This document shows, piece after piece, positions 1 through 64,000 of a stretch of 64,000 nucleotides of DNA; the stretch's first letter is position 1, and each line of letters opens with the position of its first letter. The stretch lies in contig NZ_JAKJHW010000007.1 of NCBI RefSeq assembly GCF_021646685.1, positions 1 to 64,000 of the forward strand, given 5' to 3'. The notes beneath the pieces are model-generated. The model was not told the origin of the DNA. It did not search any database and saw nothing but the letters and a program-made list of their open reading frames with translations. Both the position numbers and the translations under genes were made by a program. Origin of the DNA: Pseudalkalibacillus salsuginis (GTDB lineage: Bacteria; Bacillota; Bacilli; Bacillales; Fictibacillaceae).

Positions 1-236
1 GATCAGCCACGAAGGTCACTGGAAGTCCTACGAGGAGGCTCTTGCCGCCACAGGAGGACTGAAGTGATCCAAGTGGTTGGGCGTTGGAGCTAGACATCAA
101 GAAAAGCGCAAACGCCCTGATCAGCCACGAAGGTCACTGGAAGTCCTACGAGGAGGCTCTTGCCGCCACAGGAGGACTGAAGTGATCCAAGTGGTTGGGC
201 GTTGGAGCTAGACATCACTTCACCGCAAAATTTTAC
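1..236. repeat. Tandem pair of a ~118-bp intergenic repeat
   Basis: Two head-to-tail copies begin at 1 and 119. They are identical for about 99 bases (from GATCAGCCACGAAGG to GGAGCTAGACATCA). The second copy runs on into CTTCACCGC. The joint carries AAAAGCGCAAACGCCC, whose AACGCCC can pair with GGGCGTT near the end of each unit, so one unit folds as a closed stem-loop. A diverged third copy lies at 58967-59148. No start codon with a ribosome binding site is seen in it. This is a dispersed repeat, not a gene. Confidence 0.85.
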
Positions 237-253
237 TTTCTAATCCATTAAAA

Positions 254-287
254 GAAGGAGCTGATCAAGTCAGCTCCTTCTTTTTTT
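254..287 (+). terminator. Hairpin with T-run, overlapping the vanZ-like 3' end
   Basis: An 11-bp stem (254-264 with 270-280) has a 5-base loop and is followed by seven T on the + strand. On the - strand the same hairpin is followed by TTTTA, so it can work both ways. The stop codon of the - strand gene lies in the loop and 3' arm. Confidence 0.8.
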
Positions 288-749
288 GAAATTCCTCTCA
301 TATATCCTATAGAAAAACGCAATTATTTTATAAGCAATCAATCCTGTCAATCCACCTAATCCATTCAACAATATATCGTCTATATCAAAAATTCGGTTGG
401 CGTAATAGAATTGCAGCAGTTCGATCAAACCGCTCACCCCGAAGGAGATGAAGAACATCTTCCTAAAAGAATCAAGCCATCGGAACATCAATGGCAACAA
501 AAAGCCTAACGGCATGAACAATAGTAGATTACCGATTACATTTTTGAAGATCAGCCAATAGTTCCCGCTTCGCCACATCAATCGGATGCTATCGAGCAGG
601 ACCAGATTAAAGGATTTTCCATAAACATAATAGTTGAAGGTGAACAAAGTAGAATAGATCAACACTGCTAAATAACAGATAAACAGGATCGCTCCTATCC
701 ATCGCCACTTCATCCGGGCATATTCTCTTGTTGCTTTTTGTATCTGCAT
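270..749 (-). CDS. VanZ-like family membrane protein
   Basis: A 159-residue protein with four hydrophobic segments (about residues 15-35, 65-88, 95-115 and 125-147) in the VanZ arrangement, including the stretch GNLLLFMPLGFLLP and an acidic FDIDDILLN turn before the last helix. VanZ gives low teicoplanin resistance in enterococci; most Bacillus homologues have no known function. The start has AAAGGAG nine bases upstream. The stop lies inside the terminator hairpin. It stands alone, next to the tandem repeat. Confidence 0.85.
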   Translation of the reverse strand: MQIQKATREYARMKWRWIGAILFICYLAVLIYSTLFTFNYYVYGKSFNLVLLDSIRLMWRSGNYWLIFKNVIGNLLLFMPLGFLLPLMFRWLDSFRKMFFISFGVSGLIELLQFYYANRIFDIDDILLNGLGGLTGLIAYKIIAFFYRIYERNFKKRRS

Positions 750-1060
750 AAGATTCTGCTCCTTTGCTCCTACCCTTCACAAAACTAGGAATAGTGTACC
801 ATATAAAGAAAGTTTGACATAGCAAAGGTTGAGCTAATACTGAAGAAAGGATGTCTTCAAGTGTAAAAAAACAGGGACTTGCAGTAATAGTCTATGAGCG
901 CTTGACTGTTTTTAGGCTCTAATTCTTCAAGTATTCAGCTAAAAAGAAGCTCGATCCTTTGATTTTACTGTAAATATAGAGGTTAAGCACTAAACTCCAT
1001 CATCTACAAAAGTGCCTGATTGAACTACAACCAAAAAATAAAACTGCTTCTTCAACATAT

Positions 1061-1160
1061 AAAGAAAACTTGGCAAAGCCAAGCCTTTAGCGCAGGCTGA
1101 GCATTAGTTGGTGCTTATATTGAAGAAAGTATTTTATACTTTCTTTAAATGCAAAAAAGG
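1061..1160. repeat. Dispersed hairpin repeat, copy A
   Basis: Contains CTTGGCAAAGCCAAGC, then GGCTGAGC..TTAG, then the perfect hairpin GAAAGTATTTTATACTTTC at 1125-1143, followed by TTTAAATGCA. The same order occurs at 28591-28663 with an identical 19-base hairpin. Weaker matches are at about 806-870 and 40315-40352. No ORF lies in it. Confidence 0.7.
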
Positions 1161-1270
1161 TCACCTTGCTTTAAGCGAGGTACTTTTTACTCACAACATT
1201 CGTGCATTGCTACAAACTGCGACCGTATGCATGAATAAAAAGACCTATACCCAAAAGCAAAGTGACCCTT
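1153..1270 (-). terminator. Long-stem, large-loop hairpin with T-run after the BrkB-family gene
   Basis: Read on the - strand, arms at about 1253-1269 and 1158-1173 (AAGGGTCACTTTGCTTT against AAAGCAAGGTGACCTT) form an imperfect stem of about 16 bp closing a loop of about 80 bases, followed by TTTTTTGC. It lies 117 bases after the BrkB-family stop. It acts as a terminator in form; the large folded loop could also be a stable 3' RNA. Confidence 0.55.
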
Positions 1271-1386
1271 TCATCATAGAACCTTAACTACTATCGATAA
1301 TGACCGCTCAAAAGCCCTTTCTAAAAATGAACGGAATTCCTCAACTCGAAATTTCGCCCCTTCATCTCAGAGGTTTTCGCCAATGA

Positions 1387-2211
1387 TCAGGTATTTTTCT
1401 GGAGTTCATTGAATGTCGCATTTACTTCCCCCCCGATGATGACCATCAGCCCTGAAACATAAAACCAAAGCATCAAGACAATGACCCCGCCAAGACTTCC
1501 ATAAGTGGCACTAAAATTCGCGAAATTATTGACGTAAAAAGAAAATGCCCAGGATACGAACTGCCAACCCATTGTAGCTATAACAGCTCCGATCCAGACA
1601 TTCTTCACCCTTAAACGTTTGTTCGGTGCAACAAAATATATAATTGTGATGACACACACAATAACGAGCGTACTAAGTACCCATCTGAGAGCATTCCATA
1701 TCGCTTCCCAGTGGGGGAGTCCGAGATATCCGAATATGTGGCCGATCATCTGGCCGAAAACCGGAAGAGCCATAGCAACGAATATGATAAGCAGCATGCC
1801 GAGCGTCAACATCATCGCAACTGCTCTTGCAACGATGAAATTTCGGCTTTCCTCAACATCATAAGCTTTATTCAAGGCCCTGATTACGGCATTCATGCCA
1901 TTAGAAGCGGTCCATAGGGTAGCGATGATCCCGACTGAAAGGATCGCTCCACCCTGATTATTGATGATTTCCGTATTCTCTTTGACGATATTCATCAACT
2001 CCGGCGGTCCATAGAGTTGTATAAAAGTAAACAATCGATTATGGTCCAAGATTGTCGTAAGGATCGTTACCGTGACAATCAGAAATGGGAAGAGTGACAG
2101 CAGAAAATAAAAAGCAAGCTGTGCTGCTAAATCGGTTACACCGTCATCTTGTATCCGTCGGAATAAATCCTTCCAGAATATCTTTTTCGATGGCTGCTTC
2201 AATCTTTCCAC
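1387..2211 (-). CDS. yfkH: YihY/BrkB family membrane protein
   Basis: A polytopic membrane protein of the YihY/BrkB family (once named ribonuclease BN in error); function unknown. Seen are the family signature around DLAAQLAFYFLLSLFPFL, about six transmembrane segments, and a conserved YGSLGGVIVLMLWFYVSG stretch near the C-terminus. The reading frame opens at a TTG at 2226, but GGGGGGAG lies just before GTG 2211, which I take as the start (MERLKQPSKK). In B. subtilis yfkH is linked with the phosphatase gene yfkJ; a yfkJ relative lies at 3218-3682 here, which supports the identification. Confidence 0.85.
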   Translation of the reverse strand: MERLKQPSKKIFWKDLFRRIQDDGVTDLAAQLAFYFLLSLFPFLIVTVTILTTILDHNRLFTFIQLYGPPELMNIVKENTEIINNQGGAILSVGIIATLWTASNGMNAVIRALNKAYDVEESRNFIVARAVAMMLTLGMLLIIFVAMALPVFGQMIGHIFGYLGLPHWEAIWNALRWVLSTLVIVCVITIIYFVAPNKRLRVKNVWIGAVIATMGWQFVSWAFSFYVNNFANFSATYGSLGGVIVLMLWFYVSGLMVIIGGEVNATFNELQKNT

Positions 2212-2302
2212 AACCACTCCCCCCAATCCATAGGCTTATAAGAAGCCACCTTTATCTGTCATTTCTGAACTAAGCTAGGATGCTCGGTTCATGGACCTAT
2301 TT

Positions 2303-2770
2303 CTAATATTTATTTTCGTCAAGGTCAGGTATGTCCGTTAATTCCTTCCCAGCTTCTCTCACTTTGCCGGAAACATCCCTCAGCTCTCCGCCAACCTCTT
2401 TCATGCTGGAATACGTCTCGACAGAATGCTGGCGAACTTCGTCAACTTTCTGGATGACTTCTCTCACTTCACGGGATAAATCATTCAACGCTTTTGATGT
2501 AGTGTCCATCGTATGCTTTACAGTCTCCATGATGACCGATGGATCTTCCCTTACTGTCCTGTATAGGGATGTTGTCTGGTCCTTTATTCTTGCTGATCTT
2601 GTCTGGACATTTTTTCGTGTGTTCTTATCGATCAACGCTGCCATTCCTCCGACAGCCGCACCGATCAGGATTCCTTTCCAAAGGAAAGAGCCCTCTTTCT
2701 TTTGATTCATACTAACTGGTACGGCTTGGTTTACTTTTTGTTGATCTTGTGTGTATACAGATTGAGCCAT
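2303..2770 (-). CDS. YtxH-like small stress-type protein
   Basis: A 155-residue protein with a short N-terminal segment, one glycine-rich hydrophobic helix (about 30-46, FLWKGILIGAAVGGMAAL) and a long charged helix likely to be coiled coil. This is the pattern of YtxH-domain proteins, many of which belong to the sigma-B stress group in Bacillus. The start follows AAAGGAGAGATC. It is read toward the BrkB-family gene with a gap of about 90 bases and is divergent from the GlsB-type gene, so it may be cotranscribed with yfkH. No enzymatic motif is seen. Confidence 0.7.
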   Translation of the reverse strand: MAQSVYTQDQQKVNQAVPVSMNQKKEGSFLWKGILIGAAVGGMAALIDKNTRKNVQTRSARIKDQTTSLYRTVREDPSVIMETVKHTMDTTSKALNDLSREVREVIQKVDEVRQHSVETYSSMKEVGGELRDVSGKVREAGKELTDIPDLDENKY

Positions 2771-2850
2771 AAATGATCTCTCCTTTTTTTATTGTTGAAT
2801 AATAGTTAATTTCCCCTGTTCTTGAAAAACCAAAACATCTGGAGAAAATT

Positions 2851-2876
2851 GTTTAGAGAATTTTTTGGCAGGGAAT
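2851..2876 (+). promoter_or_regulatory. Sigma-B-type promoter
   Basis: GTTTAG at 2851-2856 and GGGAAT at 2871-2876 are spaced by 14 bases. The sigma-B consensus is GTTTAA-N12..14-GGGTAT, so there is one mismatch in each box. It ends 47 bases before the GlsB-type start codon. Confidence 0.65.
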
Positions 2877-2923
2877 GAAAAATTATAAATATAAAACTAA
2901 AAATCAAAAGGAGGAAGAGGCAT

Positions 2924-3187
2924 ATGTCATTTATTTGGACCTTGATCATAGGCGGAATCATCGGTTGGTTAGCGGGCATTATCATCGGACGGGATGTACC
3001 TGGAGGCATCATCGGAAATGTCATTGCCGGTATTATCGGGGCATGGCTCGGTACATTACTACTCGGTTCATGGGGACCTTCTCTTGGAGGTCTGGCATTA
3101 ATACCGGCGCTGATCGGTGCCATTATTGTCGTCCTCTTACTGAGTATGATCATGAAACGGACAAGAAGGCCGAGTCGACATCATTGA
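2924..3187 (+). CDS. GlsB/YeaQ/YmgE family stress membrane protein
   Basis: An 87-residue very hydrophobic protein with three membrane segments rich in GIIG/GxxG motifs (IIGGIIGWLAGIIIG, GGIIGNVIAGIIGAWLG, ALIGAIIVVLLL) and a basic tail ending RRPSRHH. This is the transglycosylase-associated/GlsB family, small membrane proteins induced by general stress with unknown mechanism. The start has AAAAGGAGGAAGAGG upstream. A sigma-B-type promoter precedes it and a terminator follows it, so it looks monocistronic. Confidence 0.9.
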   Translation: MSFIWTLIIGGIIGWLAGIIIGRDVPGGIIGNVIAGIIGAWLGTLLLGSWGPSLGGLALIPALIGAIIVVLLLSMIMKRTRRPSRHH

Positions 3188-3205
3188 TCAAAAAAAATTC
3201 ATAGC

Positions 3206-3244
3206 GAGATCGGCTCATCAAAAGAGCCGGTCTCTTTTCATTTT
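3206..3244 (+). terminator. Terminator of the GlsB-type gene
   Basis: GAGATCGGCTC (3206-3216) pairs with GAGCCGGTCTC (3224-3234, one G-T pair) and is followed by TTTTCATTTT. It overlaps the 3' end of the convergent phosphatase-like gene. Confidence 0.85.
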
Positions 3245-3682
3245 GTGTTTGATAAAATGTTCACAGCCGATTGTGACCAGGTTGAATGCTTCATTAAAAT
3301 TCCCCGTCAAGTAAGGATCCGGTATATCGACCTCTTTTTGATCGGCAACATAATCAAGGAGCCTTGCGATTGTACCTGTCTGACGCATTCCAGCCAGACG
3401 ATGCAATTCACCAACAGTTTCAGCATCCATGGCAAGGATGAAATCAAATGTCTCCAGTTCCTCTACTCTGACCTGCCTGCTTTCTTTTTGATCAAAGGGA
3501 ATTTTTTTATCGGTTAAAAATTGAACCGTTTCTTCATGGGGAAATTCACCCACATGCCAATCTCTCGCGGCTGCTGTATCAACTTCAATCTGATGCCCCT
3601 CAATCTTGCACTTTTCCTTTAAAACCGCTTCCGCAATCGGAGCTCGGCATATTCCGCCAAGAGAAACAAATAGGACCTTCAT
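3218..3682 (-). CDS. yfkJ: LMW protein-tyrosine-phosphatase homologue lacking the catalytic Cys
   Basis: A 154-residue protein with the full fold signature of low-molecular-weight phosphotyrosine phosphatases. The P-loop, normally V-C-L-G-N-I-C-R-S-P, reads VSLGGICRAP at residues 6-15: the nucleophilic Cys is Ser (codon TCT), Asn is Gly and Ser is Ala. The P-loop Arg and the general-acid Asp in IPDPYLTGNF are kept. The family needs the Cys for its phospho-enzyme step, so normal phosphatase activity is not expected. It may bind phosphotyrosine proteins without cleaving them, or be decaying; the otherwise intact frame favours retained function. Closest in pattern to B. subtilis YfkJ. Confidence 0.85.
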   Translation of the reverse strand: MKVLFVSLGGICRAPIAEAVLKEKCKIEGHQIEVDTAAARDWHVGEFPHEETVQFLTDKKIPFDQKESRQVRVEELETFDFILAMDAETVGELHRLAGMRQTGTIARLLDYVADQKEVDIPDPYLTGNFNEAFNLVTIGCEHFIKHKMKRDRLF

Positions 3683-3840
3683 CCTTTACACTTCCCCTTC
3701 TCTGAATTCATATTAGTTATTGTATGAAAAATCGATTTTTTATGAGGTTGTCCAACATTTTCTTATAAGTTAAAAGGCATGTTTCCCTCTTGTGTAGAAT
3801 ATTAAAATAGTAACCATATATAGATAGGAGGACAAACACA

Positions 3841-5196
3841 ATGACGCAGTTTGAAGATTTTTTAGGGCAAGTGAGTGGTTGGGTATGGGGTCCCTGGCTC
3901 CTCGTATTACTCGTCGGGACTGGTATTTTCCTGACATTCCGACTCAGCTTCTTACAGTTTTCATTATTACCTTATTCCTTAAAACTTGCTTTTTCCAAAA
4001 AGCAGGACAAAAAGTCTGAAGGAGATATTTCACACTTCCAGGCCCTGATGACAGCATTAGCAGCTACGATCGGTACAGGTAATATCGCCGGGGTTGCAAC
4101 GGCTGTATTCATCGGCGGACCAGGCGCCGTCCTCTGGATGTGGCTCAGTGCTCTGTTCGGTATGGCGACAAAGTATGCCGAAGCGATTTTAGCTGTAAAA
4201 TACCGAGTCAAAAACAAGAATGGGGAAATGTCCGGCGGTCCGATGTACTACTTGGACAAAGGATTGAATGCAAAGTGGCTTGGTGTCTTGTTTGCCTTTT
4301 TCGGTGCCTTTGCCGCATTCGGAATTGGGAACATGGTCCAATCCAATTCTGTTGCAGATGCAGTCCAGACGACTTTCAATGTTCCTGGCTGGGCGACAGG
4401 CTTGATCTTGATGGTCTTGACTGGTCTCGTCATCCTTGGTGGTATCAAGAGTATAGGCCGTGTTGTTGCTTACTTGGTTCCATTCATGGCTCTCTTTTAT
4501 GTCGTCGGTGGGCTTGTGATCTTATTCATGAACCTTGATCTCGTCCCCGGTGCCGTCGGCTTGATCTTCAGTGATGCCTTTACAGGAGAAGCTGTTGCTG
4601 GTGGTGCACTAGGTGCAGTCATTCGTTGGGGTGTGGCTCGTGGAGTGTTCTCGAACGAAGCTGGTTTAGGTTCAGCGCCGATTGCGGCGGCTGCTGCAAA
4701 AACGGACTTCCCGGCACGCCAGGCACTGGTATCGATGACACAGGTATTCATCGATACGATCGTTGTCTGTTCGATCACTGGAATCACGCTCGTCATGGGT
4801 GATATGTATCAAGGTGATCTGAATGGTGCCGCACTTACAACAGAAACATTCAGAAGCTTCCTTGGCGCACCAGGTGCCTTTATCGTAACGATCGGTATCA
4901 TCCTTTTTGCATATTCGACTGTTTTAGGATGGTCTTATTACGGGGAAAAATGTTTTTCGTACCTTTTTGGAGACAATTCAGTGAAGTATTATAGATTATT
5001 GTTTGTGATAGCAGTCTTTGTCGGGACAACTGTTTCTCTCAATGTTGTCTGGGCACTTGCGGATATCTTCAACGGTTTGATGGCGATCCCGAACTTGATC
5101 GGACTTCTCGGCCTATCGGGTGTGGTCGTTGCCGAAACGAAGAGATTCCTTGCTGTGAAAAAACAAGAACAAAAGCAAACCTCACAATCAGCATAA
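3841..5196 (+). CDS. Sodium:alanine/glycine symporter (AGCS family)
   Basis: A 451-residue carrier with about 11 membrane segments. Family landmarks seen: FQALMTALAATIGTGNIAGVA (residues about 62-82), GGPGAVLWMW, GMATKYAEA, GGPMYYLDKG, and RWGVARGVFSNEAGLGSAP with the conserved SNEAGLG. It couples uptake of a small neutral amino acid to sodium in the cytoplasmic membrane. The start has ATAGGAGGACAAACAC upstream and a terminator follows, so it is monocistronic. A second, quite different member lies at 59718-61139. Substrate cannot be fixed from sequence. Confidence 0.9.
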   Translation: MTQFEDFLGQVSGWVWGPWLLVLLVGTGIFLTFRLSFLQFSLLPYSLKLAFSKKQDKKSEGDISHFQALMTALAATIGTGNIAGVATAVFIGGPGAVLWMWLSALFGMATKYAEAILAVKYRVKNKNGEMSGGPMYYLDKGLNAKWLGVLFAFFGAFAAFGIGNMVQSNSVADAVQTTFNVPGWATGLILMVLTGLVILGGIKSIGRVVAYLVPFMALFYVVGGLVILFMNLDLVPGAVGLIFSDAFTGEAVAGGALGAVIRWGVARGVFSNEAGLGSAPIAAAAAKTDFPARQALVSMTQVFIDTIVVCSITGITLVMGDMYQGDLNGAALTTETFRSFLGAPGAFIVTIGIILFAYSTVLGWSYYGEKCFSYLFGDNSVKYYRLLFVIAVFVGTTVSLNVVWALADIFNGLMAIPNLIGLLGLSGVVVAETKRFLAVKKQEQKQTSQSA

Positions 5197-5207
5197 GATA
5201 AATGGAG

Positions 5208-5246
5208 AAGACCCAATGGGCGTAAATGCCTTTTGGGTCTTTTTTA
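5208..5246 (+). terminator. Terminator of the AGCS gene
   Basis: AAGACCCAA (5208-5216) pairs with TTGGGTCTT (5233-5241), followed by T5 on the + strand. Confidence 0.85.
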
Positions 5247-5263
5247 TGGTTCCATATGCCAAT

Positions 5264-5368
5264 CACCGATAAAAATTGGATTTGCTCCGATAAATTCCAG
5301 ATTTGCACCGGAAAAATCCGAATTTGCACCGATAAAATCCGGATTTGCTACCAAATATCCAAACTCCC
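5264..5368. repeat. 21-bp periodic intergenic array 1 (core CACCGATAAAAT)
   Basis: Units begin at 5264, 5285, 5306, 5327 and 5348, exactly 21 bases apart. Each follows the pattern CNCCGATAAA.TCC.GATTTG with a few changes; the fifth is degenerate. The array fills the gap between the convergent AGCS and yjbQ genes. One frame is open and would give a seven-residue peptide repeat, but there is no ribosome binding site, so I do not call a gene. Confidence 0.85.
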
Positions 5369-5411
5369 GAAAATGGAAAGACGCACCCCACTGGATGAGT
5401 CCTTCCTATAA

Positions 5412-5813
5412 TCAACCTTCGATTACTTTTACATAGTAGTTGCGTGTCCGAGGTCCATCAAATTCACAGAAATAGATACCTTGCCATGTTCCAAGGATCG
5501 GTTTCCCATCCTCTATGATCACTATTTGTGAGCTTCCCACCGTACTCGCTTTCAAATGAGATGCAGAATTCCCTTCAGCGTGTCTATATTTTTCATGTTC
5601 CCAAGGATAGACTTCATTCAACCTCATCAACATATCATGCTTCACATCGGGATCCGCATTTTCGTTAATGGTGATTCCTGCAGTTGTATGGGCGCAATAG
5701 ATATAAGCAACCCCATTGGTAATCCCGCTTTTTTTGATCAGGTCCTTTACCGTGGACGTCACGTCAAGCATATCATCATGGCTATTTGTTTGGATGGACT
5801 GTTTATAGAGCAT
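5412..5813 (-). CDS. yjbQ: YjbQ/UPF0047 family protein
   Basis: A 133-residue protein of the YjbQ family, some members of which show weak thiamine-phosphate synthase activity in vitro; the physiological role is unknown. Seen are [22 protein letters not shown] with the conserved His and the Glu/Asp pair, the H(A)[11 protein letters not shown] segment and [15 protein letters not shown] near the end, the family's metal-site motifs. The frame is open further upstream, but GAGGAGGTAACG directly precedes ATG 5813. It begins three bases after the rsgA stop, so the two are probably cotranscribed. Confidence 0.9.
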
Positions 5814-5815
5814 CG

Positions 5816-6865
5816 TTACCTCCTCATGCTTTTCGTAATCTTCTTCCATTTCGCTTTCTCTTCCAGCTTTGCTTTCTGATCATTCTTCCGCTCCAGATAA
5901 GCAAGTTCGCGTTGTAATTTTTTATAGGACGCATACCTTTCTGCCGTCAATTCACCAGTGTCAATCGCTGTTTTTACCGCGCATCCTGGTTCGTTCTCAT
6001 GCTGACAGTCCCTGAACTTGCACACGTCAGCAAGTGCCTCCACATCCCGGAAGCTTTCGGATAACCCATCATTCGTATTCCACAATTGAAGCTCTCTCAT
6101 ACCAGGTGTGTCAATCATTGATCCCCCCTGTGGCAAAAGGAACAGTTCCCTGTGGGTCGTTGTATGCTTCCCTTTATCATCGCCCTCACGGATTTCTTTC
6201 ACCTTCTGTATATCTGACCCGTATAACCGGTTCACCATGGTCGATTTCCCTGCACCTGACGAACCGAGCAATGCCACTGTTTTACCTTCCGAAAGATAAG
6301 GTGTGAGCTCATCAATCCCCTCGCCTGTTTCAGAGCTTATGATATGGACTGGAAGACCGATAGCCACTGTTTCTACATCATTTACCCGTTCCTGGATATT
6401 TTCACACAAATCCGCTTTACTTAGCACGATTACCGGGTTAGCTCCGCTTTCCCATGCCATCAATAGGTATCGCTCAATCCTTCTGACATTGAAATCCTTA
6501 TTAAGTGCATTTACTAGAAACACTGTATCGATATTCGTTGCGATGATCTGTTCTTCTGTTGTCACACCAGCAATCTTCCTGGAAAATTTACTGGTTCTCT
6601 GCAGGATGGCATGAATTGTGGCTGCCCGATCATTTTCTCGGATCTGACACATGACCCAATCACCCACCGCCGGATAATCTTCACGCTCGGTAGCTTCAAA
6701 ATTCATTTTACCAGATATGGAGCCGAGGATTTCACCATGTTTTGTCAACAAGGTGTACATTCCCTTATGCTCTAACGCAACTCTACCCGGCTCATAACCT
6801 TTATTTATCCATTCGTTTGCTTGTTCAATACGTTCCTCATTAAATCCTAATTGTTGTAAATTCAA
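5816..6865 (-). CDS. rsgA: Ribosome small-subunit-dependent GTPase A
   Basis: A circularly permuted GTPase that helps late 30S subunit maturation. Order seen: N-terminal OB-fold (to about residue 100), G4-like VLSKADL (about 156), P-loop GSSGAGKST (about 201-209), DTPGMRE switch, then a C-terminal zinc site [14 protein letters not shown]. At 349 residues it is longer than the usual ~295-residue Bacillus RsgA and resembles the longer form. The start is TTG at 6865 with TAGGAGG nine bases upstream. It lies upstream of yjbQ and downstream of two terminators that end the small transcript at 6.9-7.25 kb. Confidence 0.92.
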
Positions 6866-6901
6866 TTCGATTTCCTCCTATTTTTAAAAGAACATCATAA
6901 T

Positions 6902-6935
6902 AAAAAAAACCACCGGAAAAAATCACCCGATGGTT
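6902..6935 (-). terminator. Second of two tandem terminators after the 28-codon ORF
   Basis: On the - strand AACCATCGG (6935-6927) pairs with CCGGTGGTT (6916-6908), followed by TTTTTTTTA. It lies 37 bases upstream of the rsgA TTG start. Confidence 0.8.
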
Positions 6936-6949
6936 TGTTCAAACGATAT

Positions 6950-6979
6950 AAAAAACCACAGGCCGTGCACAGCCCATGG
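6950..6979 (-). terminator. First of two tandem terminators after the 28-codon ORF
   Basis: On the - strand CCATGGGCT (6979-6971) pairs with GGCCTGTGG (6964-6956) around GTGCAC, followed by six T. Placed about 125 bases after the small ORF. Confidence 0.8.
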
Positions 6980-7028
6980 ATCTGTTCATTAATAATAGAA
7001 AGAAATCGATAATAACCGAGTAACGATC

Positions 7029-7082
7029 ACTGCCTAAAAGCGTCACGTCCTGTGACAACGGCAGTACTAGCACGTCATGTGC
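7029..7082 (-). other. Two hairpins in the tail of the small transcript
   Basis: The first, GCACATGACGTGC (7082-7070), has arms GCAC/GTGC. The second is nested: ACTGCC/GGCAGT outside (7065-7060 with 7034-7029) and GTCAC/GTGAC inside, with loop AGGAC. Both share the pattern CACANGACGTG. They lie between the small ORF stop and the tandem terminators. Confidence 0.6.
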
Positions 7083-7101
7083 GTCGAAAATTCACCGCTA
7101 A

Positions 7102-7188
7102 TCATTTGGTTACTTGTTTAATTTCCTTAAACAGGGGCTGTGCATCATATACAATTGGTGAATAGTCCATCTCGATGAATTTGTACAT
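7102..7188 (-). CDS. Small ORF, 28 codons, unknown
   Basis: ATG at 7188 follows GAAGGAGGTTTTGTATT, a strong ribosome binding site, and a near-perfect sigma-A promoter lies about 30 bases further up. The peptide begins MYKFIEMDYSPIVYD and ends with a basic KQVTK; it has no signal peptide or membrane segment. I do not recognise it. It is followed by two hairpins and two terminators, so the unit may be a small protein gene, a dual-function RNA, or a leader of rsgA. Confidence 0.6.
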   Translation of the reverse strand: MYKFIEMDYSPIVYDAQPLFKEIKQVTK

Positions 7189-7225
7189 AATACAAAACCT
7201 CCTTCAAATCCGTTAATCTGTTTCC

Positions 7226-7254
7226 ATTATATGCTACCCATTTAAGAATGTAAA
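7226..7254 (-). promoter_or_regulatory. Strong sigma-A promoter of the small transcript
   Basis: On the - strand TTTACA (7254-7249), a 17-base spacer and TATAAT (7231-7226): one mismatch from full consensus. It lies directly behind the tadC stop codon, so the small transcript does not depend on the pilus operon. Confidence 0.85.
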
Positions 7255-7256
7255 TA

Positions 7257-8174
7257 TTATTTACTGAATGCTTCAACAAATTGTATGATGGCCGGTCCTA
7301 ATAGGACGATGAACAAACTTGGGAAAATGAACAATACAAGCGGGAAAAGCATTTTGACCGGTGCTTTCATCGCTTCTTGTTCAGCACGCTGTTTTCGTTG
7401 ATCGCGTACTTCTTCAGATTGAACACGCAAGACATTGACCATCCCGATTCCGAGCTTTTCAGCCTGTAAAATACTGCTGATCAGGATGTTGATTTCATCT
7501 ACCGTCAGCCGCTCCCTCACTCCACGAAGTGCTTCCCGCCGTGTTTTTCCTAACCGGATTTCTTCTAGACATCGGTGGAACTCAGTCGATAAGACCCCTT
7601 CTTTTTTCGAAACGACCTTACTGAGAGCGCCGTCAAAACCGAGTCCCGCTTCAAGACTGACCGTCAGAAGATCCAAAACATCCGGAAGCTCGCGTAAGGC
7701 AGATTGTGAACGAGCTTTCTTTTTACTTTTCAAATAATAAGGAGGAAGGATGATTGCAACCAGCATTGCAAATGACACCGACAGAATGATGCCACCCAAT
7801 TCAAACCCTGATAATGCTCCCCATCCCCCAGCTAAAAATGGGATGATCAAGATCAGACCGAGCTGGATGAGGCGATACTCAAACGTCGTCATACCGAATG
7901 GGTTTCCTGCTTGAAGTAATTTTACTTCAAGCCTGGCTTGTTTCTCCCCCTGCATCTTTTTCTTGAATCCTCTGCGGAAATCTTTCCAAAGCGGGCCCAG
8001 CAAACGTACGTGTAACGGTTTTGCTGTGGCATCATTTTCATCTTCCTCAGCTTCAGCTTTTTTACCGACAAAAGCATCCAGTCGCCGTTTGACCGGTTCT
8101 TTTTTCTCGCTACGATAAACGTAAATGGAATAAAGAAATAACGTAACCGCAGCGAAGAAACTGATATATATCAT
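7257..8174 (-). CDS. tadC: Tad pilus inner-membrane platform protein TadC (T2SS-F family)
   Basis: A membrane platform protein of the Tad/Flp pilus motor. Seen: an N-terminal hydrophobic segment, a basic cytoplasmic part, two membrane segments (about 105-150), the T2SS-F domain with LRELPDVLDLLTVSLEAGLGFDGAL and a final hydrophobic segment before FVEAFSK. The frame is open to 8189, but the ATG at 8174 has GAGGTG seven bases upstream and gives MIYISFF; the upstream tadB stop is at 8179. It is the last gene of the operon. Confidence 0.9.
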   Translation of the reverse strand: MIYISFFAAVTLFLYSIYVYRSEKKEPVKRRLDAFVGKKAEAEEDENDATAKPLHVRLLGPLWKDFRRGFKKKMQGEKQARLEVKLLQAGNPFGMTTFEYRLIQLGLILIIPFLAGGWGALSGFELGGIILSVSFAMLVAIILPPYYLKSKKKARSQSALRELPDVLDLLTVSLEAGLGFDGALSKVVSKKEGVLSTEFHRCLEEIRLGKTRREALRGVRERLTVDEINILISSILQAEKLGIGMVNVLRVQSEEVRDQRKQRAEQEAMKAPVKMLFPLVLFIFPSLFIVLLGPAIIQFVEAFSK

Positions 8175-8178
8175 CTCT

Positions 8179-9138
8179 TTACACCTCAATCGTGGTTACT
8201 TTTCTAATTAATATAAATCCGATAATTCCAGAAATAAGACCAGCCGCAAGTAGGCCCATACCAATGATATGCGTGAACAATGTACCGATGTACTCCGGTT
8301 CGATCAGATAAAGAACCAATCCTAAAATGAGCGGGAGTAATCCGATGACGATACCAGAAAGCTTCCCCTGTGCGGTAAGCGTACTGATCTGTCTCTGGAT
8401 TTTCGTTCGATCACGGATGGTTTGGACGATTTTATCAAGGACCGTCGCTAAATTACCTCCGACCTGCCTTTGAATCAAGATCGCCTGGATCATAAGTTCC
8501 AAATCTTCACTTGGCATCCGCTCATATAATTCATTCAATGAATCCTCAAGTGAACTGCCGTATTGCATTTCCTTCAACACAAAACCGATTTCACTGCTGA
8601 TCGGGTCATCCGCTTCTTCGACAACGGTTTGCAGCGCCTGCGGAAAACTGAATCCTGCACGTAAGGAGCCTACCACCGTCGAAATCATATCCGCTAGTCC
8701 ATCATTGAACTTTTGAATCCGTTTCTTTTCCTTTTTCTTGATCCACATGATCGGCAGCATATAGCCTCCTGCAGCACCGATGATCAGCATCAGAATACTG
8801 CCCGATATAAGGAAAAGAAATCCCGCAGCTAATGCGGTTGAAATCCACCGGAACAGGATGAACTCCTCCGGCTTCAATGGAACCCCGGCTCTACGTAGCA
8901 TGCTTTCAAGCTTTTTGCTCTTCTTTTTCGAGACCTTCGAGCGCAGTCGCTGCTTCGATAACTGGAGCTCTAGAAATAGGTTGAATTTTTTCCGTTCAAG
9001 CTTTGATTTGTTATAGCTCGAAAGATAATAATTCATCCGCTTGATCATACGTTTGTCTGAAAGAAATGTCATGTGAAAAATAGCGTAAAAGAATAAAAAG
9101 GAAGTGAAGGATGCCAACACGATTAAATAATAATGCAT
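8179..9138 (-). CDS. tadB: Tad pilus inner-membrane platform protein TadB (T2SS-F family)
   Basis: A 319-residue partner of TadC. It has an N-terminal membrane segment, a basic linker rich in Lys, a central pair of hydrophobic segments (about 100-145), the T2SS-F domain with FNDGLADMISTVVGSLRAGFSFPQAL and QRQVGGNLATVLDKI, and two C-terminal membrane segments. The start ATG overlaps the cpaF stop (TGATG), so the two are translationally coupled. Confidence 0.9.
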   Translation of the reverse strand: MHYYLIVLASFTSFLFFYAIFHMTFLSDKRMIKRMNYYLSSYNKSKLERKKFNLFLELQLSKQRLRSKVSKKKSKKLESMLRRAGVPLKPEEFILFRWISTALAAGFLFLISGSILMLIIGAAGGYMLPIMWIKKKEKKRIQKFNDGLADMISTVVGSLRAGFSFPQALQTVVEEADDPISSEIGFVLKEMQYGSSLEDSLNELYERMPSEDLELMIQAILIQRQVGGNLATVLDKIVQTIRDRTKIQRQISTLTAQGKLSGIVIGLLPLILGLVLYLIEPEYIGTLFTHIIGMGLLAAGLISGIIGFILIRKVTTIEV

Positions 9139-10571
9139 CAGCCCCAGTCCTCCTCAGATACAAAGACACTTGGAGGAATATCCAAACCGGATCTCTCCAA
9201 CAGGTCATAAAATTTCGGCCGTACACCCGTCGGTACCAATCTGCCTTTGATTTTCCCTTCTGCATCAATACCATCCTGTTGATATTCAAAAATGTCCTGC
9301 AAGACGATGACATCTCCTTCAAGGCCCTGGACTTCGGTGATCTTCGTGATTTTTCTCGTACCATCCTTCAATCGGGACTGCTGGATGATCAGATCGATTG
9401 CTCCTGAAATCTGTTCTCGAATCGCTTTTACCGGAAGTTCCACCCCAGCAAGCAATACCATTGTCTCAAGACGGGAAATCATATCCCGCGGGCTGTTCGA
9501 GTGACCCGTCGCTAAGGAGCCGTCATGACCTGTGTTCATCGCCTGGAGCATATCGAGAGCCTCAGCCCCACGAACCTCCCCGATAACAATCCGATCAGGA
9601 CGCATACGTAATGAATTCCGTACAAGATCACGAATCGCAATTTGCCCTTTTCCTTCTATATTAGGAGGACGCGATTCAAGCGATATGACGTGTGGCTGCG
9701 CGAGCTGTAATTCCGCTGCATCCTCAATCGTGACAATCCGTTCATCATCAAAAATGAAGGAAGATAGGACATTTAGTGTGGTCGTCTTACCTGAGCCGGT
9801 TCCACCAGAAACAAAAATATTGAGCCTCGCTTTTACGCATGCTTCAATGAAGGTTGCCATTTCACGAGTCAACGTACCGAAAGAAATAAGGTCATCAATC
9901 TTGAAAGGGTCTGCTGCAAACTTTCGGATCGTAAGCGTTGGTCCGTTTAATGCCAGCGGTGGGATAATTGCGTTCACACGGGAACCGTCCGGCAAACGTG
10001 CGTCTACCATTGGGGAACTTTCATCAATCCGTCTGCCGAGCGGTGAAACAATCTTTTCGATGATGTTCATGACGTGTTCATCATCCCGAAAACGGATGCC
10101 CGTCAACATCAGCTTTCCTTTCCGTTCGATATACACCATTCCCGGCCCGTTGACCATCACTTCCGTCACTTCTGGATCCATAAGCAGTGGGTTGATCGGT
10201 CCGAATCCAGTCAAATCATGAGTAAGTTCTTCGACAACCTTCTTCCGATCGATTGCTCCCCGGAATTGCTCATCCTCTTTGATGATCTCAACCGCCATCG
10301 CATCCAAGTTTGGAATGATTGTTTCAACATCATCGTTGCTATTCATTTCTTCTAATATTTTTTTATGTAAACGATTTTTCAGTTCTTGATGCTTATTAAA
10401 CTTCTGCTGCTCTTTTTCTTGTACTTTAACATCCTTCACTTGTATCTTTTGCGGGCGGAAGCTGGAGACGATGTCAGGTTTTGGGCTGGTTGGTTCGCTC
10501 TGAACTTCTACTTGCTCACCATTATTGATCTTTTCCTGGTTTTTCGCTTTGACCTTTTGAAGTAGACTCAC
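9138..10571 (-). CDS. cpaF: Tad pilus assembly ATPase (CpaF/TadA)
   Basis: The hexameric type II/IV secretion-type ATPase that powers pilus assembly. In its 477 residues: a charged N-terminus (1-100), the N-terminal domain with TGFGPINPLL and EVMVNGPG, Walker A GGTGSGKTTT (about 267-276), an Asp box, Walker B around RMRPDRIVIGEVRGAEALDM, and the His box TGHDGSLATGHSN. The start is GTG (10571) after AAGGAGGGAAAAGC, overlapping the upstream tadZ stop by four bases (GTGA). Confidence 0.93.
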   Translation of the reverse strand: MSLLQKVKAKNQEKINNGEQVEVQSEPTSPKPDIVSSFRPQKIQVKDVKVQEKEQQKFNKHQELKNRLHKKILEEMNSNDDVETIIPNLDAMAVEIIKEDEQFRGAIDRKKVVEELTHDLTGFGPINPLLMDPEVTEVMVNGPGMVYIERKGKLMLTGIRFRDDEHVMNIIEKIVSPLGRRIDESSPMVDARLPDGSRVNAIIPPLALNGPTLTIRKFAADPFKIDDLISFGTLTREMATFIEACVKARLNIFVSGGTGSGKTTTLNVLSSFIFDDERIVTIEDAAELQLAQPHVISLESRPPNIEGKGQIAIRDLVRNSLRMRPDRIVIGEVRGAEALDMLQAMNTGHDGSLATGHSNSPRDMISRLETMVLLAGVELPVKAIREQISGAIDLIIQQSRLKDGTRKITKITEVQGLEGDVIVLQDIFEYQQDGIDAEGKIKGRLVPTGVRPKFYDLLERSGLDIPPSVFVSEEDWG

Positions 10572-11431
10572 GCTTTTCCCTCCTTGCTACGTTTAGACCT
10601 TTGGAATATTTTAGAAAGGAATGAAGGCTCAGCAGATTCATAGACTTTAATTTCCCGTCTTGAGGTAAGCTGTTCTGCTATCTTCATGACTGCCTTCGCA
10701 AGTTCGGTCTTTCCCTGGTTCACCACAAAAGGGATTCCGATATTCAATGATTGGGAAGCGATTTGAAAATCATTCGGGATATACTGAAGCTCAGGGTCTT
10801 CTAGAATATCCGGTACATCTGAAGCACTGATGACACTCTCCATCGTCGATCGATTCACTACTGTTGTCACTTTGGTATTCAGCTCGATTGCGTCAAGCGT
10901 CTCCAACATCAACTTCGTATTTTTCAAAGTCGACATTTCTAAATTAGTCAGCATCAGGATCTGATCTGCCTTTTCAAGTAAAGGCAGTGTCTGTTCCTGT
11001 AACCCTACCCCTGTGTCAACCACAACATAATCGAACTGCGAAAGCATGAGATCGAGAATCTTGCTAATATTCTCCTTCGTCACAAGCTCTGAGTACTCCG
11101 GCCGGTCTGGAGCTGAAAGGACACGGACCCCGCTTTCATGTCTGCTGAAATAGCTTTCGAGTGTTACTTCATCAAGATCATCGATATCCTCGATGACATC
11201 CTTCACCGTAAAGGCCGATTGCAAGTCCATGGCAAGCCCGACATCCCCAAACATATAATCGCCATCCAGCACCCCGACTTTTATGCTTTTTTTACATAAA
11301 GCAACGGCCAAGTTGACCGTCATGATTGTACGGCCAACTCCACCTTTAGCGCTGCATACAGCAATCATTTCTCCGCGCTTTCTTTTTTGTATCCCAGTAT
11401 GCTCATTTTTTTCACTGGTGTTAGTTGTCAT
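10568..11431 (-). CDS. tadZ: Tad pilus localisation ATPase (TadZ/CpaE, MinD/ParA-like)
   Basis: A 287-residue SIMIBI ATPase thought to place the pilus machine in the cell. The deviant Walker A reads AKGGVGRT (about residues 29-36): the Lys that ends KGGxGK is Arg, while the signature first Lys is kept. The switch region YVVVDTGVG and the MLTNLEMSTLKNT segment are present. It lacks the N-terminal receiver-like domain of longer TadZ proteins. It starts after GAGGAGGCTGCTTCGG and overlaps cpaB by 11 bases. Confidence 0.88.
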   Translation of the reverse strand: MTTNTSEKNEHTGIQKRKRGEMIAVCSAKGGVGRTIMTVNLAVALCKKSIKVGVLDGDYMFGDVGLAMDLQSAFTVKDVIEDIDDLDEVTLESYFSRHESGVRVLSAPDRPEYSELVTKENISKILDLMLSQFDYVVVDTGVGLQEQTLPLLEKADQILMLTNLEMSTLKNTKLMLETLDAIELNTKVTTVVNRSTMESVISASDVPDILEDPELQYIPNDFQIASQSLNIGIPFVVNQGKTELAKAVMKIAEQLTSRREIKVYESAEPSFLSKIFQRSKRSKEGKA

Positions 11432-12110
11432 CCGAAGCAGCCTCCTCTTCAGCCTTGACCCTGCTTCTAAGTGCGATGTGTAATGGTCCTGATTCTGTCG
11501 CGTTTGCTAGTTTCACAGCTTCATTAGGCATCACTTCAAGCGTAACAGAAGTATATTCGACGAACTCTTCACCTTCAGTCGTTTCAACCATGCGTCGTCC
11601 AACCGCTAGGACTGTTACATTCTCGACTACGATCTTTGAAACTAGTTTGTCCCCTTCTTTCACTGTGTTGATGACATCCACTTGGTCTTCAGGCTCAAGC
11701 AAATTCGATACAGATTGAGGCAAATTCACCCCGACCGAAACTGCTCGAAAACCATCACGGATCTTTCGAGAAACGAACAGCTCTTCCTCTTTTGAGGTTT
11801 GAAGATGATTCGTCAACATCGCTTCGCCCTGTGCAATATCCGCTGTAGAAAATTGTCCTACAGCAGTATCCAGGTTTGTGATTGTATTCGAGTGGATTCC
11901 TTCCTCAGGTATGAGCTTGAGTTCTAGCATATCCTTCGTAATCGATATATTCCGCTTGATCTCTTGAGCTGCCACAACAACCTCTATCTTATTTTTATTA
12001 GCTACCGTCTGCGCATCGTATTGCTTCATATAATTGAAAAAAAGCACCGTCGTGATGATCCCCATGATGACCGCTAACGTTAATACAAGTTTTGACCTCA
12101 CTATGTTCAC
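11421..12110 (-). CDS. cpaB: Flp pilus assembly protein CpaB (RcpC)
   Basis: A 229-residue protein with one N-terminal membrane anchor (about 8-26) and an extracytoplasmic SAF domain (VVVAAQEIKRNISITKDML) followed by the RcpC/CpaB domain (VSVGVNLPQSVSNLLEPEDQVDV). In Gram-positive Tad systems, which have no secretin, it probably acts at the membrane-wall interface. The first GTG (12110) follows the upstream stop closely; GTG 12101 with GGTG six bases upstream is an equally likely start. Confidence 0.85.
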   Translation of the reverse strand: MNIVRSKLVLTLAVIMGIITTVLFFNYMKQYDAQTVANKNKIEVVVAAQEIKRNISITKDMLELKLIPEEGIHSNTITNLDTAVGQFSTADIAQGEAMLTNHLQTSKEEELFVSRKIRDGFRAVSVGVNLPQSVSNLLEPEDQVDVINTVKEGDKLVSKIVVENVTVLAVGRRMVETTEGEEFVEYTSVTLEVMPNEAVKLANATESGPLHIALRSRVKAEEEAASDDN

Positions 12111-13037
12111 CTACTCTGTTAGTCTGATTGCAAAAGCTCCGAAATTTTCAATCGTATTATCGATAAAACCGGTGTCTGTTTGTCTGACAAACATCCCTGT
12201 AATTTCTGTACTGTTACCATCCATCGGTTCGGTAATATAAAAATGAGCGAACCCCACTACTTGGATCTTTTTCATCTGGTTTTGAGTGTGTTCATAAGGT
12301 ACATAAATCGGGATTAACAAAATCCTTCCGCAATCACGAGGATTCGCCCCAGCTCTCATCTCTTCCTCTGTCACTGTACATTCGTTGACAAGATCGTTCA
12401 CAACGCTTCTTGTTTTACCTGCAACGTTTCCGGTTTCTGTTTCAATAATATCCTCATATCCAACTGGATCTTGGTATCCATTTCTCAAGTTTTCCTCATA
12501 AGTTTTTGCACCAGATCCGCCAAGAGCAAGGAGCCCGAATACACCTGTATCATTTTCATGGGGACCTACTTTCAATTTATACTCATGGAATAATTGAGGA
12601 TTGACATTCCTATCGATTCCAAGTGGTGCTACACCGATCGCTTCACCCATCGTCCCGATTTCAGCTGCAGCATGAACCTTAACAGGAACAGACTCTTTTC
12701 CGAATAGGGTAGAAAAATAAAGGGGAACCTCTTTTATCAGATCGACACCAACTTTATCTTCCAGCTCGATTTTCATGTCTTCCAGACTATCCAGTTCGGC
12801 ATGCTCTGTAAGTACCTTGTTGACAACGCTGCGAACATCATCCTCATTGGCTGTCAATTCTTGCGCTCCTGATAGGACTGCTCCATTCGCAACCTTCTGC
12901 AGATGGCTTTTCGTCATGAATAAGGAGCCACCATCAATGACAAGACCCATGATCGCGATTAAGGCTAACATTGCCAGTCCGGTCAGAACGATCGTACTAC
13001 CAGCTTCTTCTCTTAGTACTTTCAATTTTTTCTTCAT
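12111..13037 (-). CDS. TadG-like pilus assembly protein (pseudopilin-type N-terminus)
   Basis: About 308 residues. The N-terminus MKKKLKVLREEAGSTIVL is followed by a hydrophobic helix (LTGLAMLALIAIMGLVIDGGSLF), the class III prepilin-like pattern of TadG/TadF proteins, then a large extracellular part with one CTV..DCG cysteine pair near residues 235-249. The frame is open to 13055 (GTG), but ATG 13037 has GAGGGGG nine bases upstream. Its role, as a minor pilin or surface anchor, is inferred from the operon. Confidence 0.8.
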   Translation of the reverse strand: MKKKLKVLREEAGSTIVLTGLAMLALIAIMGLVIDGGSLFMTKSHLQKVANGAVLSGAQELTANEDDVRSVVNKVLTEHAELDSLEDMKIELEDKVGVDLIKEVPLYFSTLFGKESVPVKVHAAAEIGTMGEAIGVAPLGIDRNVNPQLFHEYKLKVGPHENDTGVFGLLALGGSGAKTYEENLRNGYQDPVGYEDIIETETGNVAGKTRSVVNDLVNECTVTEEEMRAGANPRDCGRILLIPIYVPYEHTQNQMKKIQVVGFAHFYITEPMDGNSTEITGMFVRQTDTGFIDNTIENFGAFAIRLTE

Positions 13038-13051
13038 AATAACTTGCCCCC

Positions 13052-13435
13052 TCACTCCACTCTGATGGTAGAATCCGTTTTCACTAAGACTGGTGAAGGC
13101 AGTATTTTTGACATTAAGGGTGTAAGATAATCTATCGGATACTCGAGTGTGACCGTCATATAGTCACCCGAATCCCTTGTCGAGTCATTGGGTGAGATGT
13201 TGACCTGTAAATTCGAAGAGTCCCCGACATGGATATAATCGCGTGCAAATTCGGTAATAGCAGCATCATCACGCCCTAAACCGCCCAGACGGACACTCTC
13301 CTGTGTCGCCAATTGAAGATGCATATATGTATACATGATTCTTCCGAAATCAAAAATCCCCATCAAAATAAGTAACAGCAATGGTAAAACGAGTGCCATT
13401 TCCACCATGGATTGGCCTTTTTCATTTTTGATCAT
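13052..13435 (-). CDS. tadE: TadE-family minor pseudopilin
   Basis: A short TadE-like protein. GQSMVEMALVLPLLLLILMGIFDFGR shows the processing-type motif (Gly, then hydrophobic residues with Glu at +5) and the TadE signature FDFGR. The rest is a small extracellular domain ending in STIRVE. ATG 13435 overlaps the tadV stop as ATGA; an upstream GTG would add three residues. Followed within a few bases by the TadG-like gene. Confidence 0.88.
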   Translation of the reverse strand: MIKNEKGQSMVEMALVLPLLLLILMGIFDFGRIMYTYMHLQLATQESVRLGGLGRDDAAITEFARDYIHVGDSSNLQVNISPNDSTRDSGDYMTVTLEYPIDYLTPLMSKILPSPVLVKTDSTIRVE

Positions 13436-13947
13436 GAAATCCACGCCTTCCCGACAAAACTAAGAATTGCTCCCCCAGCAATCGCTACTCCATATGGATA
13501 GGTCGCTTTCATTGAATCCTTTGTTAAAGCTAACGGTACCTTTAGACCGTTCTTTTTCCCATATAGCCAGTGGAAGTAATATTTCAATCGTTTGAAAGCC
13601 CCGCCACTGAAAACCAGGATACCAAGTGCGAGTACGCCGCCAAGCAGTGCCATATAAATGGAAGTATTCAAAACGAATGCTGGGCCTTTCAACGCTCCGA
13701 CCAACGCAAGCAGCTTTACATCCCCAGCTCCCATTCCCCCCATGAAATAAGGGATTAACAGAATACCATAACCAGTAAGAAAGCCAAGAAAAGATACCCC
13801 AAAGCCCGACAAACCACTAATAATAAAATGTAAACTAAAAGAAAGTATAAGTGCAGGGAAAATCACCTTATTATAGATCAGCCGTTTCCTCACATCGGTA
13901 ATGACGCAGATGACTAGTACAATAACTAAGATTATATTGAACAACAT
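13432..13947 (-). CDS. tadV: Prepilin peptidase (A24 family, TadV/CpaA)
   Basis: A 171-residue membrane aspartyl protease that processes the Flp pilin and pseudopilins. The two catalytic Asp are in ITDVRKR (about residue 18) and GMGAGDVK (about 75); there are about five membrane segments, and the methyltransferase domain of larger PilD enzymes is absent, as usual for TadV. The start follows GAGGAGTTTTCAAC. It lies after a hairpin that separates it from the pilin gene. Confidence 0.92.
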   Translation of the reverse strand: MLFNIILVIVLVICVITDVRKRLIYNKVIFPALILSFSLHFIISGLSGFGVSFLGFLTGYGILLIPYFMGGMGAGDVKLLALVGALKGPAFVLNTSIYMALLGGVLALGILVFSGGAFKRLKYYFHWLYGKKNGLKVPLALTKDSMKATYPYGVAIAGGAILSFVGKAWIS

Positions 13948-13971
13948 GTTGAAAACTCCTCACCTTTTCTT

Positions 13972-14004
13972 TAAAAACGGCCTTACGTATGATAACGTAA
14001 GGCC
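13972..14004 (-). terminator. Attenuator-type hairpin between pilin gene and tadV
   Basis: A perfect 10-bp stem GGCCTTACGT/ACGTAAGGCC (14004-13979), six-base loop, followed on the - strand by GTTTTTA. It would end most transcripts after the pilin gene and let a fraction read into the assembly genes, or protect the pilin mRNA 3' end. Confidence 0.8.
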
Positions 14005-14018
14005 AAAAATTCACATCT

Positions 14019-14201
14019 TTATTCTGTAGGATCCGGTCTACCTTGAATTGCTGTAACAGCATCGTTAAACATGTCTACAATTTCACCACGTAAGACCACT
14101 AATGCCGCCACGGCTGCTACTGCAATAAACCCCAGTACCAATCCATACTCAGTCATTCCTTGTCCTTGTTCTTCTGTGATAAGTGCTTTTAATTTTTCCA
14201 T
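14019..14201 (-). CDS. flp: Flp family type IVb pilin (major pilin)
   Basis: A 60-residue Flp pilin. The leader MEKLKALITEEQGQGMTEYGLVLG contains the cleavage motif: Gly, then M-T-E-Y with the invariant Glu-Tyr pair at positions +5/+6 relative to the Flp consensus G/xxxxEY. A hydrophobic helix (GLVLGFIAVAAVAALVVL) and a short polar tail follow. The start has GGAGCGAG upstream and overlaps the upstream DUF192 stop (TAATG). Confidence 0.93.
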   Translation of the reverse strand: MEKLKALITEEQGQGMTEYGLVLGFIAVAAVAALVVLRGEIVDMFNDAVTAIQGRPDPTE

Positions 14202-14563
14202 TATGATACTCGCTCCTTCAGATTTTTGATTTGGACGGTTTGTCCAGGTTGAATTTTCGTCTTGTGGATGATTCCTGCTGGTATCTCGATGACAGACGTA
14301 GTCCCTTTATGGTGTTTTCCAAATTCTCCGGGACGGACGTAGCTTTCCGCAGCAATGATTTCATACTGATCATTGAGGTAAAGTACGTCGATTTCGTATT
14401 TCATAAAATACGTGTGGATCGATCGACAGGGCTGTAAGTGGATGGCATAACCTTCGGGAAATGATGAAGTAAACATAAGTCCTTTTAATCTTTTGAAAAA
14501 TGAATATGCGGGGACGACTTTCTCCGCAATGACGATCCCATTCGTCAGGTTAATCAGCTCCAC
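14201..14563 (-). CDS. DUF192 family protein at the head of the pilus operon
   Basis: A 120-residue DUF192 protein. Landmarks: RLKGLMFTSSFPEGYAI, HTYFMKYEIDVLYLN and ETSYVRPGEF-like text, with a hydrophobic groove-type beta fold known from structures; no enzyme activity is established. The frame is open to 14626, but GGAGGTGGAACA directly precedes GTG 14563 (MELINLTN), and the upstream part overlaps the riboswitch terminator. As first gene behind the riboswitch, it probably has a pilus-related role, but this is inference. Confidence 0.82.
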   Translation of the reverse strand: MELINLTNGIVIAEKVVPAYSFFKRLKGLMFTSSFPEGYAIHLQPCRSIHTYFMKYEIDVLYLNDQYEIIAAESYVRPGEFGKHHKGTTSVIEIPAGIIHKTKIQPGQTVQIKNLKERVS

Positions 14564-14584
14564 TGTTCCACCTCCTCCTTTAAC

Positions 14585-14617
14585 AAAAAATACCCTGACT
14601 TTACCGAAAGCAGGGTA
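14585..14617 (-). terminator. Riboswitch expression-platform terminator
   Basis: TACCCTG (14617-14611) and CAGGGTA (14597-14591) form the stem, followed by TTTTTT. Its loop contains CTTTCGGTAA, the exact complement of TTACCGAAAG at the 3' end of the aptamer, giving two mutually exclusive folds. Confidence 0.85.
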
Positions 14618-14645
14618 CATGCGCAAAACAAAAACACCCCTTTGA

Positions 14646-14740
14646 TCTTTCGGTAACTGGCTGGCTTAGTGCAAGTGCACCTTAGCCCCTGTAGTTTTGC
14701 GCCGCTGGTTTTCACCAGTTTTGCCTTTATCGAAATTCAG
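14646..14740 (-). promoter_or_regulatory. GEMM-I riboswitch (cyclic di-GMP-I class) controlling the Tad operon
   Basis: On the - strand the order matches the GEMM-I consensus: AAAGGCAAA, P2 hairpin CTGGT-GAAA-ACCAG with a GNRA tetraloop, GGCGCAAAACTACAGGGGC, CTAAGG, a P3 arm GTGCA-CTT-GCAC..., then AAGCCAGCCAGTTACCGA. P1 is TTTCG (14735-14731) with CGAAA. GEMM-I RNAs bind c-di-GMP; a few variants prefer cGAMP, decided by one core base that I cannot number safely here. It is followed by a terminator with a complementary loop. Distance to the first start codon is about 80 bases. Confidence 0.88.
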
Positions 14741-14851
14741 CGATGCTTGTCGTTGAATCCGATATTTTGTAACTTCATCATACAAAATGGAAAAAATTAT
14801 CACATCGGTCAATATTATTAAATTTTTCTGAACATTTTGTGGACACTTGTT

Positions 14852-14882
14852 ACTAAAGTGAAAAAATAAGCAATACTTTAGT
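14852..14882. promoter_or_regulatory. 8-bp inverted repeat upstream of the pilus riboswitch
   Basis: ACTAAAGT (14852-14859) and ACTTTAGT (14875-14882) are perfect inverted arms 15 bases apart, about 110 bases upstream of the aptamer. The rest of 14741-15142 is AT-rich. I found no promoter with good boxes. The arms could be an operator for the pilus promoter. Confidence 0.4.
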
Positions 14883-15142
14883 TTGTTTTTAAATGTCATT
14901 TATTGGAACCCCTTAAACGTTAACTAGGCATTTGGATTCATTTTCAAACCTTTCACTTAAAAGTTTTTAAAATTGAACGATATAAATTCTTATATACCTT
15001 AAAATGTGACCCCCATATACTTTATACCTAAACTTTTTTCCTGGTACTAAAGATTATTTTATTATTTTTTACTTAAAAGTGTTCTAGTCAGGAAGAATTA
15101 AAATCAATCATTCATTCGGGACTTACAGCTTTTATATAAAGT

Positions 15143-15166
15143 AAAAAAACTCCCCGTTAAGGGAGA
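15143..15166 (-). terminator. Terminator of the GNAT gene
   Basis: On the - strand CTCCC/GGGAG with a six-base loop (15165-15150), followed by seven T. Confidence 0.8.
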
Positions 15167-15178
15167 GTCAATTCATAA

Positions 15179-15736
15179 TTACGGAATATCAAGTGCATCC
15201 TTCGTTTCATCAATATTCGACTCTTCTTTCAACATCAGCATCATTAATAATTCATCATAATAATACCCGTTAATTTTAAGCGAACGCCTTTCTAATCCGT
15301 ATTCATTAAAGCCAAGTTTCTCATAAGATCGGATCGCTGAACTGTTTTCCGACATCACTGTCAGGAGGATCTGTTCAAGGTCTTCTATTTTTCTAGCCTC
15401 TTCAACCAAATACTGAAGAAGCTTGAATCCGATACCGTTCCTTTGAACGTGCTTTGCGACGTACACCCCTACGATATCGCCTTTATGCTTCGTTTTGTTT
15501 TTTTCCCTCTGCAAAAAAGTTCCGATCCCAACGAGTTCACCGCCGTATAATGCCCCAGCGGTAAAATGTGTATCCGGATTTTGTCCTCTTAACCGGTCAG
15601 CTACTTGTTCTGCTTTACGTTCAATCTCTTCTTCATAAGAAGATGCGAAGGCTTCAGGAAATTTTACAAGCCCTTCTAACCTGAGTGTAAAATAATCTTC
15701 TGCATCTTCTGGTGTAAGCTTTCTGATTTCTATCAT
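15179..15736 (-). CDS. GNAT family N-acetyltransferase
   Basis: A 185-residue acetyl-CoA-dependent acetyltransferase. The fold is clear: N-terminal IEIRKLTPEDAEDYFTLRLEG, motif A with VGVYVAKHVQRNGIGFKLLQYLVEEA (Q-x-x-G-x-G/A pyrophosphate loop as QRNGIG) and motif B with SENSSAIRSYEKLGFNEYG. The substrate is not evident. GAGGAGGACAAC precedes the ATG. It lies 19 bases after the YbjQ-family gene and ends at its own terminator. Confidence 0.85.
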   Translation of the reverse strand: MIEIRKLTPEDAEDYFTLRLEGLVKFPEAFASSYEEEIERKAEQVADRLRGQNPDTHFTAGALYGGELVGIGTFLQREKNKTKHKGDIVGVYVAKHVQRNGIGFKLLQYLVEEARKIEDLEQILLTVMSENSSAIRSYEKLGFNEYGLERRSLKINGYYYDELLMMLMLKEESNIDETKDALDIP

Positions 15737-15755
15737 GTTGTCCTCCTCTTCTCTT

Positions 15756-16073
15756 TCATTCGTTGATCTTTACAGCTGTACCGTATGCTACGATTTCAGA
15801 GGCATTGGCCATGACAGAAGAAGTTTGCAAACGACAGGCTACGATTGCATTGGCCCCTTTCGCATTTGCATCCTCTACCATTCTCGAAATCGCGATCTTA
15901 CGTGCCTGTTCCATCATTTCGTTGTATTCCCTTATTTCGCCTCCGATGATGGTTTTCAAACCAGCCAAAATGTCTTTGCCGACATGCTTCGCTTGAATCG
16001 TGCTCCCTTTGACGAATCCTTTCAATTCGATAACCTCTTTGCCCGGAACTGTATCAGTAGTCACGATAATCAT
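15756..16073 (-). CDS. YbjQ/UPF0145 family protein
   Basis: A 105-residue YbjQ-family protein (sometimes called heavy-metal-binding domain). Signature parts: TTDTVPGKEV, GGEIREYNEMMEQARKIAISRMVEDANAKGANAIVACR and the closing AYGTAVKI. Homologues form pentamers; the function is unknown. The ATG follows GAGGAGGAAAAAAAC and overlaps the end of the upstream small membrane protein gene by 20 bases, so both are probably in one transcript with the GNAT gene. Confidence 0.88.
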   Translation of the reverse strand: MIIVTTDTVPGKEVIELKGFVKGSTIQAKHVGKDILAGLKTIIGGEIREYNEMMEQARKIAISRMVEDANAKGANAIVACRLQTSSVMANASEIVAYGTAVKINE

Positions 16074-16257
16074 TGTTTTTTTCCTCCTCTTTTTCTTTTA
16101 TCCGTTCAATGACTGTAAGGATGAATAGCGCTAGGATGGCGATTCCATAAATGATGAACAATAGGATTGAAACCCATAAGTTGAAGAATAAGAAAACGAT
16201 TGCTGCCCCTTGCAAGAAAACCGTCAATAACAATATGAACGATTTGTATTTTCCCAT
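16054..16257 (-). CDS. Small two-helix membrane protein
   Basis: A 67-residue protein with two hydrophobic segments (about 6-26 and 29-50) and a charged C-terminal tail (ERIKEKEEEKNNDYRDY). It has AAGAGGTGAAAA before ATG 16257 and lies three bases after the upstream nucleotidyltransferase stop. No family recognised; position suggests an operon of four genes (16806 to 15179). Confidence 0.7.
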   Translation of the reverse strand: MGKYKSFILLLTVFLQGAAIVFLFFNLWVSILLFIIYGIAILALFILTVIERIKEKEEEKNNDYRDY

Positions 16258-16260
16258 TTT

Positions 16261-16806
16261 TCACCTCTTCAAAGACAAGCATTTATGAATTCGTTTTTTC
16301 ACCCTTTCAGGTAAAGGTTGATTGAAAGCCCTCTCTAATAAGAAGGGACTCTCAACACCATATTCCTTCCAATAAGATTCGATAAGGTCGGCTTTTTCCC
16401 CTTTTTTCGGAATCAATTGATAGAGGATGAACCAATCCTCCAGCGATGTGTATGGAGTATGAAAGTGGTCATAGGTGATGCTTTGTTGATCCAGAATCAA
16501 CTCATAAATACCTGAATCATTTTCCAACGCAAATCCTGCCATGAAGTCGACTGACGTACTGCCCATTTGATAGGTTTTGAAGGATTTCGTTTTAAAAGGG
16601 GCTTTTCTCTCAGTTGGGACCTCCTCTGCAATACGATCCATTACATCTATCGCTTTTTTGGCGTCCTCTATTCGAATCATCAAATCGATATCATTCGGTT
16701 GGATACCCAGCCCATTTTTATAAAGAACATGTGAGCCGCCGATCCCCCAGAAAATGCCTTCTTTATTCAATGCATTTGCAACTCTCTCTATGACAAACTT
16801 TTGCAT
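16261..16806 (-). CDS. Nucleotidyltransferase-fold protein
   Basis: A 181-residue protein with the minimal nucleotidyltransferase signature: GIGGSHVLYKNGLGIQPNDIDLMI gives the G-G-S motif followed by D-x-D (NDIDLMI), and a third carboxylate is likely in SVDFMAGF. This is the pattern of uncharacterised nucleotidyltransferase-fold proteins related to AbiEii or LinB-type enzymes. No toxin-antitoxin partner is next to it. ATG follows AAGGAGTGAGTAA. The substrate is unknown. Confidence 0.75.
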   Translation of the reverse strand: MQKFVIERVANALNKEGIFWGIGGSHVLYKNGLGIQPNDIDLMIRIEDAKKAIDVMDRIAEEVPTERKAPFKTKSFKTYQMGSTSVDFMAGFALENDSGIYELILDQQSITYDHFHTPYTSLEDWFILYQLIPKKGEKADLIESYWKEYGVESPFLLERAFNQPLPERVKKRIHKCLSLKR

Positions 16807-16903
16807 TTACTCACTCCTTACCGATTTGTAACGAATCGTTTATACCGCTTTTACAAAACACTGCTAAACTGACCTCGAATAAATTACAGGAGGTTACTGA
16901 AAT

Positions 16904-18673
16904 ATGCACTGGTCCAAAAGGCTTTTCTTTTTCATGTTAGCTATTTCCATAATAATACCGGTGACAGCAAATGCTGTTGAAGGTCCTTTAAATACGACTG
17001 GCAAACAGGATGGCGGAATCGGTGATACGACAATTTATCTTGATGAGGTGCCGAACATTGCCATCGATCCGAAGGTGAATGACATCATCTATCCTCTTTT
17101 TGCAACCCCATCCATCAAAAAGAAAGGACAAACCCTGACCATAAAAATGGATAGCCAAGGGAAAGAGGCAGGTAACTGGAGTGTAAAGCTTAAACCGACG
17201 AACCATTCGGCTTTTATTGATTCCTACGAATTACCTATCGAGAAGGTTTCAACTGGTGATTCCCATTGGAAAGAGAGTGCGACCATCCATGATGTGACCG
17301 TGAAAATACCTGAAAATACACCTGAAGAACTTTACGATCTACAAGTCGCATATACTGCCAATGGACAACGAAAAACAGATAAGCAGCCCCATTCAGTAAA
17401 GGTAGTCGAAGAATTCAAAAAGGATTTCACTTTCCTGCATCTCACGGATACCCACATCGGCTCACCTCGTAACCTAGGTGACCATGACGATCCATCATCT
17501 GTAGATCCTGGTCGATTGAAAGAGGCAGGCATGTGGGACCCTGATCCTGAAAAACGCTGGCTCTATCTTCAAAAAGCAATCAAAGAGGTCAATATGAAGA
17601 ATCCCGATTTCGTGGTTGTCACAGGCGATCTTATGTATGGACAAATGAATCCGCAAGAATACATCTATGAATATGAAGAAACGTATAAAATGCTTCAAAA
17701 ACTGGATGTACCTGTATATCTCGTACCAGGAAATCACGACTATTACGCGCAGGACGCCACACTCGCTGATGGGGCAAAATACTGGGAGCAATACTTCGGC
17801 CCGCAGTACTTTTCCTTTGATTATGGTCCTTATGCCCATTTCATCGGCTATAACTCCTTCGATTGGCATAAATTTGACCGAAGCGGCCATGGAACAGTCT
17901 CCGTTCCTACTTGGGGCGGACAGATCCGGGAAAAGCAACTCGAATGGGTAAAAGAAGATTTGGAAAAGAACGCAGCAACAGCACAAGCTGGACAAATCAA
18001 AGGATTGTTCTCCCACCACAATCCACTATGGCGTGACCGTGACATCTGGCCGAAGGCTGATCCTGAAGTCAAAGAATACTGGAAGCAATACGATGCGCAG
18101 CATAATCCGCAAAATCTACAAACCTTGATCCTTGGAGAAAAGCTCGGTATCAAGTATGATCAGCAATGGCATGGTGAAAATGCGCATGAATTGATCGATA
18201 TCATGAAACAATACAATGTGGATCTCAGCTTGCACGGGCATACACATATCGATGATGTAACTCAACAGGATGGGATCCTTTATACCACGACAACTGCTAT
18301 TGAGCTTTCTGGAAGGCCATGGGTAGGTTTCCGTCCGTTCCAAGTGAAGGATGGGAAAATTACAGATTATAATTATGAAGAGGATGGTCACTCAGTACCA
18401 GTATATCAAAACGGGGATACCGAAAGCGGCATCATGTCCCTGGAGTCGAAGTATTCAAATCCGAATGACGGTACTGCCTCAGAACAACAGATCAGCATCA
18501 CGAACCGATTGAAAAAAGATATGACGGTCACCATTCCTATCTACCTAGTTAAGGGTGATTATGATGTCTCAACGGGAGAAGTGAAACAGGATGTGACTTC
18601 CGGCAATAAGCAATACCTGGAAGTTGAACTGACCATCCCAGCGAACAGTACAAAGACGACTACAGCCAATTAA
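16904..18673 (+). CDS. Secreted calcineurin-like metallophosphoesterase
   Basis: A 589-residue exported protein. A signal peptide with hydrophobic core (LFFFMLAISIIIPVTANA, cleavage near residue 24) is followed by a beta-rich N-terminal domain and the phosphoesterase domain with all metal motifs: LHLTDTHIG (D-x-H), VVVTGDLMYG (GD), VPGNHDYY (GNHD), FSHHNP and LHGHTHIDD (GHTH). A C-terminal beta domain ends in TTTAN. Phosphate-ester substrate unknown. ACAGGAGGTTACTG precedes the ATG, and a strong terminator follows; it is monocistronic. Confidence 0.9.
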   Translation: MHWSKRLFFFMLAISIIIPVTANAVEGPLNTTGKQDGGIGDTTIYLDEVPNIAIDPKVNDIIYPLFATPSIKKKGQTLTIKMDSQGKEAGNWSVKLKPTNHSAFIDSYELPIEKVSTGDSHWKESATIHDVTVKIPENTPEELYDLQVAYTANGQRKTDKQPHSVKVVEEFKKDFTFLHLTDTHIGSPRNLGDHDDPSSVDPGRLKEAGMWDPDPEKRWLYLQKAIKEVNMKNPDFVVVTGDLMYGQMNPQEYIYEYEETYKMLQKLDVPVYLVPGNHDYYAQDATLADGAKYWEQYFGPQYFSFDYGPYAHFIGYNSFDWHKFDRSGHGTVSVPTWGGQIREKQLEWVKEDLEKNAATAQAGQIKGLFSHHNPLWRDRDIWPKADPEVKEYWKQYDAQHNPQNLQTLILGEKLGIKYDQQWHGENAHELIDIMKQYNVDLSLHGHTHIDDVTQQDGILYTTTTAIELSGRPWVGFRPFQVKDGKITDYNYEEDGHSVPVYQNGDTESGIMSLESKYSNPNDGTASEQQISITNRLKKDMTVTIPIYLVKGDYDVSTGEVKQDVTSGNKQYLEVELTIPANSTKTTTAN

Positions 18674-18686
18674 ACTACACCCCATG

Positions 18687-18715
18687 CTCCCGGGAATCTA
18701 CCCGGGAGTTTCTTT
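18687..18715 (+). terminator. Terminator of the metallophosphoesterase gene
   Basis: CTCCCGGG/CCCGGGAG perfect 8-bp stem with a six-base loop, followed by TTTCTTTA. Confidence 0.9.
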
Positions 18716-18743
18716 ATGTCGAAAATTAACGTATCATTTTCTA

Positions 18744-18787
18744 TTGACATTTTAAACAGAATGATTTAAGTTTTGTATATAGGAAAC
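18744..18787 (+). promoter_or_regulatory. mntBCA promoter with an MntR-like operator
   Basis: TTGACA at 18744-18749 with a weak -10 (TAAGTT, spacing 17). Overlapping the -10, GTTTTGTATATAGGAAAC (18770-18787) is an imperfect palindrome that resembles the Bacillus MntR box (TTTGCCTTAAGGAAAC type). Binding by MntR with Mn would block the promoter. Box assignment is by eye. Confidence 0.5.
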
Positions 18788-18810
18788 ATTTTTATAATCA
18801 GGCATATATT

Positions 18811-18870
18811 ATGACTGTCACTAATAGTCATTTTTATTTTTTGAGAAAAAGTTGCACGCGTACAACTTTT
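18811..18870 (+). promoter_or_regulatory. Hairpin and 24-bp palindrome in the mntBCA leader
   Basis: ATGACT/AGTCAT arms (18811-18816 and 18826-18831) are followed by TTTTTATTTTTT, a weak terminator form. Then 18847-18870 is a palindrome with 22 of 24 positions symmetric (AAAAGTTG, ACGCGT in the centre, CAACTTTT). The second looks like an operator or leader hairpin. I cannot assign a regulator. Confidence 0.5.
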
Positions 18871-18965
18871 ATTTATAGGGTTAACGTTGTTAGTTACGTA
18901 CACAAGCAACAGAGCATATAAAGAATAAAAGAACGAAAGATTGTGAAATGAAAGGAGTGTGCAGA

Positions 18966-19715
18966 ATGTCAAATGCCTTATCCGTTAAAAACTTGAACGT
19001 ATCCTACCTCGGTAATGTCGCATTGACAAACGTATCGTTCCAAGTAGATGAAGGAGCTCTTGTCGGGATCATCGGCCCGAATGGTGCTGGGAAATCGACG
19101 TTGATCAAAGCAATGATGGGGCTTATCCCTTCAGAAACTGGTAAAGTGGAAATCCTCGGGAAACCGATTAGAAAAATTCGGAAGAAAATCGCTTATGTGC
19201 CGCAACGGAATGATATCGATTGGGACTTCCCAATCCATGTCATCGATGCTGTGATGATCGGGACTTACCCACACCTTGGCTTATTCAAGCGCCCTAAGAA
19301 GCAGGAACGTGAATGGGCTTATCAATGCTTGGAGCGTGTCGGTATGCAGGACTACAGCAAACGCCAGATCGGTGAGCTTTCAGGAGGGCAGCAGCAACGT
19401 GTTTTTTTAGCAAGGGCATTGGCCCAAAATGCAGACATCTTCTTTTTGGATGAACCGTTTGTCGGTGTCGATGTTTCCAGTGAAAACACGATCATGCAAA
19501 TATTAAAAGAACTGCAGAAAGAAGGAAAAACAACGCTTGTCGTCCACCATGACCTCAGTAAAGCCAATGTTTACTTTGATGAATTGATTTTATTGAATAA
19601 AGAGTTGATCGCAAAAGGTGAAGTAACGGATGTACTGGAGGTCAATACGATCCAGAAGGCGTATGGGAACCCCCTCGCATTCATGAAGAACGAAATAGGA
19701 GTGAAGCAAGCATGA
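18966..19715 (+). CDS. mntB: Manganese ABC transporter ATP-binding protein
   Basis: A 249-residue ABC ATPase of the metal-cation family. Walker A GPNGAGKST, Q-loop YVPQRNDIDWDFP (typical of Mn/Zn importers), signature LSGGQQQR, Walker B IFFLDEPF and H-loop VHHDL are all present. The frame opens at 18948, but ATG 18966 has AAGGAG with a suitable gap and gives MSNALSVKN. It overlaps mntC by four bases (ATGA). It energises Mn uptake with the two genes that follow. Confidence 0.9.
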   Translation: MSNALSVKNLNVSYLGNVALTNVSFQVDEGALVGIIGPNGAGKSTLIKAMMGLIPSETGKVEILGKPIRKIRKKIAYVPQRNDIDWDFPIHVIDAVMIGTYPHLGLFKRPKKQEREWAYQCLERVGMQDYSKRQIGELSGGQQQRVFLARALAQNADIFFLDEPFVGVDVSSENTIMQILKELQKEGKTTLVVHHDLSKANVYFDELILLNKELIAKGEVTDVLEVNTIQKAYGNPLAFMKNEIGVKQA

Positions 19716-20569
19716 ACTTCATTGAAGCCATCATCCACTATGAATTTTTACAGAAAGCGTTGATCACTTCCGTCATGGTCGGGATCATCTGCGGTGTCAT
19801 CGGCTGCTTCATCATCCTGAGAGGCATGGCTTTGATGGGAGATGCCATTTCTCATGCGGTACTTCCAGGAGTGGCCCTATCCTATATGCTCGGTATCAAC
19901 TTTTTTTTCGGGGCTGTCATTACCGGAGTTCTTACTGCAATCGGGATCGGTTTTGTGAGCCAAAACAGCCGCCTGAAGAATGATACAGCGATCGGGATCT
20001 TGTTTACGTTCGCCTTTGCTGCCGGGATTATACTGATCACCTTTATGAAGAGCAGTACAGACTTGTATCATATTCTTTTCGGAAACGTACTCGCCGTACG
20101 GCCTTCAGACATGTGGATCACGTTGATCATCGGCATCCTTGTTATCGCAGGAGTTTATTTCTTTTACAAGGAACTGCTCGTCACTTCCTTTGATCCGACG
20201 ATGGCTTCTGCATATGGACTATCGACGAAATTGGTCCATTATCTATTGATGACAATGCTCACGATGGTGACTGTCGCTTCCTTGCAAACGGTAGGGATCG
20301 TGCTCGTCGTTGCCATGCTCATCACACCTGCCGCAACGGCTTACCTGTTGACCGATCGCCTATGGGTGATGATCTACCTCGCTTCAGGATTCGGGGTCGT
20401 CGCCTCAGTCATCGGGTTGTATTTCAGCTTTATGTATAACCTTTCATCTGGAGCTACAATCGTACTCGTATCAACACTATTGTTCATCGCAGTGTTCTTG
20501 TTCTCACCAAGACACGGATTTATTCGGAAAGTCATCAAATCAAGAAAAAGAGCTTCGCTAGCAAACTAG
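19712..20569 (+). CDS. mntC: Manganese ABC transporter permease
   Basis: A 285-residue permease of the ABC-3 family with about eight membrane segments. Family text seen: GCFIILRGMALMGDAISHAVLPGVALSYMLG and LLMTMLTMVTVASLQTVGIVLVVAMLITPAATAYLLT. The start overlaps the mntB stop and has AGGAGTG upstream. Many Bacillus mnt loci have two permease genes; here there is only one, which would work as a homodimer. Confidence 0.9.
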   Translation: MNFIEAIIHYEFLQKALITSVMVGIICGVIGCFIILRGMALMGDAISHAVLPGVALSYMLGINFFFGAVITGVLTAIGIGFVSQNSRLKNDTAIGILFTFAFAAGIILITFMKSSTDLYHILFGNVLAVRPSDMWITLIIGILVIAGVYFFYKELLVTSFDPTMASAYGLSTKLVHYLLMTMLTMVTVASLQTVGIVLVVAMLITPAATAYLLTDRLWVMIYLASGFGVVASVIGLYFSFMYNLSSGATIVLVSTLLFIAVFLFSPRHGFIRKVIKSRKRASLAN

Positions 20570-20587
20570 AGAGGGGAACAGGAAAAA

Positions 20588-21523
20588 ATGTTTAAGAAAA
20601 TGTATCTTTTATTTATTGGGGTGTTGATGACACTATTGCTTGCCGCATGTGGTGGTAATGAGGATGCCCAAGGGAACAGTGAAAAACTTCAAGTCGTGAC
20701 GACATACTCGATTCTGCAGGATATGGTTAAAAACGTCGGCGGTGATAAGGTTGAAGTCCACAGTATGGTTAAAATCGGGGCAAACCCGCATGAATACGAG
20801 CCCCTTCCTGAAGATCTCAAGAAAACCGCTGATGCGGATGCTGTCTTTTACAATGGTCTGAATCTTGAAGCAGGAAATTCATGGTTTGAAAAATTGCTCG
20901 GTACAACGGGTAAAGACGGTGAAGATGCTCCCGTATTCCGCCTTAGTGAAGGTGTTGAACCAAAATACTTAACGTCAAAGGGCAAGGAGGGTGAAGAGGA
21001 CCCTCATGCGTGGCTCGATGTCTCAAACGGAATCAAATATGTTGAAAATGTAAGAGATGGACTGATCAAGGTCGATCCGGAAAATAAAGAAACGTACGAA
21101 AAAAATGCAGCGGAATATATCAGCAAATTGAAAGGTCTGCATGAAGACGCAAAAAACAGTTTTAATGAGATCCCTAAAGAGAAGCGTTACCTGATCACGA
21201 GTGAAGGTGCTTTCAAATATTTCAGTGACGCGTACGATATCGAATCGGGATATATTTGGGAGATCAACGCTGAAAACCAAGGCTCACCAGATCAGATCCG
21301 ACAAGTTGTCGATTTGATCAAAGAAAAGGATATCAAAGTTCTGTTCCTCGAAACGAGTATTGACGCTCGCAGCATGGAAGCCGTATCTCGTGAAACCGGG
21401 GTTCCGATCGGAGGCAAAGTATTCACGGACTCTCTCGGAAAACCTGGGGGAGACGGTGACACCTACATTGATATGATGAAATGGAACATCGACACGATCA
21501 GGGAACAACTGAATAAACATTAG
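20588..21523 (+). CDS. mntA: Manganese-binding lipoprotein of ABC transporter
   Basis: A 311-residue substrate-binding lipoprotein. The lipobox LLAACGG places the lipidated Cys near residue 21. Metal ligands of the Mn type are visible: His in GANPHEYEP, His in DPHAWLD, Glu in TSEGAFKYF and Asp in FTDSLGKPG; the His-rich loop of zinc-specific ZnuA is absent. This set points to Mn rather than Zn. AGAGGGGAACAGG precedes the start. A strong terminator closes the operon. Confidence 0.9.
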   Translation: MFKKMYLLFIGVLMTLLLAACGGNEDAQGNSEKLQVVTTYSILQDMVKNVGGDKVEVHSMVKIGANPHEYEPLPEDLKKTADADAVFYNGLNLEAGNSWFEKLLGTTGKDGEDAPVFRLSEGVEPKYLTSKGKEGEEDPHAWLDVSNGIKYVENVRDGLIKVDPENKETYEKNAAEYISKLKGLHEDAKNSFNEIPKEKRYLITSEGAFKYFSDAYDIESGYIWEINAENQGSPDQIRQVVDLIKEKDIKVLFLETSIDARSMEAVSRETGVPIGGKVFTDSLGKPGGDGDTYIDMMKWNIDTIREQLNKH

Positions 21524-21540
21524 AACAGATACGTTTGCAG

Positions 21541-21570
21541 GGATGACTCGCATTGGAGTCATCCTTTTTA
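21541..21570 (+). terminator. Terminator of mntBCA
   Basis: GGATGACTC/GAGTCATCC perfect 9-bp stem with a six-base loop and TTTTTA. Confidence 0.92.
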
Positions 21571-21620
21571 TGTAACGACGGGACACCGACACCGCTTAAA
21601 ACACCATATCCTACAGAAAT

Positions 21621-21701
21621 AGAGGACACCAAAGACCTTATTTACGGTAGATCACTGTAAGACAGCGTCTTTTTACCGAAATAACGTAACAGATGTCCTC
21701 T
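21621..21701. repeat. Long imperfect inverted repeat
   Basis: Outer arms AGAGGACA (21621-21628) and TGTCCTCT (21694-21701) are perfect. Inner arms CTTATTTACGGTA and TACCGAAATAACG pair with small bulges, so the whole 81 bases can fold into one long hairpin. No ORF. It lies between the mnt terminator and the 3' end of the HD gene. It could be a small MITE-like element or a structured RNA. Confidence 0.6.
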
Positions 21702-21761
21702 AATAACCCATTTTCGAATAACTTTGGCTTTCTTAAAAAATAGGGCTTTTACCGGGTCTCT

Positions 21762-22379
21762 TCATTCCTTCAAATATCCACTTTCCACTGCATCTTCAAT
21801 GATAGCTTGTGCATATTCCCAAAGTGCCTCTGAACCTTCCGCGATTGTTCCATTTCGTTTCATAACCTGCTCTTTGATGATATTATGCTTTTTCCAAGCA
21901 ACGCCTTCAGTCGCGAAGTTGAGAAGCATCGGGTGCAATCGGTCCAAGGCGGCTGCAAATCTTGCCTCTGGAGACTCCCTCTCCTCAAATTCTCTCCAAA
22001 GCGCATAGATCATGTCCGCTTGATCATCTGGTAAAATCGAGAAGATGCGCTCTGCTGCCTGCTCTTCCCTTTCTTCCTTATCTTCATATCCCTTTTCATC
22101 ATACGCAAAGGTGTCCCCTGCGTCGATTTCGACTAAGTCATGAATGAGCAGCATCTTGATGACATGCAAGGTGTCAATACCCTTCTCGTTCGCGTACTCA
22201 TCTAAAATCAGCGCCATCACCGCTAAATGCCACGAATGTTCAGCATCATTCTCTTGCCGGTCTCCACCTGTAATATGAGTCTGTCTCAAAATATTTTTCA
22301 ACTTATCGATTTCAATGATGAACCCCATCTGTTGCTGCAAACGATTGATATCCAAAACCGTTTCCCCCTTGTCTCTCAT
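21762..22379 (-). CDS. HD-domain hydrolase (YfbR-like)
   Basis: A 205-residue HD-superfamily phosphohydrolase. Metal ligands: H in DAEHSWHLA, the HD pair in LLIHDLVEIDAGD and the distal Asp in AAALDRLHPM. The order matches the YfbR/HDDC2 type, which act as 5'-deoxynucleotidases; substrate inferred only. Start uncertain: ATG 22379 lacks a good site, while TTG 22355 has AAGGGGG nine bases upstream (MDINRLQQQ). It follows the peroxiredoxin gene by 14 bases, so they may be cotranscribed. Confidence 0.8.
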   Translation of the reverse strand: MRDKGETVLDINRLQQQMGFIIEIDKLKNILRQTHITGGDRQENDAEHSWHLAVMALILDEYANEKGIDTLHVIKMLLIHDLVEIDAGDTFAYDEKGYEDKEEREEQAAERIFSILPDDQADMIYALWREFEERESPEARFAAALDRLHPMLLNFATEGVAWKKHNIIKEQVMKRNGTIAEGSEALWEYAQAIIEDAVESGYLKE

Positions 22380-22392
22380 TTACACTTTTAAA

Positions 22393-22863
22393 TTATACAC
22401 AAAGATGCTTGCAATGAGAAAAGACATCGAGGTATTGATCACGGTCATTTGCATCGAATTTCGTGTTTTTATAGCGGAGAATCCCCTCTTTGTCCACAAG
22501 AAAGACCGATCGTTTTGCTGTCTGCTTCTCCTCGTCCAATACACCATAATCCCTTACTGTTTTTTTGAACCAATCTGACAAAAGCGGATAAGGCAACGTT
22601 CCAAGGCTTGCAGCAAAAACATTGTGAGCGTAGATATGATCAACACTGATGGCAAGAAGCTCGGTGTCAGTATTCTGAAATTCTTTGAAATCCTCTTTCC
22701 AAGAGGTGATTTCCTTAATTCATCCAGGGGTGAAATCCAACGGGTAAAACGCGACTAAGACATGCTTCTTCCCTTTGAATTGAGATAAGCTGATTTTTTC
22801 ACCGGTCGTCGAAGACAGATTGAAATCCGGTGCAGCTTGCCCAACTTCCAATGGTGTGCCCAT
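22393..22863 (-). CDS. Peroxiredoxin (AhpC/TSA) with in-frame TGA at the peroxidatic Cys; candidate selenoprotein
   Basis: ATG 22863, behind AAAGGAGGTTCTATCGA, opens MGTPLEVGQAAPDFNLSS. The frame meets TGA at codon 48 (22722-22720) and then continues 108 codons without another stop: KEITSWKEDF, ELLAISVDH, LPYPLLSDW, SVFLVDKEG. The context FYPLDFTPG-[TGA]-IKE is the place where the family has its peroxidatic Cys (TPxC). A hairpin directly after the TGA fits bacterial SECIS rules. Two readings: a selenocysteine peroxiredoxin, or a gene inactivated by one base change (TGC/TGT to TGA). The remainder shows no decay. A Cys pair ends the protein (HCKHLC). A weak sigma-B-like pair GTTTAG-N14-GGGATA lies at 22928-22903. 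Confidence 0.8.
22687..22713 (-). promoter_or_regulatory. SECIS-like hairpin after the in-frame TGA
   Basis: Read on the - strand from the seventh base after the TGA: GAAAT, bulge CA, CCTCT, loop TGGAA, AGAGG, ATTTC. Both stems are perfect 5-bp helices. The apical loop begins 19 bases after the TGA and has G at its second position. Bacterial SECIS models ask for a loop 16-37 bases downstream with a G in the first two positions. Confidence 0.5.
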
Positions 22864-23038
22864 TCGATAGAACCTCCTTTTTAAACAACGTTACCTTTAA
22901 AGTATCCCTATTATTCACAGCTCTAAACATTTGATTTTATGTTCGTACAGGACATTGGACCCTCCTCCAAAGTACTAAACGCCAAGAATAAATCGTCTAA
23001 ATATAGAATGAAAATTTTGTGAAGGAAAGTGAATGGAG

Positions 23039-23137
23039 ATGAGCATTAAATTGATCAAGATCTCCGCAGTCTACTTAGGGATTGGCGTCCTGACAGGGAT
23101 GTACATTTTTTCGGTTTATCGACATCTTTCAATATAG
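23039..23137 (+). pseudogene. Truncated oxidase-type membrane fragment, 32 codons
   Basis: ATG 23039 with GAAGGAAAG upstream opens MSIKLIKISAVYLGIGVLTG, one membrane helix, then stops at TAG 23135. The N-terminus resembles that of short Bacillaceae cytochrome-c-oxidase-subunit-I-like membrane proteins of about 150 residues; the remaining helices are missing and the convergent N-hydroxylase gene ends two bases further. I read it as a gene remnant, less likely a small membrane protein. Confidence 0.45.
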
Positions 23138-23138
23138 G

Positions 23139-24449
23139 TCATTTCGACTCAAATTGTTGAAATACCGTGTCTTCAGAAACCTTATACAGCTCTTTACCCG
23201 CAATCTTGTTGATGATCTTTTGGTTACGGACCACAGATAAGCCAAGATTAGTCGCACCAGCTCCATGGGAATGTTCCAAATTAGTCAATGTAAAAACATG
23301 ATTCGGGCGATCATCCTTAAATTCCAGACAATAATCGTATAAGACTTTATACCGTTTTTCATCCTCCCACTCGATTTCATCCCTGAATTGTTCAAACCAC
23401 TCAGGCAAATGCGGCTTGTACCCGGTGGCTAGTACGACTTTTCTCGATAAATGGCCAAACGATTCTTCCTTTTGCCATTGGTGACAGGTTAATTCATAAC
23501 CGGGCCCCTCACTATTGGGCCTAATCTTATTCACTTCAGTAAGCGGTTGGATACGAACCTTGTTGGCATTTTGATCAACAGAACGATGATACAGAAGATC
23601 ATATATTTGCTTCAATGTTTCCGGGTCGATCCCTTTTCGGAGCTGGTCGAGCGTCGAAAGTGCATCCTTTCGATCCTCAAAAGGCAGCTGATGGAAGTAT
23701 GCAATATAATCGGGGGAAAAAACCTCTTGACCTAGTTTTGCCGATTCGAGCTGCATGAATCCTGCAGACCTCGTATACCACGTCAGTTCATAGCCTTTTT
23801 TGTCTTGATCAAGCAACAGTTCGTAAAACACTTCTGCAGCACTTTGACCGGAACCGACTACCGTGATTGATTCGGATTCTTTCGCCTCATTTTCGTAAAA
23901 ACGGTACTGGCTTGAGTGAAAAACATCTTCAGAAGAACATCCATCCGTCTCCATTGGAATCATCGGCACACTTCCGGTTCCGATGACAATATGGCGTGCA
24001 TGGAATTTCTCGAGCGCCTGCGTTTCCGAATCATTCACATGAACTTTATATACTTCCTCATCCTTAATGTACTCCACATCCACCACTCTTTTTTCAAAAA
24101 CGCAGTTGTCTAATTCCGATGCTACCCATGCTCCATAATCACTATATTCCCGTCTGGGGATATCAAAACGGTTGAAGAAGTAAAATTTAAAAAGTCGATT
24201 CTTTTCATGAAGGAAATTTAAAAATGAATAAGGGCTCTTCGGATCAGCCAATGTGACGAGATCGGCAAGGAACGGGACTTGAAGATCAGACCCCTCAAGC
24301 AGCATACCCGGATGCCATTCGAACTTTGAGGTCTGATCAAAAAACAAAGCGTCAATCTCGTCGAACGGATCGACTAAAGCGGCTAAACTTAAATTGAATG
24401 GACCAATCCCGATTCCGATCAGATCATAAATTTTTTTATCACGCATCAT
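23139..24449 (-). CDS. L-lysine/L-ornithine N-monooxygenase (SidA/IucD/PvdA family)
   Basis: A 436-residue flavin-dependent N-hydroxylating monooxygenase that makes the hydroxylamine group of hydroxamate siderophores. FAD motif GIGIGPFNLSLAAL (about 11-24), the substrate-side FEWHPGMLLEGSDLQVPFLADL, NADPH motif VVGSGQSAAE (about 195) and the C-terminal ATGYKPHLPEW are seen. No siderophore synthetase or acetyltransferase is adjacent, so its partner genes must be elsewhere. Start: ATG 24449 or the next ATG, after AAGGACGTGGG. Two palindromes upstream may be operators. Confidence 0.88.
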   Translation of the reverse strand: MMRDKKIYDLIGIGIGPFNLSLAALVDPFDEIDALFFDQTSKFEWHPGMLLEGSDLQVPFLADLVTLADPKSPYSFLNFLHEKNRLFKFYFFNRFDIPRREYSDYGAWVASELDNCVFEKRVVDVEYIKDEEVYKVHVNDSETQALEKFHARHIVIGTGSVPMIPMETDGCSSEDVFHSSQYRFYENEAKESESITVVGSGQSAAEVFYELLLDQDKKGYELTWYTRSAGFMQLESAKLGQEVFSPDYIAYFHQLPFEDRKDALSTLDQLRKGIDPETLKQIYDLLYHRSVDQNANKVRIQPLTEVNKIRPNSEGPGYELTCHQWQKEESFGHLSRKVVLATGYKPHLPEWFEQFRDEIEWEDEKRYKVLYDYCLEFKDDRPNHVFTLTNLEHSHGAGATNLGLSVVRNQKIINKIAGKELYKVSEDTVFQQFESK

Positions 24450-24495
24450 CCCACGTCCTTTACCTTAGCTATTACCGTAACATCAGGCCAGATTG

Positions 24496-24567
24496 ATCAA
24501 ACATTTGATTGAACTGAAAAACTTTGTTGTCAAGCAGGATTCCTTGCTTTGAACAAACGTTTGATTC
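24496..24567 (-). promoter_or_regulatory. Twin palindromes upstream of the N-hydroxylase
   Basis: ATCAAACATTTGAT (24496-24509) and CAAACGTTTG within GAACAAACGTTTGATTC (24551-24567) share the pattern CAAACRTTTG, 55 bases centre to centre. They do not look like Fur boxes. The form suits a TetR- or LacI-type dimer. Confidence 0.4.
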
Positions 24568-24652
24568 AGCTCTTGCAAATCGTGTCGATGTTAGGATTCG
24601 TGCCACAAAATATGTGCATTTTATATTTTCACTTAATGAAAAGAGCGTAAAC

Positions 24653-24694
24653 CAAAAAATGATCGACACCCCTCAGGGCGCCGATCATCAAATT
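24653..24694 (-). terminator. Terminator of the penicillin-binding protein gene
   Basis: On the - strand ATGATCGGCGCC pairs with GGTGTCGATCAT (24688-24659), followed by TTTTTTGG. On the + strand a T6 run follows also, so it may be bidirectional. Confidence 0.85.
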
Positions 24695-24696
24695 TT

Positions 24697-26781
24697 TTAT
24701 TCTTCAGCCAGAGCATCGTTATCTTCTGATTCTTCATTTTCTGTTCCCGAATCTTCAGGCGTGTAACCTTCGTTGTAAGCTTTTACAATCTCACCAACAA
24801 TTTCAACATTAATATGGCCGCTGTTGAGGTTCGGAACAACGACTGAAAATGCAATTTCAGGGTTGTCATATGGGGCATATCCAATGAAAGTCAAGTTGTA
24901 AGCTCCTGGTCCACCCTGCCTTTGAGCTGTCCCTGTCTTACCAGCAATTTTGGTACCATTAAGCTCTCGAGCAGTTCCTCTCGAGCCATGTGTTACCATA
25001 TAGAACCCATCTTTTATGCGATTAATTTCTTCTTCCGTATTGTCAATACGGTTGATCACTTCTGTATCATATTTTGAGACAAGCGGGCCGAGCTCATCCA
25101 TACCTGTTGAATAGCGAACTTCCTTTAATAAGTGTGGTTGAATCCGATATCCTCCGTTAGCAATTGTAGAAGCATATTGTGCCATCTGGATTGGTGTATA
25201 CGTATCAAATTGTCCAATCGTATAGTCAAACAACTTTCCTGCCTCAGAGGTTTGCAAATTCCCTTCATAACCAAGTGCCTCTCCTGGAAGATCAATCCCT
25301 GTTTTCACACCCATACCTACAGAACTATAGACATCTCGTAATTTTTGAATGGTTTGAAAATACTTTGGCCGTTTATTTACACTTGCCGAGTAATGCCCAC
25401 CATTATCCGAAATTCCAAACCCTGCATGTCGTGCAACTCCGACACCCATATAGACATTGGATGACTGCTCCAGGGCCTTTATGTCATTAACGACACCAAT
25501 ATTGTTTCCGCCATATGAACTGAAAGGAGCTCTACCTCTCATATGGACAGGTTTGTCATTAATAACAGGTGCTCCACCCATTTGGTACATGGCAAGTACT
25601 GTTGCTCCTTTTACAGTAGATCCCATTTCAAAGGCTTTCTGTAATGTCGCATAGGAATCATCTGTAAACTTACCGTTTTCCAATTCCCTTCCTACCATGG
25701 CGAGAACTTCACCGGTATTCGGGTCCATCATGACAACATATGCGCTGTTGACGGGACCATCTCCTCGGCTGCGTGCCACTGAGATTTTTTCCTCGAGAAT
25801 TTTACCGACCTTTTTTTGCAGATTCATATCTATGGATAGAACAAGGTCATGCCCGCGGCTTCCCATTGAGACTTCAGGCGCCCCGATCGGTTTACCGTCC
25901 TTCGTAGTCGTGAAAGTGTATGTTTTGTCTTGTCCGCTTAGAATGCCTTCATATTGGGCTTCCAAGTAACTCGTACCGACTAAATTGTTCCTTGCATATC
26001 CTTTTAGCAGATAATGGTCAAGTTGATCCGCTGGAATGGATTTAATACTTCCAAAGAAAAACTCATTCCCTTTAGGATAGGCACGTGTAGCTGTTGACGC
26101 GATACTGAAACGTCCATCCAATTCACCTAAATGCTCCCCGATGACAGCCATCTCTTTTTCTGAAAGGCCTTTCTTCACAAAAGTGACATCCAAGTTTGTT
26201 GCACTATCAAGCTCACGTTTGACAGCAAGGATCTCTTCTTCTTTTTTATCCTCTTTTAAAGGTCTAAGGTCCTCTTCGGTGATCCGATCTCGAACTCTTT
26301 TGTATTTTTTATCGTCTTCTAATTCCTTTGAATTCAGTTCTTTTTCTGACAGTTTCATTTCATATGCCCGGAAACCTCCAGCTGATGTCTTACCTTGTTT
26401 CAGGATCCAATAATCCTGCCAGTCCCGTTTAGTTATTTTATTTGTCGGCATTTCAATCAACGCTGCGATTTTTTCTGCATATTTGAGATGTTCTTCAGCA
26501 GTCGTTCCTTGAATACGTATATATGTCAATGCAAATGATGGCATGTTTGTGACTACAACTTCTCCATTTCGATCAAACATTTTTCCGCGTTCAGTCTGGA
26601 CGGATGCTTCAATATTCGTTGTCATTTCCGACTGTGTTCTGAAATACTCCCCGTTTACGATTTGCACGAACCCTAACCTGATAATCAGTATTGTAAACAA
26701 AATAAATACAACCATGAAAAGCAGGTTGAGCCTTGCCGGGAGGAATTTCTTTTTTTTCTTTTTGTTCTCGATGTTATCCAA
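24697..26781 (-). CDS. Class B penicillin-binding protein (PBP2 type)
   Basis: A 694-residue peptidoglycan transpeptidase. Order: short basic N-terminus, one membrane anchor (about 18-40), the PBP dimerisation domain with TERGKMFDRNGEVV, and the transpeptidase domain with SxxK as STVK, SxN as SSN and KTGTAQ. The family resembles PbpA/PbpH of Bacillus, which act in rod elongation. The tail is acidic (EDSGTENEESEDNDALAEE). Start TTG 26781 after AAAGGGGAGTAAAGG. Monocistronic, closed by a terminator. Confidence 0.92.
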   Translation of the reverse strand: MDNIENKKKKKKFLPARLNLLFMVVFILFTILIIRLGFVQIVNGEYFRTQSEMTTNIEASVQTERGKMFDRNGEVVVTNMPSFALTYIRIQGTTAEEHLKYAEKIAALIEMPTNKITKRDWQDYWILKQGKTSAGGFRAYEMKLSEKELNSKELEDDKKYKRVRDRITEEDLRPLKEDKKEEEILAVKRELDSATNLDVTFVKKGLSEKEMAVIGEHLGELDGRFSIASTATRAYPKGNEFFFGSIKSIPADQLDHYLLKGYARNNLVGTSYLEAQYEGILSGQDKTYTFTTTKDGKPIGAPEVSMGSRGHDLVLSIDMNLQKKVGKILEEKISVARSRGDGPVNSAYVVMMDPNTGEVLAMVGRELENGKFTDDSYATLQKAFEMGSTVKGATVLAMYQMGGAPVINDKPVHMRGRAPFSSYGGNNIGVVNDIKALEQSSNVYMGVGVARHAGFGISDNGGHYSASVNKRPKYFQTIQKLRDVYSSVGMGVKTGIDLPGEALGYEGNLQTSEAGKLFDYTIGQFDTYTPIQMAQYASTIANGGYRIQPHLLKEVRYSTGMDELGPLVSKYDTEVINRIDNTEEEINRIKDGFYMVTHGSRGTARELNGTKIAGKTGTAQRQGGPGAYNLTFIGYAPYDNPEIAFSVVVPNLNSGHINVEIVGEIVKAYNEGYTPEDSGTENEESEDNDALAEE

Positions 26782-26910
26782 CCTTTACTCCCCTTTTAAA
26801 ACAATGTTCTAGTTCTATTATAGACCCTTTTGGATGGTAAATGTTGCACTTTTTCATCATTTTTTTACAGTAGTAGTACAGAAAATGAAGATTGAATCTT
26901 TAGTCCTAGA

Positions 26911-26938
26911 CAAAAAACTGCCTGGAGAAAGGCAGTTT
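26911..26938 (-). terminator. Hairpin with T-run between PBP gene and array 2
   Basis: AAACTGCCT/AGGCAGTTT perfect stem (26915-26938); on the - strand it is followed by TTTGTC after the stem's own T's, and on the + strand by AAATTTT. It could stop - strand transcription from beyond the NERD remnant. The 337 bases 26782-27118 hold only this hairpin and array 2. Confidence 0.6.
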
Positions 26939-26972
26939 AAATTTTCAGGTATTTCGAGCTCCCTTTAATTTA

Positions 26973-27056
26973 TAGGTAAAGTAAGTAAAAACATTGGTAA
27001 ACAGCAGAAATTTATTGGTAAAACACTCAAAAATGTTGGTAAAGAACTTATAATTC
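26973..27056. repeat. 21-bp periodic intergenic array 2 (core TTGGTAAA)
   Basis: Four units begin at 26973, 26994, 27015 and 27036, exactly 21 bases apart. Each opens with T(A/T)GGTAAA and continues with an A-rich, more variable part. It lies between the PBP gene and the NERD remnant. Confidence 0.8.
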
Positions 27057-27118
27057 TAATAAGGAATCGGTCAATATAAGGCGAAATTATACACATGAAT
27101 TATGAAGGGAATGGTTAT

Positions 27119-27646
27119 TTGATTATTAAAAAGAGAACAGTACCTTTGAAACTAAAGAAATTAAAAGCTTTATCACGAAGATTGCCATTAAGTCATCCAA
27201 GCAAAGCACTCATTGATAAACAATAAAGATTGGAAGTAATACATAAAGAAATTAAATATGCAAAAAAAGAGGTACGGAAGCTAAGCAGGGTATTGCTTAA
27301 CTCTGGCATACCTCATAATCTGGACTTATTGACAAAATATAGAATCAGAAAAACAGATGTGATCAAAGGCGTCCATTGTCCAAAATGTTTTCATTTACCC
27401 CTTTATAGAGATTGGGGAAAATGGTACTGTAGTGCTTGCAATGATTATTGTCAAGACGCACATATTAATGCACTTGAAGATTATTCACTCTTAATAGGTG
27501 ATAAAATATCAAACAGGGAAATAAGAGAATATTTAAATGTTTCTTCAGCACAAGTCGTCTATCATTTGGTAAAAGACCTAGGATTTATCTCAACGGAACG
27601 TTTCGTAACCGTACCTACATACTCCCACCACCAGAATAATCCTTAA
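27119..27646 (+). pseudogene. NERD-domain protein remnant with internal deletion
   Basis: TTG 27119 after GAAGGGAATGG opens IIKKRTVPLKLKKLKALSRRL and reads about 34 codons to a TAA, the usual N-terminus of Bacillus NERD-domain proteins. The same frame continues after the TAA with the family's C-terminal part: GVHCPKCFHLPLYRDWGKWYC..C zinc-ribbon-like cysteines, then AHINALEDYSLLI and a helix-turn-helix-like end. The nuclease-related NERD domain itself, about 200 residues in full-length members, is missing at the stop. So this is a gene that lost its core; the 138-codon rear part could still be made from a TTG at 27230. Confidence 0.75.
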
Positions 27647-28368
27647 ACCTCTAAATGTACGAGCCCGTATTTGGCGGCTGGTTCGTTGCTTTGTTTTGCC
27701 CACCATTGATTTCCATAATCAAAATGCCACCATTCCGCAGGATAGTTTGTAAATCCTGAAGAGGTCATCACATGGTTCAGCAGCTGACGATTTTTCAGAA
27801 ACATTTCCTCTTCTTCACTCAGTTTCCCACCATTGTTTTTCTTTTCTTCATAATAATTCGTCCAGGCTTGTTCAGTGAAATCATCGAACTCCGTCCCCAT
27901 AGGTAGTGGAACATCATTTTCATCTACAATCGTTACATCTACTGCTCCACCGGTAATATGTGGTGCTGGTGCTTCTTCGTTCTCTGACGGATACGAGACA
28001 AAATGGCGTGTCCCTTCTCGAAGCCTCTCCTCAGACCATTCCGGGAATTCTTGGGAAAGCCTCATCAAATAAGTTTCATAGAGTTGCTTTTGAACGGAGG
28101 TCGGTCTCCATCCATCCCAGATCAACAGTTTATGTCCATTCGGTAAATTTCGAGCTGCATCAACGAGTTTAATGACTACCTCACCTCGGACATAACAGTC
28201 ATTCAATGCGCCTGTAAGCCTCATTTCATGATACTTAGGTGCGACAACCAGCAACTCGGTATCAACACTACTTACCGAGATGAGCTCTTCCTTATTCTCT
28301 CTGATCGGAACCTTCTTCCAATCTTCAAGCGGCTGAACATGTGGTACGGGATAGTCGTTTCGATTCAT
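27643..28368 (-). CDS. D-Ala-D-Ala dipeptidase (VanX/DdpX, M15D family)
   Basis: A 241-residue zinc dipeptidase that cleaves D-Ala-D-Ala. Zinc and catalytic motifs: IWDGWRPTSVQ (Arg), HITGGAVDVTIVD (first His and Asp) and EWWHFDYGN (Glu and His). The family serves in cell-wall dipeptide recycling or, with a depsipeptide ligase, glycopeptide resistance. No signal peptide, so cytoplasmic. GGAGGCTATCTGA precedes the ATG. It overlaps the NERD remnant by four bases tail to tail and lies downstream of ddl, separated by a terminator. Confidence 0.9.
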   Translation of the reverse strand: MNRNDYPVPHVQPLEDWKKVPIRENKEELISVSSVDTELLVVAPKYHEMRLTGALNDCYVRGEVVIKLVDAARNLPNGHKLLIWDGWRPTSVQKQLYETYLMRLSQEFPEWSEERLREGTRHFVSYPSENEEAPAPHITGGAVDVTIVDENDVPLPMGTEFDDFTEQAWTNYYEEKKNNGGKLSEEEEMFLKNRQLLNHVMTSSGFTNYPAEWWHFDYGNQWWAKQSNEPAAKYGLVHLEV

Positions 28369-28590
28369 TCAGATAGCCTCCATTCTAGGACTACTTTCTT
28401 ACCTAAATTCACGTTGTAAATATTTTTAAAATTCAGTAAAGTATTCGTTTCCTAGGTATGCTTTTGTTGGTCTATCATACTTCTGCCCTTGTTACAGAGA
28501 ATTGAAACTTGGTAATGCCAACTTTCCTACAATATACGCATATATCTACTTTCTGCTTAACAGGTCATACTTCCTGCTTTTCCTTTTAAA

Positions 28591-28663
28591 ACTAAGCTTG
28601 GCAAAAGCTGAGCCTTAGGTGCTCTCATAGAAGAAAGTATTTTATACTTTCTTTAAATGCACA
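28591..28663. repeat. Dispersed hairpin repeat, copy B
   Basis: CTTGGCAAAAGCTGAGCCTTAG followed by GTGCT and then the perfect hairpin GAAAGTATTTTATACTTTC (28633-28651) and TTTAAATGCA. It is a shortened version of copy A at 1061-1160 with an identical hairpin. Confidence 0.7.
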
Positions 28664-28695
28664 CAAAAAGGACTGACCTTAAAAGTGTCAGCCCC
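28664..28695 (-). terminator. Terminator of the hydrolase-murF-ddl operon
   Basis: On the - strand GGGCTGAC pairs with GTCAGTCC (28694-28670), followed by TTTTTG. Confidence 0.85.
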
Positions 28696-28716
28696 TTATC
28701 CATCCAATAATAATTC

Positions 28717-29931
28717 TTATTGATTGGATCCTATTTTACTTTTCGAACCACCTTTTGCACCACCGCTATGGAGGGCAAACAGGTTTGATTCTACAGAGAA
28801 TGTCAGTGATTCGCGCTCACGCTCTCTCTTGAGGGCAAGCTGGATCATATCACTCGTCAATTCTTTGAACGACTTGCCTGTCGGCTCCCAAAGATAGAAT
28901 GAAAGTGATCCAGGAATCGTATTGATTTCATTGACATACACACGATCAGTCGTCTTATCGATCAAAAAGTCGATACGGGAAACACCGGAGCAGCCGAGCG
29001 TTTGGAATGTCTCTTTGGCAAGGGCTTGCACCTGGGCAGTCTTTTCGTCAGAAAGAGCTGCAGGGATTTTCCGGTTTGTGCTTTCCATTCCTTTCGAAGC
29101 ACCACCGCCTTTGGAAGATCCTCCACTTTGGTACTTGTCCTGGTATGTCAGGATATCCTTACTGCTTAATACTTCTTCACAGATCGAACTTTCCGCTTCT
29201 TCATAATCACCTAAAACAGAACAGTTGACCTCTTGTAAACTCGTAACCATTTTTTCTGCGACAATCTTATTCGCAAATTCCATCGCCAGTTCAACAGCCT
29301 CTTCAAGCTCTTCACGATTGGTCGCCTTGCTGATACCAACGCTTGACCCAAGGTTAGCAGGCTTGATGATAACAGGGTAGTTGAGCTCAGCTTCAATTTT
29401 AGCGATAAGCGCTTCCTGTTCGTTCAGCCATTTGGATGAATAGAACCATACATAATCCAGGATCGGTAGGCCTGAATCACGTAAGATCTGTTTCATCATC
29501 ACTTTATCCATGCCGACTGCAGACGAGAAGACATCACATCCGACATAAGGAATACCGTGAAGCTCGAAAAATCCTTGTAAAATCCCATCTTCTCCGAATG
29601 TTCCATGGATCACTGGGAAAGCGACATCTATTCCTGTTATGAGCTTTTTTCCGAACATCCCTGTTGTGTGCCGGTTGATGACAGGGCGTCCCTGATCATC
29701 GGTCGTAATCGTGATCCGTTCACATTGTTTCAAGAGATCATTCATGCTTTTATAGTTCTCAATCTCTAACAGTGCTTCCCCCGTATACCAATTTTTATTT
29801 TTACCTATATAAATCGGAATCGGCTCATAACGATCACTGTCCATCGCATTGATTGCTTGCAGCGCCGAGATCACTGAAACTTCGTGTTCTACTGAAACGC
29901 CCCCAAAGAAGACGCCTACTTTAATTTTCAT
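28717..29931 (-). CDS. ddl: D-alanine--D-alanine ligase
   Basis: A 404-residue ATP-grasp ligase that makes D-Ala-D-Ala for the cell wall. Seen: GGVSVEHEVSVISALQ, HGTFGEDGILQG, PVIIKPANLGSSVGISKA, RIDFLID and VNEINTIPGS. The omega-loop has LTYQDKY, keeping Tyr and Lys as in D-Ala-specific enzymes rather than VanA-type. Two oddities: a Gly/Ser/Lys-rich insertion (SGGSSKGGGASKG) after that loop and a C-terminal tail of about 35 residues with another SGGAKGGSKSK stretch, making it about 45 residues longer than usual. AGGGGTTGGAATA precedes the start. Confidence 0.92.
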   Translation of the reverse strand: MKIKVGVFFGGVSVEHEVSVISALQAINAMDSDRYEPIPIYIGKNKNWYTGEALLEIENYKSMNDLLKQCERITITTDDQGRPVINRHTTGMFGKKLITGIDVAFPVIHGTFGEDGILQGFFELHGIPYVGCDVFSSAVGMDKVMMKQILRDSGLPILDYVWFYSSKWLNEQEALIAKIEAELNYPVIIKPANLGSSVGISKATNREELEEAVELAMEFANKIVAEKMVTSLQEVNCSVLGDYEEAESSICEEVLSSKDILTYQDKYQSGGSSKGGGASKGMESTNRKIPAALSDEKTAQVQALAKETFQTLGCSGVSRIDFLIDKTTDRVYVNEINTIPGSLSFYLWEPTGKSFKELTSDMIQLALKRERERESLTFSVESNLFALHSGGAKGGSKSKIGSNQ

Positions 29932-29942
29932 TATTCCAACCC

Positions 29943-31532
29943 CTATTCATTAAATGTATCCGGAAGGTCATTTTCAATCAGAACGACCGTTTTTTCTTTT
30001 GTGATTTCATTCATTTTCATGATGGCTTCATCCAGATTGCGGGCAATATAATACTGATCTTCTGGATATTGTTCCTCTTTCAAGCCATCCTGTAACGGAA
30101 CTGTTTGTTTTTTTCCGACCAGAATAATATAGTCACATACACCTGCCGCATGTTGGCCAAGCTTCTTGTTCAGGTTGTACTCTTCTGGCCCCAGCTCGAT
30201 CATGCCTGGCGTGATCAGCACTTTATATCCTTCCATCTGTCCAAGCACATCAAGTGCCATTTTAGAGCCGACAGGGTTTGAATTGAATGCATCATCAATG
30301 ATGGTAATATTGGATGAGTGCTTTTTGATCTCCATACGATGCGGTACTGGTGCAATCTTTTTCGATGCGACTTCGATTTTCTTCTCCGGTACCCCTAGCT
30401 CAGAGGCTGCAGCAACAGCAGCTAAGATATTATAAACATTATGTTGACCCAACAGCTTCGTTTGGATGTCAATTGCCGTCCCGTCTTTTTTCACAATGCT
30501 GAAAGAAGTCCCCTTAGAAGAAAAACTGATATTTTCTGCCCTATAATCCAAATCATCTGCATGGATTCCATAATAGACGATACGGGCCTTACTTTTCGGT
30601 GCCCGCCACATAGAGTTTTCATCATCTTTGTTCAAAAAGGCGATTCCATCATCAGGAAGACTGTCAACTAACTCGAATTTCGTCTTTTTGATCGTGTCGA
30701 GCGATCCGAACGTTTCCAAGTGCTGCTCCCCAATGGAGGTAATGATTCCGTATTTTTGTTGGGCGATATCACAAACCTCTTGGATGTCATACTCTTGCTT
30801 CGCTCCCATTTCCGCTATGAAGTATTTATGGAAAGGTCTTAACATATTACGGATCGTAATCGTGACACCCATCGGCGTATTATAGCTCTCAGGGGTCATC
30901 AACACATTTGAATGGGATGAAAGGATCGTGTTCAATATATGCTTCACACTTGTTTTTCCATAGCTTCCAGTAATGCCGATCACTTCAAGGTCCGGTGATT
31001 GCCTGATGATACGCTTTGCATCGTTGGCATATCCTTGTGCAATCCTTTTTTCGATCGGTAAGTTGATGGTGTTACCAGCCATGACGACATAGAAGCTGAG
31101 TATATTCAATATGACATACACTAGCAATAATGGTACCAACGCCACTTGATTGATCAATCCGAAATAGAAGCCAAATCCAGCAATAATCACAACCAAAAGA
31201 ATGACGGTTGTCATCAAGCGTTTTACACGTGCAGTGACGACAAGTTTTTTCTTCTCTTTTTCAGTTTCCCTCAATAAGTATAGAATTACATAAAGTCCGA
31301 TAAATAATAGAATGGCAACATTGTCTAGAAAATCCACAAAAGCGAGCAATACAGTTATTAAAGGAATGAAGTCCCGCTTTCGGAAGACTTTTTTGCGGTT
31401 TTCTTTCATCCATTTCTGGAACCGCTCATTCCGATATCCATTTTGTTGCAGCATATGGATTGCTTTGCGGATTCTGGACCAAGTATAGAGGCCCCAGAAA
31501 ACAACCCCGATCACAAACAAGAAACTAAGCAT
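29943..31532 (-). CDS. Membrane-anchored MurF-like Mur ligase
   Basis: About 529 residues. The first ~175 hold four or five membrane segments, absent from ordinary MurF; then comes a Mur ligase core: ATP site GITGSYGKTSVK, central FIAEMGAKQ, GQHNVYNILAAVAAA and DDAFNSNPVGSK with a C-terminal domain. MurF adds D-Ala-D-Ala to the UDP-MurNAc-tripeptide. The frame opens at 31556, but AAGGGGTGGAAGA precedes ATG 31532, which overlaps the hydrolase stop. Placed directly before ddl, it may be a second, membrane-bound MurF for a special wall precursor; this is inference. Confidence 0.85.
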   Translation of the reverse strand: MLSFLFVIGVVFWGLYTWSRIRKAIHMLQQNGYRNERFQKWMKENRKKVFRKRDFIPLITVLLAFVDFLDNVAILLFIGLYVILYLLRETEKEKKKLVVTARVKRLMTTVILLVVIIAGFGFYFGLINQVALVPLLLVYVILNILSFYVVMAGNTINLPIEKRIAQGYANDAKRIIRQSPDLEVIGITGSYGKTSVKHILNTILSSHSNVLMTPESYNTPMGVTITIRNMLRPFHKYFIAEMGAKQEYDIQEVCDIAQQKYGIITSIGEQHLETFGSLDTIKKTKFELVDSLPDDGIAFLNKDDENSMWRAPKSKARIVYYGIHADDLDYRAENISFSSKGTSFSIVKKDGTAIDIQTKLLGQHNVYNILAAVAAASELGVPEKKIEVASKKIAPVPHRMEIKKHSSNITIIDDAFNSNPVGSKMALDVLGQMEGYKVLITPGMIELGPEEYNLNKKLGQHAAGVCDYIILVGKKQTVPLQDGLKEEQYPEDQYYIARNLDEAIMKMNEITKEKTVVLIENDLPDTFNE

Positions 31533-32301
31533 TCTTCCACCCCTTATCCTTTTCAAGGTAATTATCGATAATTACGAGAAATTCGTTGAGTTTTTCCAAG
31601 TATGAATAATGCCCTACACCTTTAAGGACAACCAGGCCGGCATCCGGAATCGCCTTCTCCATGATCTTCGCATCTTCCACAGGAGTCGCAGTATCATTTT
31701 CTCCCCAGATCAATAGCGTCGGTGCCTTGATCTCCGGCATGAAACGCTGCAAGTCTTCATTGACGACTTTTACCATCGTCTGCTGCATGACACCGGATGC
31801 ATTTTTATAATCTGCAGAACCAAGCTTACCCTTCACCTTCGTCAATATTTCTTCTTTATAGTTGCGTAGACCAGGAAGGTTCAGAAGATTTTTAAAGAAT
31901 TTATACGTATAGACTTTGTAATAATAGCTGAATTTACGCCTCGGTTTTACCCCGGCACTATCGACTAGAATGATTTTATGGACCTTATTGTGTGCGGCAT
32001 AACGAATGGACACTCTTCCACCAAAAGAATGTCCTACTAAAATTGGATCTTCTATGTTCAAATCATTGATGAATCGGGAAAGCATGTTCGTGTATGCTTC
32101 TACATCCCAAGCTTCCGGTGGCTCCTGGCTCTCACCGAAGCCGGGAAAATCAATGGAGTATACTTTAAAATGCTTTTCTAAAAAGTTATGGACAGGTTCG
32201 AAACTCTTCAAGCTCGTTCCCCAGCCATGCAGTAAAAGGATGCTTCGCCCTTCCCCTGATACTCGGTAGTTGACGCTTACGCCCCCAATATCTATTTTCA
32301 T
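31525..32301 (-). CDS. Alpha/beta hydrolase
   Basis: A 258-residue alpha/beta-fold hydrolase. Oxyanion LLHGWGTS, nucleophile elbow GHSFGG (Ser near residue 92), Asp in WGENDTATP and His in GVGHYSYLE complete the triad. It resembles esterase/peroxidase-type single-domain hydrolases; substrate unknown. GTAAGGAGCG precedes the ATG. It is the first gene of the operon hydrolase-murF-ddl, so an envelope-related substrate is possible. Confidence 0.88.
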   Translation of the reverse strand: MKIDIGGVSVNYRVSGEGRSILLLHGWGTSLKSFEPVHNFLEKHFKVYSIDFPGFGESQEPPEAWDVEAYTNMLSRFINDLNIEDPILVGHSFGGRVSIRYAAHNKVHKIILVDSAGVKPRRKFSYYYKVYTYKFFKNLLNLPGLRNYKEEILTKVKGKLGSADYKNASGVMQQTMVKVVNEDLQRFMPEIKAPTLLIWGENDTATPVEDAKIMEKAIPDAGLVVLKGVGHYSYLEKLNEFLVIIDNYLEKDKGWKNA

Positions 32302-32629
32302 TGATGAAAACGCTCCTTACAACGAATTTATAATTAGTCATTTTTATTTACGTCATCTTATTTATATTATCATACCTTCAGCTTTCGATGACATTCCAAT
32401 TACCGATTTTCCGCCTAATCACAATATATTTCAATATCCTAAAAAGTGATCCCCAAAACCGATGATCTATATATTCGTTTTACATCTCATTTTCATTCTA
32501 TATTGTTCGTTCAGATAGTGTCATTTAGGTATGTTTCCTATTTAACTGCAAGGGAATGGAAATATTTTTTAGAACAAGTTCATCTTGTTTTTTGCCCTCA
32601 ACTGTCCATATGAACCGTTCATAAATGTT
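32302..32629. other. Divergent AT-rich intergenic region
   Basis: It separates the wall operon (- strand) from the small basic protein gene (+ strand). Apart from the extended -10 listed next, I see no clear structure and no ORF. Confidence 0.5.
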
Positions 32630-32638
32630 TGGTATAAT
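32630..32638 (+). promoter_or_regulatory. Extended -10 promoter
   Basis: TGGTATAAT (TG-N-TATAAT) lies 29 bases before the start of the small basic protein gene. No good -35 box is visible, which is common for extended -10 promoters. Confidence 0.6.
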
Positions 32639-32667
32639 AGAAGAATCTAAATGAAGGAGTGAAGACT

Positions 32668-32892
32668 ATGAGTAAAAGCAACGCTTGGAAAAAGCGGAGA
32701 AAGCTGGAGCGTGAAGGCAGACGGAATCCAGGATGGAACCGTAGCGATTTTGCATTGATGGACTTGAGGACACGCAAGACGAAAACGAAGAAAGATAAAC
32801 TGAATCAGCAGAAACATAAGGACCGATTATCTGACCGTCACTACGATCATGATAACGGCCTTTTGTATACTTCAACCGGCTCTTTTATGTGA
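32668..32892 (+). CDS. Small basic hypothetical protein
   Basis: A 74-residue, highly basic protein beginning MSKSNAWKKRRKLEREGRR, with NPGWNRSDFALMDLRTRKTK and a His/Asp-rich end. It is likely to bind nucleic acid or ribosomes by charge, but I know no function. ATG 32668 has GGAG eight bases upstream; a further ATG nine bases up lacks a site. Preceded by an extended -10 promoter. Confidence 0.7.
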   Translation: MSKSNAWKKRRKLEREGRRNPGWNRSDFALMDLRTRKTKTKKDKLNQQKHKDRLSDRHYDHDNGLLYTSTGSFM

Positions 32893-32899
32893 TCTAAAA

Positions 32900-33232
32900 T
32901 CAATCAAAAGTGATGGTCCCTTCTCTTTCTAGCTCGTAAAATCTTCCTGCATACCCCAACACCTTAATATGGAATCGATCGCCTTCAAATTCTGCTTCCA
33001 TTTCATAGACACAGACCAGACCAAAATCACGTCCATAAGTTGAACCATCTAAAATCTTGTCTTTTTCACTCAACTTATCGAAAAATTTTTCATCATTCAT
33101 GGTAACTCCATATTTCGAATAAGCATAATCATCAAATTCAGAACTATCTGGTACTGATTCTTTCAAGGAAAAGTAAATTAATGCAAGGACTATTAAAGAA
33201 GAAAACAGCCATGACTTCCAGTGCTTCCTCAT
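32900..33232 (-). CDS. Hypothetical protein with one membrane anchor
   Basis: A 110-residue protein with a single N-terminal membrane segment (WLFSSLIVLALIYFSL) and an acidic extracytoplasmic part with a short beta-rich end (FHIKVLGYAGRFYELEREGTITFD). No family recognised. The ribosome binding site is weak. It follows the small membrane ORF at 33282-33437 by about 50 bases. Confidence 0.6.
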   Translation of the reverse strand: MRKHWKSWLFSSLIVLALIYFSLKESVPDSSEFDDYAYSKYGVTMNDEKFFDKLSEKDKILDGSTYGRDFGLVCVYEMEAEFEGDRFHIKVLGYAGRFYELEREGTITFD

Positions 33233-33281
33233 TTATGAACATCTTTTTCTTATTCTGCCTTCGAATTCTCTTTTTCAACGT

Positions 33282-33437
33282 TTAAAAAGAGATAAACACA
33301 CATGCAACTACGACTAGCATCACAATGCCTAAGTAGCGTAACATTTCATAAAATGTACCTATGTAACTGGATTTTTGAGGGTAAACGATCAGAATAAAGA
33401 AAAACGAAAGGACAAAGCTATAAACGCCACATTTCAC
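33282..33437 (-). CDS. Small two-helix membrane ORF, 51 codons
   Basis: Opens at GTG 33437 (MKCGVYSFVLSFFFILIVYP) and has two hydrophobic segments separated by QKSSYIGTFYEMLRY. The ribosome binding site is poor (GGA ten bases up); in this frame the reading extends upstream through GAYFGKNL without a better start. It lies in the gap between the HAD gene and the anchored hypothetical gene, all on the - strand. Confidence 0.45.
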   Translation of the reverse strand: MKCGVYSFVLSFFFILIVYPQKSSYIGTFYEMLRYLGIVMLVVVACVFISF

Positions 33438-33463
33438 TAAATTTTTTCCAAAGTAAGCACCTC

Positions 33464-33976
33464 TTACATATATCTAAGTACTTCTGTAATATTTTGAATT
33501 TGCGTTATTTCACGCAATTCTTCTGAATTATCTTCAGTAATCCAATATCCTTTTATACCAACAGTACATGCTAATTCCATATCACATTCTGAATCTCCTA
33601 TGATGATAGAACTTTTCAAATCAATGGAAGGATAGCTTGTTGTTGCTTGATCAATCATACCCTGGTTTGGTTTTATACAAGAAAAGCCTTCACTTCTGCT
33701 ATGTGGGCAGAAAAAGATATCAAGCACAAAAACTCCAGAATCTTTCAATACCTTCAGCATTTCGTTAGTGATGTTTTCGTATTGCTTTTTTGTAATAATT
33801 CTCTCATTAATCAAATACTGGTTGGTAATGATGATGATTTCATATCCCCGGTCTTGAACCTCTTTCATGGTCTCGATCGAACCATCAATGAATTCTGGAG
33901 TATGGATTTTGCTCCACTCATGGTCCGGGTAGTCGCGGATAATCGTTCCGTCCCGATCGAAGAACGCAACTTTCAT
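33464..33976 (-). CDS. HAD-IIIA family phosphatase
   Basis: A 170-residue HAD hydrolase. Motif I FFDRDGTIIRDYP (nucleophile Asp near 7, acid/base Asp near 9), motif II IIITNQ, motif III with KPNQGMI and motif IV IIGDSECDMELA. The pattern matches the GmhB/histidinol-phosphatase type, which in many members has a zinc loop; only FFCPH is seen, so zinc is uncertain. The phosphate substrate is unknown. GGGAGAGGATTAA precedes the start. Confidence 0.88.
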   Translation of the reverse strand: MKVAFFDRDGTIIRDYPDHEWSKIHTPEFIDGSIETMKEVQDRGYEIIIITNQYLINERIITKKQYENITNEMLKVLKDSGVFVLDIFFCPHSRSEGFSCIKPNQGMIDQATTSYPSIDLKSSIIIGDSECDMELACTVGIKGYWITEDNSEELREITQIQNITEVLRYM

Positions 33977-34027
33977 TTAATCCTCTCCCAAGTGCAATTT
34001 TCAATGTGCCAAATCAAAATATACTCT

Positions 34028-35656
34028 CTAGCTTCCCAATTTTCGCCTTTCCTCGTCTATTCTTTCTACATCTATTCGTTGAAACAATGGTTCAATCCTT
34101 TTTAGACGTAGCGATTGGAGTTCGACATATTCCCAGGATGGTGCTTCTAGAGCTAATAATTCTTGAATTTTACTAGATGAAAAAGGCAGGAATGGCAATA
34201 AGAGATTGGATAGATTTACGATGATCTGCGTGCACGTGTTCAGCGTTATGGCACACCCTGCAGGATCTTCGCTCACCTGTTTCCAGGGCTGCTGTTCGTC
34301 GAAATACTTGTTGCTGGTCCGGATGAGTTCGAATATCGTTTCCAGTCCTCGTTTGAATTCTCCTTTTTCAATATGAGTCTCTACTACTTCGTAGGTCTGT
34401 TTCACTTTTTCAAGGATTAATGATTCCGGAACTGCCTCAGGGACGATTCCATCAAATGATTTTTCAACGAATTTCAGTGTCCTGTTGACGAAGTTCCCAT
34501 ATGCTCCGAGTAGTTCACTGTTATGGCTGTAGATGAATTCGCGCCATGAAAAATCAGCATCTCTTTGCTCTGGACCATTGATCGTAAGAAAATAACGGAT
34601 TGAATCTGGATGATAATCTTTCAAAAGATCAGGCACCCATACCGCCCAGTTACGGCTTGTCGACAGCTTCTTCTTTTCGATCGTCAGATATTCACTTGAA
34701 ATGATATGGTCTGGCAGTTTCAATTCCCCGAGCCCTGACAGAATCGCCGGCCAAATGATCGAATGGAACGGTATATTATCTTTTCCATGTACATAATAGG
34801 ATTTTGTTTGTGCTTCTCCCCAAAATGTTTTCCAGTCTTTCTCCTGAAGCTCGGCCCACTTTTTGCTCGCCGTCAAATATCCGCTTACAGCCTCAATCCA
34901 TACATAAATCTTTTTATCTTTAAAACCTTCAAGCGGAACATCCACACCAAGCTCAATATCTCTTGTCGCCGCACGGTCTATTAATCCTTCAGATAAATAG
35001 CGTTTCGTAAGGTGGATTGCATTCGGTCGCCAGCCATCTTCTTTTTCAGCTTTTTGTACAAGTTCTTCAAGCTTTTTTTGGAATTTTTTCAATGCAAAAT
35101 AGAAATGCTCCGTTACTTTTACAATCGGTTTGTTGCCACATAACTTACAAGTCGGCTCCACCAAATCTGCTGGATCTAAGATCGTCGAGCAATGATCACA
35201 CTGATCACCTCTCGCAGACTCGCCGCACACCGGACAAAAACCTTCTACATAACGGTCCGGTAAAAACTGGCGATCTGTTTCACAATAGCTCTGCTCCACC
35301 TTCTTTTTATAGAGGTATCCATTTTCCAGTAGTGACTTGAAAATATACTGCACTTCCTGATGGTGAAAAGGGTCATCAGTGCGGTTGTATAGATCATATG
35401 AAAAACCGAGCTCACGGAATGACTTTTCGAATTCCTTATGGTAGCGGTCTGTGATCTCTTTTGGTGAAACCCCTTCCTGCCTGGCACGGATGGCTATCGG
35501 TGTGCCGTTACAATCGCTCCCTGAAACATAAAGCACATTCTCCCCTTTCAACCTGTAATAACGAGCCAGTATATCCCCCGGCAACAGACTCGAAATATGA
35601 CCCAAATGCAGAGATCCATTCGCATATGGCCAAGCTCCTCCAATATAAATGTTCAT
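34028..35656 (-). CDS. metG: Methionine--tRNA ligase, second type
   Basis: About 542 residues. HIGH motif HLGHIS; a CP domain with two Cys-rich knuckles ([16 protein letters not shown] and CKLCGNKP) for zinc; the KMSKS loop reads KKLSTSRNW. There is no C-terminal tRNA-binding (Trbp111-like) domain, unlike the main Bacillus MetS. These traits point to the bacterial/archaeal MetG1-like type, often a second copy. ATG 35656 has AGGAGG eight bases upstream (an ATG six bases earlier is too close). A T-box leader with a Met specifier precedes it. Confidence 0.9.
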
Positions 35657-35698
35657 GTTCATTTCCTCCTTTTTATTAAATCTCAGTGTGAAAAGCGG

Positions 35699-35824
35699 TT
35701 TGTCGCAATACTTCTTGAATTTGTCGCGATTTTCGGGACTCTTGTCGTGATTTTCTTCATTCTTGTCTTGATTTTCTGGTTTTGTGTCGTAATAAAATGA
35801 AAAGTTGTCGTGATTTTACTAAAA
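35699..35824. repeat. 21-bp periodic array 3 (core TTGTCGTGATTTT), within the metG leader
   Basis: GTCG/GTCT cores are at 35702, 35723, 35744, 35765, 35786 and 35808: spacing 21, 21, 21, 21, 22. Units read TTGTCG(C/T)(A/G)AT followed by a variable part. The array sits between the T-box terminator and the metG start codon, so it must be in the metG mRNA (as the complement). Confidence 0.85.
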
Positions 35825-35849
35825 GCCATAGGTGCTGGCCGAAATAAAA

Positions 35850-36145
35850 AATCCCCGCCCGAAGACAATTGTCTAAGGACGGGGATCGATTCCCGTGGTA
35901 CCACCTTTTTTCACTGACCGTTCACACGATCAGCCTCATGAAGTACGGAGTGATCGACTGCACACTCTTATACTCTGGCATTTTTAACGGACGCCAAACC
36001 CCGTCACAGCTTACTGGTGCACACGCAGCACGTTCAAAGTGAGATTCAAAGGCCATTTTCAATTCGCCGTTCAACACTTCTTTTCAGAATACCGAAGCTC
36101 TCTATGGATAAACGCACGAACCTACTTTCCTCATCAAAATCGGTA
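35850..36145 (-). promoter_or_regulatory. T-box riboswitch (Met specifier) of metG
   Basis: On the - strand: stem I begins around GATGAGGAAAGTAGG; the specifier region GAATTGAAAATGGCC offers ATG, a methionine codon; the T-box sequence GGTGGTACCACGGG lies at about 35902-35889; the terminator stem ATCCCCGTCC/GGGCGGGGAT with T6 ends near 35850. Uncharged tRNA-Met would pair and favour the antiterminator. A TATAAT lies upstream near 36150. Confidence 0.93.
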
Positions 36146-36252
36146 ACATTATATTTTTCGTTATTATTACAGAATAGTGTGAAAATGTAAAGTGGGTTTT
36201 TGCTGAGTCTTTACCTCAAAAGACTTACCTGAGTACCTCGTCTTTCGAATAA

Positions 36253-36284
36253 ATAAAAAAACAAATAACCCTCTAACCAGAGGG
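36253..36284 (-). terminator. Terminator of the 82-codon hypothetical gene
   Basis: On the - strand CCCTCT/AGAGGG with a four-base loop (36284-36269), followed by a T-rich run (TTATTTGTTTTTTT). Confidence 0.75.
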
Positions 36285-36288
36285 CTGA

Positions 36289-36537
36289 TCATTCTATCAT
36301 ACATTTTTGACATGGGATCTCTTTGAAGGCTGGTTCTTGAGAATTCCAATATTGGACCCAGTAAAAGCTTCCATTTGATCCGTTGTTTGTGATGACCTTC
36401 TGTACAAAGCTTTCCTCTTTTATCCAGTTGCATTGGACCGAATGTACTTTCGTCGAGCTCGTGTCCAAAACAATAAAATAACCCGTACCTTGTCGCTTAA
36501 TGTGCTGGAAATCATTTAAGTGCTTGACAAGCCTCAT
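36289..36537 (-). CDS. Hypothetical protein, small
   Basis: An 82-residue protein (MRLVKHLNDFQHIK...) ending with a CQKCMIE Cys pair. A central part (YFIVLDTSSTKVHSVQCNWI) looks beta-rich. I do not recognise the family. ATG 36537 follows GGTGGTGACGAG. It has its own terminator and lies upstream of the T-box gene on the same strand. Confidence 0.6.
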   Translation of the reverse strand: MRLVKHLNDFQHIKRQGTGYFIVLDTSSTKVHSVQCNWIKEESFVQKVITNNGSNGSFYWVQYWNSQEPAFKEIPCQKCMIE

Positions 36538-36635
36538 CTCGTCACCACCTAACAATGGATTTACAAAACTAATGGTAGTATTCCCTATTCTTGTCGAAAA
36601 TCCTTTATTTTCAAAAAAATAAAGGAATTCTTTTT

Positions 36636-37007
36636 TTAGTACAATTTACGATCGATTTTAGTTCGATAAGAGTGGAAGGCTGACGATTCGCTGATCTTCC
36701 GCTTTTCCATCAAGCTATTGAAACGGATGATCTTTTCATTCAGGCGTTTGTTGAGCTCTGTTCTTTCCATGTCATCCCGGCATACAGCAATCAATTCTTC
36801 CAGCGTGACCATGTCCTTTTTCAACTGGACTTCAGGAGGTATGAACCCACTGTTTTTCAATATTTTATAACTGATACGAAGTTCATCCGAAACACCTGCA
36901 AGGTCGTCCTTCGGAAGAGGCTTCCCTTTTCCAGGCAAGTTATCGAATTCTCCCTTTTGCAAAGCCGCTCTGATCTTTTCTTCTGCAATACCCGCTGAAA
37001 AGTCCAT
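36636..37007 (-). CDS. DUF1992 (DnaJ-related) family protein
   Basis: A 123-residue DUF1992 protein. Signature: EEKIRAALQKGEFDNLPGKGKPLP, then YKILKNSGFIPPEVQLKK and a helical C-terminal part (LNKRLNEKIIRFN). Family members are annotated as DnaJ-homologue-like, but no function is proven. GAGGTGATAAC precedes the ATG. Monocistronic as far as seen. Confidence 0.85.
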   Translation of the reverse strand: MDFSAGIAEEKIRAALQKGEFDNLPGKGKPLPKDDLAGVSDELRISYKILKNSGFIPPEVQLKKDMVTLEELIAVCRDDMERTELNKRLNEKIIRFNSLMEKRKISESSAFHSYRTKIDRKLY

Positions 37008-37117
37008 GTTATCACCTCACTGAATTTATACTTCTAGTTTACCAAATAATGACTTTATAAACCGTAAAAAAAGCGAAAAGATGCTGAACCTTTGGGACAG
37101 TCCAGCTTGCCCTACTA

Positions 37118-37360
37118 CTATTCCATCTTTTTCCTGGAATTAAACACAATGGACCTTTTAGGAAGAAGGATTAAAAAACACTCAAAAGAAAACTGCTGAG
37201 TGTTACCGTAGTGGCTCCGGGTGTTGCTGCAGAGTTGTTTTGTTTCATGATCATCGTAGCCTATAACAACTGCGGTCAATTCTTCATTCTGTTCATTGAA
37301 AGTTTGCGTCATCCCTGCCGAAAAGAAGCTGCCAGAGAAATATAAGATATTCGTTTCCAT
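37118..37360 (-). CDS. Possible small protein, uncertain
   Basis: ATG 37360 (METNILYFSGSFFSAGMTQ) begins like a real coding region, and the early FFSAGMT stretch recalls tubby-like Bacillus proteins, but the last third (CFLILLPKRSIVFNSRKKME) looks like chance sequence. The start has only GAGTG upstream. It may be a shortened or frame-damaged gene. Confidence 0.35.
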   Translation of the reverse strand: METNILYFSGSFFSAGMTQTFNEQNEELTAVVIGYDDHETKQLCSNTRSHYGNTQQFSFECFLILLPKRSIVFNSRKKME

Positions 37361-37412
37361 CAAAATCACTCTGTTAACGTATACGATGAAGTTTGGATAA
37401 GGTTTCTAATGG

Positions 37413-38123
37413 CTAATGTGTCAGCTTATAGATCTCCTCTAAAACGGGCATTTCTTCTTTTTCCTTATCGGTCACATGATCCCAGAGGATGCCGGTCGGT
37501 TTTTCGTAATCACTTTCTGTTTTGATGAATCGCTCATTTGTAGCGATATAATCAACAGTGAGATCATAGGCATCTCTTGGCAGATCATCCGCGACAAGCT
37601 GGGTCTCGTGAATAGTCGTGATAACGGGAACAGCAGGATTGCCAAGTTCTCGAATAATCGCATATTCCCGATCTGCATATCCTTCTCCTTTACCGAGTCT
37701 TCGTCCATCTTGATGGATGGCAACAGAACCAACGATAATCAAGTCGATGGTCGGCATTTCTTTTAGCGGGATGACTTTTCCGTACGTATGGATATGGCTC
37801 AGACTCGCTCCCTTTTTCTCCTCGCCTTCAGGTACCCACTCAGGTTTGACCATGATGAAGCCGTCCTTCAACCGAGGTGTCGGGACAAGCAAGGTCTTCC
37901 TATCGATCAAGATCTGTCTTCGGATCGGGAGCTGCGGTGAATCCGGATTCACCTTGACCACATCCGCTTCTTTATATATATCCATATCGGTGACATAAGA
38001 TGCCGCTTTCTCAGCACCCTTGAAGTTAGGAATCCTTCCCTTCAATGGAAAAGGAAATCGACCCACTTTCTCTTCTGTCATCCGCTCCCATACACGTTTA
38101 CGTATTTCATCCTTCGTTCCCAT
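37413..38123 (-). CDS. 5-formyltetrahydrofolate cyclo-ligase family protein
   Basis: A 236-residue protein of the MTHFS family, which converts 5-formyl-THF to methenyl-THF with ATP. The nucleotide/folate motif is RRLGKGEGYADRE, near the consensus GxRLGxGxGYYDR; LIIVGSVAIHQDG precedes it. At 236 residues it is longer than YqgN (~190) and looks like the second, MTHFS-like branch, so the substrate may differ. CAAGGAGGCAGGGACG precedes the ATG. Confidence 0.8.
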   Translation of the reverse strand: MGTKDEIRKRVWERMTEEKVGRFPFPLKGRIPNFKGAEKAASYVTDMDIYKEADVVKVNPDSPQLPIRRQILIDRKTLLVPTPRLKDGFIMVKPEWVPEGEEKKGASLSHIHTYGKVIPLKEMPTIDLIIVGSVAIHQDGRRLGKGEGYADREYAIIRELGNPAVPVITTIHETQLVADDLPRDAYDLTVDYIATNERFIKTESDYEKPTGILWDHVTDKEKEEMPVLEEIYKLTH

Positions 38124-38454
38124 CGTCCCTGCCTCCTTGTTTATTTTTCAAAGCGTCTCACCGGGGTCCCTATGTAGAACAATCTTCAAAGGATTCTCTA
38201 GCATTTTTGTGAAGCAGTCTTTCCTGTTATCCCGATCTTTATCCGAATAAAGCTTCCCCTGGCTTATTGATGGCCCATTCCCGTACTCGTTTACCAATTT
38301 GAAGTTAAAAATCCTTTAAACCTGCTTTCTTCTATCAAACAATGATTTTATCAAACCATAGCATGCCTCACTTATTTTCTTATTTACAACATTTCTAAAA
38401 TGTGGAACCATTATAGCAAATGGATTCTAGTTCGAAAAAAGTAGGGTGATGGCC
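38124..38454. other. Divergent intergenic region
   Basis: It separates the cyclo-ligase gene from the YwaF-like gene. The one structure that I see is ACATTTCTAAAATGT (38389-38403), a 6-bp-arm palindrome placed 50 bases before the YwaF-like start. No ORF. Confidence 0.4.
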
Positions 38455-39183
38455 ATGTTCGCTCCTGATCAATTGAAAAACTTCGAGCCTTTTTCTACAG
38501 CACATCTGATCGTTATCTCTATAATGATTTTAACGATTCTGCTCATCTATATGTCCAGAAATGAGCTTAGCAGGAACAAGACTGCAAAACAGGTGATCCG
38601 CTGGGGAATTTTCACCATATTGGTTCTCTCAGAGGCAAGCTATCAAATCTGGAGTTTCGCAAATGATGTCTGGGATCCGAGATGGCATCTTCCACTACAG
38701 CTTTGTTCTATCAGTTCATTCGCTATCCTCTTCTTACTGTGGAAACCGAGTGAAGCACGTTTCCAAATCGTCTATTTTTTCGCTCTGATCCCGCCATTTT
38801 TAGCAATCTTGACACCTGATTTGTTGTATGGGACTCCACATTACCGATTCTTTCAGTTTTTCATCCACCATATTACACTTGTTACTGCCGTTTTCTTTTA
38901 CCTGATTGTGGAGAAATATGGCCTTAAACGGTTTGCGGTACCCAAAGCTGCATTGTCCATCAACCTCCTGGCACTTCCAATTTCTTATTTAAACAAACAA
39001 ATCGGAGCGAATTACATGTTTTTAGAAGGTCCTCCTGCAGCGAAAACACCACTCAGCTGGTTTGGAGAAGGATTTTGGTATATTCTCAATCTGGAAATCG
39101 TCATGGTCGTTACCTTCACCTTAACCTATCTGCCATTCCCTTTTATCAGAAAACGAAAAACGGACCTGAAAGCATCCAGATAA
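38455..39183 (+). CDS. YwaF/TIGR02206 family membrane protein
   Basis: A polytopic protein with seven hydrophobic segments and the family features WHLPLQLCSISSFAILFLL, FFQFFIHHITLVTAVFFYLI and NYMFLEGPPAAKTPLSW. The function is unknown. GTG 38446 and ATG 38449 are also in frame; I prefer ATG 38455 (MFAPDQLKNF), with AGGG eight bases upstream. Confidence 0.85.
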   Translation: MFAPDQLKNFEPFSTAHLIVISIMILTILLIYMSRNELSRNKTAKQVIRWGIFTILVLSEASYQIWSFANDVWDPRWHLPLQLCSISSFAILFLLWKPSEARFQIVYFFALIPPFLAILTPDLLYGTPHYRFFQFFIHHITLVTAVFFYLIVEKYGLKRFAVPKAALSINLLALPISYLNKQIGANYMFLEGPPAAKTPLSWFGEGFWYILNLEIVMVVTFTLTYLPFPFIRKRKTDLKASR

Positions 39184-39343
39184 TTAATTTTTAAAGATGT
39201 ATTTGATCGAAAAGCTGTTCCATAAAAACGGCGGAATGTCTATAAAATCGTTTCTCAAGACTTACCGATTGTCTTTCTTTTCAAATGGTACTAAACTTGT
39301 TCTTACAAAAAGTATTTACCACCTTGAATCGAGGTCCTGCTTT

Positions 39344-40285
39344 ATGAACGAGAATCAAACGAAAGAGCAAGTTGCTGGGGTGGCTGCAGGTGCTGGAGCA
39401 TACATACTATGGGGGTTTTTGCCGCTATATTGGAAGCTGATCAACCATGTCCCATCTGAAGAAATTTTAGCCCACCGGATGGTCTGGTCGTTCATTTTCA
39501 TGTTGATTGTTTTAGCCGTTTTAGGAAGGCTAAAGAAGTTCACCCGTGAATTGAAGGAATTGATGGCGAATCGGAAAAAATTATTCGGTCTGATCTTTGC
39601 GGCCATCTTCATCACACTCAACTGGTATACCTATATTTGGGCTGTGAATAACAATCATGTCGTCGATGCAAGTCTCGGTTATTATATCAATCCGCTCGTC
39701 AGTGTCCTATTAGGGGTTATTGTCTTAAAAGAACGCCTTTCTTTCTGGCAAATCATTTCATTCGTACTTGCGGCCGTTGGGGTACTGATCTTAACCCTTC
39801 ATTACGGAAGTATCCCCTGGGTTGCGATTTCATTAGCATTAAGCTTCGGATTGTACGGTTTGTTGAAAAAACTTACCGCTCTTGGGGCCCTTACTGGGCT
39901 GACAATCGAAACGTTGTTCATCACTCCAGTCGCCCTTCTTTATGTAAGTATGTTGGCAGCCAATGGCTCAAGTTCGTTCCAACCAGCAGATCCATTAACG
40001 GTTCTATTATTGGTCGGGGCAGGGGTCGCAACTGCAATTCCATTGTTGTTATTCGCCACTGGAGCAAACCGGATTTCGTTATCGATGATCGGATTCCTTC
40101 AATACATTGCGCCGACCATCATGCTGATTTTGGGAGTATTCCTCTACAATGAGATATTCTCTCAGGTACATCTCATCGCCTTCCTATTTATATGGTTTGC
40201 GTTGAGCATTTTCACCCTTTCAAACACAAGACTGCTCGCACGGTTCGAACCACGGTTAACCAAGGCAAAATCGTATAATGGATGA
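39344..40285 (+). CDS. rarD: EamA family transporter RarD
   Basis: A 313-residue, ten-helix DMT-superfamily permease of the RarD type. Landmarks: GAYILWGFLPLYWKLI, EILAHRMVWSF, NWYTYIWAVNNNHVVDASLGYYINPLVSVLLG, and the second EamA half with GFLQYIAPTIMLILG. The substrate is not established. The frame extends 49 codons upstream of ATG 39344, but that part is unlike the family; GAGGTCC lies nine bases before 39344. Confidence 0.9.
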   Translation: MNENQTKEQVAGVAAGAGAYILWGFLPLYWKLINHVPSEEILAHRMVWSFIFMLIVLAVLGRLKKFTRELKELMANRKKLFGLIFAAIFITLNWYTYIWAVNNNHVVDASLGYYINPLVSVLLGVIVLKERLSFWQIISFVLAAVGVLILTLHYGSIPWVAISLALSFGLYGLLKKLTALGALTGLTIETLFITPVALLYVSMLAANGSSSFQPADPLTVLLLVGAGVATAIPLLLFATGANRISLSMIGFLQYIAPTIMLILGVFLYNEIFSQVHLIAFLFIWFALSIFTLSNTRLLARFEPRLTKAKSYNG

Positions 40286-40597
40286 TACAGAAAAGCCGAA
40301 GTGACCAGCGAAGAAGGTTATTGAAAGTCTTATACTTAGTCTTTAAAAAGCATACACGTCTCCAATGGGCTCCCATAAGTGAAGACCAGCTTACTGTATA
40401 GGATCAAAGAACTGTACGGAGAACGGCTGGAAGAGGAGTTCCCAGCCGTTGATATGGGAATGGAAATGATTGAGCAAGTACTGGTCCGCACCGTTTTTTC
40501 ATGAAGGAATGCACCTTCAAGCAATTCTTGATTTGAAAAAATGCTTGAAAACCGCTAGTTTCACTTCTATGAAAGAAAGCTGATCCTCGCAAGAAAA
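40286..40597. other. Stretch between rarD and thiE with decayed-looking sequence
   Basis: It carries a degenerate match to the dispersed hairpin repeat (about 40315-40352), a possible 41-codon ORF (40379-40504), the inverted repeat AACGGCTGG/CCAGCCGTT (about 40422-40451), and the thiE terminator at its end. Confidence 0.5.
40379..40504 (+). CDS. Possible 41-codon ORF or gene fragment
   Basis: GTG 40379 opens MKTSLLYRIKELYGERLEEE and runs through FPAVDMGMEMIEQVLVRTVFS to TGA. Residue choice looks like real protein (helical, acidic), but the ribosome binding site is poor. It may be a remnant of a longer gene. No family recognised. Confidence 0.3.
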   Translation: MKTSLLYRIKELYGERLEEEFPAVDMGMEMIEQVLVRTVFS

Positions 40598-40610
40598 TCA
40601 GCTTTCTTTC
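40571..40610 (-). terminator. Terminator at the end of the thi operon
   Basis: A perfect 14-bp stem GAAAGAAAGCTGAT/ATCAGCTTTCTTTC with a 12-base loop. It overlaps the thiE stop codon. T-rich arms make it work as a terminator for the - strand. Confidence 0.8.
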
Positions 40611-41239
40611 ATTCTATCGATAAATTCTTGAGCGGATTGCTTCGGATCGCTCGCATAGCTGATCGCCGTAATGACCGACACACCCTCAGCTCCAGCCTTT
40701 ATGACTTCTGATGCGTTCGATGGCTGGATTCCTCCGATCCCGACGATCGGCAAAAGGATTCCTGCTTCCCGAAGTTCCTTTATGATCCGTGGGCCTTGAA
40801 CTTCACGGGCATCCGCTTTCGTTTCGGTAGGGAACATCGGTCCAACACCGATGTAGTCAGCTCCTTTATTTACGGCCTCTGCTGCTTCTTCTACATTATG
40901 AGCGGAGACACCAAGTATTTTCGAGCCGATTTTTTCACGGACTAACTCGATCGCTTCATCATCTTGTCCGATATGCACCCCATCCGCATCAAGCTGTAAG
41001 GCTATATCGACATCATCATTAACGATGAATGGGACATGATGATCTCGACAGATTTCTTGGAGTTCCCTGGCAAAATTCCTTTTCGCATCACCAGTCAGGG
41101 ATCCCTCACCTTTTTCACGGAACTGGAAAAGAGTGACACCTCCGTCAATCGCTTCTCGTAAAACATCCCTAGGGTTACGCTTACAATTCGGGCTTCCCAT
41201 AATAAAATAAAGCTTCAACAGGTTTTTTCCCAAGTTCAT
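40598..41239 (-). CDS. thiE: Thiamine-phosphate synthase
   Basis: A 213-residue TIM-barrel enzyme that joins HMP pyrophosphate and thiazole phosphate. Seen: [50 protein letters not shown] and [16 protein letters not shown] 41239 overlaps the thiD stop as ATGA. Last gene of the TPP-controlled operon. Confidence 0.95.
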
Positions 41240-42042
41240 TTCACTTCAACCCCTTGACGCTTGTAGGCCCAATGATTGGTAGGACCATTACCAGAGCCGA
41301 TCTTCAGTTCATTATAAATTGCAGTAGTGATGAACTTTTTCGCGGTATGGACCGCCTCTTTCACCGAGTATCCTTTTGCAAGTTCTGCTGTAATCACTGC
41401 TGCGAAGGTACACCCAGTCCCGTGGGTATGGTCCGTTTTGATACGGGGACTCTTGAATTCATGGAACTCTTCCCCGTCATATAACAGGTCGACCGCATCA
41501 TCATCCTCCGTATGGCCGCCTTTGATGACGACATTCATCGCACCTAACTGATAAAGTGCTTCAGCTGCTCCCTTCCGATCTTCTTCCATTTCGATTTTCA
41601 TGCCAGTCAGTACTTCCGCTTCCGGAATATTCGGTGTAATTACATAGGCTCGCGGAAGGAGATGTTCCTTCATCGCTTCTACTGCCTCTTCCTGTAAAAG
41701 CCGAGAGCCTCCTTTGGCGATCATCACCGGGTCGACGACGAGTTTGTTCCACGAATTAGCCTCTACAAGGTCTCCCACTTTTTTTATGATAGCCGCACTG
41801 AAAAGCATCCCGGTTTTCAGCGCATCTGGTGCCAGATCGGCCGCAATCGAGTTGATCTGTTCTTCAATGGCTTCAACGGACATCGGATAAACGCCCTGGA
41901 CACCTAATGTATTTTGTGCAGTCACAGCCGTAATGACCGACATCCCATAGACGCCCAGCTCCTGGAACGTCTTGAGATCAGCCTGGATGCCTGCACCCCC
42001 ACCACTGTCAGAACCGGCAATCGTCAATGTCTTATAAGTCAT
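41236..42042 (-). CDS. thiD: Hydroxymethylpyrimidine/phosphomethylpyrimidine kinase
   Basis: A 268-residue ribokinase-fold enzyme phosphorylating HMP twice. Motifs: [50 protein letters not shown] and [21 protein letters not shown] with the catalytic Asp/Cys region. GGAGGTGAAAGGAA precedes the ATG. It lies between thiF and thiE. Confidence 0.95.
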
Positions 42043-42058
42043 TTCCTTTCACCTCCAT

Positions 42059-43078
42059 TTATCCGAAATAGCGATGGTAAAGCGTTTTTGCCTCTGATAT
42101 GTCCTTTGTCCCATGGATCAATGCCCGACCATCCTTGAATAGAACCATTCTCCTGCCCTCTACTGTAAACGATAGAAGGTACGGATTCTGCTCGACTCTT
42201 CCTCCCTTGTCTTCAAGCATTTCTTTCATGGCTGTCAAATCCCTTTGCTGACGGCCCGGAGGTCTGATCTGCACTGAATCTCTGCCGCATAACACCGCTG
42301 ACTTGGTCTGATTTTCATAAGCAAGATAAGGATACGTCGATTCTCTCCCGCAAGAAAGACATTCGTTTTTTTTCGCCTTTGCTACGTTTATTGCTGTTTG
42401 CTGGTTTGTCCAAACATCAAAAGATACAAGTTTCCCTCTGAGGGCTTCCCAGTCCTCCACTAATATCTTCAAAGCCTCAGCCGCTTGGTACGCAACGACC
42501 ATTTGGACGGCTGGGCTTATGATGCCGGCTGTATCACAGGTCAGTCCGCCGATCGGGACAGAATCCAGCAGGCAATTCAAGCAAGGTGTAGTCCCGGGGA
42601 GGATGGTGAAACTGATCCCATAGCTTCCAACGCATGCTCCGTAAATCCAGGGGACGCTGTATTTTTGTGAAATATCATTGATCATCATCCGTGTATCGAA
42701 ATTATCAGTGGCATCCAAAATAAGGTCCGCACCAGTAATGAGGTTTTCTAATTCTTCTGGTGTTGCATCAAGAACATGCGCTTGAATTTCAACATCCGAA
42801 TTGATGTGGGAAAGACGCGATTTTGCCGCAATCGCTTTCGGTAGCCGGTCCTCTGCATCTCTCTCCCCATATAACTGCTGGCGCTGGAGATTGCTCCATT
42901 CGACATAATCACGGTCGACAATGGTTAGCTTGCCGATGCCTGCACGGACGAGCGCTTCCGCATTCCCTGTCCCGAGTGCGCCTGCTCCGATGATCAGCAC
43001 ATGCTTTTCCCTTATTTTCTCCTGCCCTTCCTCTCCGATCGGAGTGAATAATGTTTGCCTTGAATAGCGGTCGGTCAA
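42059..43078 (-). CDS. thiF: ThiS adenylyltransferase
   Basis: A 339-residue E1-like enzyme that adenylates the C-terminus of ThiS. ATP site [17 protein letters not shown], Asp in [34 protein letters not shown], and two zinc pairs (PCLNCLLD and ECLSCGRE). A C-terminal extension of about 80 residues follows. The start is TTG 43078, overlapping the thiG stop (GGTTGA). Confidence 0.92.
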
Positions 43079-43842
43079 CCGATGCTCATCCCTTCAGCAG
43101 GGCTGCTCGCCGTTGCGTACCGTTTTTTAGGGATCCGGCCAGCCTCGAATCCGAGACGGCCCGCTTCGATCGCAAGCTTCATCGCTTTCGCCATCCTAAC
43201 CGGATCTTCTACTGCAGAAACCGCTGTATTCAAAAGCACGGCGTCAGCCCCTAGTTCCATCGCATAGGCAGCATCCGCAGGCGAACCGATACCTGCGTCA
43301 ACGATCACAGGGACGTTCGATTGCTCAATGATGAAACTCAAGTTCAACGGATTGATGATCCCTTGCCCTGACCCGATCGGTGAAGCCCCTGGCATGATCG
43401 CATGTGCCCCAAGTTCTTCTAGGCGTCTCGCCAGGACGACGTCATCAGACGTGTAAGGCAATACAATGAAACCTTCCTTCACTAATTCCTCTGTCGCTTT
43501 CAACGTTTCCACTGGATCCGGAAGCAACGTCTTGTCGCAGCCGATCACTTCGACCTTGACCATGTCGCAAAGACCGGATGCTTTAGCAAGCTTCGCGTGA
43601 CGGACTGCTTCTTCAGCGGTTTTTGCCCCTGCGGTGTTCGGCAGGAATGTATACTTCTCCAAATCCAGTTTTTCTAAAAAGTTGGGTTGGCTAGGCTCGA
43701 AGATGTTCATCCGCCGTACCGTGAACGTAAGGATTTCCGTTTCCGATGCTTCGACCGCTTCCTTCTGGACGTCAAAGTTCGGGTATTTCCCTGTCCCGAG
43801 CAACAACCTTGATTGGAATGAGTCATTACCGATTTTCAACAT
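43075..43842 (-). CDS. thiG: Thiazole synthase
   Basis: A 255-residue TIM-barrel that builds the thiazole ring from DXP, dehydroglycine and ThiS-thiocarboxylate. Seen: [11 protein letters not shown], the Lys region [35 protein letters not shown] and [42 protein letters not shown], which is also the end of thiS, serves as its ribosome binding site. Confidence 0.95.
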
Positions 43843-43843
43843 T

Positions 43844-44047
43844 TCAACCGCCTCCTACGAATTGCACAATTTCAATTTTATCTCCATCCTTCACTTCCGC
43901 TTTCGGATGGTGGTCTTTCTCAAGGATCGATTCGTTATGCTCAATCATTAACACACGTTTTTCCAATTGGAAATGTTCAACGAGGTCTGAAACGTGCTGA
44001 ACTGTATCTGGTACAGTCACTATTTCACCATTGATCTTCAATTCCAT
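43844..44047 (-). CDS. thiS: Thiamine biosynthesis sulfur carrier protein
   Basis: A 67-residue ubiquitin-fold carrier: [13 protein letters not shown]... ending [13 protein letters not shown], the C-terminal Gly-Gly that becomes a thiocarboxylate (here with one extra Gly). Start chosen at ATG 44047, nine bases after GGAG; two ATG codons upstream are closer than usual to that site. Confidence 0.9.
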
Positions 44048-44059
44048 TTTCATCAACTC

Positions 44060-45187
44060 CTATTGCACCTGTACAGGTATCCGGTTCATTTGAAAAGCTG
44101 AATTCCAGTCTTTCTTAATAGCAATGCCATCAATGAGATCGGCAATGACCTCCCCCGTGACTGGAGCTAATAAAATACCGTTACGGTAATGACCCGTCGC
44201 CACAAACAGATGCTTCAATTCGGGATGTTCACCAAGATAGGGCAAAGCATCTTTCGTCTGCGGACGAATCCCCGCCCAGGCTTTCTCCCATTCGGCTTCA
44301 CCTACACCAGGTACGACCTTCTTTGCCGCTTCCATCAACCGTGAGATCCCATCAAGCGTGACGGTTTCATCGAAAAGCCCCGGCCTCTCGGTTGCCCCGA
44401 TAATCAACCGACCTCCAGCCTTCGGGACAATGTAGCAATCATCTGAAAAAATCGTTCCGTTTATGAGCCGTTTTCGTGTTTTGACAGAAAAGCACTCCCC
44501 TTTGACGGGATAGGTTTCGAGGTTGACGCCCGCTTCCTTCAGAAGGGTTTCACTCCAGGCACCCCCGGCGACGACAACATGTTCAGCACGGTTCAGGCCG
44601 CTATTCGTTTCGACACCCTTGATTTCAACACCCTCTTTTACAAAACGATGGACTTCGGTAAATTCACGGATCTCAGCCCCTAGTGTCACTGCAGCTTGTG
44701 CGAGCGCCTTTGTCAATTTGGTTGCGGAGACCTGTCCGTCGTTCGGAATGTACATGGCTCCGAGTACATCTGTCGACAATGCGGGTTCTCCCTTTTGAAG
44801 CTGTTCCGCAGCCACCCAATGCGTCTCTTCCCCTAATTGGTTTTGAGCATTGATCAATGACTGGAACCGGACTACTTGTTCCTCTGTTCTCGCCACTTTA
44901 TAGATCCCGTTTTTTTCGTATTCGATATCGATTCCTGTGAGGCTTTTAAGGTCAGCAGCCAGATCAGGAAACATCGTGCGGCTTTGTTTTCCCAACCGGA
45001 ACAGCGGGCTGTCTTCCTCAAGCTCTGTCTGGGCACCGAGCATCCCTGCTGCTGCACTGGAAGCTTTCCCTGCTGTCGAACCTTTTTCGAGAATGATGAC
45101 AGACTTCCCTCTTTTTGACAGATGGTAAGCAATCGAACAGCCGATGACGCCCGCCCCGATGACGATTACATCATAATGAGTTCGCAT
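44060..45187 (-). CDS. thiO: Glycine oxidase
   Basis: A 375-residue flavoenzyme that makes dehydroglycine for thiazole synthesis. FAD motif DVIVIGAGVIGCSIAYHLSKRG, then GLNRAEHVVVAGGAWS, and C-terminal RPQTKDALPYLGEHPELKHLFVATGHYRNGILLAPVTGE. ATG 45187 has GAGGAGG six bases upstream and overlaps the tenI end; the frame opens six codons earlier. Confidence 0.93.
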   Translation of the reverse strand: MRTHYDVIVIGAGVIGCSIAYHLSKRGKSVIILEKGSTAGKASSAAAGMLGAQTELEEDSPLFRLGKQSRTMFPDLAADLKSLTGIDIEYEKNGIYKVARTEEQVVRFQSLINAQNQLGEETHWVAAEQLQKGEPALSTDVLGAMYIPNDGQVSATKLTKALAQAAVTLGAEIREFTEVHRFVKEGVEIKGVETNSGLNRAEHVVVAGGAWSETLLKEAGVNLETYPVKGECFSVKTRKRLINGTIFSDDCYIVPKAGGRLIIGATERPGLFDETVTLDGISRLMEAAKKVVPGVGEAEWEKAWAGIRPQTKDALPYLGEHPELKHLFVATGHYRNGILLAPVTGEVIADLIDGIAIKKDWNSAFQMNRIPVQVQ

Positions 45188-45800
45188 TCTCTTCCTCCTC
45201 TGCACGCATTTTTTCCTTGTAGGCTCTTACGGATTTCAGTGGATTTTTAGCTTTTAAAATGCCGGACATCACGGCGACGCCTTTCGCTCCAGCATTGAGG
45301 ACATCCGCCGTATTTCCTGGCTTGATGCCACCGATCGCGATGACCGGTATGCTTATTCTTTGGGCGAGGATCTCTAACACCTTCACCCCTCTTGGCTCAA
45401 GGCCAGGCTTGGAGGCTGTTTCAAAAATGTGCCCGAAGATGACATAATCCGCTCCCTCATCCTGGACCTTCAACGCTTCTTCCAGGGTATGGACCGAGCG
45501 GCCAATTTTTAGAAGTGGAAAGGATTTCTTCACAACTGAAACTTCCAAGCTATGATTGGCCAACTGGACTCCTCCTGCCTCCGATACGATCGCGATATCG
45601 ACACGGTCATTGATGATGATTTTTCCGAGTGGCACCCCGTTGTTCACCAACTGTTCGACTGCCTTCATGTGTTCCTTCGCTGTCCAGGACCTCTCACGGA
45701 TATGGATAAAGTCGACCTGTTCATGGATCATGCTAACAATCTCGGAAAACTCAGCTGCCGATTGACTTCCAGTTGAAATGATGTGGAGTTCATGGTGCAT
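45171..45800 (-). CDS. tenI: Thiazole tautomerase TenI
   Basis: A 209-residue ThiE-like TIM barrel without synthase activity; TenI aromatises the thiazole product of ThiG. Seen: FIHIRERSWTAKEHMK, IIINDRVDIAIVSEAGGVQLANHSL, ADYVIFGHIFETASKPG and IPVIAIGGIKPGN. The His of the tautomerase site is expected in QLANHSL. AGGTGGGAAGGAA precedes the ATG. Confidence 0.9.
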   Translation of the reverse strand: MHHELHIISTGSQSAAEFSEIVSMIHEQVDFIHIRERSWTAKEHMKAVEQLVNNGVPLGKIIINDRVDIAIVSEAGGVQLANHSLEVSVVKKSFPLLKIGRSVHTLEEALKVQDEGADYVIFGHIFETASKPGLEPRGVKVLEILAQRISIPVIAIGGIKPGNTADVLNAGAKGVAVMSGILKAKNPLKSVRAYKEKMRAEEEENANSL

Positions 45801-45823
45801 TTCCTTCCCACCTTCCTTTCTTT

Positions 45824-46615
45824 CTAGTAACGGACATCCCCCACCGGGAAGAGGGGCCAGACGACCGAAAGATAATAGCCTAATAGAATCAATACGCCAA
45901 GATATGCGACGAATATGCCATCGTTTAACGAGAACCCTAACTTATAGTAGTAGGTTCGGTCCCTCTCCCCTGTAAAACGCTTCGCTTCCATGGCGACGGC
46001 TATACGGTGCGCCCGTCGGATGCTTTGGGATAACAACGGAATCGAGTAGGACTTGATTTTAAAATAGAATGCTCTAACCCCCCGCTCCTGTTCGACACCT
46101 CTAACTTTCATCGCATTACGGATCGTCAAAAATTCTTCGATCATGATCGGAATCAACCGAAGACCCGCCATGAAGCTATAGGCGTATTTCGGATTCAGCT
46201 TTACTTGCTGCATCAGGGAATAGAACAAGTTGACGGGTCGGGTTGTAAGCGCGAAGGTAAGGCCAAGCGTTGCAAAAATCAATGCCCGGAAGCCGAGATG
46301 AAGGCCACGGTAAAAGCTCTCTTCCGTAATATGGACTAGTCCCCACTTCATCCATGTCGTATCGCCTTTCCCGAACAAAATCATCGACGAGGAAGTCGAA
46401 ATGAAAATAATCAGAAAGGGAATCAACAGAAGGCTCACCCGCTTTTTCGGGTGGCCGGAAAAGACCCAGAGCAAAAGCAAGGCACCGAAGGTCAGGTTGA
46501 TCAGCCAATTGATCTGATGAACGAATAGGACAAAGATGAACATCAGGATCATAGTGAAAAGTTTCAGTGTCGGATTGATTTTATGAAGCCAGGTTTCGTT
46601 GAAGCTAAGGTCCAT
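45824..46615 (-). CDS. ykoC: ECF transporter T component (YkoC)
   Basis: About 263 residues, the EcfT-type membrane subunit of a vitamin importer. Five membrane segments and the two coupling-helix Ala-Arg-Gly-type motifs, here AMKVRGVEQERG and SIRRAHRIAVAMEAKRF, are seen. ATG 46615 has GGAG eight bases upstream; a GTG-ATG pair is nine bases further up. It works with YkoD and YkoE to import an HMP or thiamine-like compound. Confidence 0.9.
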   Translation of the reverse strand: MDLSFNETWLHKINPTLKLFTMILMFIFVLFVHQINWLINLTFGALLLLWVFSGHPKKRVSLLLIPFLIIFISTSSSMILFGKGDTTWMKWGLVHITEESFYRGLHLGFRALIFATLGLTFALTTRPVNLFYSLMQQVKLNPKYAYSFMAGLRLIPIMIEEFLTIRNAMKVRGVEQERGVRAFYFKIKSYSIPLLSQSIRRAHRIAVAMEAKRFTGERDRTYYYKLGFSLNDGIFVAYLGVLILLGYYLSVVWPLFPVGDVRY

Positions 46616-46626
46616 TTCCATCACTC

Positions 46627-48063
46627 CTAGGCATGGGCATGCTCCTTCACACGTACGTGGACATCGCTTGATAGTAAACCGTTTTTTATTGTCCAGACGC
46701 GGGTCGCGAAATGCTCGACGATGTTTGTATCATGCGTCACCATGAGGATGGTAGCGCCTTCTTGTTGATAGTCTTCCAGCATCTCCAGCAGCGCGAATGT
46801 GTTTTTAGAGTCCTGCCCGAACGTCGGCTCATCCAACAGTATAATCGGCTGGCCTTTGACAATCGAAGCTGCTACGCTCAACCTTCGCTTCTGTCCCATC
46901 GACAGATGATACGGGTGATGCTGTTGAAACGGAGTGAGTCGGAAGCGATCTAGCAACTCAAAGACCTTCTTTCGTATGTCCGGCTCCTCTAACTTCTCAA
47001 GCCTCAACCCATAAGCGATTTCCTCAAATACCGAGTTGGTCACAAACTGGAATTCCGGATTTTGGAAGACGAAGGTCAGGTGATCGGCAATCCGTTTCCC
47101 CTTTTTCACGGGAGTTCCGTGGATTTCAAACGTGCCTGACGTCTTGATGAATTGCATGAGTGCATGGAACAGTGTAGACTTTCCTGCCCCGTTTTCCCCG
47201 ATGACCGCAATCCACTCTCCTGCCCGTACCGTCGCTTCCCCAACTGAAATAAAGGGCTTCTTTTTCCGGTACCCTTGAAAGTGGTTGAGGTGAAGCACAA
47301 CGTCGGTATGAGATGGCGTCAGATTCTTCAACGGTCGGCTGCTTAAATAATCCTGCCAGACGCCGGGATACCAGATACCCTGCTCCTTCATCGTATTCCG
47401 ATCGTTTTTCAAGATCTTATTTTTATCGCCATCTGAAATGATTTCACCCAGCTCATTGAACAGGATGATGCGATCAACCAGGTCTAGGACATGATCAAGC
47501 TTATGCTCTACGATCAGCAGAGTTTTATCGGCGCTGATCGCTTTGACTGTTTCCCAGATATCTTCCGTCCCTTGTGGATCGAGGAGGGCTGTCGGCTCAT
47601 CCAGGAACAGGACCTCAGGCTCTAGTGCCAGGACCGACGCAATCGCCAGCCGTTGCTTCATCCCTCCAGATAACGTATGGATATTGGTATGTGGATCAAT
47701 CTGGTGTAAACCTACTGCTTTTAAAAGCGCTGTGATCCTATCGGGCATATCTATACGGGGAACTTGCAGGTTTTCGAGAACGAAAGCAAGCTCCTCGTCT
47801 ACATAGGGCATACAAAATTGCGAGTCTGGATCTTGGAACACATACCCCCAGGAAGCTGGCTGCTGGAAATGATCTGCTTTCATCGGAACCTCTACCGATT
47901 TCGGGATGATTCCCGAAAGGACTTGAAGCAAGGTTGATTTTCCGCACCCTGACGGACCGAGCAGCAGGACTTTTTCCCCTTTTTCAATATGGATCGATAA
48001 GTCCTTGAAAAGCATCTGCCCGTCGCCTGGAAACTTGAGACGGAGATTGTCAAGTTGGATCAT
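46627..48063 (-). CDS. ykoD: ECF transporter duplicated ATPase (YkoD)
   Basis: A 478-residue protein with two ABC ATPase domains in tandem. First: Walker A GPSGCGKST, signature LSGGMKQR, Walker B VLFLDEPT. Second: Walker A GENGAGKST, signature LSMGQKRR, Walker B IILLDEPT. One polypeptide replaces the usual EcfA/EcfA' pair. ATGGGGTGATTCG precedes the start. It couples to ykoC and ykoE. Confidence 0.93.
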   Translation of the reverse strand: MIQLDNLRLKFPGDGQMLFKDLSIHIEKGEKVLLLGPSGCGKSTLLQVLSGIIPKSVEVPMKADHFQQPASWGYVFQDPDSQFCMPYVDEELAFVLENLQVPRIDMPDRITALLKAVGLHQIDPHTNIHTLSGGMKQRLAIASVLALEPEVLFLDEPTALLDPQGTEDIWETVKAISADKTLLIVEHKLDHVLDLVDRIILFNELGEIISDGDKNKILKNDRNTMKEQGIWYPGVWQDYLSSRPLKNLTPSHTDVVLHLNHFQGYRKKKPFISVGEATVRAGEWIAVIGENGAGKSTLFHALMQFIKTSGTFEIHGTPVKKGKRIADHLTFVFQNPEFQFVTNSVFEEIAYGLRLEKLEEPDIRKKVFELLDRFRLTPFQQHHPYHLSMGQKRRLSVAASIVKGQPIILLDEPTFGQDSKNTFALLEMLEDYQQEGATILMVTHDTNIVEHFATRVWTIKNGLLSSDVHVRVKEHAHA

Positions 48064-48075
48064 CGAATCACCCCA

Positions 48076-48657
48076 TTACTGATCGAGAGCATCGTAATCT
48101 TGTTTTGAAGCCGGTCGCACCAGGTTCGTCACCCCGGTCTTTTCAAGTGCTTTCACGAGATAATAGGCCGCCACTCCTGCGATCAGGATCGAACCGATAA
48201 TACGAAAACCAAGAAACAGGCTGAGATTCCACAAAGCGAGATCCTCGATATAGCCTTTGTAATAATCCATGATGATCGAACCGACCGCCGAACCGATGGC
48301 CGCAAGACTTACGACCGTAACATCAAAACGCTTATACCGGAATGCCATGAAGACGAGCTCCGCGAACAATCCTTGTACGACACCGAACAGAAGCACTTCA
48401 AGACCCCACTCTGATCCGACCAGGAACTCACCTGAAGCGGCTGCGACTTCAGCAAGAAAAGCGACCCCTGGTTTCCGGATGATGAGGTAGGCGACGGTCG
48501 CAGCCATGAACCACATTCCATAGATCAATTGATCGATGTGGAGCCCGAGTGGTTTTACAAAATAATAAAGCGGTCCCCACAGCTTATAGACAATTCCAAA
48601 GCCGATGGCGATGACAATCGTGACGAGTATATCTGTCAGCTTCAGACCTCTGTTCAT
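48076..48657 (-). CDS. ykoE: ECF transporter substrate-binding component (YkoE)
   Basis: A 193-residue six-helix S component. Hydrophobic segments and the motif LQGLFAELVFMAFRYKRF-like region (VVQGLFAELVFM) fit YkoE, whose ligand is thiamine or hydroxymethylpyrimidine. ATG 48657 overlaps the tenA stop as ATGA; the frame opens earlier but inside tenA. Confidence 0.88.
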   Translation of the reverse strand: MNRGLKLTDILVTIVIAIGFGIVYKLWGPLYYFVKPLGLHIDQLIYGMWFMAATVAYLIIRKPGVAFLAEVAAASGEFLVGSEWGLEVLLFGVVQGLFAELVFMAFRYKRFDVTVVSLAAIGSAVGSIIMDYYKGYIEDLALWNLSLFLGFRIIGSILIAGVAAYYLVKALEKTGVTNLVRPASKQDYDALDQ

Positions 48658-49358
48658 GATATCTGGCCCTTTCCTGTTCCGACATATGATTGAAGGTCGA
48701 ACGGCCATTTTTGCAAGGTGTAGGCCATATCCCAGAACTCGTATTCATACTGGCTGCTGATGATGAAATGCTCCTTCATCCTCTCGCGGTCTTGGTCGGT
48801 GACGTTTTCGGCAATCTGGTCGAGTCTATTGATCTGTTCCTCCACAAGCTCTCGGAACCATTCCCCTCCATATGCAGCTATCCATTCCTGGTAGATCGGT
48901 TCCTCAGGCTTGAATTCTTGAAGTCGTTCGCCGATTTCGTAATAAAGCCAGTAACACGGTAAAATCGCTGCGATGATATCCCCTAGATGTCCGAATTGCG
49001 CTGCGCGGTACATATGGGATGAATAGGCATATGCTGTCGGTGCCGGTTTGAAGGTGGAACGTTCTTCGTCCGTAATACCGAGTTGTTTTGAAAAATTCTC
49101 ATGCAAGGACAATTCCGCTTCGTAAGTGCCTTTCGCATGGGCCGCCATGCTAGCGGTCGTTTCAATGTTCGGTGATTTCGCTGCTCCTAGCGATTGAACT
49201 CTCGCAAAATGGGACAGGTAGTAGGCATCCTGCAGAACGTAATACCGGAAGTTCTCGAGCGGTAGTGTTCCATCCGCGATCCCAGTCACAAATGGATGCT
49301 TGAAGCTTGCCTCCCAAATCGGATCTGCTGCTTCCCTTACGTACTTTGAAAAAGACAT
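48654..49358 (-). CDS. tenA: Thiaminase II (TenA)
   Basis: A 234-residue TenA, which hydrolyses amino-HMP and similar breakdown products to HMP for salvage. The catalytic Cys is in AAILPCYWLYYEIG (about residue 135); the Glu near EYEFWDMAY at the C-terminus is also seen, as is DAYYLSHFARV. AAAGGAGAGGAATAAAC precedes the start. First gene behind the TPP riboswitch. Confidence 0.95.
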   Translation of the reverse strand: MSFSKYVREAADPIWEASFKHPFVTGIADGTLPLENFRYYVLQDAYYLSHFARVQSLGAAKSPNIETTASMAAHAKGTYEAELSLHENFSKQLGITDEERSTFKPAPTAYAYSSHMYRAAQFGHLGDIIAAILPCYWLYYEIGERLQEFKPEEPIYQEWIAAYGGEWFRELVEEQINRLDQIAENVTDQDRERMKEHFIISSQYEYEFWDMAYTLQKWPFDLQSYVGTGKGQIS

Positions 49359-49410
49359 GTTTATTCCTCTCCTTTTCCAGACGACCCACGTTCTGCCATT
49401 ATTTCAATTA

Positions 49411-49443
49411 AAAAACCACTTCCTTTTTTACAAAGAAAGTGGT
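49411..49443 (-). terminator. TPP riboswitch terminator
   Basis: On the - strand ACCACTTTC pairs with GGAAGTGGT (49443-49415), followed by TTTTTT. The arm ACCACTT can alternatively pair with AAGTGGT at the aptamer 3' end. Confidence 0.85.
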
Positions 49444-49486
49444 CGGTTGGATGATAGAATCGGTCCATAGTCGTTATGTAACCCTA

Positions 49487-49584
49487 ACCACCACTTCCCT
49501 ACGCTGGTGTAAACCAGATCAGGTTCCAAGGGTCTTAAAGCTATACTTTAATCTCAGCCTTTACGAGAAGGCCCCCCTAGTGGA
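49487..49584 (-). promoter_or_regulatory. TPP riboswitch (THI element) of the thi operon
   Basis: On the - strand: CTAGGGGGGCC, CGTAAAGGCTGAGA (the CTGAGA box), ACCCTTGGAACCTGATCTGG, TTTACACCAGCGTAGGGAAGTGG. All conserved THI-box parts are in order. With TPP bound, the downstream terminator should form and stop tenA-thiE transcription. Confidence 0.96.
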
Positions 49585-49696
49585 TCGTCTTATATAGTTA
49601 TTTTCGATGTAATCGTAACATGTATAACTGAAAAGTCAAATGATTTCAATCGGAAAATCGCTTTAGGAGTGATTTTTCATCTATCGATTTAGGAGC

Positions 49697-49885
49697 ATTG
49701 CTGTCTGATTGCAGAATTAATCTGTTCACTTCCGAGCATATTCTGTTCATTCTCAAGGGTATTGTGTTCATTACTGAATTTAATCTGTTCACTCTTTGAT
49801 TAATCTGTTCACTTCCAGAATTAATTTGATCACTTCAAACAAGATTCTGTTCACTTCGAAGATTATTCTGTTCAAACTCAGTAAA
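49697..49885. repeat. 21-bp periodic intergenic array 4 (core TAATCTGTTCACTT), the longest
   Basis: The TGTTCA core (or a close variant) starts at 49702, 49723, 49744, 49765, 49786, 49806, 49827, 49848 and 49869: spacing 21 except one 20. Flanking TTAAT/TTATT and ACTTCC parts vary. The array fills the gap between the thi riboswitch promoter region and the liaR 3' end. Confidence 0.88.
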
Positions 49886-49907
49886 CAACCCATCAGACGA
49901 GCAAACC

Positions 49908-50540
49908 TTACTTGACGAGCGAATTTTTAAAGGCATAGATGACGGCTTGTGTCCGGTCCTGAACTTCAAGTTTGTCAAGGATGTTGCTGACGTGGGTTTT
50001 CACTGTTTTCAATGCGATCACCAGTTCATCCGCAATTTCCTGGTTCGTCTTCCCTTCGGTTATCAGCATCAAAATTTCGAGCTCCCGGTTCGTCAGATCT
50101 TCATGCGGCGGCCGGGCATTACCACGCCGCATTTTCGTCATCATCTTCCCAGTCACCTCGGGCTCAAGCACCATTTCACCGCGATAGGTGGCGCGGACCG
50201 CATCGGCAATTGTACTCGCCTTCGAGGTTTTCAGCATATAACTTGTCGCTCCGCTTTCAAGTGCAGGATACACCTTCTCATCATCAAGGAAACTCGTGAC
50301 AATGATGATCTTTGCTCCTGGCCATTGGTCGATGATCCGCTTCGTTGCTTCAATCCCGTCCATTTCTTTCATGACGAGATCCATCAAAATCACATCTGGG
50401 CGCAGCTCAAGCGCCAGATCGACTGCTTCGCCGCCATCCCCTGCTTCACCGACGACTTCAATATCCGGTTGATTCGACAGATAAGCCGCTACCCCGATTC
50501 TTACCATTTCGTGGTCATCTGCAAATAAGACTCTAATCAA
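49908..50540 (-). CDS. liaR: Response regulator LiaR
   Basis: A 210-residue NarL-type regulator. Receiver domain with FADDHEMVRIG, phospho-acceptor Asp in DVILMDLVM (about residue 54) and Lys in YMLKTS; LuxR-type HTH with LTNRELEILMLITEGKTNQEIADEL. It responds to envelope stress via LiaS. The start is TTG 50540 after GAGGGGGATGGGATACG, overlapping the liaS stop. Confidence 0.93.
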   Translation of the reverse strand: MIRVLFADDHEMVRIGVAAYLSNQPDIEVVGEAGDGGEAVDLALELRPDVILMDLVMKEMDGIEATKRIIDQWPGAKIIIVTSFLDDEKVYPALESGATSYMLKTSKASTIADAVRATYRGEMVLEPEVTGKMMTKMRRGNARPPHEDLTNRELEILMLITEGKTNQEIADELVIALKTVKTHVSNILDKLEVQDRTQAVIYAFKNSLVK

Positions 50541-51583
50541 CGTATCCCATCCCCCTCTCGTATGACAGGTATTCTTACTTCCAGCCGCGTCCCCTTGTCA
50601 GGCACGCTGATGATCTTCAATGTCCCACCAAGTTCTACGGCACGTTCATGCATGTTTTGTAGTCCATATGAGCCTGCCTTGCTCGTTTCAACATCAAAGC
50701 CGACTCCATCATCGACAACCCGCATAAGAACGGTTCCTTCACGTTCGATACATAATACCTCAAGTGAGTTTGCCTTCGCATGACGAAGCGTGTTGGACAC
50801 CGATTCTTGTAAAATCCGGAACAAGTGGTCCTCGACACCTTTTTTCAATGGAATCGATTCAAGCTTCCATTCGATTTCAAGCGGTACTTTTTGTGAGAGC
50901 TCCAGAAGCAATTCTTTGATGCCTTCTTCAAGCGTCTTCCCTTTCAGCGCAACTGGCCTCAAGTGTAAAAGAAGTGCGCGCATTTCCAGCTGGGATTGAT
51001 GGATCATCCCTTCGACAAGTTTCAGCTGCTTCCGTTTTCCATCTTCCGCTCCCTCATTCGATTCATTTACCGCAGACATCAACATCGATGCTGCGAACAA
51101 TTGCTGGCTGACGGAATCATGAAGCTCTCGTGCCAAACGGTTCCTTTCTTCTGAAACGACCTTTTGGATCCGCTTCTCCTGATCTTCTGCTTTTTCATTC
51201 GCGAGCTTCTGGGATAGCTTTGTCTGTTCTGATATATGCTGTTGAACTCTTTCCAATGAAGACCAGATGTCATCAAATTCCTGGGTTTTAGTCTTGACAT
51301 TAACGGCTTCCATCGGCCGTCCTTGTCCGATTTGGGCAAGAGCGTTTACCACATGCTCCAGCTGCCTCCGCCAGTAAATTCCGGAACTGAAACCAAAAAC
51401 GATGCCGATCAAAGTACTGACAAAGAATGCGAACAGGATGAACGGTAAGTCTAGTATTTTCCTAGACCACAAGAGTGACCAATCATTCAACGGAAAGGTG
51501 AAGAAAAACACGCCTACCATAAAAAGGAGAAGTGTTAGGGATACGGCTAAGCCAAGCAGGACCTGACGTTGTATGATATTCAT
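50537..51583 (-). CDS. liaS: Sensor histidine kinase LiaS
   Basis: A 348-residue kinase. Two membrane helices (about 9-31 and 45-67) with a very short outside loop make it an intramembrane-sensing type; then HAMP, the HisKA_3 box RELHDSVSQQLFAASM with phospho-His, and HATPase motifs VSNTLRHAKAN and VVDDGVGFD. ATG overlaps the liaF stop as ATGA. Confidence 0.92.
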   Translation of the reverse strand: MNIIQRQVLLGLAVSLTLLLFMVGVFFFTFPLNDWSLLWSRKILDLPFILFAFFVSTLIGIVFGFSSGIYWRRQLEHVVNALAQIGQGRPMEAVNVKTKTQEFDDIWSSLERVQQHISEQTKLSQKLANEKAEDQEKRIQKVVSEERNRLARELHDSVSQQLFAASMLMSAVNESNEGAEDGKRKQLKLVEGMIHQSQLEMRALLLHLRPVALKGKTLEEGIKELLLELSQKVPLEIEWKLESIPLKKGVEDHLFRILQESVSNTLRHAKANSLEVLCIEREGTVLMRVVDDGVGFDVETSKAGSYGLQNMHERAVELGGTLKIISVPDKGTRLEVRIPVIREGDGIR

Positions 51584-52308
51584 GTCCGCTTCACCTCAAG
51601 ATCTCCGATCATCATCGAGGTGATGATCTTAACCCTATGATGCGATTGTTCAAAGCCTGCGGACTGGTAAGAAAGACATTGGTTGAACATCTTCGATTCA
51701 TAATGCTCAAAGATCCTGCTCGTTCCTGCAATCACAGAATGACCAATACTGACATCGAGCTCGTATGGGACAAGGATTTTGATGTTTCCGACGAAACTCC
51801 GGATCACAATGGTCGATTCACCTTTCGGAAGGACCGTATTCCCGAGGTCGATCACCGTGTCTCCTATGCCACACTGGATATTCACGTCGTTCCACTCATA
51901 CGCATGCTCAGGAGTCTGCTGTCTTCCAAAAAGATTATTCTTTAATAACGGCCTGCGTTTAAACATCGCCTGGTCCCTTGCTACTGTTTGCGGTTCCTGG
52001 ATATCAGGCGTGATATACGCCGGATCCTGCTTCGACTGGGCAAACTGGATGACAGCATAGATGAAAAGAGCGATCAGAAGGAACTTGAACGCCATCGTAT
52101 TCAAGATCGTCAAGGCGAAAGCAACAACCCCGAACCAGAACAACAGCTTCCCGATCATCTTATCGTACTTTTTTCGGCCGACATAAATACAACCTGCAGT
52201 GAGTATTAAAAAGAAAATGGGACCCATGCCATGAAAAGAAATTTCCAACAATAATAAGATGACCCCTATTATTAATAGCCAGCTCACTTTATCAGTTTTT
52301 GTTTTCAT
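51580..52308 (-). CDS. liaF: Cell wall-active antibiotics response protein LiaF
   Basis: About 242 residues, the membrane inhibitor of LiaRS. Four hydrophobic segments (to about residue 105) precede the conserved C-terminal domain: NVNIQCGIGDTVIDLGNTVLPKGE, IRSFVGNIKILVPYELDVSIG and SMMIGDLEVKRT. ATG 52308 follows AGGGAAAACATT. The 31 upstream in-frame codons come from the repeat-like DNA next to it and are not part of the protein. Confidence 0.92.
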   Translation of the reverse strand: MKTKTDKVSWLLIIGVILLLLEISFHGMGPIFFLILTAGCIYVGRKKYDKMIGKLLFWFGVVAFALTILNTMAFKFLLIALFIYAVIQFAQSKQDPAYITPDIQEPQTVARDQAMFKRRPLLKNNLFGRQQTPEHAYEWNDVNIQCGIGDTVIDLGNTVLPKGESTIVIRSFVGNIKILVPYELDVSIGHSVIAGTSRIFEHYESKMFNQCLSYQSAGFEQSHHRVKIITSMMIGDLEVKRT

Positions 52309-52778
52309 AATGTTTTCCCTGGGTCCCCCTTCTGTATTTGACAGCTGATAAGCGGCGGATCTCTTTGTCAGTTTTGTCCGTCCGGTACTCACGTAGGGCA
52401 AACTACGCTCCGTTCCTCCCGAACCTCACTTCCGCGACCTCCTTGCTTCTCAACTGTCAATGATCGTGGAAGTTTCCAACTGAGCGGCGGATCTCTTTGT
52501 CAGTTCGCATTTCAGACTATCAATTTATTTCGTGATGTTAGCCTTTCATCAAAAAAGTCTTTAATTCTATAACTCAGACGAATTAGAAACAAGTCGTTCG
52601 ACGCATGCTGGTTTTGAGGACCTGAGTGACGAGCCGTTCTTGCATGGAGCCTACTCGTTGTTATCGAGGAAGCTTTATTCTGAAAAGGAACGCCTTTACG
52701 TCGGAGCCGTTCCCCGAACATTGCGGAAAGGCGCAGGGTATCTACGCCTTTCTTTTCTAATAGCATACCATTTTTTGC
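52309..52778. other. 470-bp insertion-like, structured region between liaH and liaF
   Basis: GCGGCGGATCTCTTTGTCAG occurs twice in direct orientation (about 52354 and 52485). Between them is a G/C-rich, structured stretch (GGGAGGAACGGAGCGTAG on the - strand). Further hairpins GGAACG/CGTTCC (52687-52713) and AAAGGCG/CGCCTTT (52727-52751) precede liaH's stop. An open - strand frame at 52512-52766 is Arg-rich and has no ribosome binding site. B. subtilis has liaG at this place; none is here. Confidence 0.55.
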
Positions 52779-53426
52779 TTAAACGGTAGTATGCTTTTCC
52801 TCTTTTTGCATTTCTTTTTCCAATTGTGCGATCCGTGCATCGATGGTGTGCCGGTGATAGTTTGAATTCACTTGATGCTCTAGACGGTCGAGATATTGCT
52901 CGATTTCACCGAAACGTGAGAAAGACTTGCTTGAAAATTCGTTGGAGGCGACCACTTTATCCATACGGTGATGGGCACGTGTGATGTTTTCGCGACCCAT
53001 CAGCTCCATGCGCTTGATGTACATATCCTTAAGCTTATGCTGCATTACTTCATATTTTTGTTCAAGTTCTTCAAGCTGTTGCACCGCTTTTTCTTTGGAA
53101 GCCTTCAGACGTGCTGCCCGCTCGCTATACTGCTCATGCTCTTGGACAGCGAATTTATGAAGCTCTTCTTCGTTGGCCTGCAATGCAATTTCTGCCTGAT
53201 GTTTTCTTTTTTCAGCAAGTTCTGCTGCTTTCTCATACTCACGTGTAAACTCTTCACTTAACATATATTGGCGTTCAACCAACTTACGAACTTTCTCGAC
53301 TTCCTTTTCACATTCCCGAAGATACTGGTTAAGGACACTGATCGGATTTTTCCGTTCTTTTTCGTCCAGAATGTCATGAAAATCTGCTTCAATCGTCTCT
53401 TTTAATCTTCTGAAAAGTTTTGCCAT
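52779..53426 (-). CDS. liaH: PspA/IM30 family phage-shock protein LiaH
   Basis: A 215-residue, almost wholly helical coiled-coil protein (MAKLFRRLKETIEADFHDILD, then long heptad stretches such as QLEELEQKYEVMQHKLKDMYIKR). PspA-type proteins form large oligomers that protect the membrane during envelope stress. AAAAAGGAGAGAGTAA precedes the ATG. It lies directly downstream of liaI. Confidence 0.93.
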   Translation of the reverse strand: MAKLFRRLKETIEADFHDILDEKERKNPISVLNQYLRECEKEVEKVRKLVERQYMLSEEFTREYEKAAELAEKRKHQAEIALQANEEELHKFAVQEHEQYSERAARLKASKEKAVQQLEELEQKYEVMQHKLKDMYIKRMELMGRENITRAHHRMDKVVASNEFSSKSFSRFGEIEQYLDRLEHQVNSNYHRHTIDARIAQLEKEMQKEEKHTTV

Positions 53427-53446
53427 ATTTTACTCTCTCCTTTTTA

Positions 53447-53800
53447 TTAGTTTCGATTCAACTCTGCCCATTCACGCTCAAAGTTCGTGAAAGGATCATC
53501 GTCTTTTTCCACTTTTTCAGTAACGCCATCTTCTTTCTTCCATTCCTTGTACACGACATATAGGATGTACAGGGCAACAGCTCCGAGGATAGCTGGCACA
53601 TTTGCGGCCGCGATACAAATCGCAATGATCCCGACAGCGGCCCAAAAGATTTTCTTAGATGTCTCTTCCGACTTCGTAAAGCGCTTCACTGCATAATAAC
53701 CAATGACGAGACTGATCATGAGCCCGATCATCGGACCGACGTTTGCAATGAGGACGATCGCCGCGATTGCTCCTAGAATAAAAAGTCCTAGCTTTTTCAT
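53447..53800 (-). CDS. liaI: LiaI-like membrane protein (lmo0954 family)
   Basis: A 117-residue protein with four short hydrophobic segments in the first 85 residues (LGLFILGAIAAIVLIANVGPMIG, LMISLVIGYYAVKRF and two more) and an acidic tail (EDGVTEKVEKDDDPFTNFEREWAELNRN). LiaI anchors LiaH at the membrane. GAAGGAGGGAAAGAAACG precedes the ATG. First gene of the lia locus. Confidence 0.88.
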   Translation of the reverse strand: MKKLGLFILGAIAAIVLIANVGPMIGLMISLVIGYYAVKRFTKSEETSKKIFWAAVGIIAICIAAANVPAILGAVALYILYVVYKEWKKEDGVTEKVEKDDDPFTNFEREWAELNRN

Positions 53801-53925
53801 CGTTTCTTTCCCTCCTTCTTTTCTTGTCTCTATCGTATCTAAAATCCAATTTTCCTATAAGGAGCCTGAGCTTTAACTTTTCCTAAGACTTGAGACGTAG
53901 CTGGATGTCGGATTTTGATTTTAAT

Positions 53926-53955
53926 GGAAAAAACTTACCGAAATCAGTCGGTAAG
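53926..53955 (-). terminator. Hairpin with T6 downstream of the NlpC/P60 gene
   Basis: On the - strand CTTACCGA/TCGGTAAG stem (53955-53934) followed by TTTTTT. Second terminator after the cell-wall hydrolase-like gene. Confidence 0.8.
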
Positions 53956-54000
53956 CTTCCTTATCAGGAGTAATGACCTGGACCCCGCTATTCACAAAAA

Positions 54001-54028
54001 GGAAAAGCCAGAGCATAATGCCCTGGCT
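54001..54028 (-). terminator. Terminator of the NlpC/P60 gene
   Basis: On the - strand AGCCAG/CTGGCT (54028-54006) with an 11-base loop, followed by TTTCCTTTTTG. Confidence 0.8.
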
Positions 54029-54039
54029 GCAAATACTGA

Positions 54040-54816
54040 TTATTTAAAAGATTTAACTCCCAAATAATGGTCTTGCCAATAGTCGATACTTAAATCAGTT
54101 ACTTCTACACCTTCCGACCCAGCATGAATCATTTTATTGTCGCCAATGTAAATACCACTATGGGAAGCTCCTTCTGTATTATAGGTACCTTCGAAAAAGA
54201 CGACATCTCCCACACTTGGAGAATCTACTTGTACACCATCATATTTCCACATATCACTTTCTTTTCTTTCTAAATCGACTCCAACTTGTCCAAACACATA
54301 TTGGATGAACCCGCTGCTATCAAACCCGTCTGGTGTCGTACCTCCCCAAACATAAGGTGTTCCGATTAGACTCTCCGCTATTGAAACAATTTCAGACTCT
54401 GAAGTTTGGTCATCTGAAGCTGATGTATCGGAAGTCGATTGAACATCAACTGAATTCGTTGAAGTTGATGACAATGCTTTAAAAGTTTCAGGCCCTGCTA
54501 AACCGTCTACAGTAAGACCTTGTTCAGCTTGGAAACTTTTCACCGCATCTTCTGTAATAGGTCCGAAAATCCCATCAAGGTTGTAAGTATAATAACCTAG
54601 TTCTTGCAAACCTGTTTGCAAAGACTCTACTTCCTTTCCGTAATCTCCTCTGTCAAGGACGGATGTTTGTTCTGGGCTACTGGAGACATTTTGTTCAACT
54701 GGCTTTGAATCGGCATTGGCAAGAACACCTTCACTTAAAACAGGTGATAATGCCATAGATGTGACCAAAGCCGTTGTAATTACATACTTTCGTGCAGACG
54801 ATCCTGTTGTAAACAT
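54040..54816 (-). CDS. Exported NlpC/P60-type protein with PG-binding domain, catalytic Cys replaced by Ser
   Basis: A 258-residue protein: signal peptide (to about residue 35), peptidoglycan-binding type 1 domain (DRGDYGKEVESLQTGLQELGYYTYNLDGIFG, about 55-115), a Ser/Thr linker and an NlpC/P60 domain (about 143-258). The family's FDCSGF reads FDSSGF: codon AGC instead of TGC at the nucleophile. The catalytic His (ASHSGIYIGDN) and the third residue (MIHAG) are kept. Without the Cys, normal endopeptidase activity is unlikely. It may be a wall-binding or regulatory protein. ACAAGGAGGAATTTT precedes the start. Confidence 0.88.
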   Translation of the reverse strand: MFTTGSSARKYVITTALVTSMALSPVLSEGVLANADSKPVEQNVSSSPEQTSVLDRGDYGKEVESLQTGLQELGYYTYNLDGIFGPITEDAVKSFQAEQGLTVDGLAGPETFKALSSTSTNSVDVQSTSDTSASDDQTSESEIVSIAESLIGTPYVWGGTTPDGFDSSGFIQYVFGQVGVDLERKESDMWKYDGVQVDSPSVGDVVFFEGTYNTEGASHSGIYIGDNKMIHAGSEGVEVTDLSIDYWQDHYLGVKSFK

Positions 54817-55161
54817 AAAATTCCTCCTTGTTGAACTCTAGCTTAGTAATCGTACTGTCCCGGTTTGAAAACACGAGTCTTCCAAACCAATTACTAGTCT
54901 AACAGATGGGTCCTGTAAAGAAGTTGCGGTAGCATTAAGGGGACATATTATTCTGTTTACAACGAAAAAAGCCTATCCTATCAGTGCTATTTCTATCAAA
55001 AACACCCATGGCAAGTGATGATGAGTGCGTAAACCTTCCTATATATCCTCATATTTCCTGAAATTCATTCAATTACTGGATGTATTATTGCAAACGATCA
55101 AAATAAAAGCCGGATATGGTATACTGATTGAAGTATCTTATTCAAAAGGATGGCGTGCATC
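54817..55161. other. Divergent region of NlpC/P60 and ywbE genes
   Basis: TGGTATACT (55117-55125) is an extended -10 promoter for ywbE. The remainder is AT-rich; I see no ORF and no strong hairpin. Confidence 0.5.
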
Positions 55162-55365
55162 ATGAACGGTCAAAATCGTGTGAACATACAACCTGGTGTC
55201 GAAGTCGATATCGTACTGAAAAAAGATCAAAGAACCGGCAAGCTGACGCGGGGCATCGTGAAGGATATCTTAACGAAATCCAGTTCTCATCCACATGGGA
55301 TTAAAGTTCGTCTTCAGGACGGCCAAGTTGGCCGGGTAAAAGAGGTCTTCAAAAAGGAAAGCTGA
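55162..55365 (+). CDS. ywbE: YwbE family protein
   Basis: A 67-residue conserved protein: NRVNIQPGVEVDIVLKKDQRTGKLTRGIVKDILT then HPHGIKVRLQDGQVGRVKEV, a small beta-barrel-like fold of unknown function. ATG 55162 with GGATG upstream; an ATG twelve bases earlier is too near the site. Followed by a terminator. Confidence 0.9.
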   Translation: MNGQNRVNIQPGVEVDIVLKKDQRTGKLTRGIVKDILTKSSSHPHGIKVRLQDGQVGRVKEVFKKES

Positions 55366-55386
55366 CCAAGTCGGTCAGCTTTTTTC
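55360..55386 (+). terminator. Terminator of ywbE
   Basis: AGCTGACC/GGTCAGCT perfect 8-bp stem and TTTTTT; it overlaps the stop codon. Confidence 0.9.
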
Positions 55387-55425
55387 ATTATTGGAAACGG
55401 AATGGTGTACCAGGCTTTAATGATG

Positions 55426-55548
55426 GACCAATACTGCAGTTTTACAAATACGATCAGTTGTCTTACAAATTCTGTGCTTCGTTATGCAAAAACGGGCAGT
55501 TGTTTTGCAAAACTGGAGGTTCGTCTTGCAAACTGGTACGATTTTACT
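55426..55548. repeat. 21-bp periodic intergenic array 5 (core CAGTTGTYTTRCAAA)
   Basis: The T(A/G)CAAA element starts at 55443, 55464, 55485, 55506 and 55527, always 21 bases apart, preceded by CAGTT(G)T or CTTCGT variants. It lies between the convergent ywbE and methyltransferase genes and touches the methyltransferase stop. Confidence 0.85.
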
Positions 55549-56299
55549 TCCCGCCCGTGTTATAAAACAAATACAGCCCGAATCCGAGTGTGTTGCGCCC
55601 CCAACGCAGGTAGGAAGATCGCCATTTCCGGATTCTGTCGCGCATTGCGTTAACGTCCGGGTCGTCAGGATTTTCTAAACAATACATTTCGATTGAACGA
55701 GAGTAAAGCCACTCATAATCGTCCCACTCATCCTCATTGGCCACGCTCGCCCACATTGGAACTAATCCGAGATCTTCACCGACCTGGATGTTCTCTTGAT
55801 GGCTGAACAATTCTCCCTCTTCCGCACCGAGAGCCTCTAAATACGCTGCATCCGGTTTCCGTTTCCAGTAACCTTCCCCCACAAGTAGGTAACCCCCGGG
55901 TTTTACCACTTCACTCATCCGCTCTAAAGTAACCTTATAATTCCCAAGAGCATGGGTCGCGCCGAGGCAAATGGAAACATCATACAATTCGTCCATGCCA
56001 TCAATCACTTTTTTTGCATCCTCATTTACGATTTCCAGCTGGTTATCTATAATCCACTGGCCAGCCTTCCGCTGAGCCTCTTCAATAAAACTCCTTTCAA
56101 TTTCGATAGCAGTTCCGACAACGTCATGTCGGTCAATCAGATCCATCAACACACTACATTTTCCAGCACCAATATCAAGCACTTTCCCTCCACTTTCAAA
56201 AGGAATTCGATCCAATACCGATTGCAACTTCCCTTTATTGAGTGGGTTGCAAATTTCATGATCCCGGTGGGCAATGACTGAAAATTTGTTACTCGCCAT
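55544..56299 (-). CDS. Class I SAM-dependent methyltransferase
   Basis: A 251-residue Rossmann-fold methyltransferase. Motif I GKVLDIGAGKCSVLMDL (about 39-55), acidic residue in GTAIEIERSF, and YDVSICLGATHALGNY with the motif II/post-II region VVKPGGYLLVGEG. The substrate is unknown. AGGGAGGAAAAGA precedes the ATG. Convergent with ywbE; it follows the yfmL-like gene by 23 bases and is probably cotranscribed. Confidence 0.88.
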   Translation of the reverse strand: MASNKFSVIAHRDHEICNPLNKGKLQSVLDRIPFESGGKVLDIGAGKCSVLMDLIDRHDVVGTAIEIERSFIEEAQRKAGQWIIDNQLEIVNEDAKKVIDGMDELYDVSICLGATHALGNYKVTLERMSEVVKPGGYLLVGEGYWKRKPDAAYLEALGAEEGELFSHQENIQVGEDLGLVPMWASVANEDEWDDYEWLYSRSIEMYCLENPDDPDVNAMRDRIRKWRSSYLRWGRNTLGFGLYLFYNTGGK

Positions 56300-56322
56300 T
56301 CTTTTCCTCCCTGTCCAGAAAG

Positions 56323-57450
56323 TTATCTTGCATCGACGAGTTCACCGGCGTACAAGGCTTTCTCCTTTAACTGCAAATCAAGTTTCCTTGCAAGACTCTT
56401 CAAAACGCGCTCCTCACCAGGAGTCACTAGTGTGATGACAGTCCCGCTCGCTCCAGCTCTTCCGGTACGGCCAGAGCGATGGAGATATTGCTTTTCATCC
56501 TCCGCAACGTCCACCTGAATGACATGCGTGAGCCCAGTAATATCAAGACCTCGTGCTGCGACATCTGTTGCCAGCAGCAAGTTCGTCTTCCCATCACGGA
56601 ATTGCTGCAATGCATGCTGGCGCTCATTTTTCTTCAGTTCGCTATGCAATAGTCCGATCGGAATCCGGTTGTAATCCAACTTGTCTGCCATTACGGACAG
56701 ATCGCCGATGTCTTTCCCGAAAGCGAGCCCTTTCATGTCTTTCAACCGTCCGATTTTCTCCAGGGCTTTCGCTTTATCACGACGTTCGGACACAATATAG
56801 AAATGGTCCACCTTACCACCTTTTTGGGTTGAGCGGTTCACTTTTATAAGCTGCGGACTGTTCATGAATCCACGCCCGATTTTTTCCGTTTTCTCGGGCA
56901 AGGTAGCAGAAAACAGCAGTACTTGGCGCTCAGCCAGTGTCGATTTGAGGATCGATTCAATTGTTTTCAAATGCTCCGGAACGAGAAGCTGGTCCCCTTC
57001 ATCCAGGACGATTGTCTTGACTTCATGCATTTTCAACTTTTTCATTTTGATCAATTCTTCGACACGTCCAGGCGTCCCTAATATAACTTGTGGACTTTTT
57101 TTCTTCAGTTTTTCGAGCTGCCTCTTTACGTTCGCACCGCCGATTAAGGATACTCCTGTTATCCCGCTTCCTTCAGTCCATTTCTGTACCTCTTCAAAAA
57201 TCTGCATGACAAGTTCCCTCGATGACGCCATGATCAAGGCTTGAGGGTCTTTTTTATCAGGATCAATCTTCTCTAAGATCGGCAACAGGTAGGCAAGTGT
57301 CTTTCCCGTCCCTGTCGGGGATTCAGCAATCACATCTTCTCCACGTAGGATCACAGGGATTGCTTCCTTCTGGATCGCTGTCGGCTTTTCAAAGCTTGAA
57401 TGATCCCATGCTCTCTGTAAAAAAGGCTTTGTGATATGTAAAGTTTCCAT
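56323..57450 (-). CDS. yfmL: DEAD-box RNA helicase (YfmL type)
   Basis: About 375 residues, the minimal two-RecA helicase. Motif I SPTGTGKT, Ia/Ib GTPGRV, motif II VLDEGD (Ala of DEAD is Gly), motif III SAT, motif VI HRSGRTGRAG. There is no C-terminal RNA-binding extension, as in YfmL of B. subtilis, which acts in 50S subunit maturation. ATG 57450 has GGAG seven bases upstream; an ATG six bases earlier is too close. Confidence 0.88.
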   Translation of the reverse strand: METLHITKPFLQRAWDHSSFEKPTAIQKEAIPVILRGEDVIAESPTGTGKTLAYLLPILEKIDPDKKDPQALIMASSRELVMQIFEEVQKWTEGSGITGVSLIGGANVKRQLEKLKKKSPQVILGTPGRVEELIKMKKLKMHEVKTIVLDEGDQLLVPEHLKTIESILKSTLAERQVLLFSATLPEKTEKIGRGFMNSPQLIKVNRSTQKGGKVDHFYIVSERRDKAKALEKIGRLKDMKGLAFGKDIGDLSVMADKLDYNRIPIGLLHSELKKNERQHALQQFRDGKTNLLLATDVAARGLDITGLTHVIQVDVAEDEKQYLHRSGRTGRAGASGTVITLVTPGEERVLKSLARKLDLQLKEKALYAGELVDAR

Positions 57451-57660
57451 TATCATTCTCCTTTATAAAAACGACTTTACCCTTTGATTAGTTTGATCGA
57501 ATGATGAAGCATACATTCCACCATTCACTACTAGCCTACACCATGTCGGAACGGTTGAATAGTGGACAGTTCTTATCGTTGTCAAACAAAATAGACAAGG
57601 GATTATTTTCCTTATGGCGAATGTTGAGAGGAACCAGATGAATGCCAGGAGGTTTTATAC

Positions 57661-57930
57661 ATGAATGAAGCTGCCGTAATGCGCAAGCAATTTCAAAGCA
57701 ACCCTTAGCTCTATTTCGAACAATACTGCAAGCATGACCCGATCCGTCAAGGTTGTTTTTTCGGAATCCCGAAAATCATCGTTACCGGGTATGCCGAACT
57801 GGAAGCCCTATTGAAAAATAGCCAATTTATAAAAGAATACCATATGGTGGTGGATTCATATTCTGGCTGGGGCACTATTGAAAGCCTCAAATTCGGCACT
57901 CTACCCGACTGGAACAATATCCCTTCAAGG
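57661..57930 (+). pseudogene. Cytochrome P450 N-terminal remnant
   Basis: ATG 57661 after GCCAGGAGGTTTTATAC opens MNEAAVMRKQFQSNP, then a TAG in place of the expected Tyr, then LYFEQYCKHDPIRQGCFFGIPK and VTGYAELEALLKNSQF. This is the N-terminal helix and first sheet of a bacterial P450 (NPYxxYexxRxxDPVxxG...W.VTxYxdvxxLLkdxxF). After about 70 codons the similarity ends and the promoter of the next gene follows; the heme-binding part is absent. One nonsense codon plus truncation make it a pseudogene. Confidence 0.7.
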
Positions 57931-58036
57931 CGATTTTTTTGGGTGGTACCATTTTTGGGTTATAATCAAACTAGACATCTTCCGTTTTTACTTCAAAGTA
58001 CATCGGGTACAGTTCCTAAAAAGTAAAGGATGGTGA

Positions 58037-58966
58037 ATGAATGTGAACATTGTCGTAGTTGGTGCAGGAGCAATCGGGGCTTATTTCGGGGGAAGATGCC
58101 AGGAATCAGGGCAGTCGGTACAATTTCTAGTCCGGCCAAAAAGAGCAGAACAGCTTCGTAAAAATGGGTTGAAGTTGCAAAGTCCTCATGGGGATTATGA
58201 ATTTGAAGACTTGAACATTGCCGAAAGTTTAGATGATATCCATCACGTAGACGTCGTCTTGCTCGCTGTAAAAGGGTACCATTTGAATGATGAGTTGATG
58301 GAGGACCTGGAAAAGCTTGTAGCAAAAGGAGCCACAGTGCTTCCACTTCTGAACGGGATCGAGCATATCGATGAACTCCAACGTCAATTAGGCCAAGAAG
58401 CAGTCATGGGCGGCTTGTGCTTCATCATTTCAACTCTTGATGAAAACGGACATGTCGTTCATACAAGCACTCAGCATGACCTCATTTTTGGTGCGCTCCG
58501 CCCCTCACAGGAAAGTTTGTGCAAAGAACTCGAAAAGATCTTTGATAAAGCGAATATGGCTGGCGTTCTAAGTAGCAACATTTTGCTTGGCCTTTGGAAC
58601 AAATACATGATGATCACAGCATTTTCTGGAGTAACGACTGCCGGTGACTTGACGATTGGGGCAATCAGGGAATCTACAAAAACAGTGAAACTGGCTGAAG
58701 AAGTCTTACATGAAATGAAACTCCTCGCACTTTCGAAAGGCGTCAATATCACCGATGATCATGTCCAAAAAGCACTCGATCAGTTGAATAGCTTTCCTTC
58801 AGAAGCCACTTCATCCATGCATCAAGATAGACGGAAAGGGCTTCAAATCGAAGCGGATCATCTACTCGGCGGGGCTTTGCGCCTAGCGGAAGAAGAGAAT
58901 TTGAAGTTGCCGCATATTGAGACCCTTTATGCACTGGTGAAGCCATATGAATTAAAGATGGAATAA
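58037..58966 (+). CDS. Ketopantoate reductase family protein (PanE/ApbA)
   Basis: A 309-residue NADPH-dependent reductase. Nucleotide motif VVGAGAIGAYFGG (about 6-18), LLAVKGYHL, LLNGIEHIDEL and the C-terminal domain with NKYMMITAFSGVT (conserved Lys near 185), SSMHQDRRKG and EADHLLGGAL. Ketopantoate to pantoate is the canonical reaction; a paralogue with another keto acid cannot be excluded. AAAGGATGGTGA precedes ATG 58037. The dispersed 118-bp-type repeat starts directly after its stop. Confidence 0.88.
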   Translation: MNVNIVVVGAGAIGAYFGGRCQESGQSVQFLVRPKRAEQLRKNGLKLQSPHGDYEFEDLNIAESLDDIHHVDVVLLAVKGYHLNDELMEDLEKLVAKGATVLPLLNGIEHIDELQRQLGQEAVMGGLCFIISTLDENGHVVHTSTQHDLIFGALRPSQESLCKELEKIFDKANMAGVLSSNILLGLWNKYMMITAFSGVTTAGDLTIGAIRESTKTVKLAEEVLHEMKLLALSKGVNITDDHVQKALDQLNSFPSEATSSMHQDRRKGLQIEADHLLGGALRLAEEENLKLPHIETLYALVKPYELKME

Positions 58967-59148
58967 GAAAAGCGGAATTGCCCTGGTTAACCACGAAGGT
59001 TCCAGGAGGATCGACGAGGAGGCTTGAACCAAACAAAGTTCGGTTCTGCGTGGGTAAACCCTTCGATCTAAATCAATGTGTTGACCGCCGCAGGAGGACT
59101 GAAGTGATCCAAGTTGTTGGGCGGTGGAGCTGAACATTACTTCACCGA
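58967..59148. repeat. Third, diverged copy of the 118-bp repeat type
   Basis: Shares GAAAAGCG, GCCCTG, CCACGAAGGT, CGAGGAGGCT, CAGGAGGACTGAAGTGATCC, GTTGGGCG, TGGAGCT and CTTCACCG in the same order with the pair at 1-236, with an extra ~60-base insert in the middle. It begins at the base after the PanE-like stop codon. Confidence 0.8.
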
Positions 59149-59167
59149 ACCAAATTTCTCTAAATGT

Positions 59168-59206
59168 AAAGAAACCTTCTCCGATAAGTGAGAAGGTTTC
59201 TTTATG
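59168..59206 (+). terminator. Terminator after the PanE-like gene
   Basis: AAAGAAACCTTCTC pairs with GAGAAGGTTTCTTT (59168-59203), a 14-bp stem, followed by ATG; T-rich end of the stem gives the run. It lies beyond the inserted repeat. Confidence 0.75.
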
Positions 59207-59219
59207 TATTCCAAAATGA

Positions 59220-59351
59220 CTATTGTTGCGGACTTTCTTTTTGCTTCTTACCTGAATAACTCTTGGCTAACTTAAGCGTCTTCGAAATGACCTTTTGAAC
59301 ATCAATTCCTTTTTTCCTCAAATTCCGAATATGAATGTCAGTACTCGTCAT
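59220..59351 (-). CDS. Small ORF, 43 codons
   Basis: ATG 59351 (MTSTDIHIRNLRKKGIDVQK) ends with a basic KKQKESPQQ tail. AAGGAG lies upstream but 12 bases from the ATG, longer than usual. Helical and basic, no membrane segment. It resembles a genuine small protein in residue use; family unknown. Confidence 0.45.
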   Translation of the reverse strand: MTSTDIHIRNLRKKGIDVQKVISKTLKLAKSYSGKKQKESPQQ

Positions 59352-59717
59352 GATTCTCAAACACTCCTTATTTTTAAAGATTTGTCCGTCCAGTTAAAAG
59401 CTCTATTGTATGTATTCCCTACTTTTTGAGCCATTAACCCTGAAAATCCATTTTCTATTTCTTATATTACATATAGACGTATTCAGGTGTAATTGGTTGC
59501 ATATATTTATGAATTTTTTCATATGAAACGGATCCCCGTTTATTCTATCATACAATACCTGCTCCTATATTTTCGATTCCTAATTTATAGTTCGTTCCTT
59601 TTTACTATTTTATGGGACCCGGCATTCTTGTTTTCCTATTTCGCTTTTTAATTCGGGAAATAATGGGTATGGAAAACAAAGATGTTATAGATGAAAAGTT
59701 ATGAAGGGAGCACTGTC
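59352..59717. other. AT-rich leader region of the second AGCS gene
   Basis: No ORF. It contains AAACGG-ATCC-CCGTTT (59526-59541) and, near its end, a sigma-B-like promoter (next entry). Confidence 0.5.
59646..59670 (+). promoter_or_regulatory. Sigma-B-like promoter of the second AGCS gene
   Basis: TTTTAA (59646-59651) and GGGTAT (59665-59670) are 13 bases apart; the second box is a full match and the first differs at one position from GTTTAA. It ends 47 bases before GTG 59718, the same distance as for the GlsB-type gene. Confidence 0.5.
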
Positions 59718-61139
59718 GTGGAAATTATTTCTTGGTTTGAAACATGGATAGCAAATGTATCCAATTTTTTATGGACTTATGTACTTGCCATATTATTAAT
59801 CTTTTCGGGGATCTTTTTAACAGTCAGACTACGTTTTTTTCAATTCCGTTTTTTCGGACACATGTTAAGCCAAACGATCGGCCAGATTTTTAAAAAGGAC
59901 AAGCATGAAGGAACGATCACCCCCTTTCAAGCCTTTACATCGGCTCTTGCTTCAACAGCAGGAGCGACCAACATCGTCGGTGTACCTGTGGCCATCGCAT
60001 TAGGAGGACCAGGGGCTTTGTTCTGGATGTGGATGGTTGCCTTGATCGGGATGGCGACCAAGTACTCGGAAATCATGCTAGGAGTGAAATACCGGGAAAA
60101 GAACAAGATGGGAACGTGGGTCGGTGGACCGCAGTATTATATCAAGAAAGCACTAGGGTGGGATAAAGTAGCAATCGCATTCGCTTTCTTCCTGATGATC
60201 GAGGTGATTCCGAGCTTGATGGTCCAATCCAACTCCATTACGACACAGCTTGAGGGAGCTTTCGGATGGTCGACACAACTGACCGGAATCCTTATGTGCA
60301 CGTTGGTTGCCTTCGTCGTATTTGGGGGAATCCGAAGAATTGCGAAAGTGACCGACAAAATGGTGCCTTTCATGGTTATCACCTATCTGCTTGGTGCATT
60401 AGTCGTGATTTTTGCACATGTTGACCAACTCCCTAGTGTATTCAGGTTGATTTTCACTCACGCTTTCACCCCTATTTCTGCTGCAGGAGGATTTGCGGGA
60501 GCCGGTATTGCACAAGCTCTCCGCTGGGGGATTGCTCGTGGACTCTATTCCAATGAAGCCGGTCTCGGAACTGCTCCGATTACACATGCAGCGGCCCAGA
60601 CGGATCACCCATCCCGACAAGCGTTATGGGGAATATTCAGTGTATTCGTGGACACGATTGTCATTTGTACCATTTCTGGTATCACCGTCCTCGTTACAGG
60701 GGCATGGACGGAAGTAGGCACGGACGATGCCTCTAACATGATCGGAACAGCATTTGGAACAGTAATGGGAGGTACTTTAGGCGGTGGTTTCATCTCGGTC
60801 TTCCTATTCTTTTTCGTCATAACCACTGTTGGTGTCTTGATTTTCTTTGGGGAAAAACAAGCAGAATACTTATTTGGGTTAAAAGCTTCCAAGTTTATGA
60901 GAATCCTATATATCGCTGCCATATATGTAGGTGCGATCGGGGGGTTGCAGTTCGTTTGGCAGTTCCTCGATTTGCTGCTGGCATTCGTCCTTCTCTGCAA
61001 TATCATCCCGCTTGTCTTCTTACACAAGGAGATCCGCGCGGTGACAGATGATTACATCGAACGAATTTATCGTAAAAAAGAAGGAAAACCATCAATCCAG
61101 TTATTTTCAGATAAAAGCGATAAAGATTTACGTCAATGA
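59718..61139 (+). CDS. Sodium:alanine/glycine symporter (AGCS family), second copy
   Basis: About 473 residues. The same family marks as the first copy appear with changes: FQAFTSALASTAGATNIVGVPVAIALGGPGALFWMW, GMATKYSEIMLGVKYR, GGPQYYIKKALG and RWGIARGLYSNEAGLGTAP. The TGN of the first copy's ATIGTGN motif is ATN here, so the sodium/substrate site may differ. GTG 59718 has AAGGGAG seven bases upstream; the frame opens nine codons earlier. A charged tail (DKSDKDLRQ) ends it. Confidence 0.88.
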   Translation: MEIISWFETWIANVSNFLWTYVLAILLIFSGIFLTVRLRFFQFRFFGHMLSQTIGQIFKKDKHEGTITPFQAFTSALASTAGATNIVGVPVAIALGGPGALFWMWMVALIGMATKYSEIMLGVKYREKNKMGTWVGGPQYYIKKALGWDKVAIAFAFFLMIEVIPSLMVQSNSITTQLEGAFGWSTQLTGILMCTLVAFVVFGGIRRIAKVTDKMVPFMVITYLLGALVVIFAHVDQLPSVFRLIFTHAFTPISAAGGFAGAGIAQALRWGIARGLYSNEAGLGTAPITHAAAQTDHPSRQALWGIFSVFVDTIVICTISGITVLVTGAWTEVGTDDASNMIGTAFGTVMGGTLGGGFISVFLFFFVITTVGVLIFFGEKQAEYLFGLKASKFMRILYIAAIYVGAIGGLQFVWQFLDLLLAFVLLCNIIPLVFLHKEIRAVTDDYIERIYRKKEGKPSIQLFSDKSDKDLRQ

Positions 61140-61265
61140 AGTCATTACTCGATAGATTCCACTAAGTTGGGCTCATTTTAGAGAGCCATGCCTTCCTGTT
61201 TAGGCCCTCAGGAAAGGTAAGAATCAAACACGTATAGGAAAGCCCTTGTCACGTAGAGCTGAAAC

Positions 61266-61299
61266 GAAAAAAGCTGGCCAAAACAATTTCGGCCAGCTT
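61266..61299 (-). terminator. Terminator of the exported coiled-coil gene
   Basis: On the - strand AAGCTGGCC/GGCCAGCTT perfect 9-bp stem (61299-61271), followed by TTTTTCG. Confidence 0.9.
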
Positions 61300-61315
61300 C
61301 CATTTTGATTCGTAA

Positions 61316-61792
61316 TCATTTTGAGCCGATTTTCTTAAGCTCACCCTCGATCGTTTTGTCGATTTCACTTTTCGCTTTTTCTAAAGAATTCTTTGCTATT
61401 CCTTCAAGGCTGGATTTCTCTATTTTCACAGCTTCATCCTTCGTAGATTCTGCTTGTTTTTTCACATCGTTATAATACTTATCAAGCTCATTTTGATTTT
61501 GTTCGATCAGTTTGTCTTTATGTCTTTCTATTTCGTTTTTAGCACTCGCGACATTGGAACGAATATCTTCCTTGATCTGTCCAATGATGGCATTCTGCTT
61601 ATCTTTAGTAGCTTTTTCAATCTCCGGGAATACTAACATATACAGCTTGTTGACACCGTTTTTGATGTAGGTATTCCAGTTGTCCCCATACGCTGCGTAA
61701 GTAGTCCCACCAAAAGCACCAAAAGCCAATACCCCTGACATAACAACTACTGCAACCTTTTTCTTACTTCCATTAACCCATTTGTTAAACAT
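61316..61792 (-). CDS. Exported coiled-coil protein, unknown
   Basis: A 158-residue protein with a signal peptide (VAVVVMSGVLAFGAFGGTTYAA, cleavage near residue 33) and then an almost purely helical, charged region (NEIERHKDKLIEQNQNELDKYY, SLEKAKSEIDKTIEGELKKIG) likely to form coiled coil outside the membrane. No known domain. GAGGTAATTTATC precedes the ATG; a terminator follows it directly. Confidence 0.75.
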   Translation of the reverse strand: MFNKWVNGSKKKVAVVVMSGVLAFGAFGGTTYAAYGDNWNTYIKNGVNKLYMLVFPEIEKATKDKQNAIIGQIKEDIRSNVASAKNEIERHKDKLIEQNQNELDKYYNDVKKQAESTKDEAVKIEKSSLEGIAKNSLEKAKSEIDKTIEGELKKIGSK

Positions 61793-62018
61793 GATAAATT
61801 ACCTCTTCCTAAGTTTTATAATTAGAAAGTGGTCGGTTGCACTACTAGCTCCTCCGTATCCAAGTGCCCAAATAAAGATCCGAATTCACAGCTCCCTCTA
61901 TATTCCATTTGTATTATACCGTTCCAACATCAGGATGTTCATGATTCCAATTTCCTTATATATACATTTCTTCACTAGTTCTTATTTCTCATTATAAAAA
62001 AGGTCGCTCGGCTTGGGA

Positions 62019-62186
62019 CTACCACTGGTTACGATCAGGATTCTGTTGTTCCAAGAGGTCGATGATTTGTTCATTTTGGTCTCTTTGCACTTCGAGAAGA
62101 TCCCGGATGTCCTTTAAGAATATGATCAGGTAGTACACTGCGTAAACGACAACCGACAAAATCAAAAGCCAGAAGATATTAAGCAT
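62019..62186 (-). CDS. Small membrane-anchored protein, 55 codons
   Basis: ATG 62186 after GGGGGGATGAAATAAG opens MLNIFWLLILSVVVYAVYYL, a single membrane helix, followed by a charged helix (FLKDIRDLLEVQRDQNEQIIDLLEQQ) of coiled-coil type and a TAG at 62019. The good ribosome binding site and clean helix make it credible. It lies just downstream of the DinG-like helicase on the opposite side of its stop. Family unknown. Confidence 0.6.
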   Translation of the reverse strand: MLNIFWLLILSVVVYAVYYLIIFLKDIRDLLEVQRDQNEQIIDLLEQQNPDRNQW

Positions 62187-62252
62187 CTTATTTCATCCCC
62201 CCCGCTCATTCCGCCACTACTACTTTTACATGGTTGCTTCAAATTCCTTCCT

Positions 62253-64000
62253 CTATCGTCGAATCACTTTAAAATCCATCCATTCTGCAGGAAGTAGCTT
62301 CTGATACTTCGGGGTCAGAAAGCGGTCATCAACGAGCACGATCGATCCTTCATCGTCTTCAGTCCGGATTAATCTTCCTCCAGCTTGAAGAACCTTGTTA
62401 ATGCCTGGGTACACATACGCGTAATCATAGCCATTCTTGTCCCTCTTATTGAAATACTCCTTGATGATGTTCCGCTCAGAATTGAGCTGAGGCAGTCCGA
62501 CCCCGACTATTATAACACCGTTGAGGCGATCCCCTTTTAAATCAACACCTTCTGAAAAAATGCCGCCCATTACCGCAAAGCCGATTAGCTTCTTGTCATG
62601 CCCTGCTTCAAATCTGGTAAGGAAAACTTCCCGTTCCTCTTCTGCCATACCGCTGCTCTGGACAACTGCTTCATAACCCCAATCCTCTTCCTCGAACTGC
62701 TCGTAAACCATCTGCATGTAGGCGTAAGACGGGAAGAAGAAAAGATAGTTTCCCGGTCTTGAGTCTAAGAGATTTTTTACCATACTTAAAATCGGTCGCA
62801 CAGATTGTTCACGGTCACGGTAACGCGTTGAGAGCGGTTGTATGAACACCTCGACTTTTTCTTTCGCAAAAGGTGATGGAATCGAGATTGTGTAATCTTC
62901 CTCATTCGCTCCAAGCATGTCTTTGAAATAGTGAAGCGGTGAGAGTGTCGCTGAAAAATATACCTTTGAGCGATAGCCCTTTCCGAATTGTTGCAGCAAA
63001 TGAGATGGATCGAGACAGAACATCTTGATCTTCACTTCGTTTTTTTCATGTTCAAGGTAAGTCACATACCGTTCATCGTAGAATTCTGATATGCGTACGA
63101 AATTCTTCGCTGAGAAATACGTTTCAAGAAGCAGGTCCTGGGCTTCGCCTTCCTTCTGGTTCAATAACTCTTGTTCCGATTCGGTCACGAAAGCAGTTAA
63201 TAGGCCGATCAAGCTAGCCGGATGTTCATCAAGCTCCCGCTGCCCATTTCCGTATTGCTTTTTCAATTTCAGCAGGTGGCCATTGATCGCTTTCGCCGAC
63301 TCGAATATTCCCCTGTTTTCTTCCTTAAAAGCACGCCTTAATTGTAAGAACGGTGATTTGAAAAGCTCAGCCGAGAACATTCCACGCGCCCGGTCCACCA
63401 GATTGTGCGCCTCATCTACAAGGAGGCCAGTCCGTTTCTTCTGTTCTTCCAATAAACGCTTTAGTGATATTCGCGGGTCGAATATATAGTTGTAATCACC
63501 AATGATCATGTCTGCAGTGTAGGCGAGATCGAGCGAAAACTCGAATGGGCAAAGCCTGTGTTTCCTGGCGTATTCTTCAATCGTCACCCGATCCATCAGC
63601 ATCTCGTTCGCTAAAATATCGAGGATCCCCTCATTGACACGGTCGTAATACCCATCCGCAAACTCACAGTAATCCTTTTGACAGATCGCTTTATCTTTAA
63701 AACAAACTTTATCCTTTGCAGTTATCGTGACAGAACTCATATGCAGCCCTTTCCCCTTCATTAAAGTGAGGGTCTCTTCTGCTGCTGTTCTTGTGATAGT
63801 CTTTGCAGTCAAATAGAACAACCGCTCAAGATGGCCTTCACCGATTGCTTTTACCGCTGGGAAGATCGTGGAAACTGTTTTTCCGGTACCTGTCGGCGCA
63901 TGGGCAAACAAATCCATTTCATCGGCAATCGATTTATACACGGCGATCGCAAATTTCCGCTGCCCTGCCCGGTACTTTTCAAAAGGAAATGACAATTCTT
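62253..64000 (-). CDS. DinG/XPD-type ATP-dependent DNA helicase, 5' part outside the window
   Basis: The visible 582 codons cover an SF2 helicase with Walker A APTGTGKT, an Fe-S cluster set of four Cys (KVCFKDKAICQKDYC and later RLCPFE), DEAH box LVDEAHNL, motif with FSATLSPLHYF, VMGGIFSEGVDLKG and QAGGRLIRTEDD. These match the DinG/Rad3 family that unwinds DNA 5' to 3'. The frame is still open at 64000, so the start and any N-terminal nuclease-like domain lie beyond the edge. Confidence 0.88.
   Translation of the reverse strand, partial: ELSFPFEKYRAGQRKFAIAVYKSIADEMDLFAHAPTGTGKTVSTIFPAVKAIGEGHLERLFYLTAKTITRTAAEETLTLMKGKGLHMSSVTITAKDKVCFKDKAICQKDYCEFADGYYDRVNEGILDILANEMLMDRVTIEEYARKHRLCPFEFSLDLAYTADMIIGDYNYIFDPRISLKRLLEEQKKRTGLLVDEAHNLVDRARGMFSAELFKSPFLQLRRAFKEENRGIFESAKAINGHLLKLKKQYGNGQRELDEHPASLIGLLTAFVTESEQELLNQKEGEAQDLLLETYFSAKNFVRISEFYDERYVTYLEHEKNEVKIKMFCLDPSHLLQQFGKGYRSKVYFSATLSPLHYFKDMLGANEEDYTISIPSPFAKEKVEVFIQPLSTRYRDREQSVRPILSMVKNLLDSRPGNYLFFFPSYAYMQMVYEQFEEEDWGYEAVVQSSGMAEEEREVFLTRFEAGHDKKLIGFAVMGGIFSEGVDLKGDRLNGVIIVGVGLPQLNSERNIIKEYFNKRDKNGYDYAYVYPGINKVLQAGGRLIRTEDDEGSIVLVDDRFLTPKYQKLLPAEWMDFKVIRR

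Follow-up and report, generated by a model that had tools for sequence, protein, structure and literature searches.

The stretch of DNA analysed here (the window; 64,000 nucleotides from Pseudalkalibacillus salsuginis) carries on its minus strand, at 3218..3682, a gene for a 154-residue homologue of low-molecular-weight protein tyrosine phosphatases (LMW-PTPs) of the YfkJ type, in which Ser replaces the catalytic Cys. Quite probably, the gene is a maintained, nucleophile-less YfkJ orthologue. The Cys has been lost, yet the protein is preserved by selection, and therefore it is probably a phosphate-binding protein that does not cut. Judged from sequence, the chances appear even that it is a lineage-specific pseudophosphatase which does not turn over substrate and which probably binds a phosphorylated ligand; whether it acts through the binding of such a ligand, as its retained residues and related systems may suggest, is likewise evenly poised.

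The open reading frame begins with ATG, has zero internal stops, and is preceded by a ribosome site that is plausible by eye. Its product, assigned by ORF translation together with Pfam and structure-sequence matches, is by descent a member of the LMW-PTP family (Pfam LMWPc; profile positions 1-143 of 144, E 5e-31, 108.2 bits against a cut-off of 23.2). An NCBIfam assignment was rejected, the only matches being Wzb-type and far below cut-off. The nearest solved relative by sequence is B. subtilis YfkJ (PDB code: 4etm), matched over residues 2-149 at E 9e-40, with the best YwlE structure entry far behind at E 4e-6. By this best solved match and by its syntenic place, the gene is a YfkJ orthologue. 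The AlphaFold2 model (44 rows) has a mean pLDDT of 92.4 (96-97 over residues 1-20) and a pTM of 0.89; Foldseek on this predicted model returns 4etm first (TM 0.92-0.93, 1.5 A), and the predicted fold is that of LMW-PTPs. Foldseek also matches 1c0e, a bovine S19A mutant, and 4kk4, titled as a YwlE C7S mutant with phosphorylated active site serine. The closest named record is from Alkalihalobacillus sp. YIM B00296, with 88% identity. Two further proteins of the window's genome (4.29 Mb in 19 contigs) match the family, which brings the total to three; both retain the Cys, and we take them from their loop motifs to be YwlE-type and ArsC-type. No canonical YfkJ was found in this genome.

Residues 6-15 read VSLGGICRAP, and the earlier note's claim of Ser in place of the catalytic Cys in this P-loop is borne out, the codon being TCT (3662-3664, minus strand). 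The codons of residues 7-14 (3641..3664, minus strand) encode SLGGICRA where the canonical loop is CLGNICRS. LMW-PTPs are described as having the loop motif CXGNXCRS, with the first Cys as the nucleophile and an Asp as the acid (PMC7948962); in SLGGICRA the Cys, Asn, and Ser of the active motif are all replaced. An essential catalytic residue has been lost while the gene has been maintained, which is what makes a pseudophosphatase. The rest of the protein had been described as intact. This holds for Arg13 and Asp122-Pro123-Tyr124 of active LMW-PTPs, the latter in the D-loop with its general-acid Asp (Pro121 to Tyr124; 3311..3322, minus strand), and for the fold match, but not for four further residues: Asn10 is replaced by Gly and Ser14 by Ala, both within the loop as the note itself had quoted it, Gly38 by Ala, and Asn89 by Thr, all at positions at least 99% conserved.

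Conservation was measured against 226 homologues outside the genus (26 from the same taxonomic family, 121 from the order, and 79 far relatives from the best 80 of 104). Otherwise the loop is strictly conserved, C7, N10, and S14 each being found in 226/226. Of the 23 positions conserved to at least 99%, the four variant copies found in the genus all keep 13 (V6, G9, I11, R13, P15, A17, H43, R69, M85, D86, P121, D122, and Y124), have all lost five (C7, N10, S14, G38, and N89), and are mixed at five (C12, S36, D75, P123, and F129). Trp42, which forms the W-loop with His43 (3554..3559, minus strand), is near-invariant (1.00) across the 147 rows from family and order and reaches 77% over all 226; both residues are retained in the four copies. 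Three of the copies have Ser at position 7 and retain Cys12; the fourth, in genome G005, has Gly7 and has also lost the second Cys (to Ser), Pro123, and Phe129. The loop Asn and Ser are part of a hydrogen-bond network shaping the loop and the thiolate, and a left-handed backbone is tolerated by Gly as by Asn. In LMW-PTPs, the phosphonate of a ligand is reported to be held by loop backbone amides and Arg, and the D-loop Tyr to hold its ring, in many cases together with a W-loop aromatic residue (PMC7948962). Loss of the residues for catalysis with retention of most residues for binding is the pattern that a phosphate-binding pseudophosphatase would be expected to show.

In the genus sample of eight genomes of Alkalihalobacillus-like bacteria (G000 to G007, G000 being the window's), the loop reads VSLGGICRAP in G000 and G004, VSSGGICRAP in G007, and VGTGGISRTP in G005; position 7 is therefore S, S, S, and G, and Cys in 0/4. 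The same Ser, which the earlier note had proposed to look for in orthologues, was thus found in three species of the genus, the window's included (the other two being 88% and 68% identical to the window protein), with Gly in a fourth. All orthologues read outside the genus have Cys: 26/26 genomes of the same taxonomic family (loop LFVCLGNICRSP), 140/140 order loci, and 79/80 far relatives (the best 80 of 104 in a scan of named genomes), where the one exception is the record of G004. Of the 299 genomes sampled in the order, 212 gave a match at E 1e-25; once the taxonomic family is set aside 202 are left, and of these 140 were read at one locus each (121 + 19), the other 62 being mostly weaker matches. 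The second P-loop Cys is missing in one of the 140 loci; L233 (G170), a canonical order homologue, has Phe in its place (CLGNIFRS). Among the loci read, the Cys-less variant appears confined to this genus. An isolated sequencing error at the TCT codon, a danger the earlier note had named, is excluded because two further species have TCT Ser and GGICRAP in their genomes too.

The replacements of Asn10 by Gly and of Gly38 by Ala are found in 4/4 genus copies and 0/147 family and order rows, and the four variant copies group together in 15-sequence gene trees with FastTree supports of 0.96 (DNA) and 0.99 (protein), on long branches. A single ancestral change would be the simplest account of the four copies. 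A frameshift or pseudogene was ruled out, as none of the four has an internal stop. Replacement by another canonical YfkJ within the genus was also considered, and none is present among 20 of the 21 family matches read (one G004 match left out), which comprise the four variant copies, eight YwlE-type (CTGNTCRS), and eight ArsC-type (CTGNSCRS) members. G001, G002, G003, and G006 have the neighbours but no match at the syntenic site, nor do they have a third family member. A tree built from seven proteins of the neighbourhood, some missing from some genomes, gave (G007,(G000,G004)), ((G001,G005),G003), and (G002,G006), with support 65 for the node uniting the first two groups against the third and the outgroups and 84 for (G001,G005). 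At least three losses are required on this tree (G001, G003, and the G002/G006 line), and two suffice if (G001,G005) is wrong. YfkJ appears to be often dispensable, since a match at E 1e-25 is missing from 87/299 genomes of the order.

Selection was estimated with a codon model in our own implementation (15 sequences, fixed tree). In the crown of Ser species dN/dS is 0.15, and a value of 1 is rejected (LRT 85.6, p 2e-20); the canonical YfkJ background has 0.03, and equality with the Ser crown is rejected at p 2e-7. In the same three species, dN/dS is 0.16 for the phosphatase relative and 0.02-0.12 for seven genes of its neighbourhood. Therefore, the gene is constrained, yet less than either its canonical counterparts or its neighbours. 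The two closest tips (G000/G004) have dN/dS 0.40, with 1 rejected at p 0.017. Pairwise, G000-G007 gives 0.10-0.14 by three methods (dS 1.5-1.9) and G000-G004 about 0.4. These values are interpreted for the Ser species only, the deep genus branches being saturated (the G005 branch at its bound and two others implausibly long). Between G000 and G007, nine of the 15 codons for residues 3-17 differ synonymously and one by an amino acid. When point mutation was simulated to 0.75 changes per site, which is roughly half of the G000-G007 dS, the frame stayed free of stops in 0.35% of 2000 runs. Purifying selection acts on the Ser copies, but less strongly than on canonical YfkJ. The case that the earlier note had set against itself, decay here with Cys in all orthologues, is not what is seen, with no Cys among the genus copies and with constraint rather than plain decay.

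The phosphatase gene keeps its syntenic place. In 4/12 loci examined (L132, L134, L139, and L145, all outside the taxonomic family), YtxH-like and YihY/BrkB genes lie closely downstream on the same strand, an order that we take to be the yfkJ-yfkI-yfkH arrangement of B. subtilis. The window has a YtxH-like gene at the YfkI position (2303..2770, minus strand; Pfam YtxH 29.9 bits, short of the 37.5 cut-off) and a YihY/BrkB-family membrane protein at the YfkH position (1387..2226, minus strand), with an opposite-strand gene of the Transgly_assoc family (PF04226; 2924..3187, plus strand) intervening between the phosphatase and YtxH-like genes. This convergent neighbour adjoins the phosphatase gene on the opposite strand in 7/7 family loci examined. 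Between the converging genes, a hairpin at 3206..3234 overlaps the 3' end of the phosphatase gene (-20.3 kcal/mol, z -7.06 on the plus strand; -16.8, z -3.81 on the minus strand) and is possibly a two-way terminator. An AGCS amino acid carrier gene also adjoins the phosphatase gene in the window; the 13-kb stretches of L015 (G005) and L049 (G001) gave no match to it at E 1e-4. Elsewhere in the window, two adjacent T2SSF-domain genes (7257-9138, minus strand) are perhaps, on our assumption, part of a Tad-type pilus cluster.

The earlier note had placed the gene in a stress neighbourhood, which is fair as a family resemblance. However, a SigB scan found no site before the phosphatase gene, and the only nearby one (2851..2876, plus strand) precedes the opposite-strand neighbour. 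The scan used the consensus GTTTA or GTTTA-like, then GGGWAT, a loose pattern with matches elsewhere too and no chance control; by it, the Transgly_assoc gene has a site upstream in G000, G004, G007, and G005, those in L013, L014, and L015 being at 5842 (+), 5751 (+), and 6770 (-). For B. subtilis YfkJ and YwlE, a role in ethanol stress resistance has been suggested, its mechanism described as not clarified (PMC4304235), and B. cereus YfkJ (BC0450) is listed among down-regulated genes (log2 -4.8) in a SigB heat-stress study (PMC9912610).

A model that we take to be of BY-kinase type, TIGR01007 (eps_fam), matches over cut-off in 30/34 genomes of the taxonomic family, G000, G004, G006, and G012 being without it, and CpsB_CapC matches in 26/34, with G000, G004, and G006 among the eight without. 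The five genus genomes other than these three have both. The window itself contains a sub-cut-off TIGR01007 match at 10946-11374. A source of phosphotyrosine is in doubt because neither TIGR01007 (over cut-off) nor CpsB_CapC is matched in the window's genome; therefore, if the protein reads phosphorylation there, its ligand may be something else. No clean link of the variant to BY-kinase loss was found: G007 and G005 have the variant and TIGR01007, G000 and G004 the variant without it, and G006 neither. The repeated loss of the gene in sister species and the missing BY-kinase match in the window's genome weigh against an essential phosphotyrosine role.

A possible evolution of the protein can be described as follows. 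A YfkJ orthologue would have been inherited vertically, and in an ancestor within the genus the nucleophilic Cys would have been lost together with Asn10, Ser14, and Gly38, which are thought to set up the thiolate and the loop. The gene would then have been retained as a pseudophosphatase with no multi-turnover phosphatase activity. Less certainly, the loop may still hold a phosphoryl group through its backbone amides and Arg13, with Trp42 and Tyr124 flanking it, and the protein may act as a sensor, shield, or adaptor that keeps hold of a phosphorylated small ligand or protein without cleavage. Counted against such phosphate binding are the weaker constraint, the 4/8 genus genomes without the gene, Gly7 in G005, the lower conservation of Trp42 over all 226 homologues, and the loss of the loop Ser that contacts phosphate in the Wzb mutant. 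The phosphotyrosine-binding regulator that the earlier note had suggested draws on the same contrast of binding residues kept and catalysis residues lost, and as a simple trap it is opposed by that Gly, by those absences, and by the unmatched BY-kinase and CpsB_CapC. Substrate trapping, as suggested by the residues and by laboratory mutants, is plausible; the bolder version, a natural bacterial phospho-trap in which a former tyrosine phosphatase would seize its phosphorylated partners and in the species with Ser might become stably phosphorylated on Ser7 itself, is doubtful, and if true would be a phosphorylation eraser turned reader.

It is unlikely, though to be taken seriously, that the gene is a dying relic, in which catalysis was lost once the function had become dispensable and which is leaving under a weak residual constraint, e.g. 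against misfolding only. The losses in sister species, the raised dN/dS (0.40 in G000/G004), the lack of TIGR01007 and CpsB_CapC matches, and the frequent absence of YfkJ in the order would all fit, but the frame and a plausible ribosome site are intact, neutrality is rejected in the Ser crown, a frame would seldom have stayed open in the simulations, and the altered P-loop is itself held with a single replacement. A little less likely is reuse of the fold as a scaffold for protein-protein contacts independent of the phosphate site. The five strict residues gone from all copies, C7, N10, S14, G38, and N89, agree with it, as do interaction screens reporting preys of B. subtilis YfkJ, some common to YwlE (PMC4205851); R13, W42, H43, D122, and Y124 nevertheless persist in 4/4 copies, and the fold alone should not require all of them. 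Ser7 could also attack a phosphorylated residue once and, as its ester would not be hydrolysed, keep the phosphate, making the protein a one-shot sensor or sink. In favour of this are Ser7, Arg13, and Asp122, the TCT codon shared by three species, and the title of PDB entry 4kk4, which names just such a phosphorylated serine; against it, that entry is an engineered arginine phosphatase, Asn10 and Ser14 are gone here, and G005 has Gly. Such a covalent acceptor is very unlikely. Scarcely credible is an error in the sequence or an enzyme still active through another nucleophile: the loop is the same in three species, and Cys12, kept in the Ser copies, is replaced by Ser in G005, and it is the first Cys that serves the family as catalytic nucleophile (PMC7948962).

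Under the preferred reading of a phosphate-binding pseudophosphatase, one conserved site offers a graded series, from canonical sister genera through Ser and Gly variants to gene losses, which makes testable both a route from phosphatase to binder and a non-catalytic role of YfkJ-type proteins. Pseudophosphatases have been described mostly in eukaryotes, above all in animals, and the window protein is probably a natural bacterial case. A search of literature on pseudophosphatases and inactive LMW-PTPs, covering titles and abstract openings with subscription papers mostly outside it, found no natural bacterial LMW-PTP pseudophosphatase.

Among known systems, B. subtilis YfkJ (4etm) is the closest solved relative, with 44-45% identity, the same fold, the same Arg, Asp, Tyr, and Trp, and the same kind of neighbours (YtxH-like, YihY/BrkB); it differs in having CLGNICRS where the window protein has SLGGICRA. 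Animal pseudophosphatases of the STYX type have likewise lost the catalytic Cys in an otherwise preserved phosphatase, but they are eukaryotic and of another fold and family (dual-specificity), and binding has been demonstrated for STYX and is a proposal for the window protein. STYX is reported to compete with active DUSP4 for ERK2 (PMC10211241); in contrast, the window's genome offers no active YfkJ to compete with. The YwlE C7S laboratory mutant (4kk4, by its title) is of the same family and has Ser at the same residue number, but it is engineered, and YwlE-type loops (CTGNTCRS) keep the Asn and Ser that the window protein has lost. The C9A mutant of Vibrio vulnificus Wzb is also engineered, with Ala in an otherwise canonical loop, whose Ser, lost in the window protein, contacts the phosphate as well; like the window protein it is an LMW-PTP without its nucleophile, and its P-loop is reported still to bind phosphate (PMC7948962).

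Follow-up and report, generated by a model that had tools for sequence, protein, structure and literature searches.

Selenocysteine (Sec)-containing peroxiredoxins (Prx; PF00578, motif PxxxTxxU) are listed among the experimentally verified selenoprotein families (PMC13188914). An earlier note on this DNA states that such enzymes are known from other bacteria. The bacterial SECIS model given in the same source comprises a loop of 3-9 nt, a stem of 4-16 bp, a G in the first two loop positions, a distance of 16-37 nt from the UGA and a folding energy of -7.5 kcal/mol or lower (PMC13188914). Three selenoproteins were counted in Bacillales in a 2006 survey, a table of which displays a trend to fewer selenoproteins at higher oxygen (PMC1794560). 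We found no published report of the peroxiredoxin family described here in the open-access PMC literature. For comparison, a genus sample of eight Pseudalkalibacillus genomes, which includes the assembly containing the window (G000), and an order sample, a draw of 397 genomes from the order taken as Bacillales, were analyzed. A total of 38 loci of the peroxiredoxin family, 8 from the genus and 30 others, were used in the comparisons.

The gene is located on the reverse strand (22393..22863) of the window, i.e. the whole 64,000-nucleotide stretch of Pseudalkalibacillus salsuginis DNA that was analyzed. A ribosome-binding site (AAGGAGG, 22873..22879, reverse strand) precedes it. The frame runs from ATG at 22863 to TAA at 22393 and contains a single TGA (22720..22722) as codon 48, after which 108 codons follow; the predicted product has 156 residues with Sec at position 48, in the context PLDFTPG-U. 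The positions given for frame and TGA in the earlier note all hold. Its assignment of the TGA to the site of the catalytic (peroxidatic) Cys was confirmed by a Pfam AhpC-TSA match of the read-through protein (119.9 bits against a cut-off of 26, E 8e-35) and by the presence of TGA at the same column in 38/38 orthologous loci. The 108 codons beyond the TGA were described in the note as family-like; this rear part is under purifying selection (see below). As predicted, plain ORF calling yielded only the rear 67 codons, the ORF list containing just a 67-aa piece at 22393-22596. UGA is a normal stop elsewhere in the window, where it terminates 16 of 45 mechanically called ORFs of at least 200 aa. 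An ORF of 205 aa (21762..22379, reverse strand), HD-domain-like and named by eye, lies downstream and adjoins the peroxiredoxin gene in all eight genus loci.

The deduced protein shares with known Sec-peroxiredoxins the domain, the Sec position, the presence of one Sec and the PxxxTxxU motif, in which Thr45 is invariant (38/38) and Pro41 is present in 33/38 loci; Arg118 is likewise invariant (38/38). It differs from them in belonging to a clade in which no Cys form was seen and in scoring below the NCBIfam PrxU cut-off (76.7 of 270 bits). Two members of the family were scanned against NCBIfam, and neither exceeded any cut-off. The AlphaFold model had a pLDDT of 93.9. AhpE (Rv2238c), a 1-Cys enzyme of Mycobacterium tuberculosis, was the best sequence match in the PDB and also matched the model in structure (Foldseek TM 0.90/0.91, 36% identity); plant PrxA, Bcp4 and a Burkholderia enzyme ranked slightly better by Foldseek E-value. 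Like AhpE, the family lacks a universally conserved second Cys. In contrast to AhpE, Sec replaces Cys, and 26/38 orthologues possess Cys151 (22413-22411 in the window); together with Cys155 (22401-22399, 7/38 orthologues), this residue forms a pair of possible, non-universal resolving thiols at 22399..22413 on the reverse strand. Cys paralogues in the same genomes, which we take to be BCP/PrxQ-like, are similar in fold and in their TPGC site but are only 38-41% identical, carry Cys at the active site and have another Cys five residues further along (CTTEAC). The redoxin domain-containing protein WP_332309485.1, encoded on plasmid NZ_CP019641.1 of Planococcus lenghuensis, is 60.7% identical, has TGA in the same place and is annotated in RefSeq as a single CDS across the TGA; it differs in being plasmid-borne, and selenium is absent from its product name. 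A gene of Microcystis phage MaAM05 (MW495066.1, 40607-41005) is annotated as prxU, selenocysteine-containing peroxiredoxin.

Orthologues were present in 8/8 genus genomes; the other seven were 76-97% identical to the window protein, and TGA occurred at the same column throughout. The order-wide search, in which at most nine candidates per genome were scored and a match was accepted at E <= 1e-26, gave 53 matches in 48/397 genomes. Every match had TGA at the aligned position. Thirty-two of them, each in a different genome (32/397, 14 genera), belonged to the family of the window, and 21 to a second family, DWTPV-U. A Cys form at the site was not found at this threshold among the 397 genomes. 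Cys orthologues should have scored well, given that Cys occupied this position in the query. The homologue alignment proposed in the earlier note thus shows the UGA kept in 38/38 loci, with no replacement by TGC or TGT among the orthologues. In one orthologue (L012, from G006), a TGA cuts the C-terminal CxxxC at its second Cys position.

Nonsynonymous substitution was low on both sides of the TGA. Between G000 and G007, dN was 0.038 before the TGA and 0.032 after it, with dS of 0.89 and 1.03, respectively; against the nearest species, dN was 0.008-0.019. The largest contrast between the two parts was obtained with G003 (0.231 before, 0.150 after), and for the more distant species dS was large or saturated. 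From these substitution patterns it is deduced that purifying selection acts on the codons behind the TGA as it does on those in front, and low dN on both sides points to translation of the rear part in frame with the front. At the synonymous level, the three scorable hairpin codons had an entropy of 0.3 as compared with a mean of 1.4, and 0/46 other columns were as low; codon +3, located in the lower helix, was also invariant. Columns with fewer than 34 sequences or with less than 90% of one residue were dropped from these analyses, and locus L013 entered without its front part.

The earlier note had described a hairpin of two perfect 5-bp helices directly downstream of the UGA (22687..22713, reverse strand). 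The structure is present as described, with the lower 5-bp helix and a CA bulge below the core. The core (22692..22706) consists of the upper helix CCUCU/AGAGG, 5 bp long or 6 bp with a U-A pair inside the loop, and the loop UGGAA (22701-22697), which begins 19 nt past the UGA and has G at position 2, exactly as had been noted. The upper helix was paired in all 38 sequences (36 distinct), in two of them via a G-U pair. Double compensatory changes at two of its pairs were observed in L183 and L187; since these loci are from the same genus, they may represent one event. The lower helix was not conserved: one of its pairs (columns 11-35) forms in 8/36 distinct sequences, and this helix is probably dispensable. 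The loop was invariant across the orthologues, but it overlaps a conserved Trp codon, so that its invariance alone is weak proof. A perfect upper helix arose in 2.6% of 100,000 random synonymous encodings, and the 39-nt fold was equally stable in 2.2% of 4,000 such encodings. The energy of the hairpin alone was ordinary (z -0.75; 51/200 dinucleotide shuffles as good), and Rfam returned no SECIS match. The claim that the hairpin lies within published SECIS limits stood for loop size, stem, position of the G and spacing from the UGA. As for energy, the window sequence folds at -8.3 kcal/mol (39 nt) or -9.4 kcal/mol (49 nt), whereas the 39-nt stretch of most orthologues, at about -6 to -7 kcal/mol, fell short of the stability that the model demands. 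The case for the hairpin as a SECIS element is, as judged from the alignment, one of comparison and not of folding energy.

The earlier note had regarded a genome without selA, selB or tRNA-Sec as evidence against a selenoprotein, and taken at face value the G000 assembly, rated 99.63% complete, gave this result: there was no match to selA, and those to selB, selD and tRNA-Sec all lay below the cut-off. Of the nine below-cut-off tRNA-Sec matches, five were scanned; these proved to be tRNA-Ser, -Gly or -Arg and were discarded. The seven other genus genomes all contained selA and tRNA-Sec over the cut-off, and ARAGORN identified tRNA-Sec with anticodon UCA in 8/8 of their loci. The selD gene has its own in-frame TGA in 7/7 genus genomes. 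In G003, G004, G006 and G007, whose sel clusters were read far enough, selB was present and the gene order was acnA, selA, selD, phosphonate-type ABC transporter, glycosyltransferase, selB. The acnA gene was confirmed by NCBIfam; the transporter and the glycosyltransferase were named by eye and perhaps serve selenium uptake or storage. The shorter loci of G001 and G005 showed acnA, selA and selD, and in G002 acnA fell outside the locus read. A recombinase was seen near tRNA-Sec in three of four sel clusters (L090/L091, i.e. G004:C81:274-285 kb, L093, L228 and L229). G004 has a second selA/selB/tRNA-Sec set (L094, on contig C89), which shares 48-54% identity with the first and lacks selD within the 16 kb read; it is perhaps a contamination, G004 being rated 5% contaminated.

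The absence from G000 is not confined to the sel genes: the chromosomal region in which the relatives carry them next to acnA is lacking as well, together with its neighbours. For the 257-310.5 kb part of G004:C81, which contains acnA, the sel genes and a LexA-like gene, no syntenic match was seen in G000 among the best 40 of 59, 63 and 321 matches that were scored. The transketolase-like gene of this stretch had just a 68% match, on contig C17, and AcnA had matches of only 28-38% identity in G000 as compared with 90-95% among the relatives. Contig C3 of G000 tracks C81 from 55 to ~138.7 kb, at its tips and in its interior, nearly all at 94-96% identity, and ends in a 99-base repeat that is common to the tips of C16 and C19. 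C81 is collinear with 2.03-2.2 Mb of the closed G006 chromosome. Contig C16 approaches from the opposite direction and reaches as far as glnA (2.0246 Mb of G006); lexA of G006 follows at 2.0279 Mb (names by eye). Beyond glnA, C16 continues for ~31 kb without a match in the G006 stretches read and then ends. This island (L271-L272, G000:C16:272-303.7 kb) has recombinase-like ORFs, recognized by eye, at 280-284 kb, and G006 has lexA 3 kb on. The gap-facing tips of C3 and C16 have no sequence in common with each other. The ~165 kb that extend from lexA to 138.7 kb of C81 are unaccounted for between C3 and C16, the 257-310.5 kb part having been searched for in the whole of G000. That a contig breaks off at a repeat is not enough to tell a gap from a deletion; the arrangement suggests that the assembly more probably lacks a contig, bordered by repeat and island DNA, than that the strain has undergone a real deletion.

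Were the deletion real, it would have removed the Sec machinery of the strain and left an orphan gene that gives a 47-residue stub and is heading for decay. The lack of any Sec gene over the cut-off in an assembly of such rated completeness fits this reading, and the repeat at the end of C3, shared with C16 and C19, could together with the island on C16 reflect a repeat-mediated deletion. However, the same event would also have taken acnA and, as named by eye, the LexA-like and transketolase-like genes, the facing tips of C3 and C16 do not share sequence, and the reading frame is intact, with the low dN against the nearest species given above. We regard an orphan gene as improbable, though it is the likeliest of the alternatives. 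An entire Sec locus can be missing from a genome rated >99% complete, and the lack of machinery in an assembly is therefore a weak refutation.

A suppressor tRNA or a leaky stop could also carry ribosomes past the UGA, the hairpin then being there by chance. This agrees with the failure to see Sec genes in G000 and with the ordinary energy of the hairpin relative to shuffled sequences, but it leaves unexplained the conservation of the upper helix with its double changes, the Sec genes of the relatives, the many window ORFs that UGA terminates and the placement of the UGA at precisely the catalytic position; we consider it very unlikely. Least credible of all is a pseudogene or a sequencing error, i.e. 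an ordinary Cys peroxiredoxin interrupted by one nonsense base. There is only one stop codon, and the plain ORF list does split the gene, but TGA recurs in 38/38 loci from separate assemblies, no Cys form came up at E <= 1e-26 in 397 genomes, and purifying selection acts past the TGA. This explanation is refuted by the conservation of the TGA and the selection after it. The selenoprotein candidate put forward in the earlier note is thus supported by the TGA in every orthologue, the preserved upper helix, the purifying selection on the rear part and the occurrence of selA and tRNA-Sec in 7/8 genus genomes. Judged from genomic sequence, the gene very probably encodes a selenocysteine-containing peroxiredoxin in which UGA 48 is decoded as Sec via the conserved hairpin, with the machinery encoded in the missing stretch.

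In the mechanism that we propose, SelB with Sec-tRNA(Sec), supplied by machinery presumably encoded on the chromosome stretch absent from the assembly, would bind the hairpin and bring about the incorporation of Sec at the UGA. Thr45 and Arg118, both invariant, would hold the selenolate, which would attack peroxides and be converted to selenenic acid. Because no second Cys is universal among the 38 orthologues, the selenenic acid is more likely reduced by an external thiol in a 1-Sec cycle corresponding to the 1-Cys cycle. Mycothiol is not known as the thiol of Bacillales; bacillithiol and bacilliredoxin are its counterparts there. The reductant is perhaps bacillithiol or bacilliredoxin, or the C-terminal Cys where present. 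If selenium or the Sec machinery were lacking, translation would stop after 47 residues.

A sigma-B-like site (22904-22928, reverse strand) lies upstream of the peroxiredoxin gene and is conserved in G000, G004 and G007. It was seen in 21/38 loci, 12 of them from one genus, with a pattern that was loosened after the first look. The window also contains c-di-GMP-I and c-di-GMP-II riboswitches (14649-14735 and 61822-61905), a T-box (35872-36146), a TPP riboswitch (49479-49588) and a Bacillaceae-1 RNA (7018-7083).

Further candidate Sec-peroxiredoxins were encountered. The second family (L207-L227, DWTPV-U-GAQMPSYEDD) accounted for its 21 matches in 19/397 order genomes, all with TGA; one member was scanned and exceeded no NCBIfam cut-off. 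A third, AhpC-like family (L034-L038 and L230, DFTFV-U-PTELAAV) was present in 6/8 genus genomes and was not seen in G000 or G004; the one member scanned reached a PrxU score of 170.5 of 270. Two distant relatives, L057 and L058, have a stop shortly before a Cys (M*PFC and Y*PSC) and are perhaps UxxC selenoproteins.

As far as the genomes compared allow it to be placed, the peroxiredoxin of the window represents a new branch of the known Sec-peroxiredoxins that occurs in many related bacilli and is apparently Sec-only. These Bacillales lead an aerobic life. On balance we favor the view that AhpE-like 1-Sec peroxiredoxins forming a Sec-only clade have become widespread among them, accompanied by the two further Sec-peroxiredoxin families. 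If this is true, such a clade would run counter to the oxygen trend tabulated in the 2006 survey (PMC1794560). Plain ORF calling cuts short the members of a clade found in 32/397 genomes of the order. A family without a Cys form would provide a direct test of the advantage of Sec over Cys in a peroxiredoxin.
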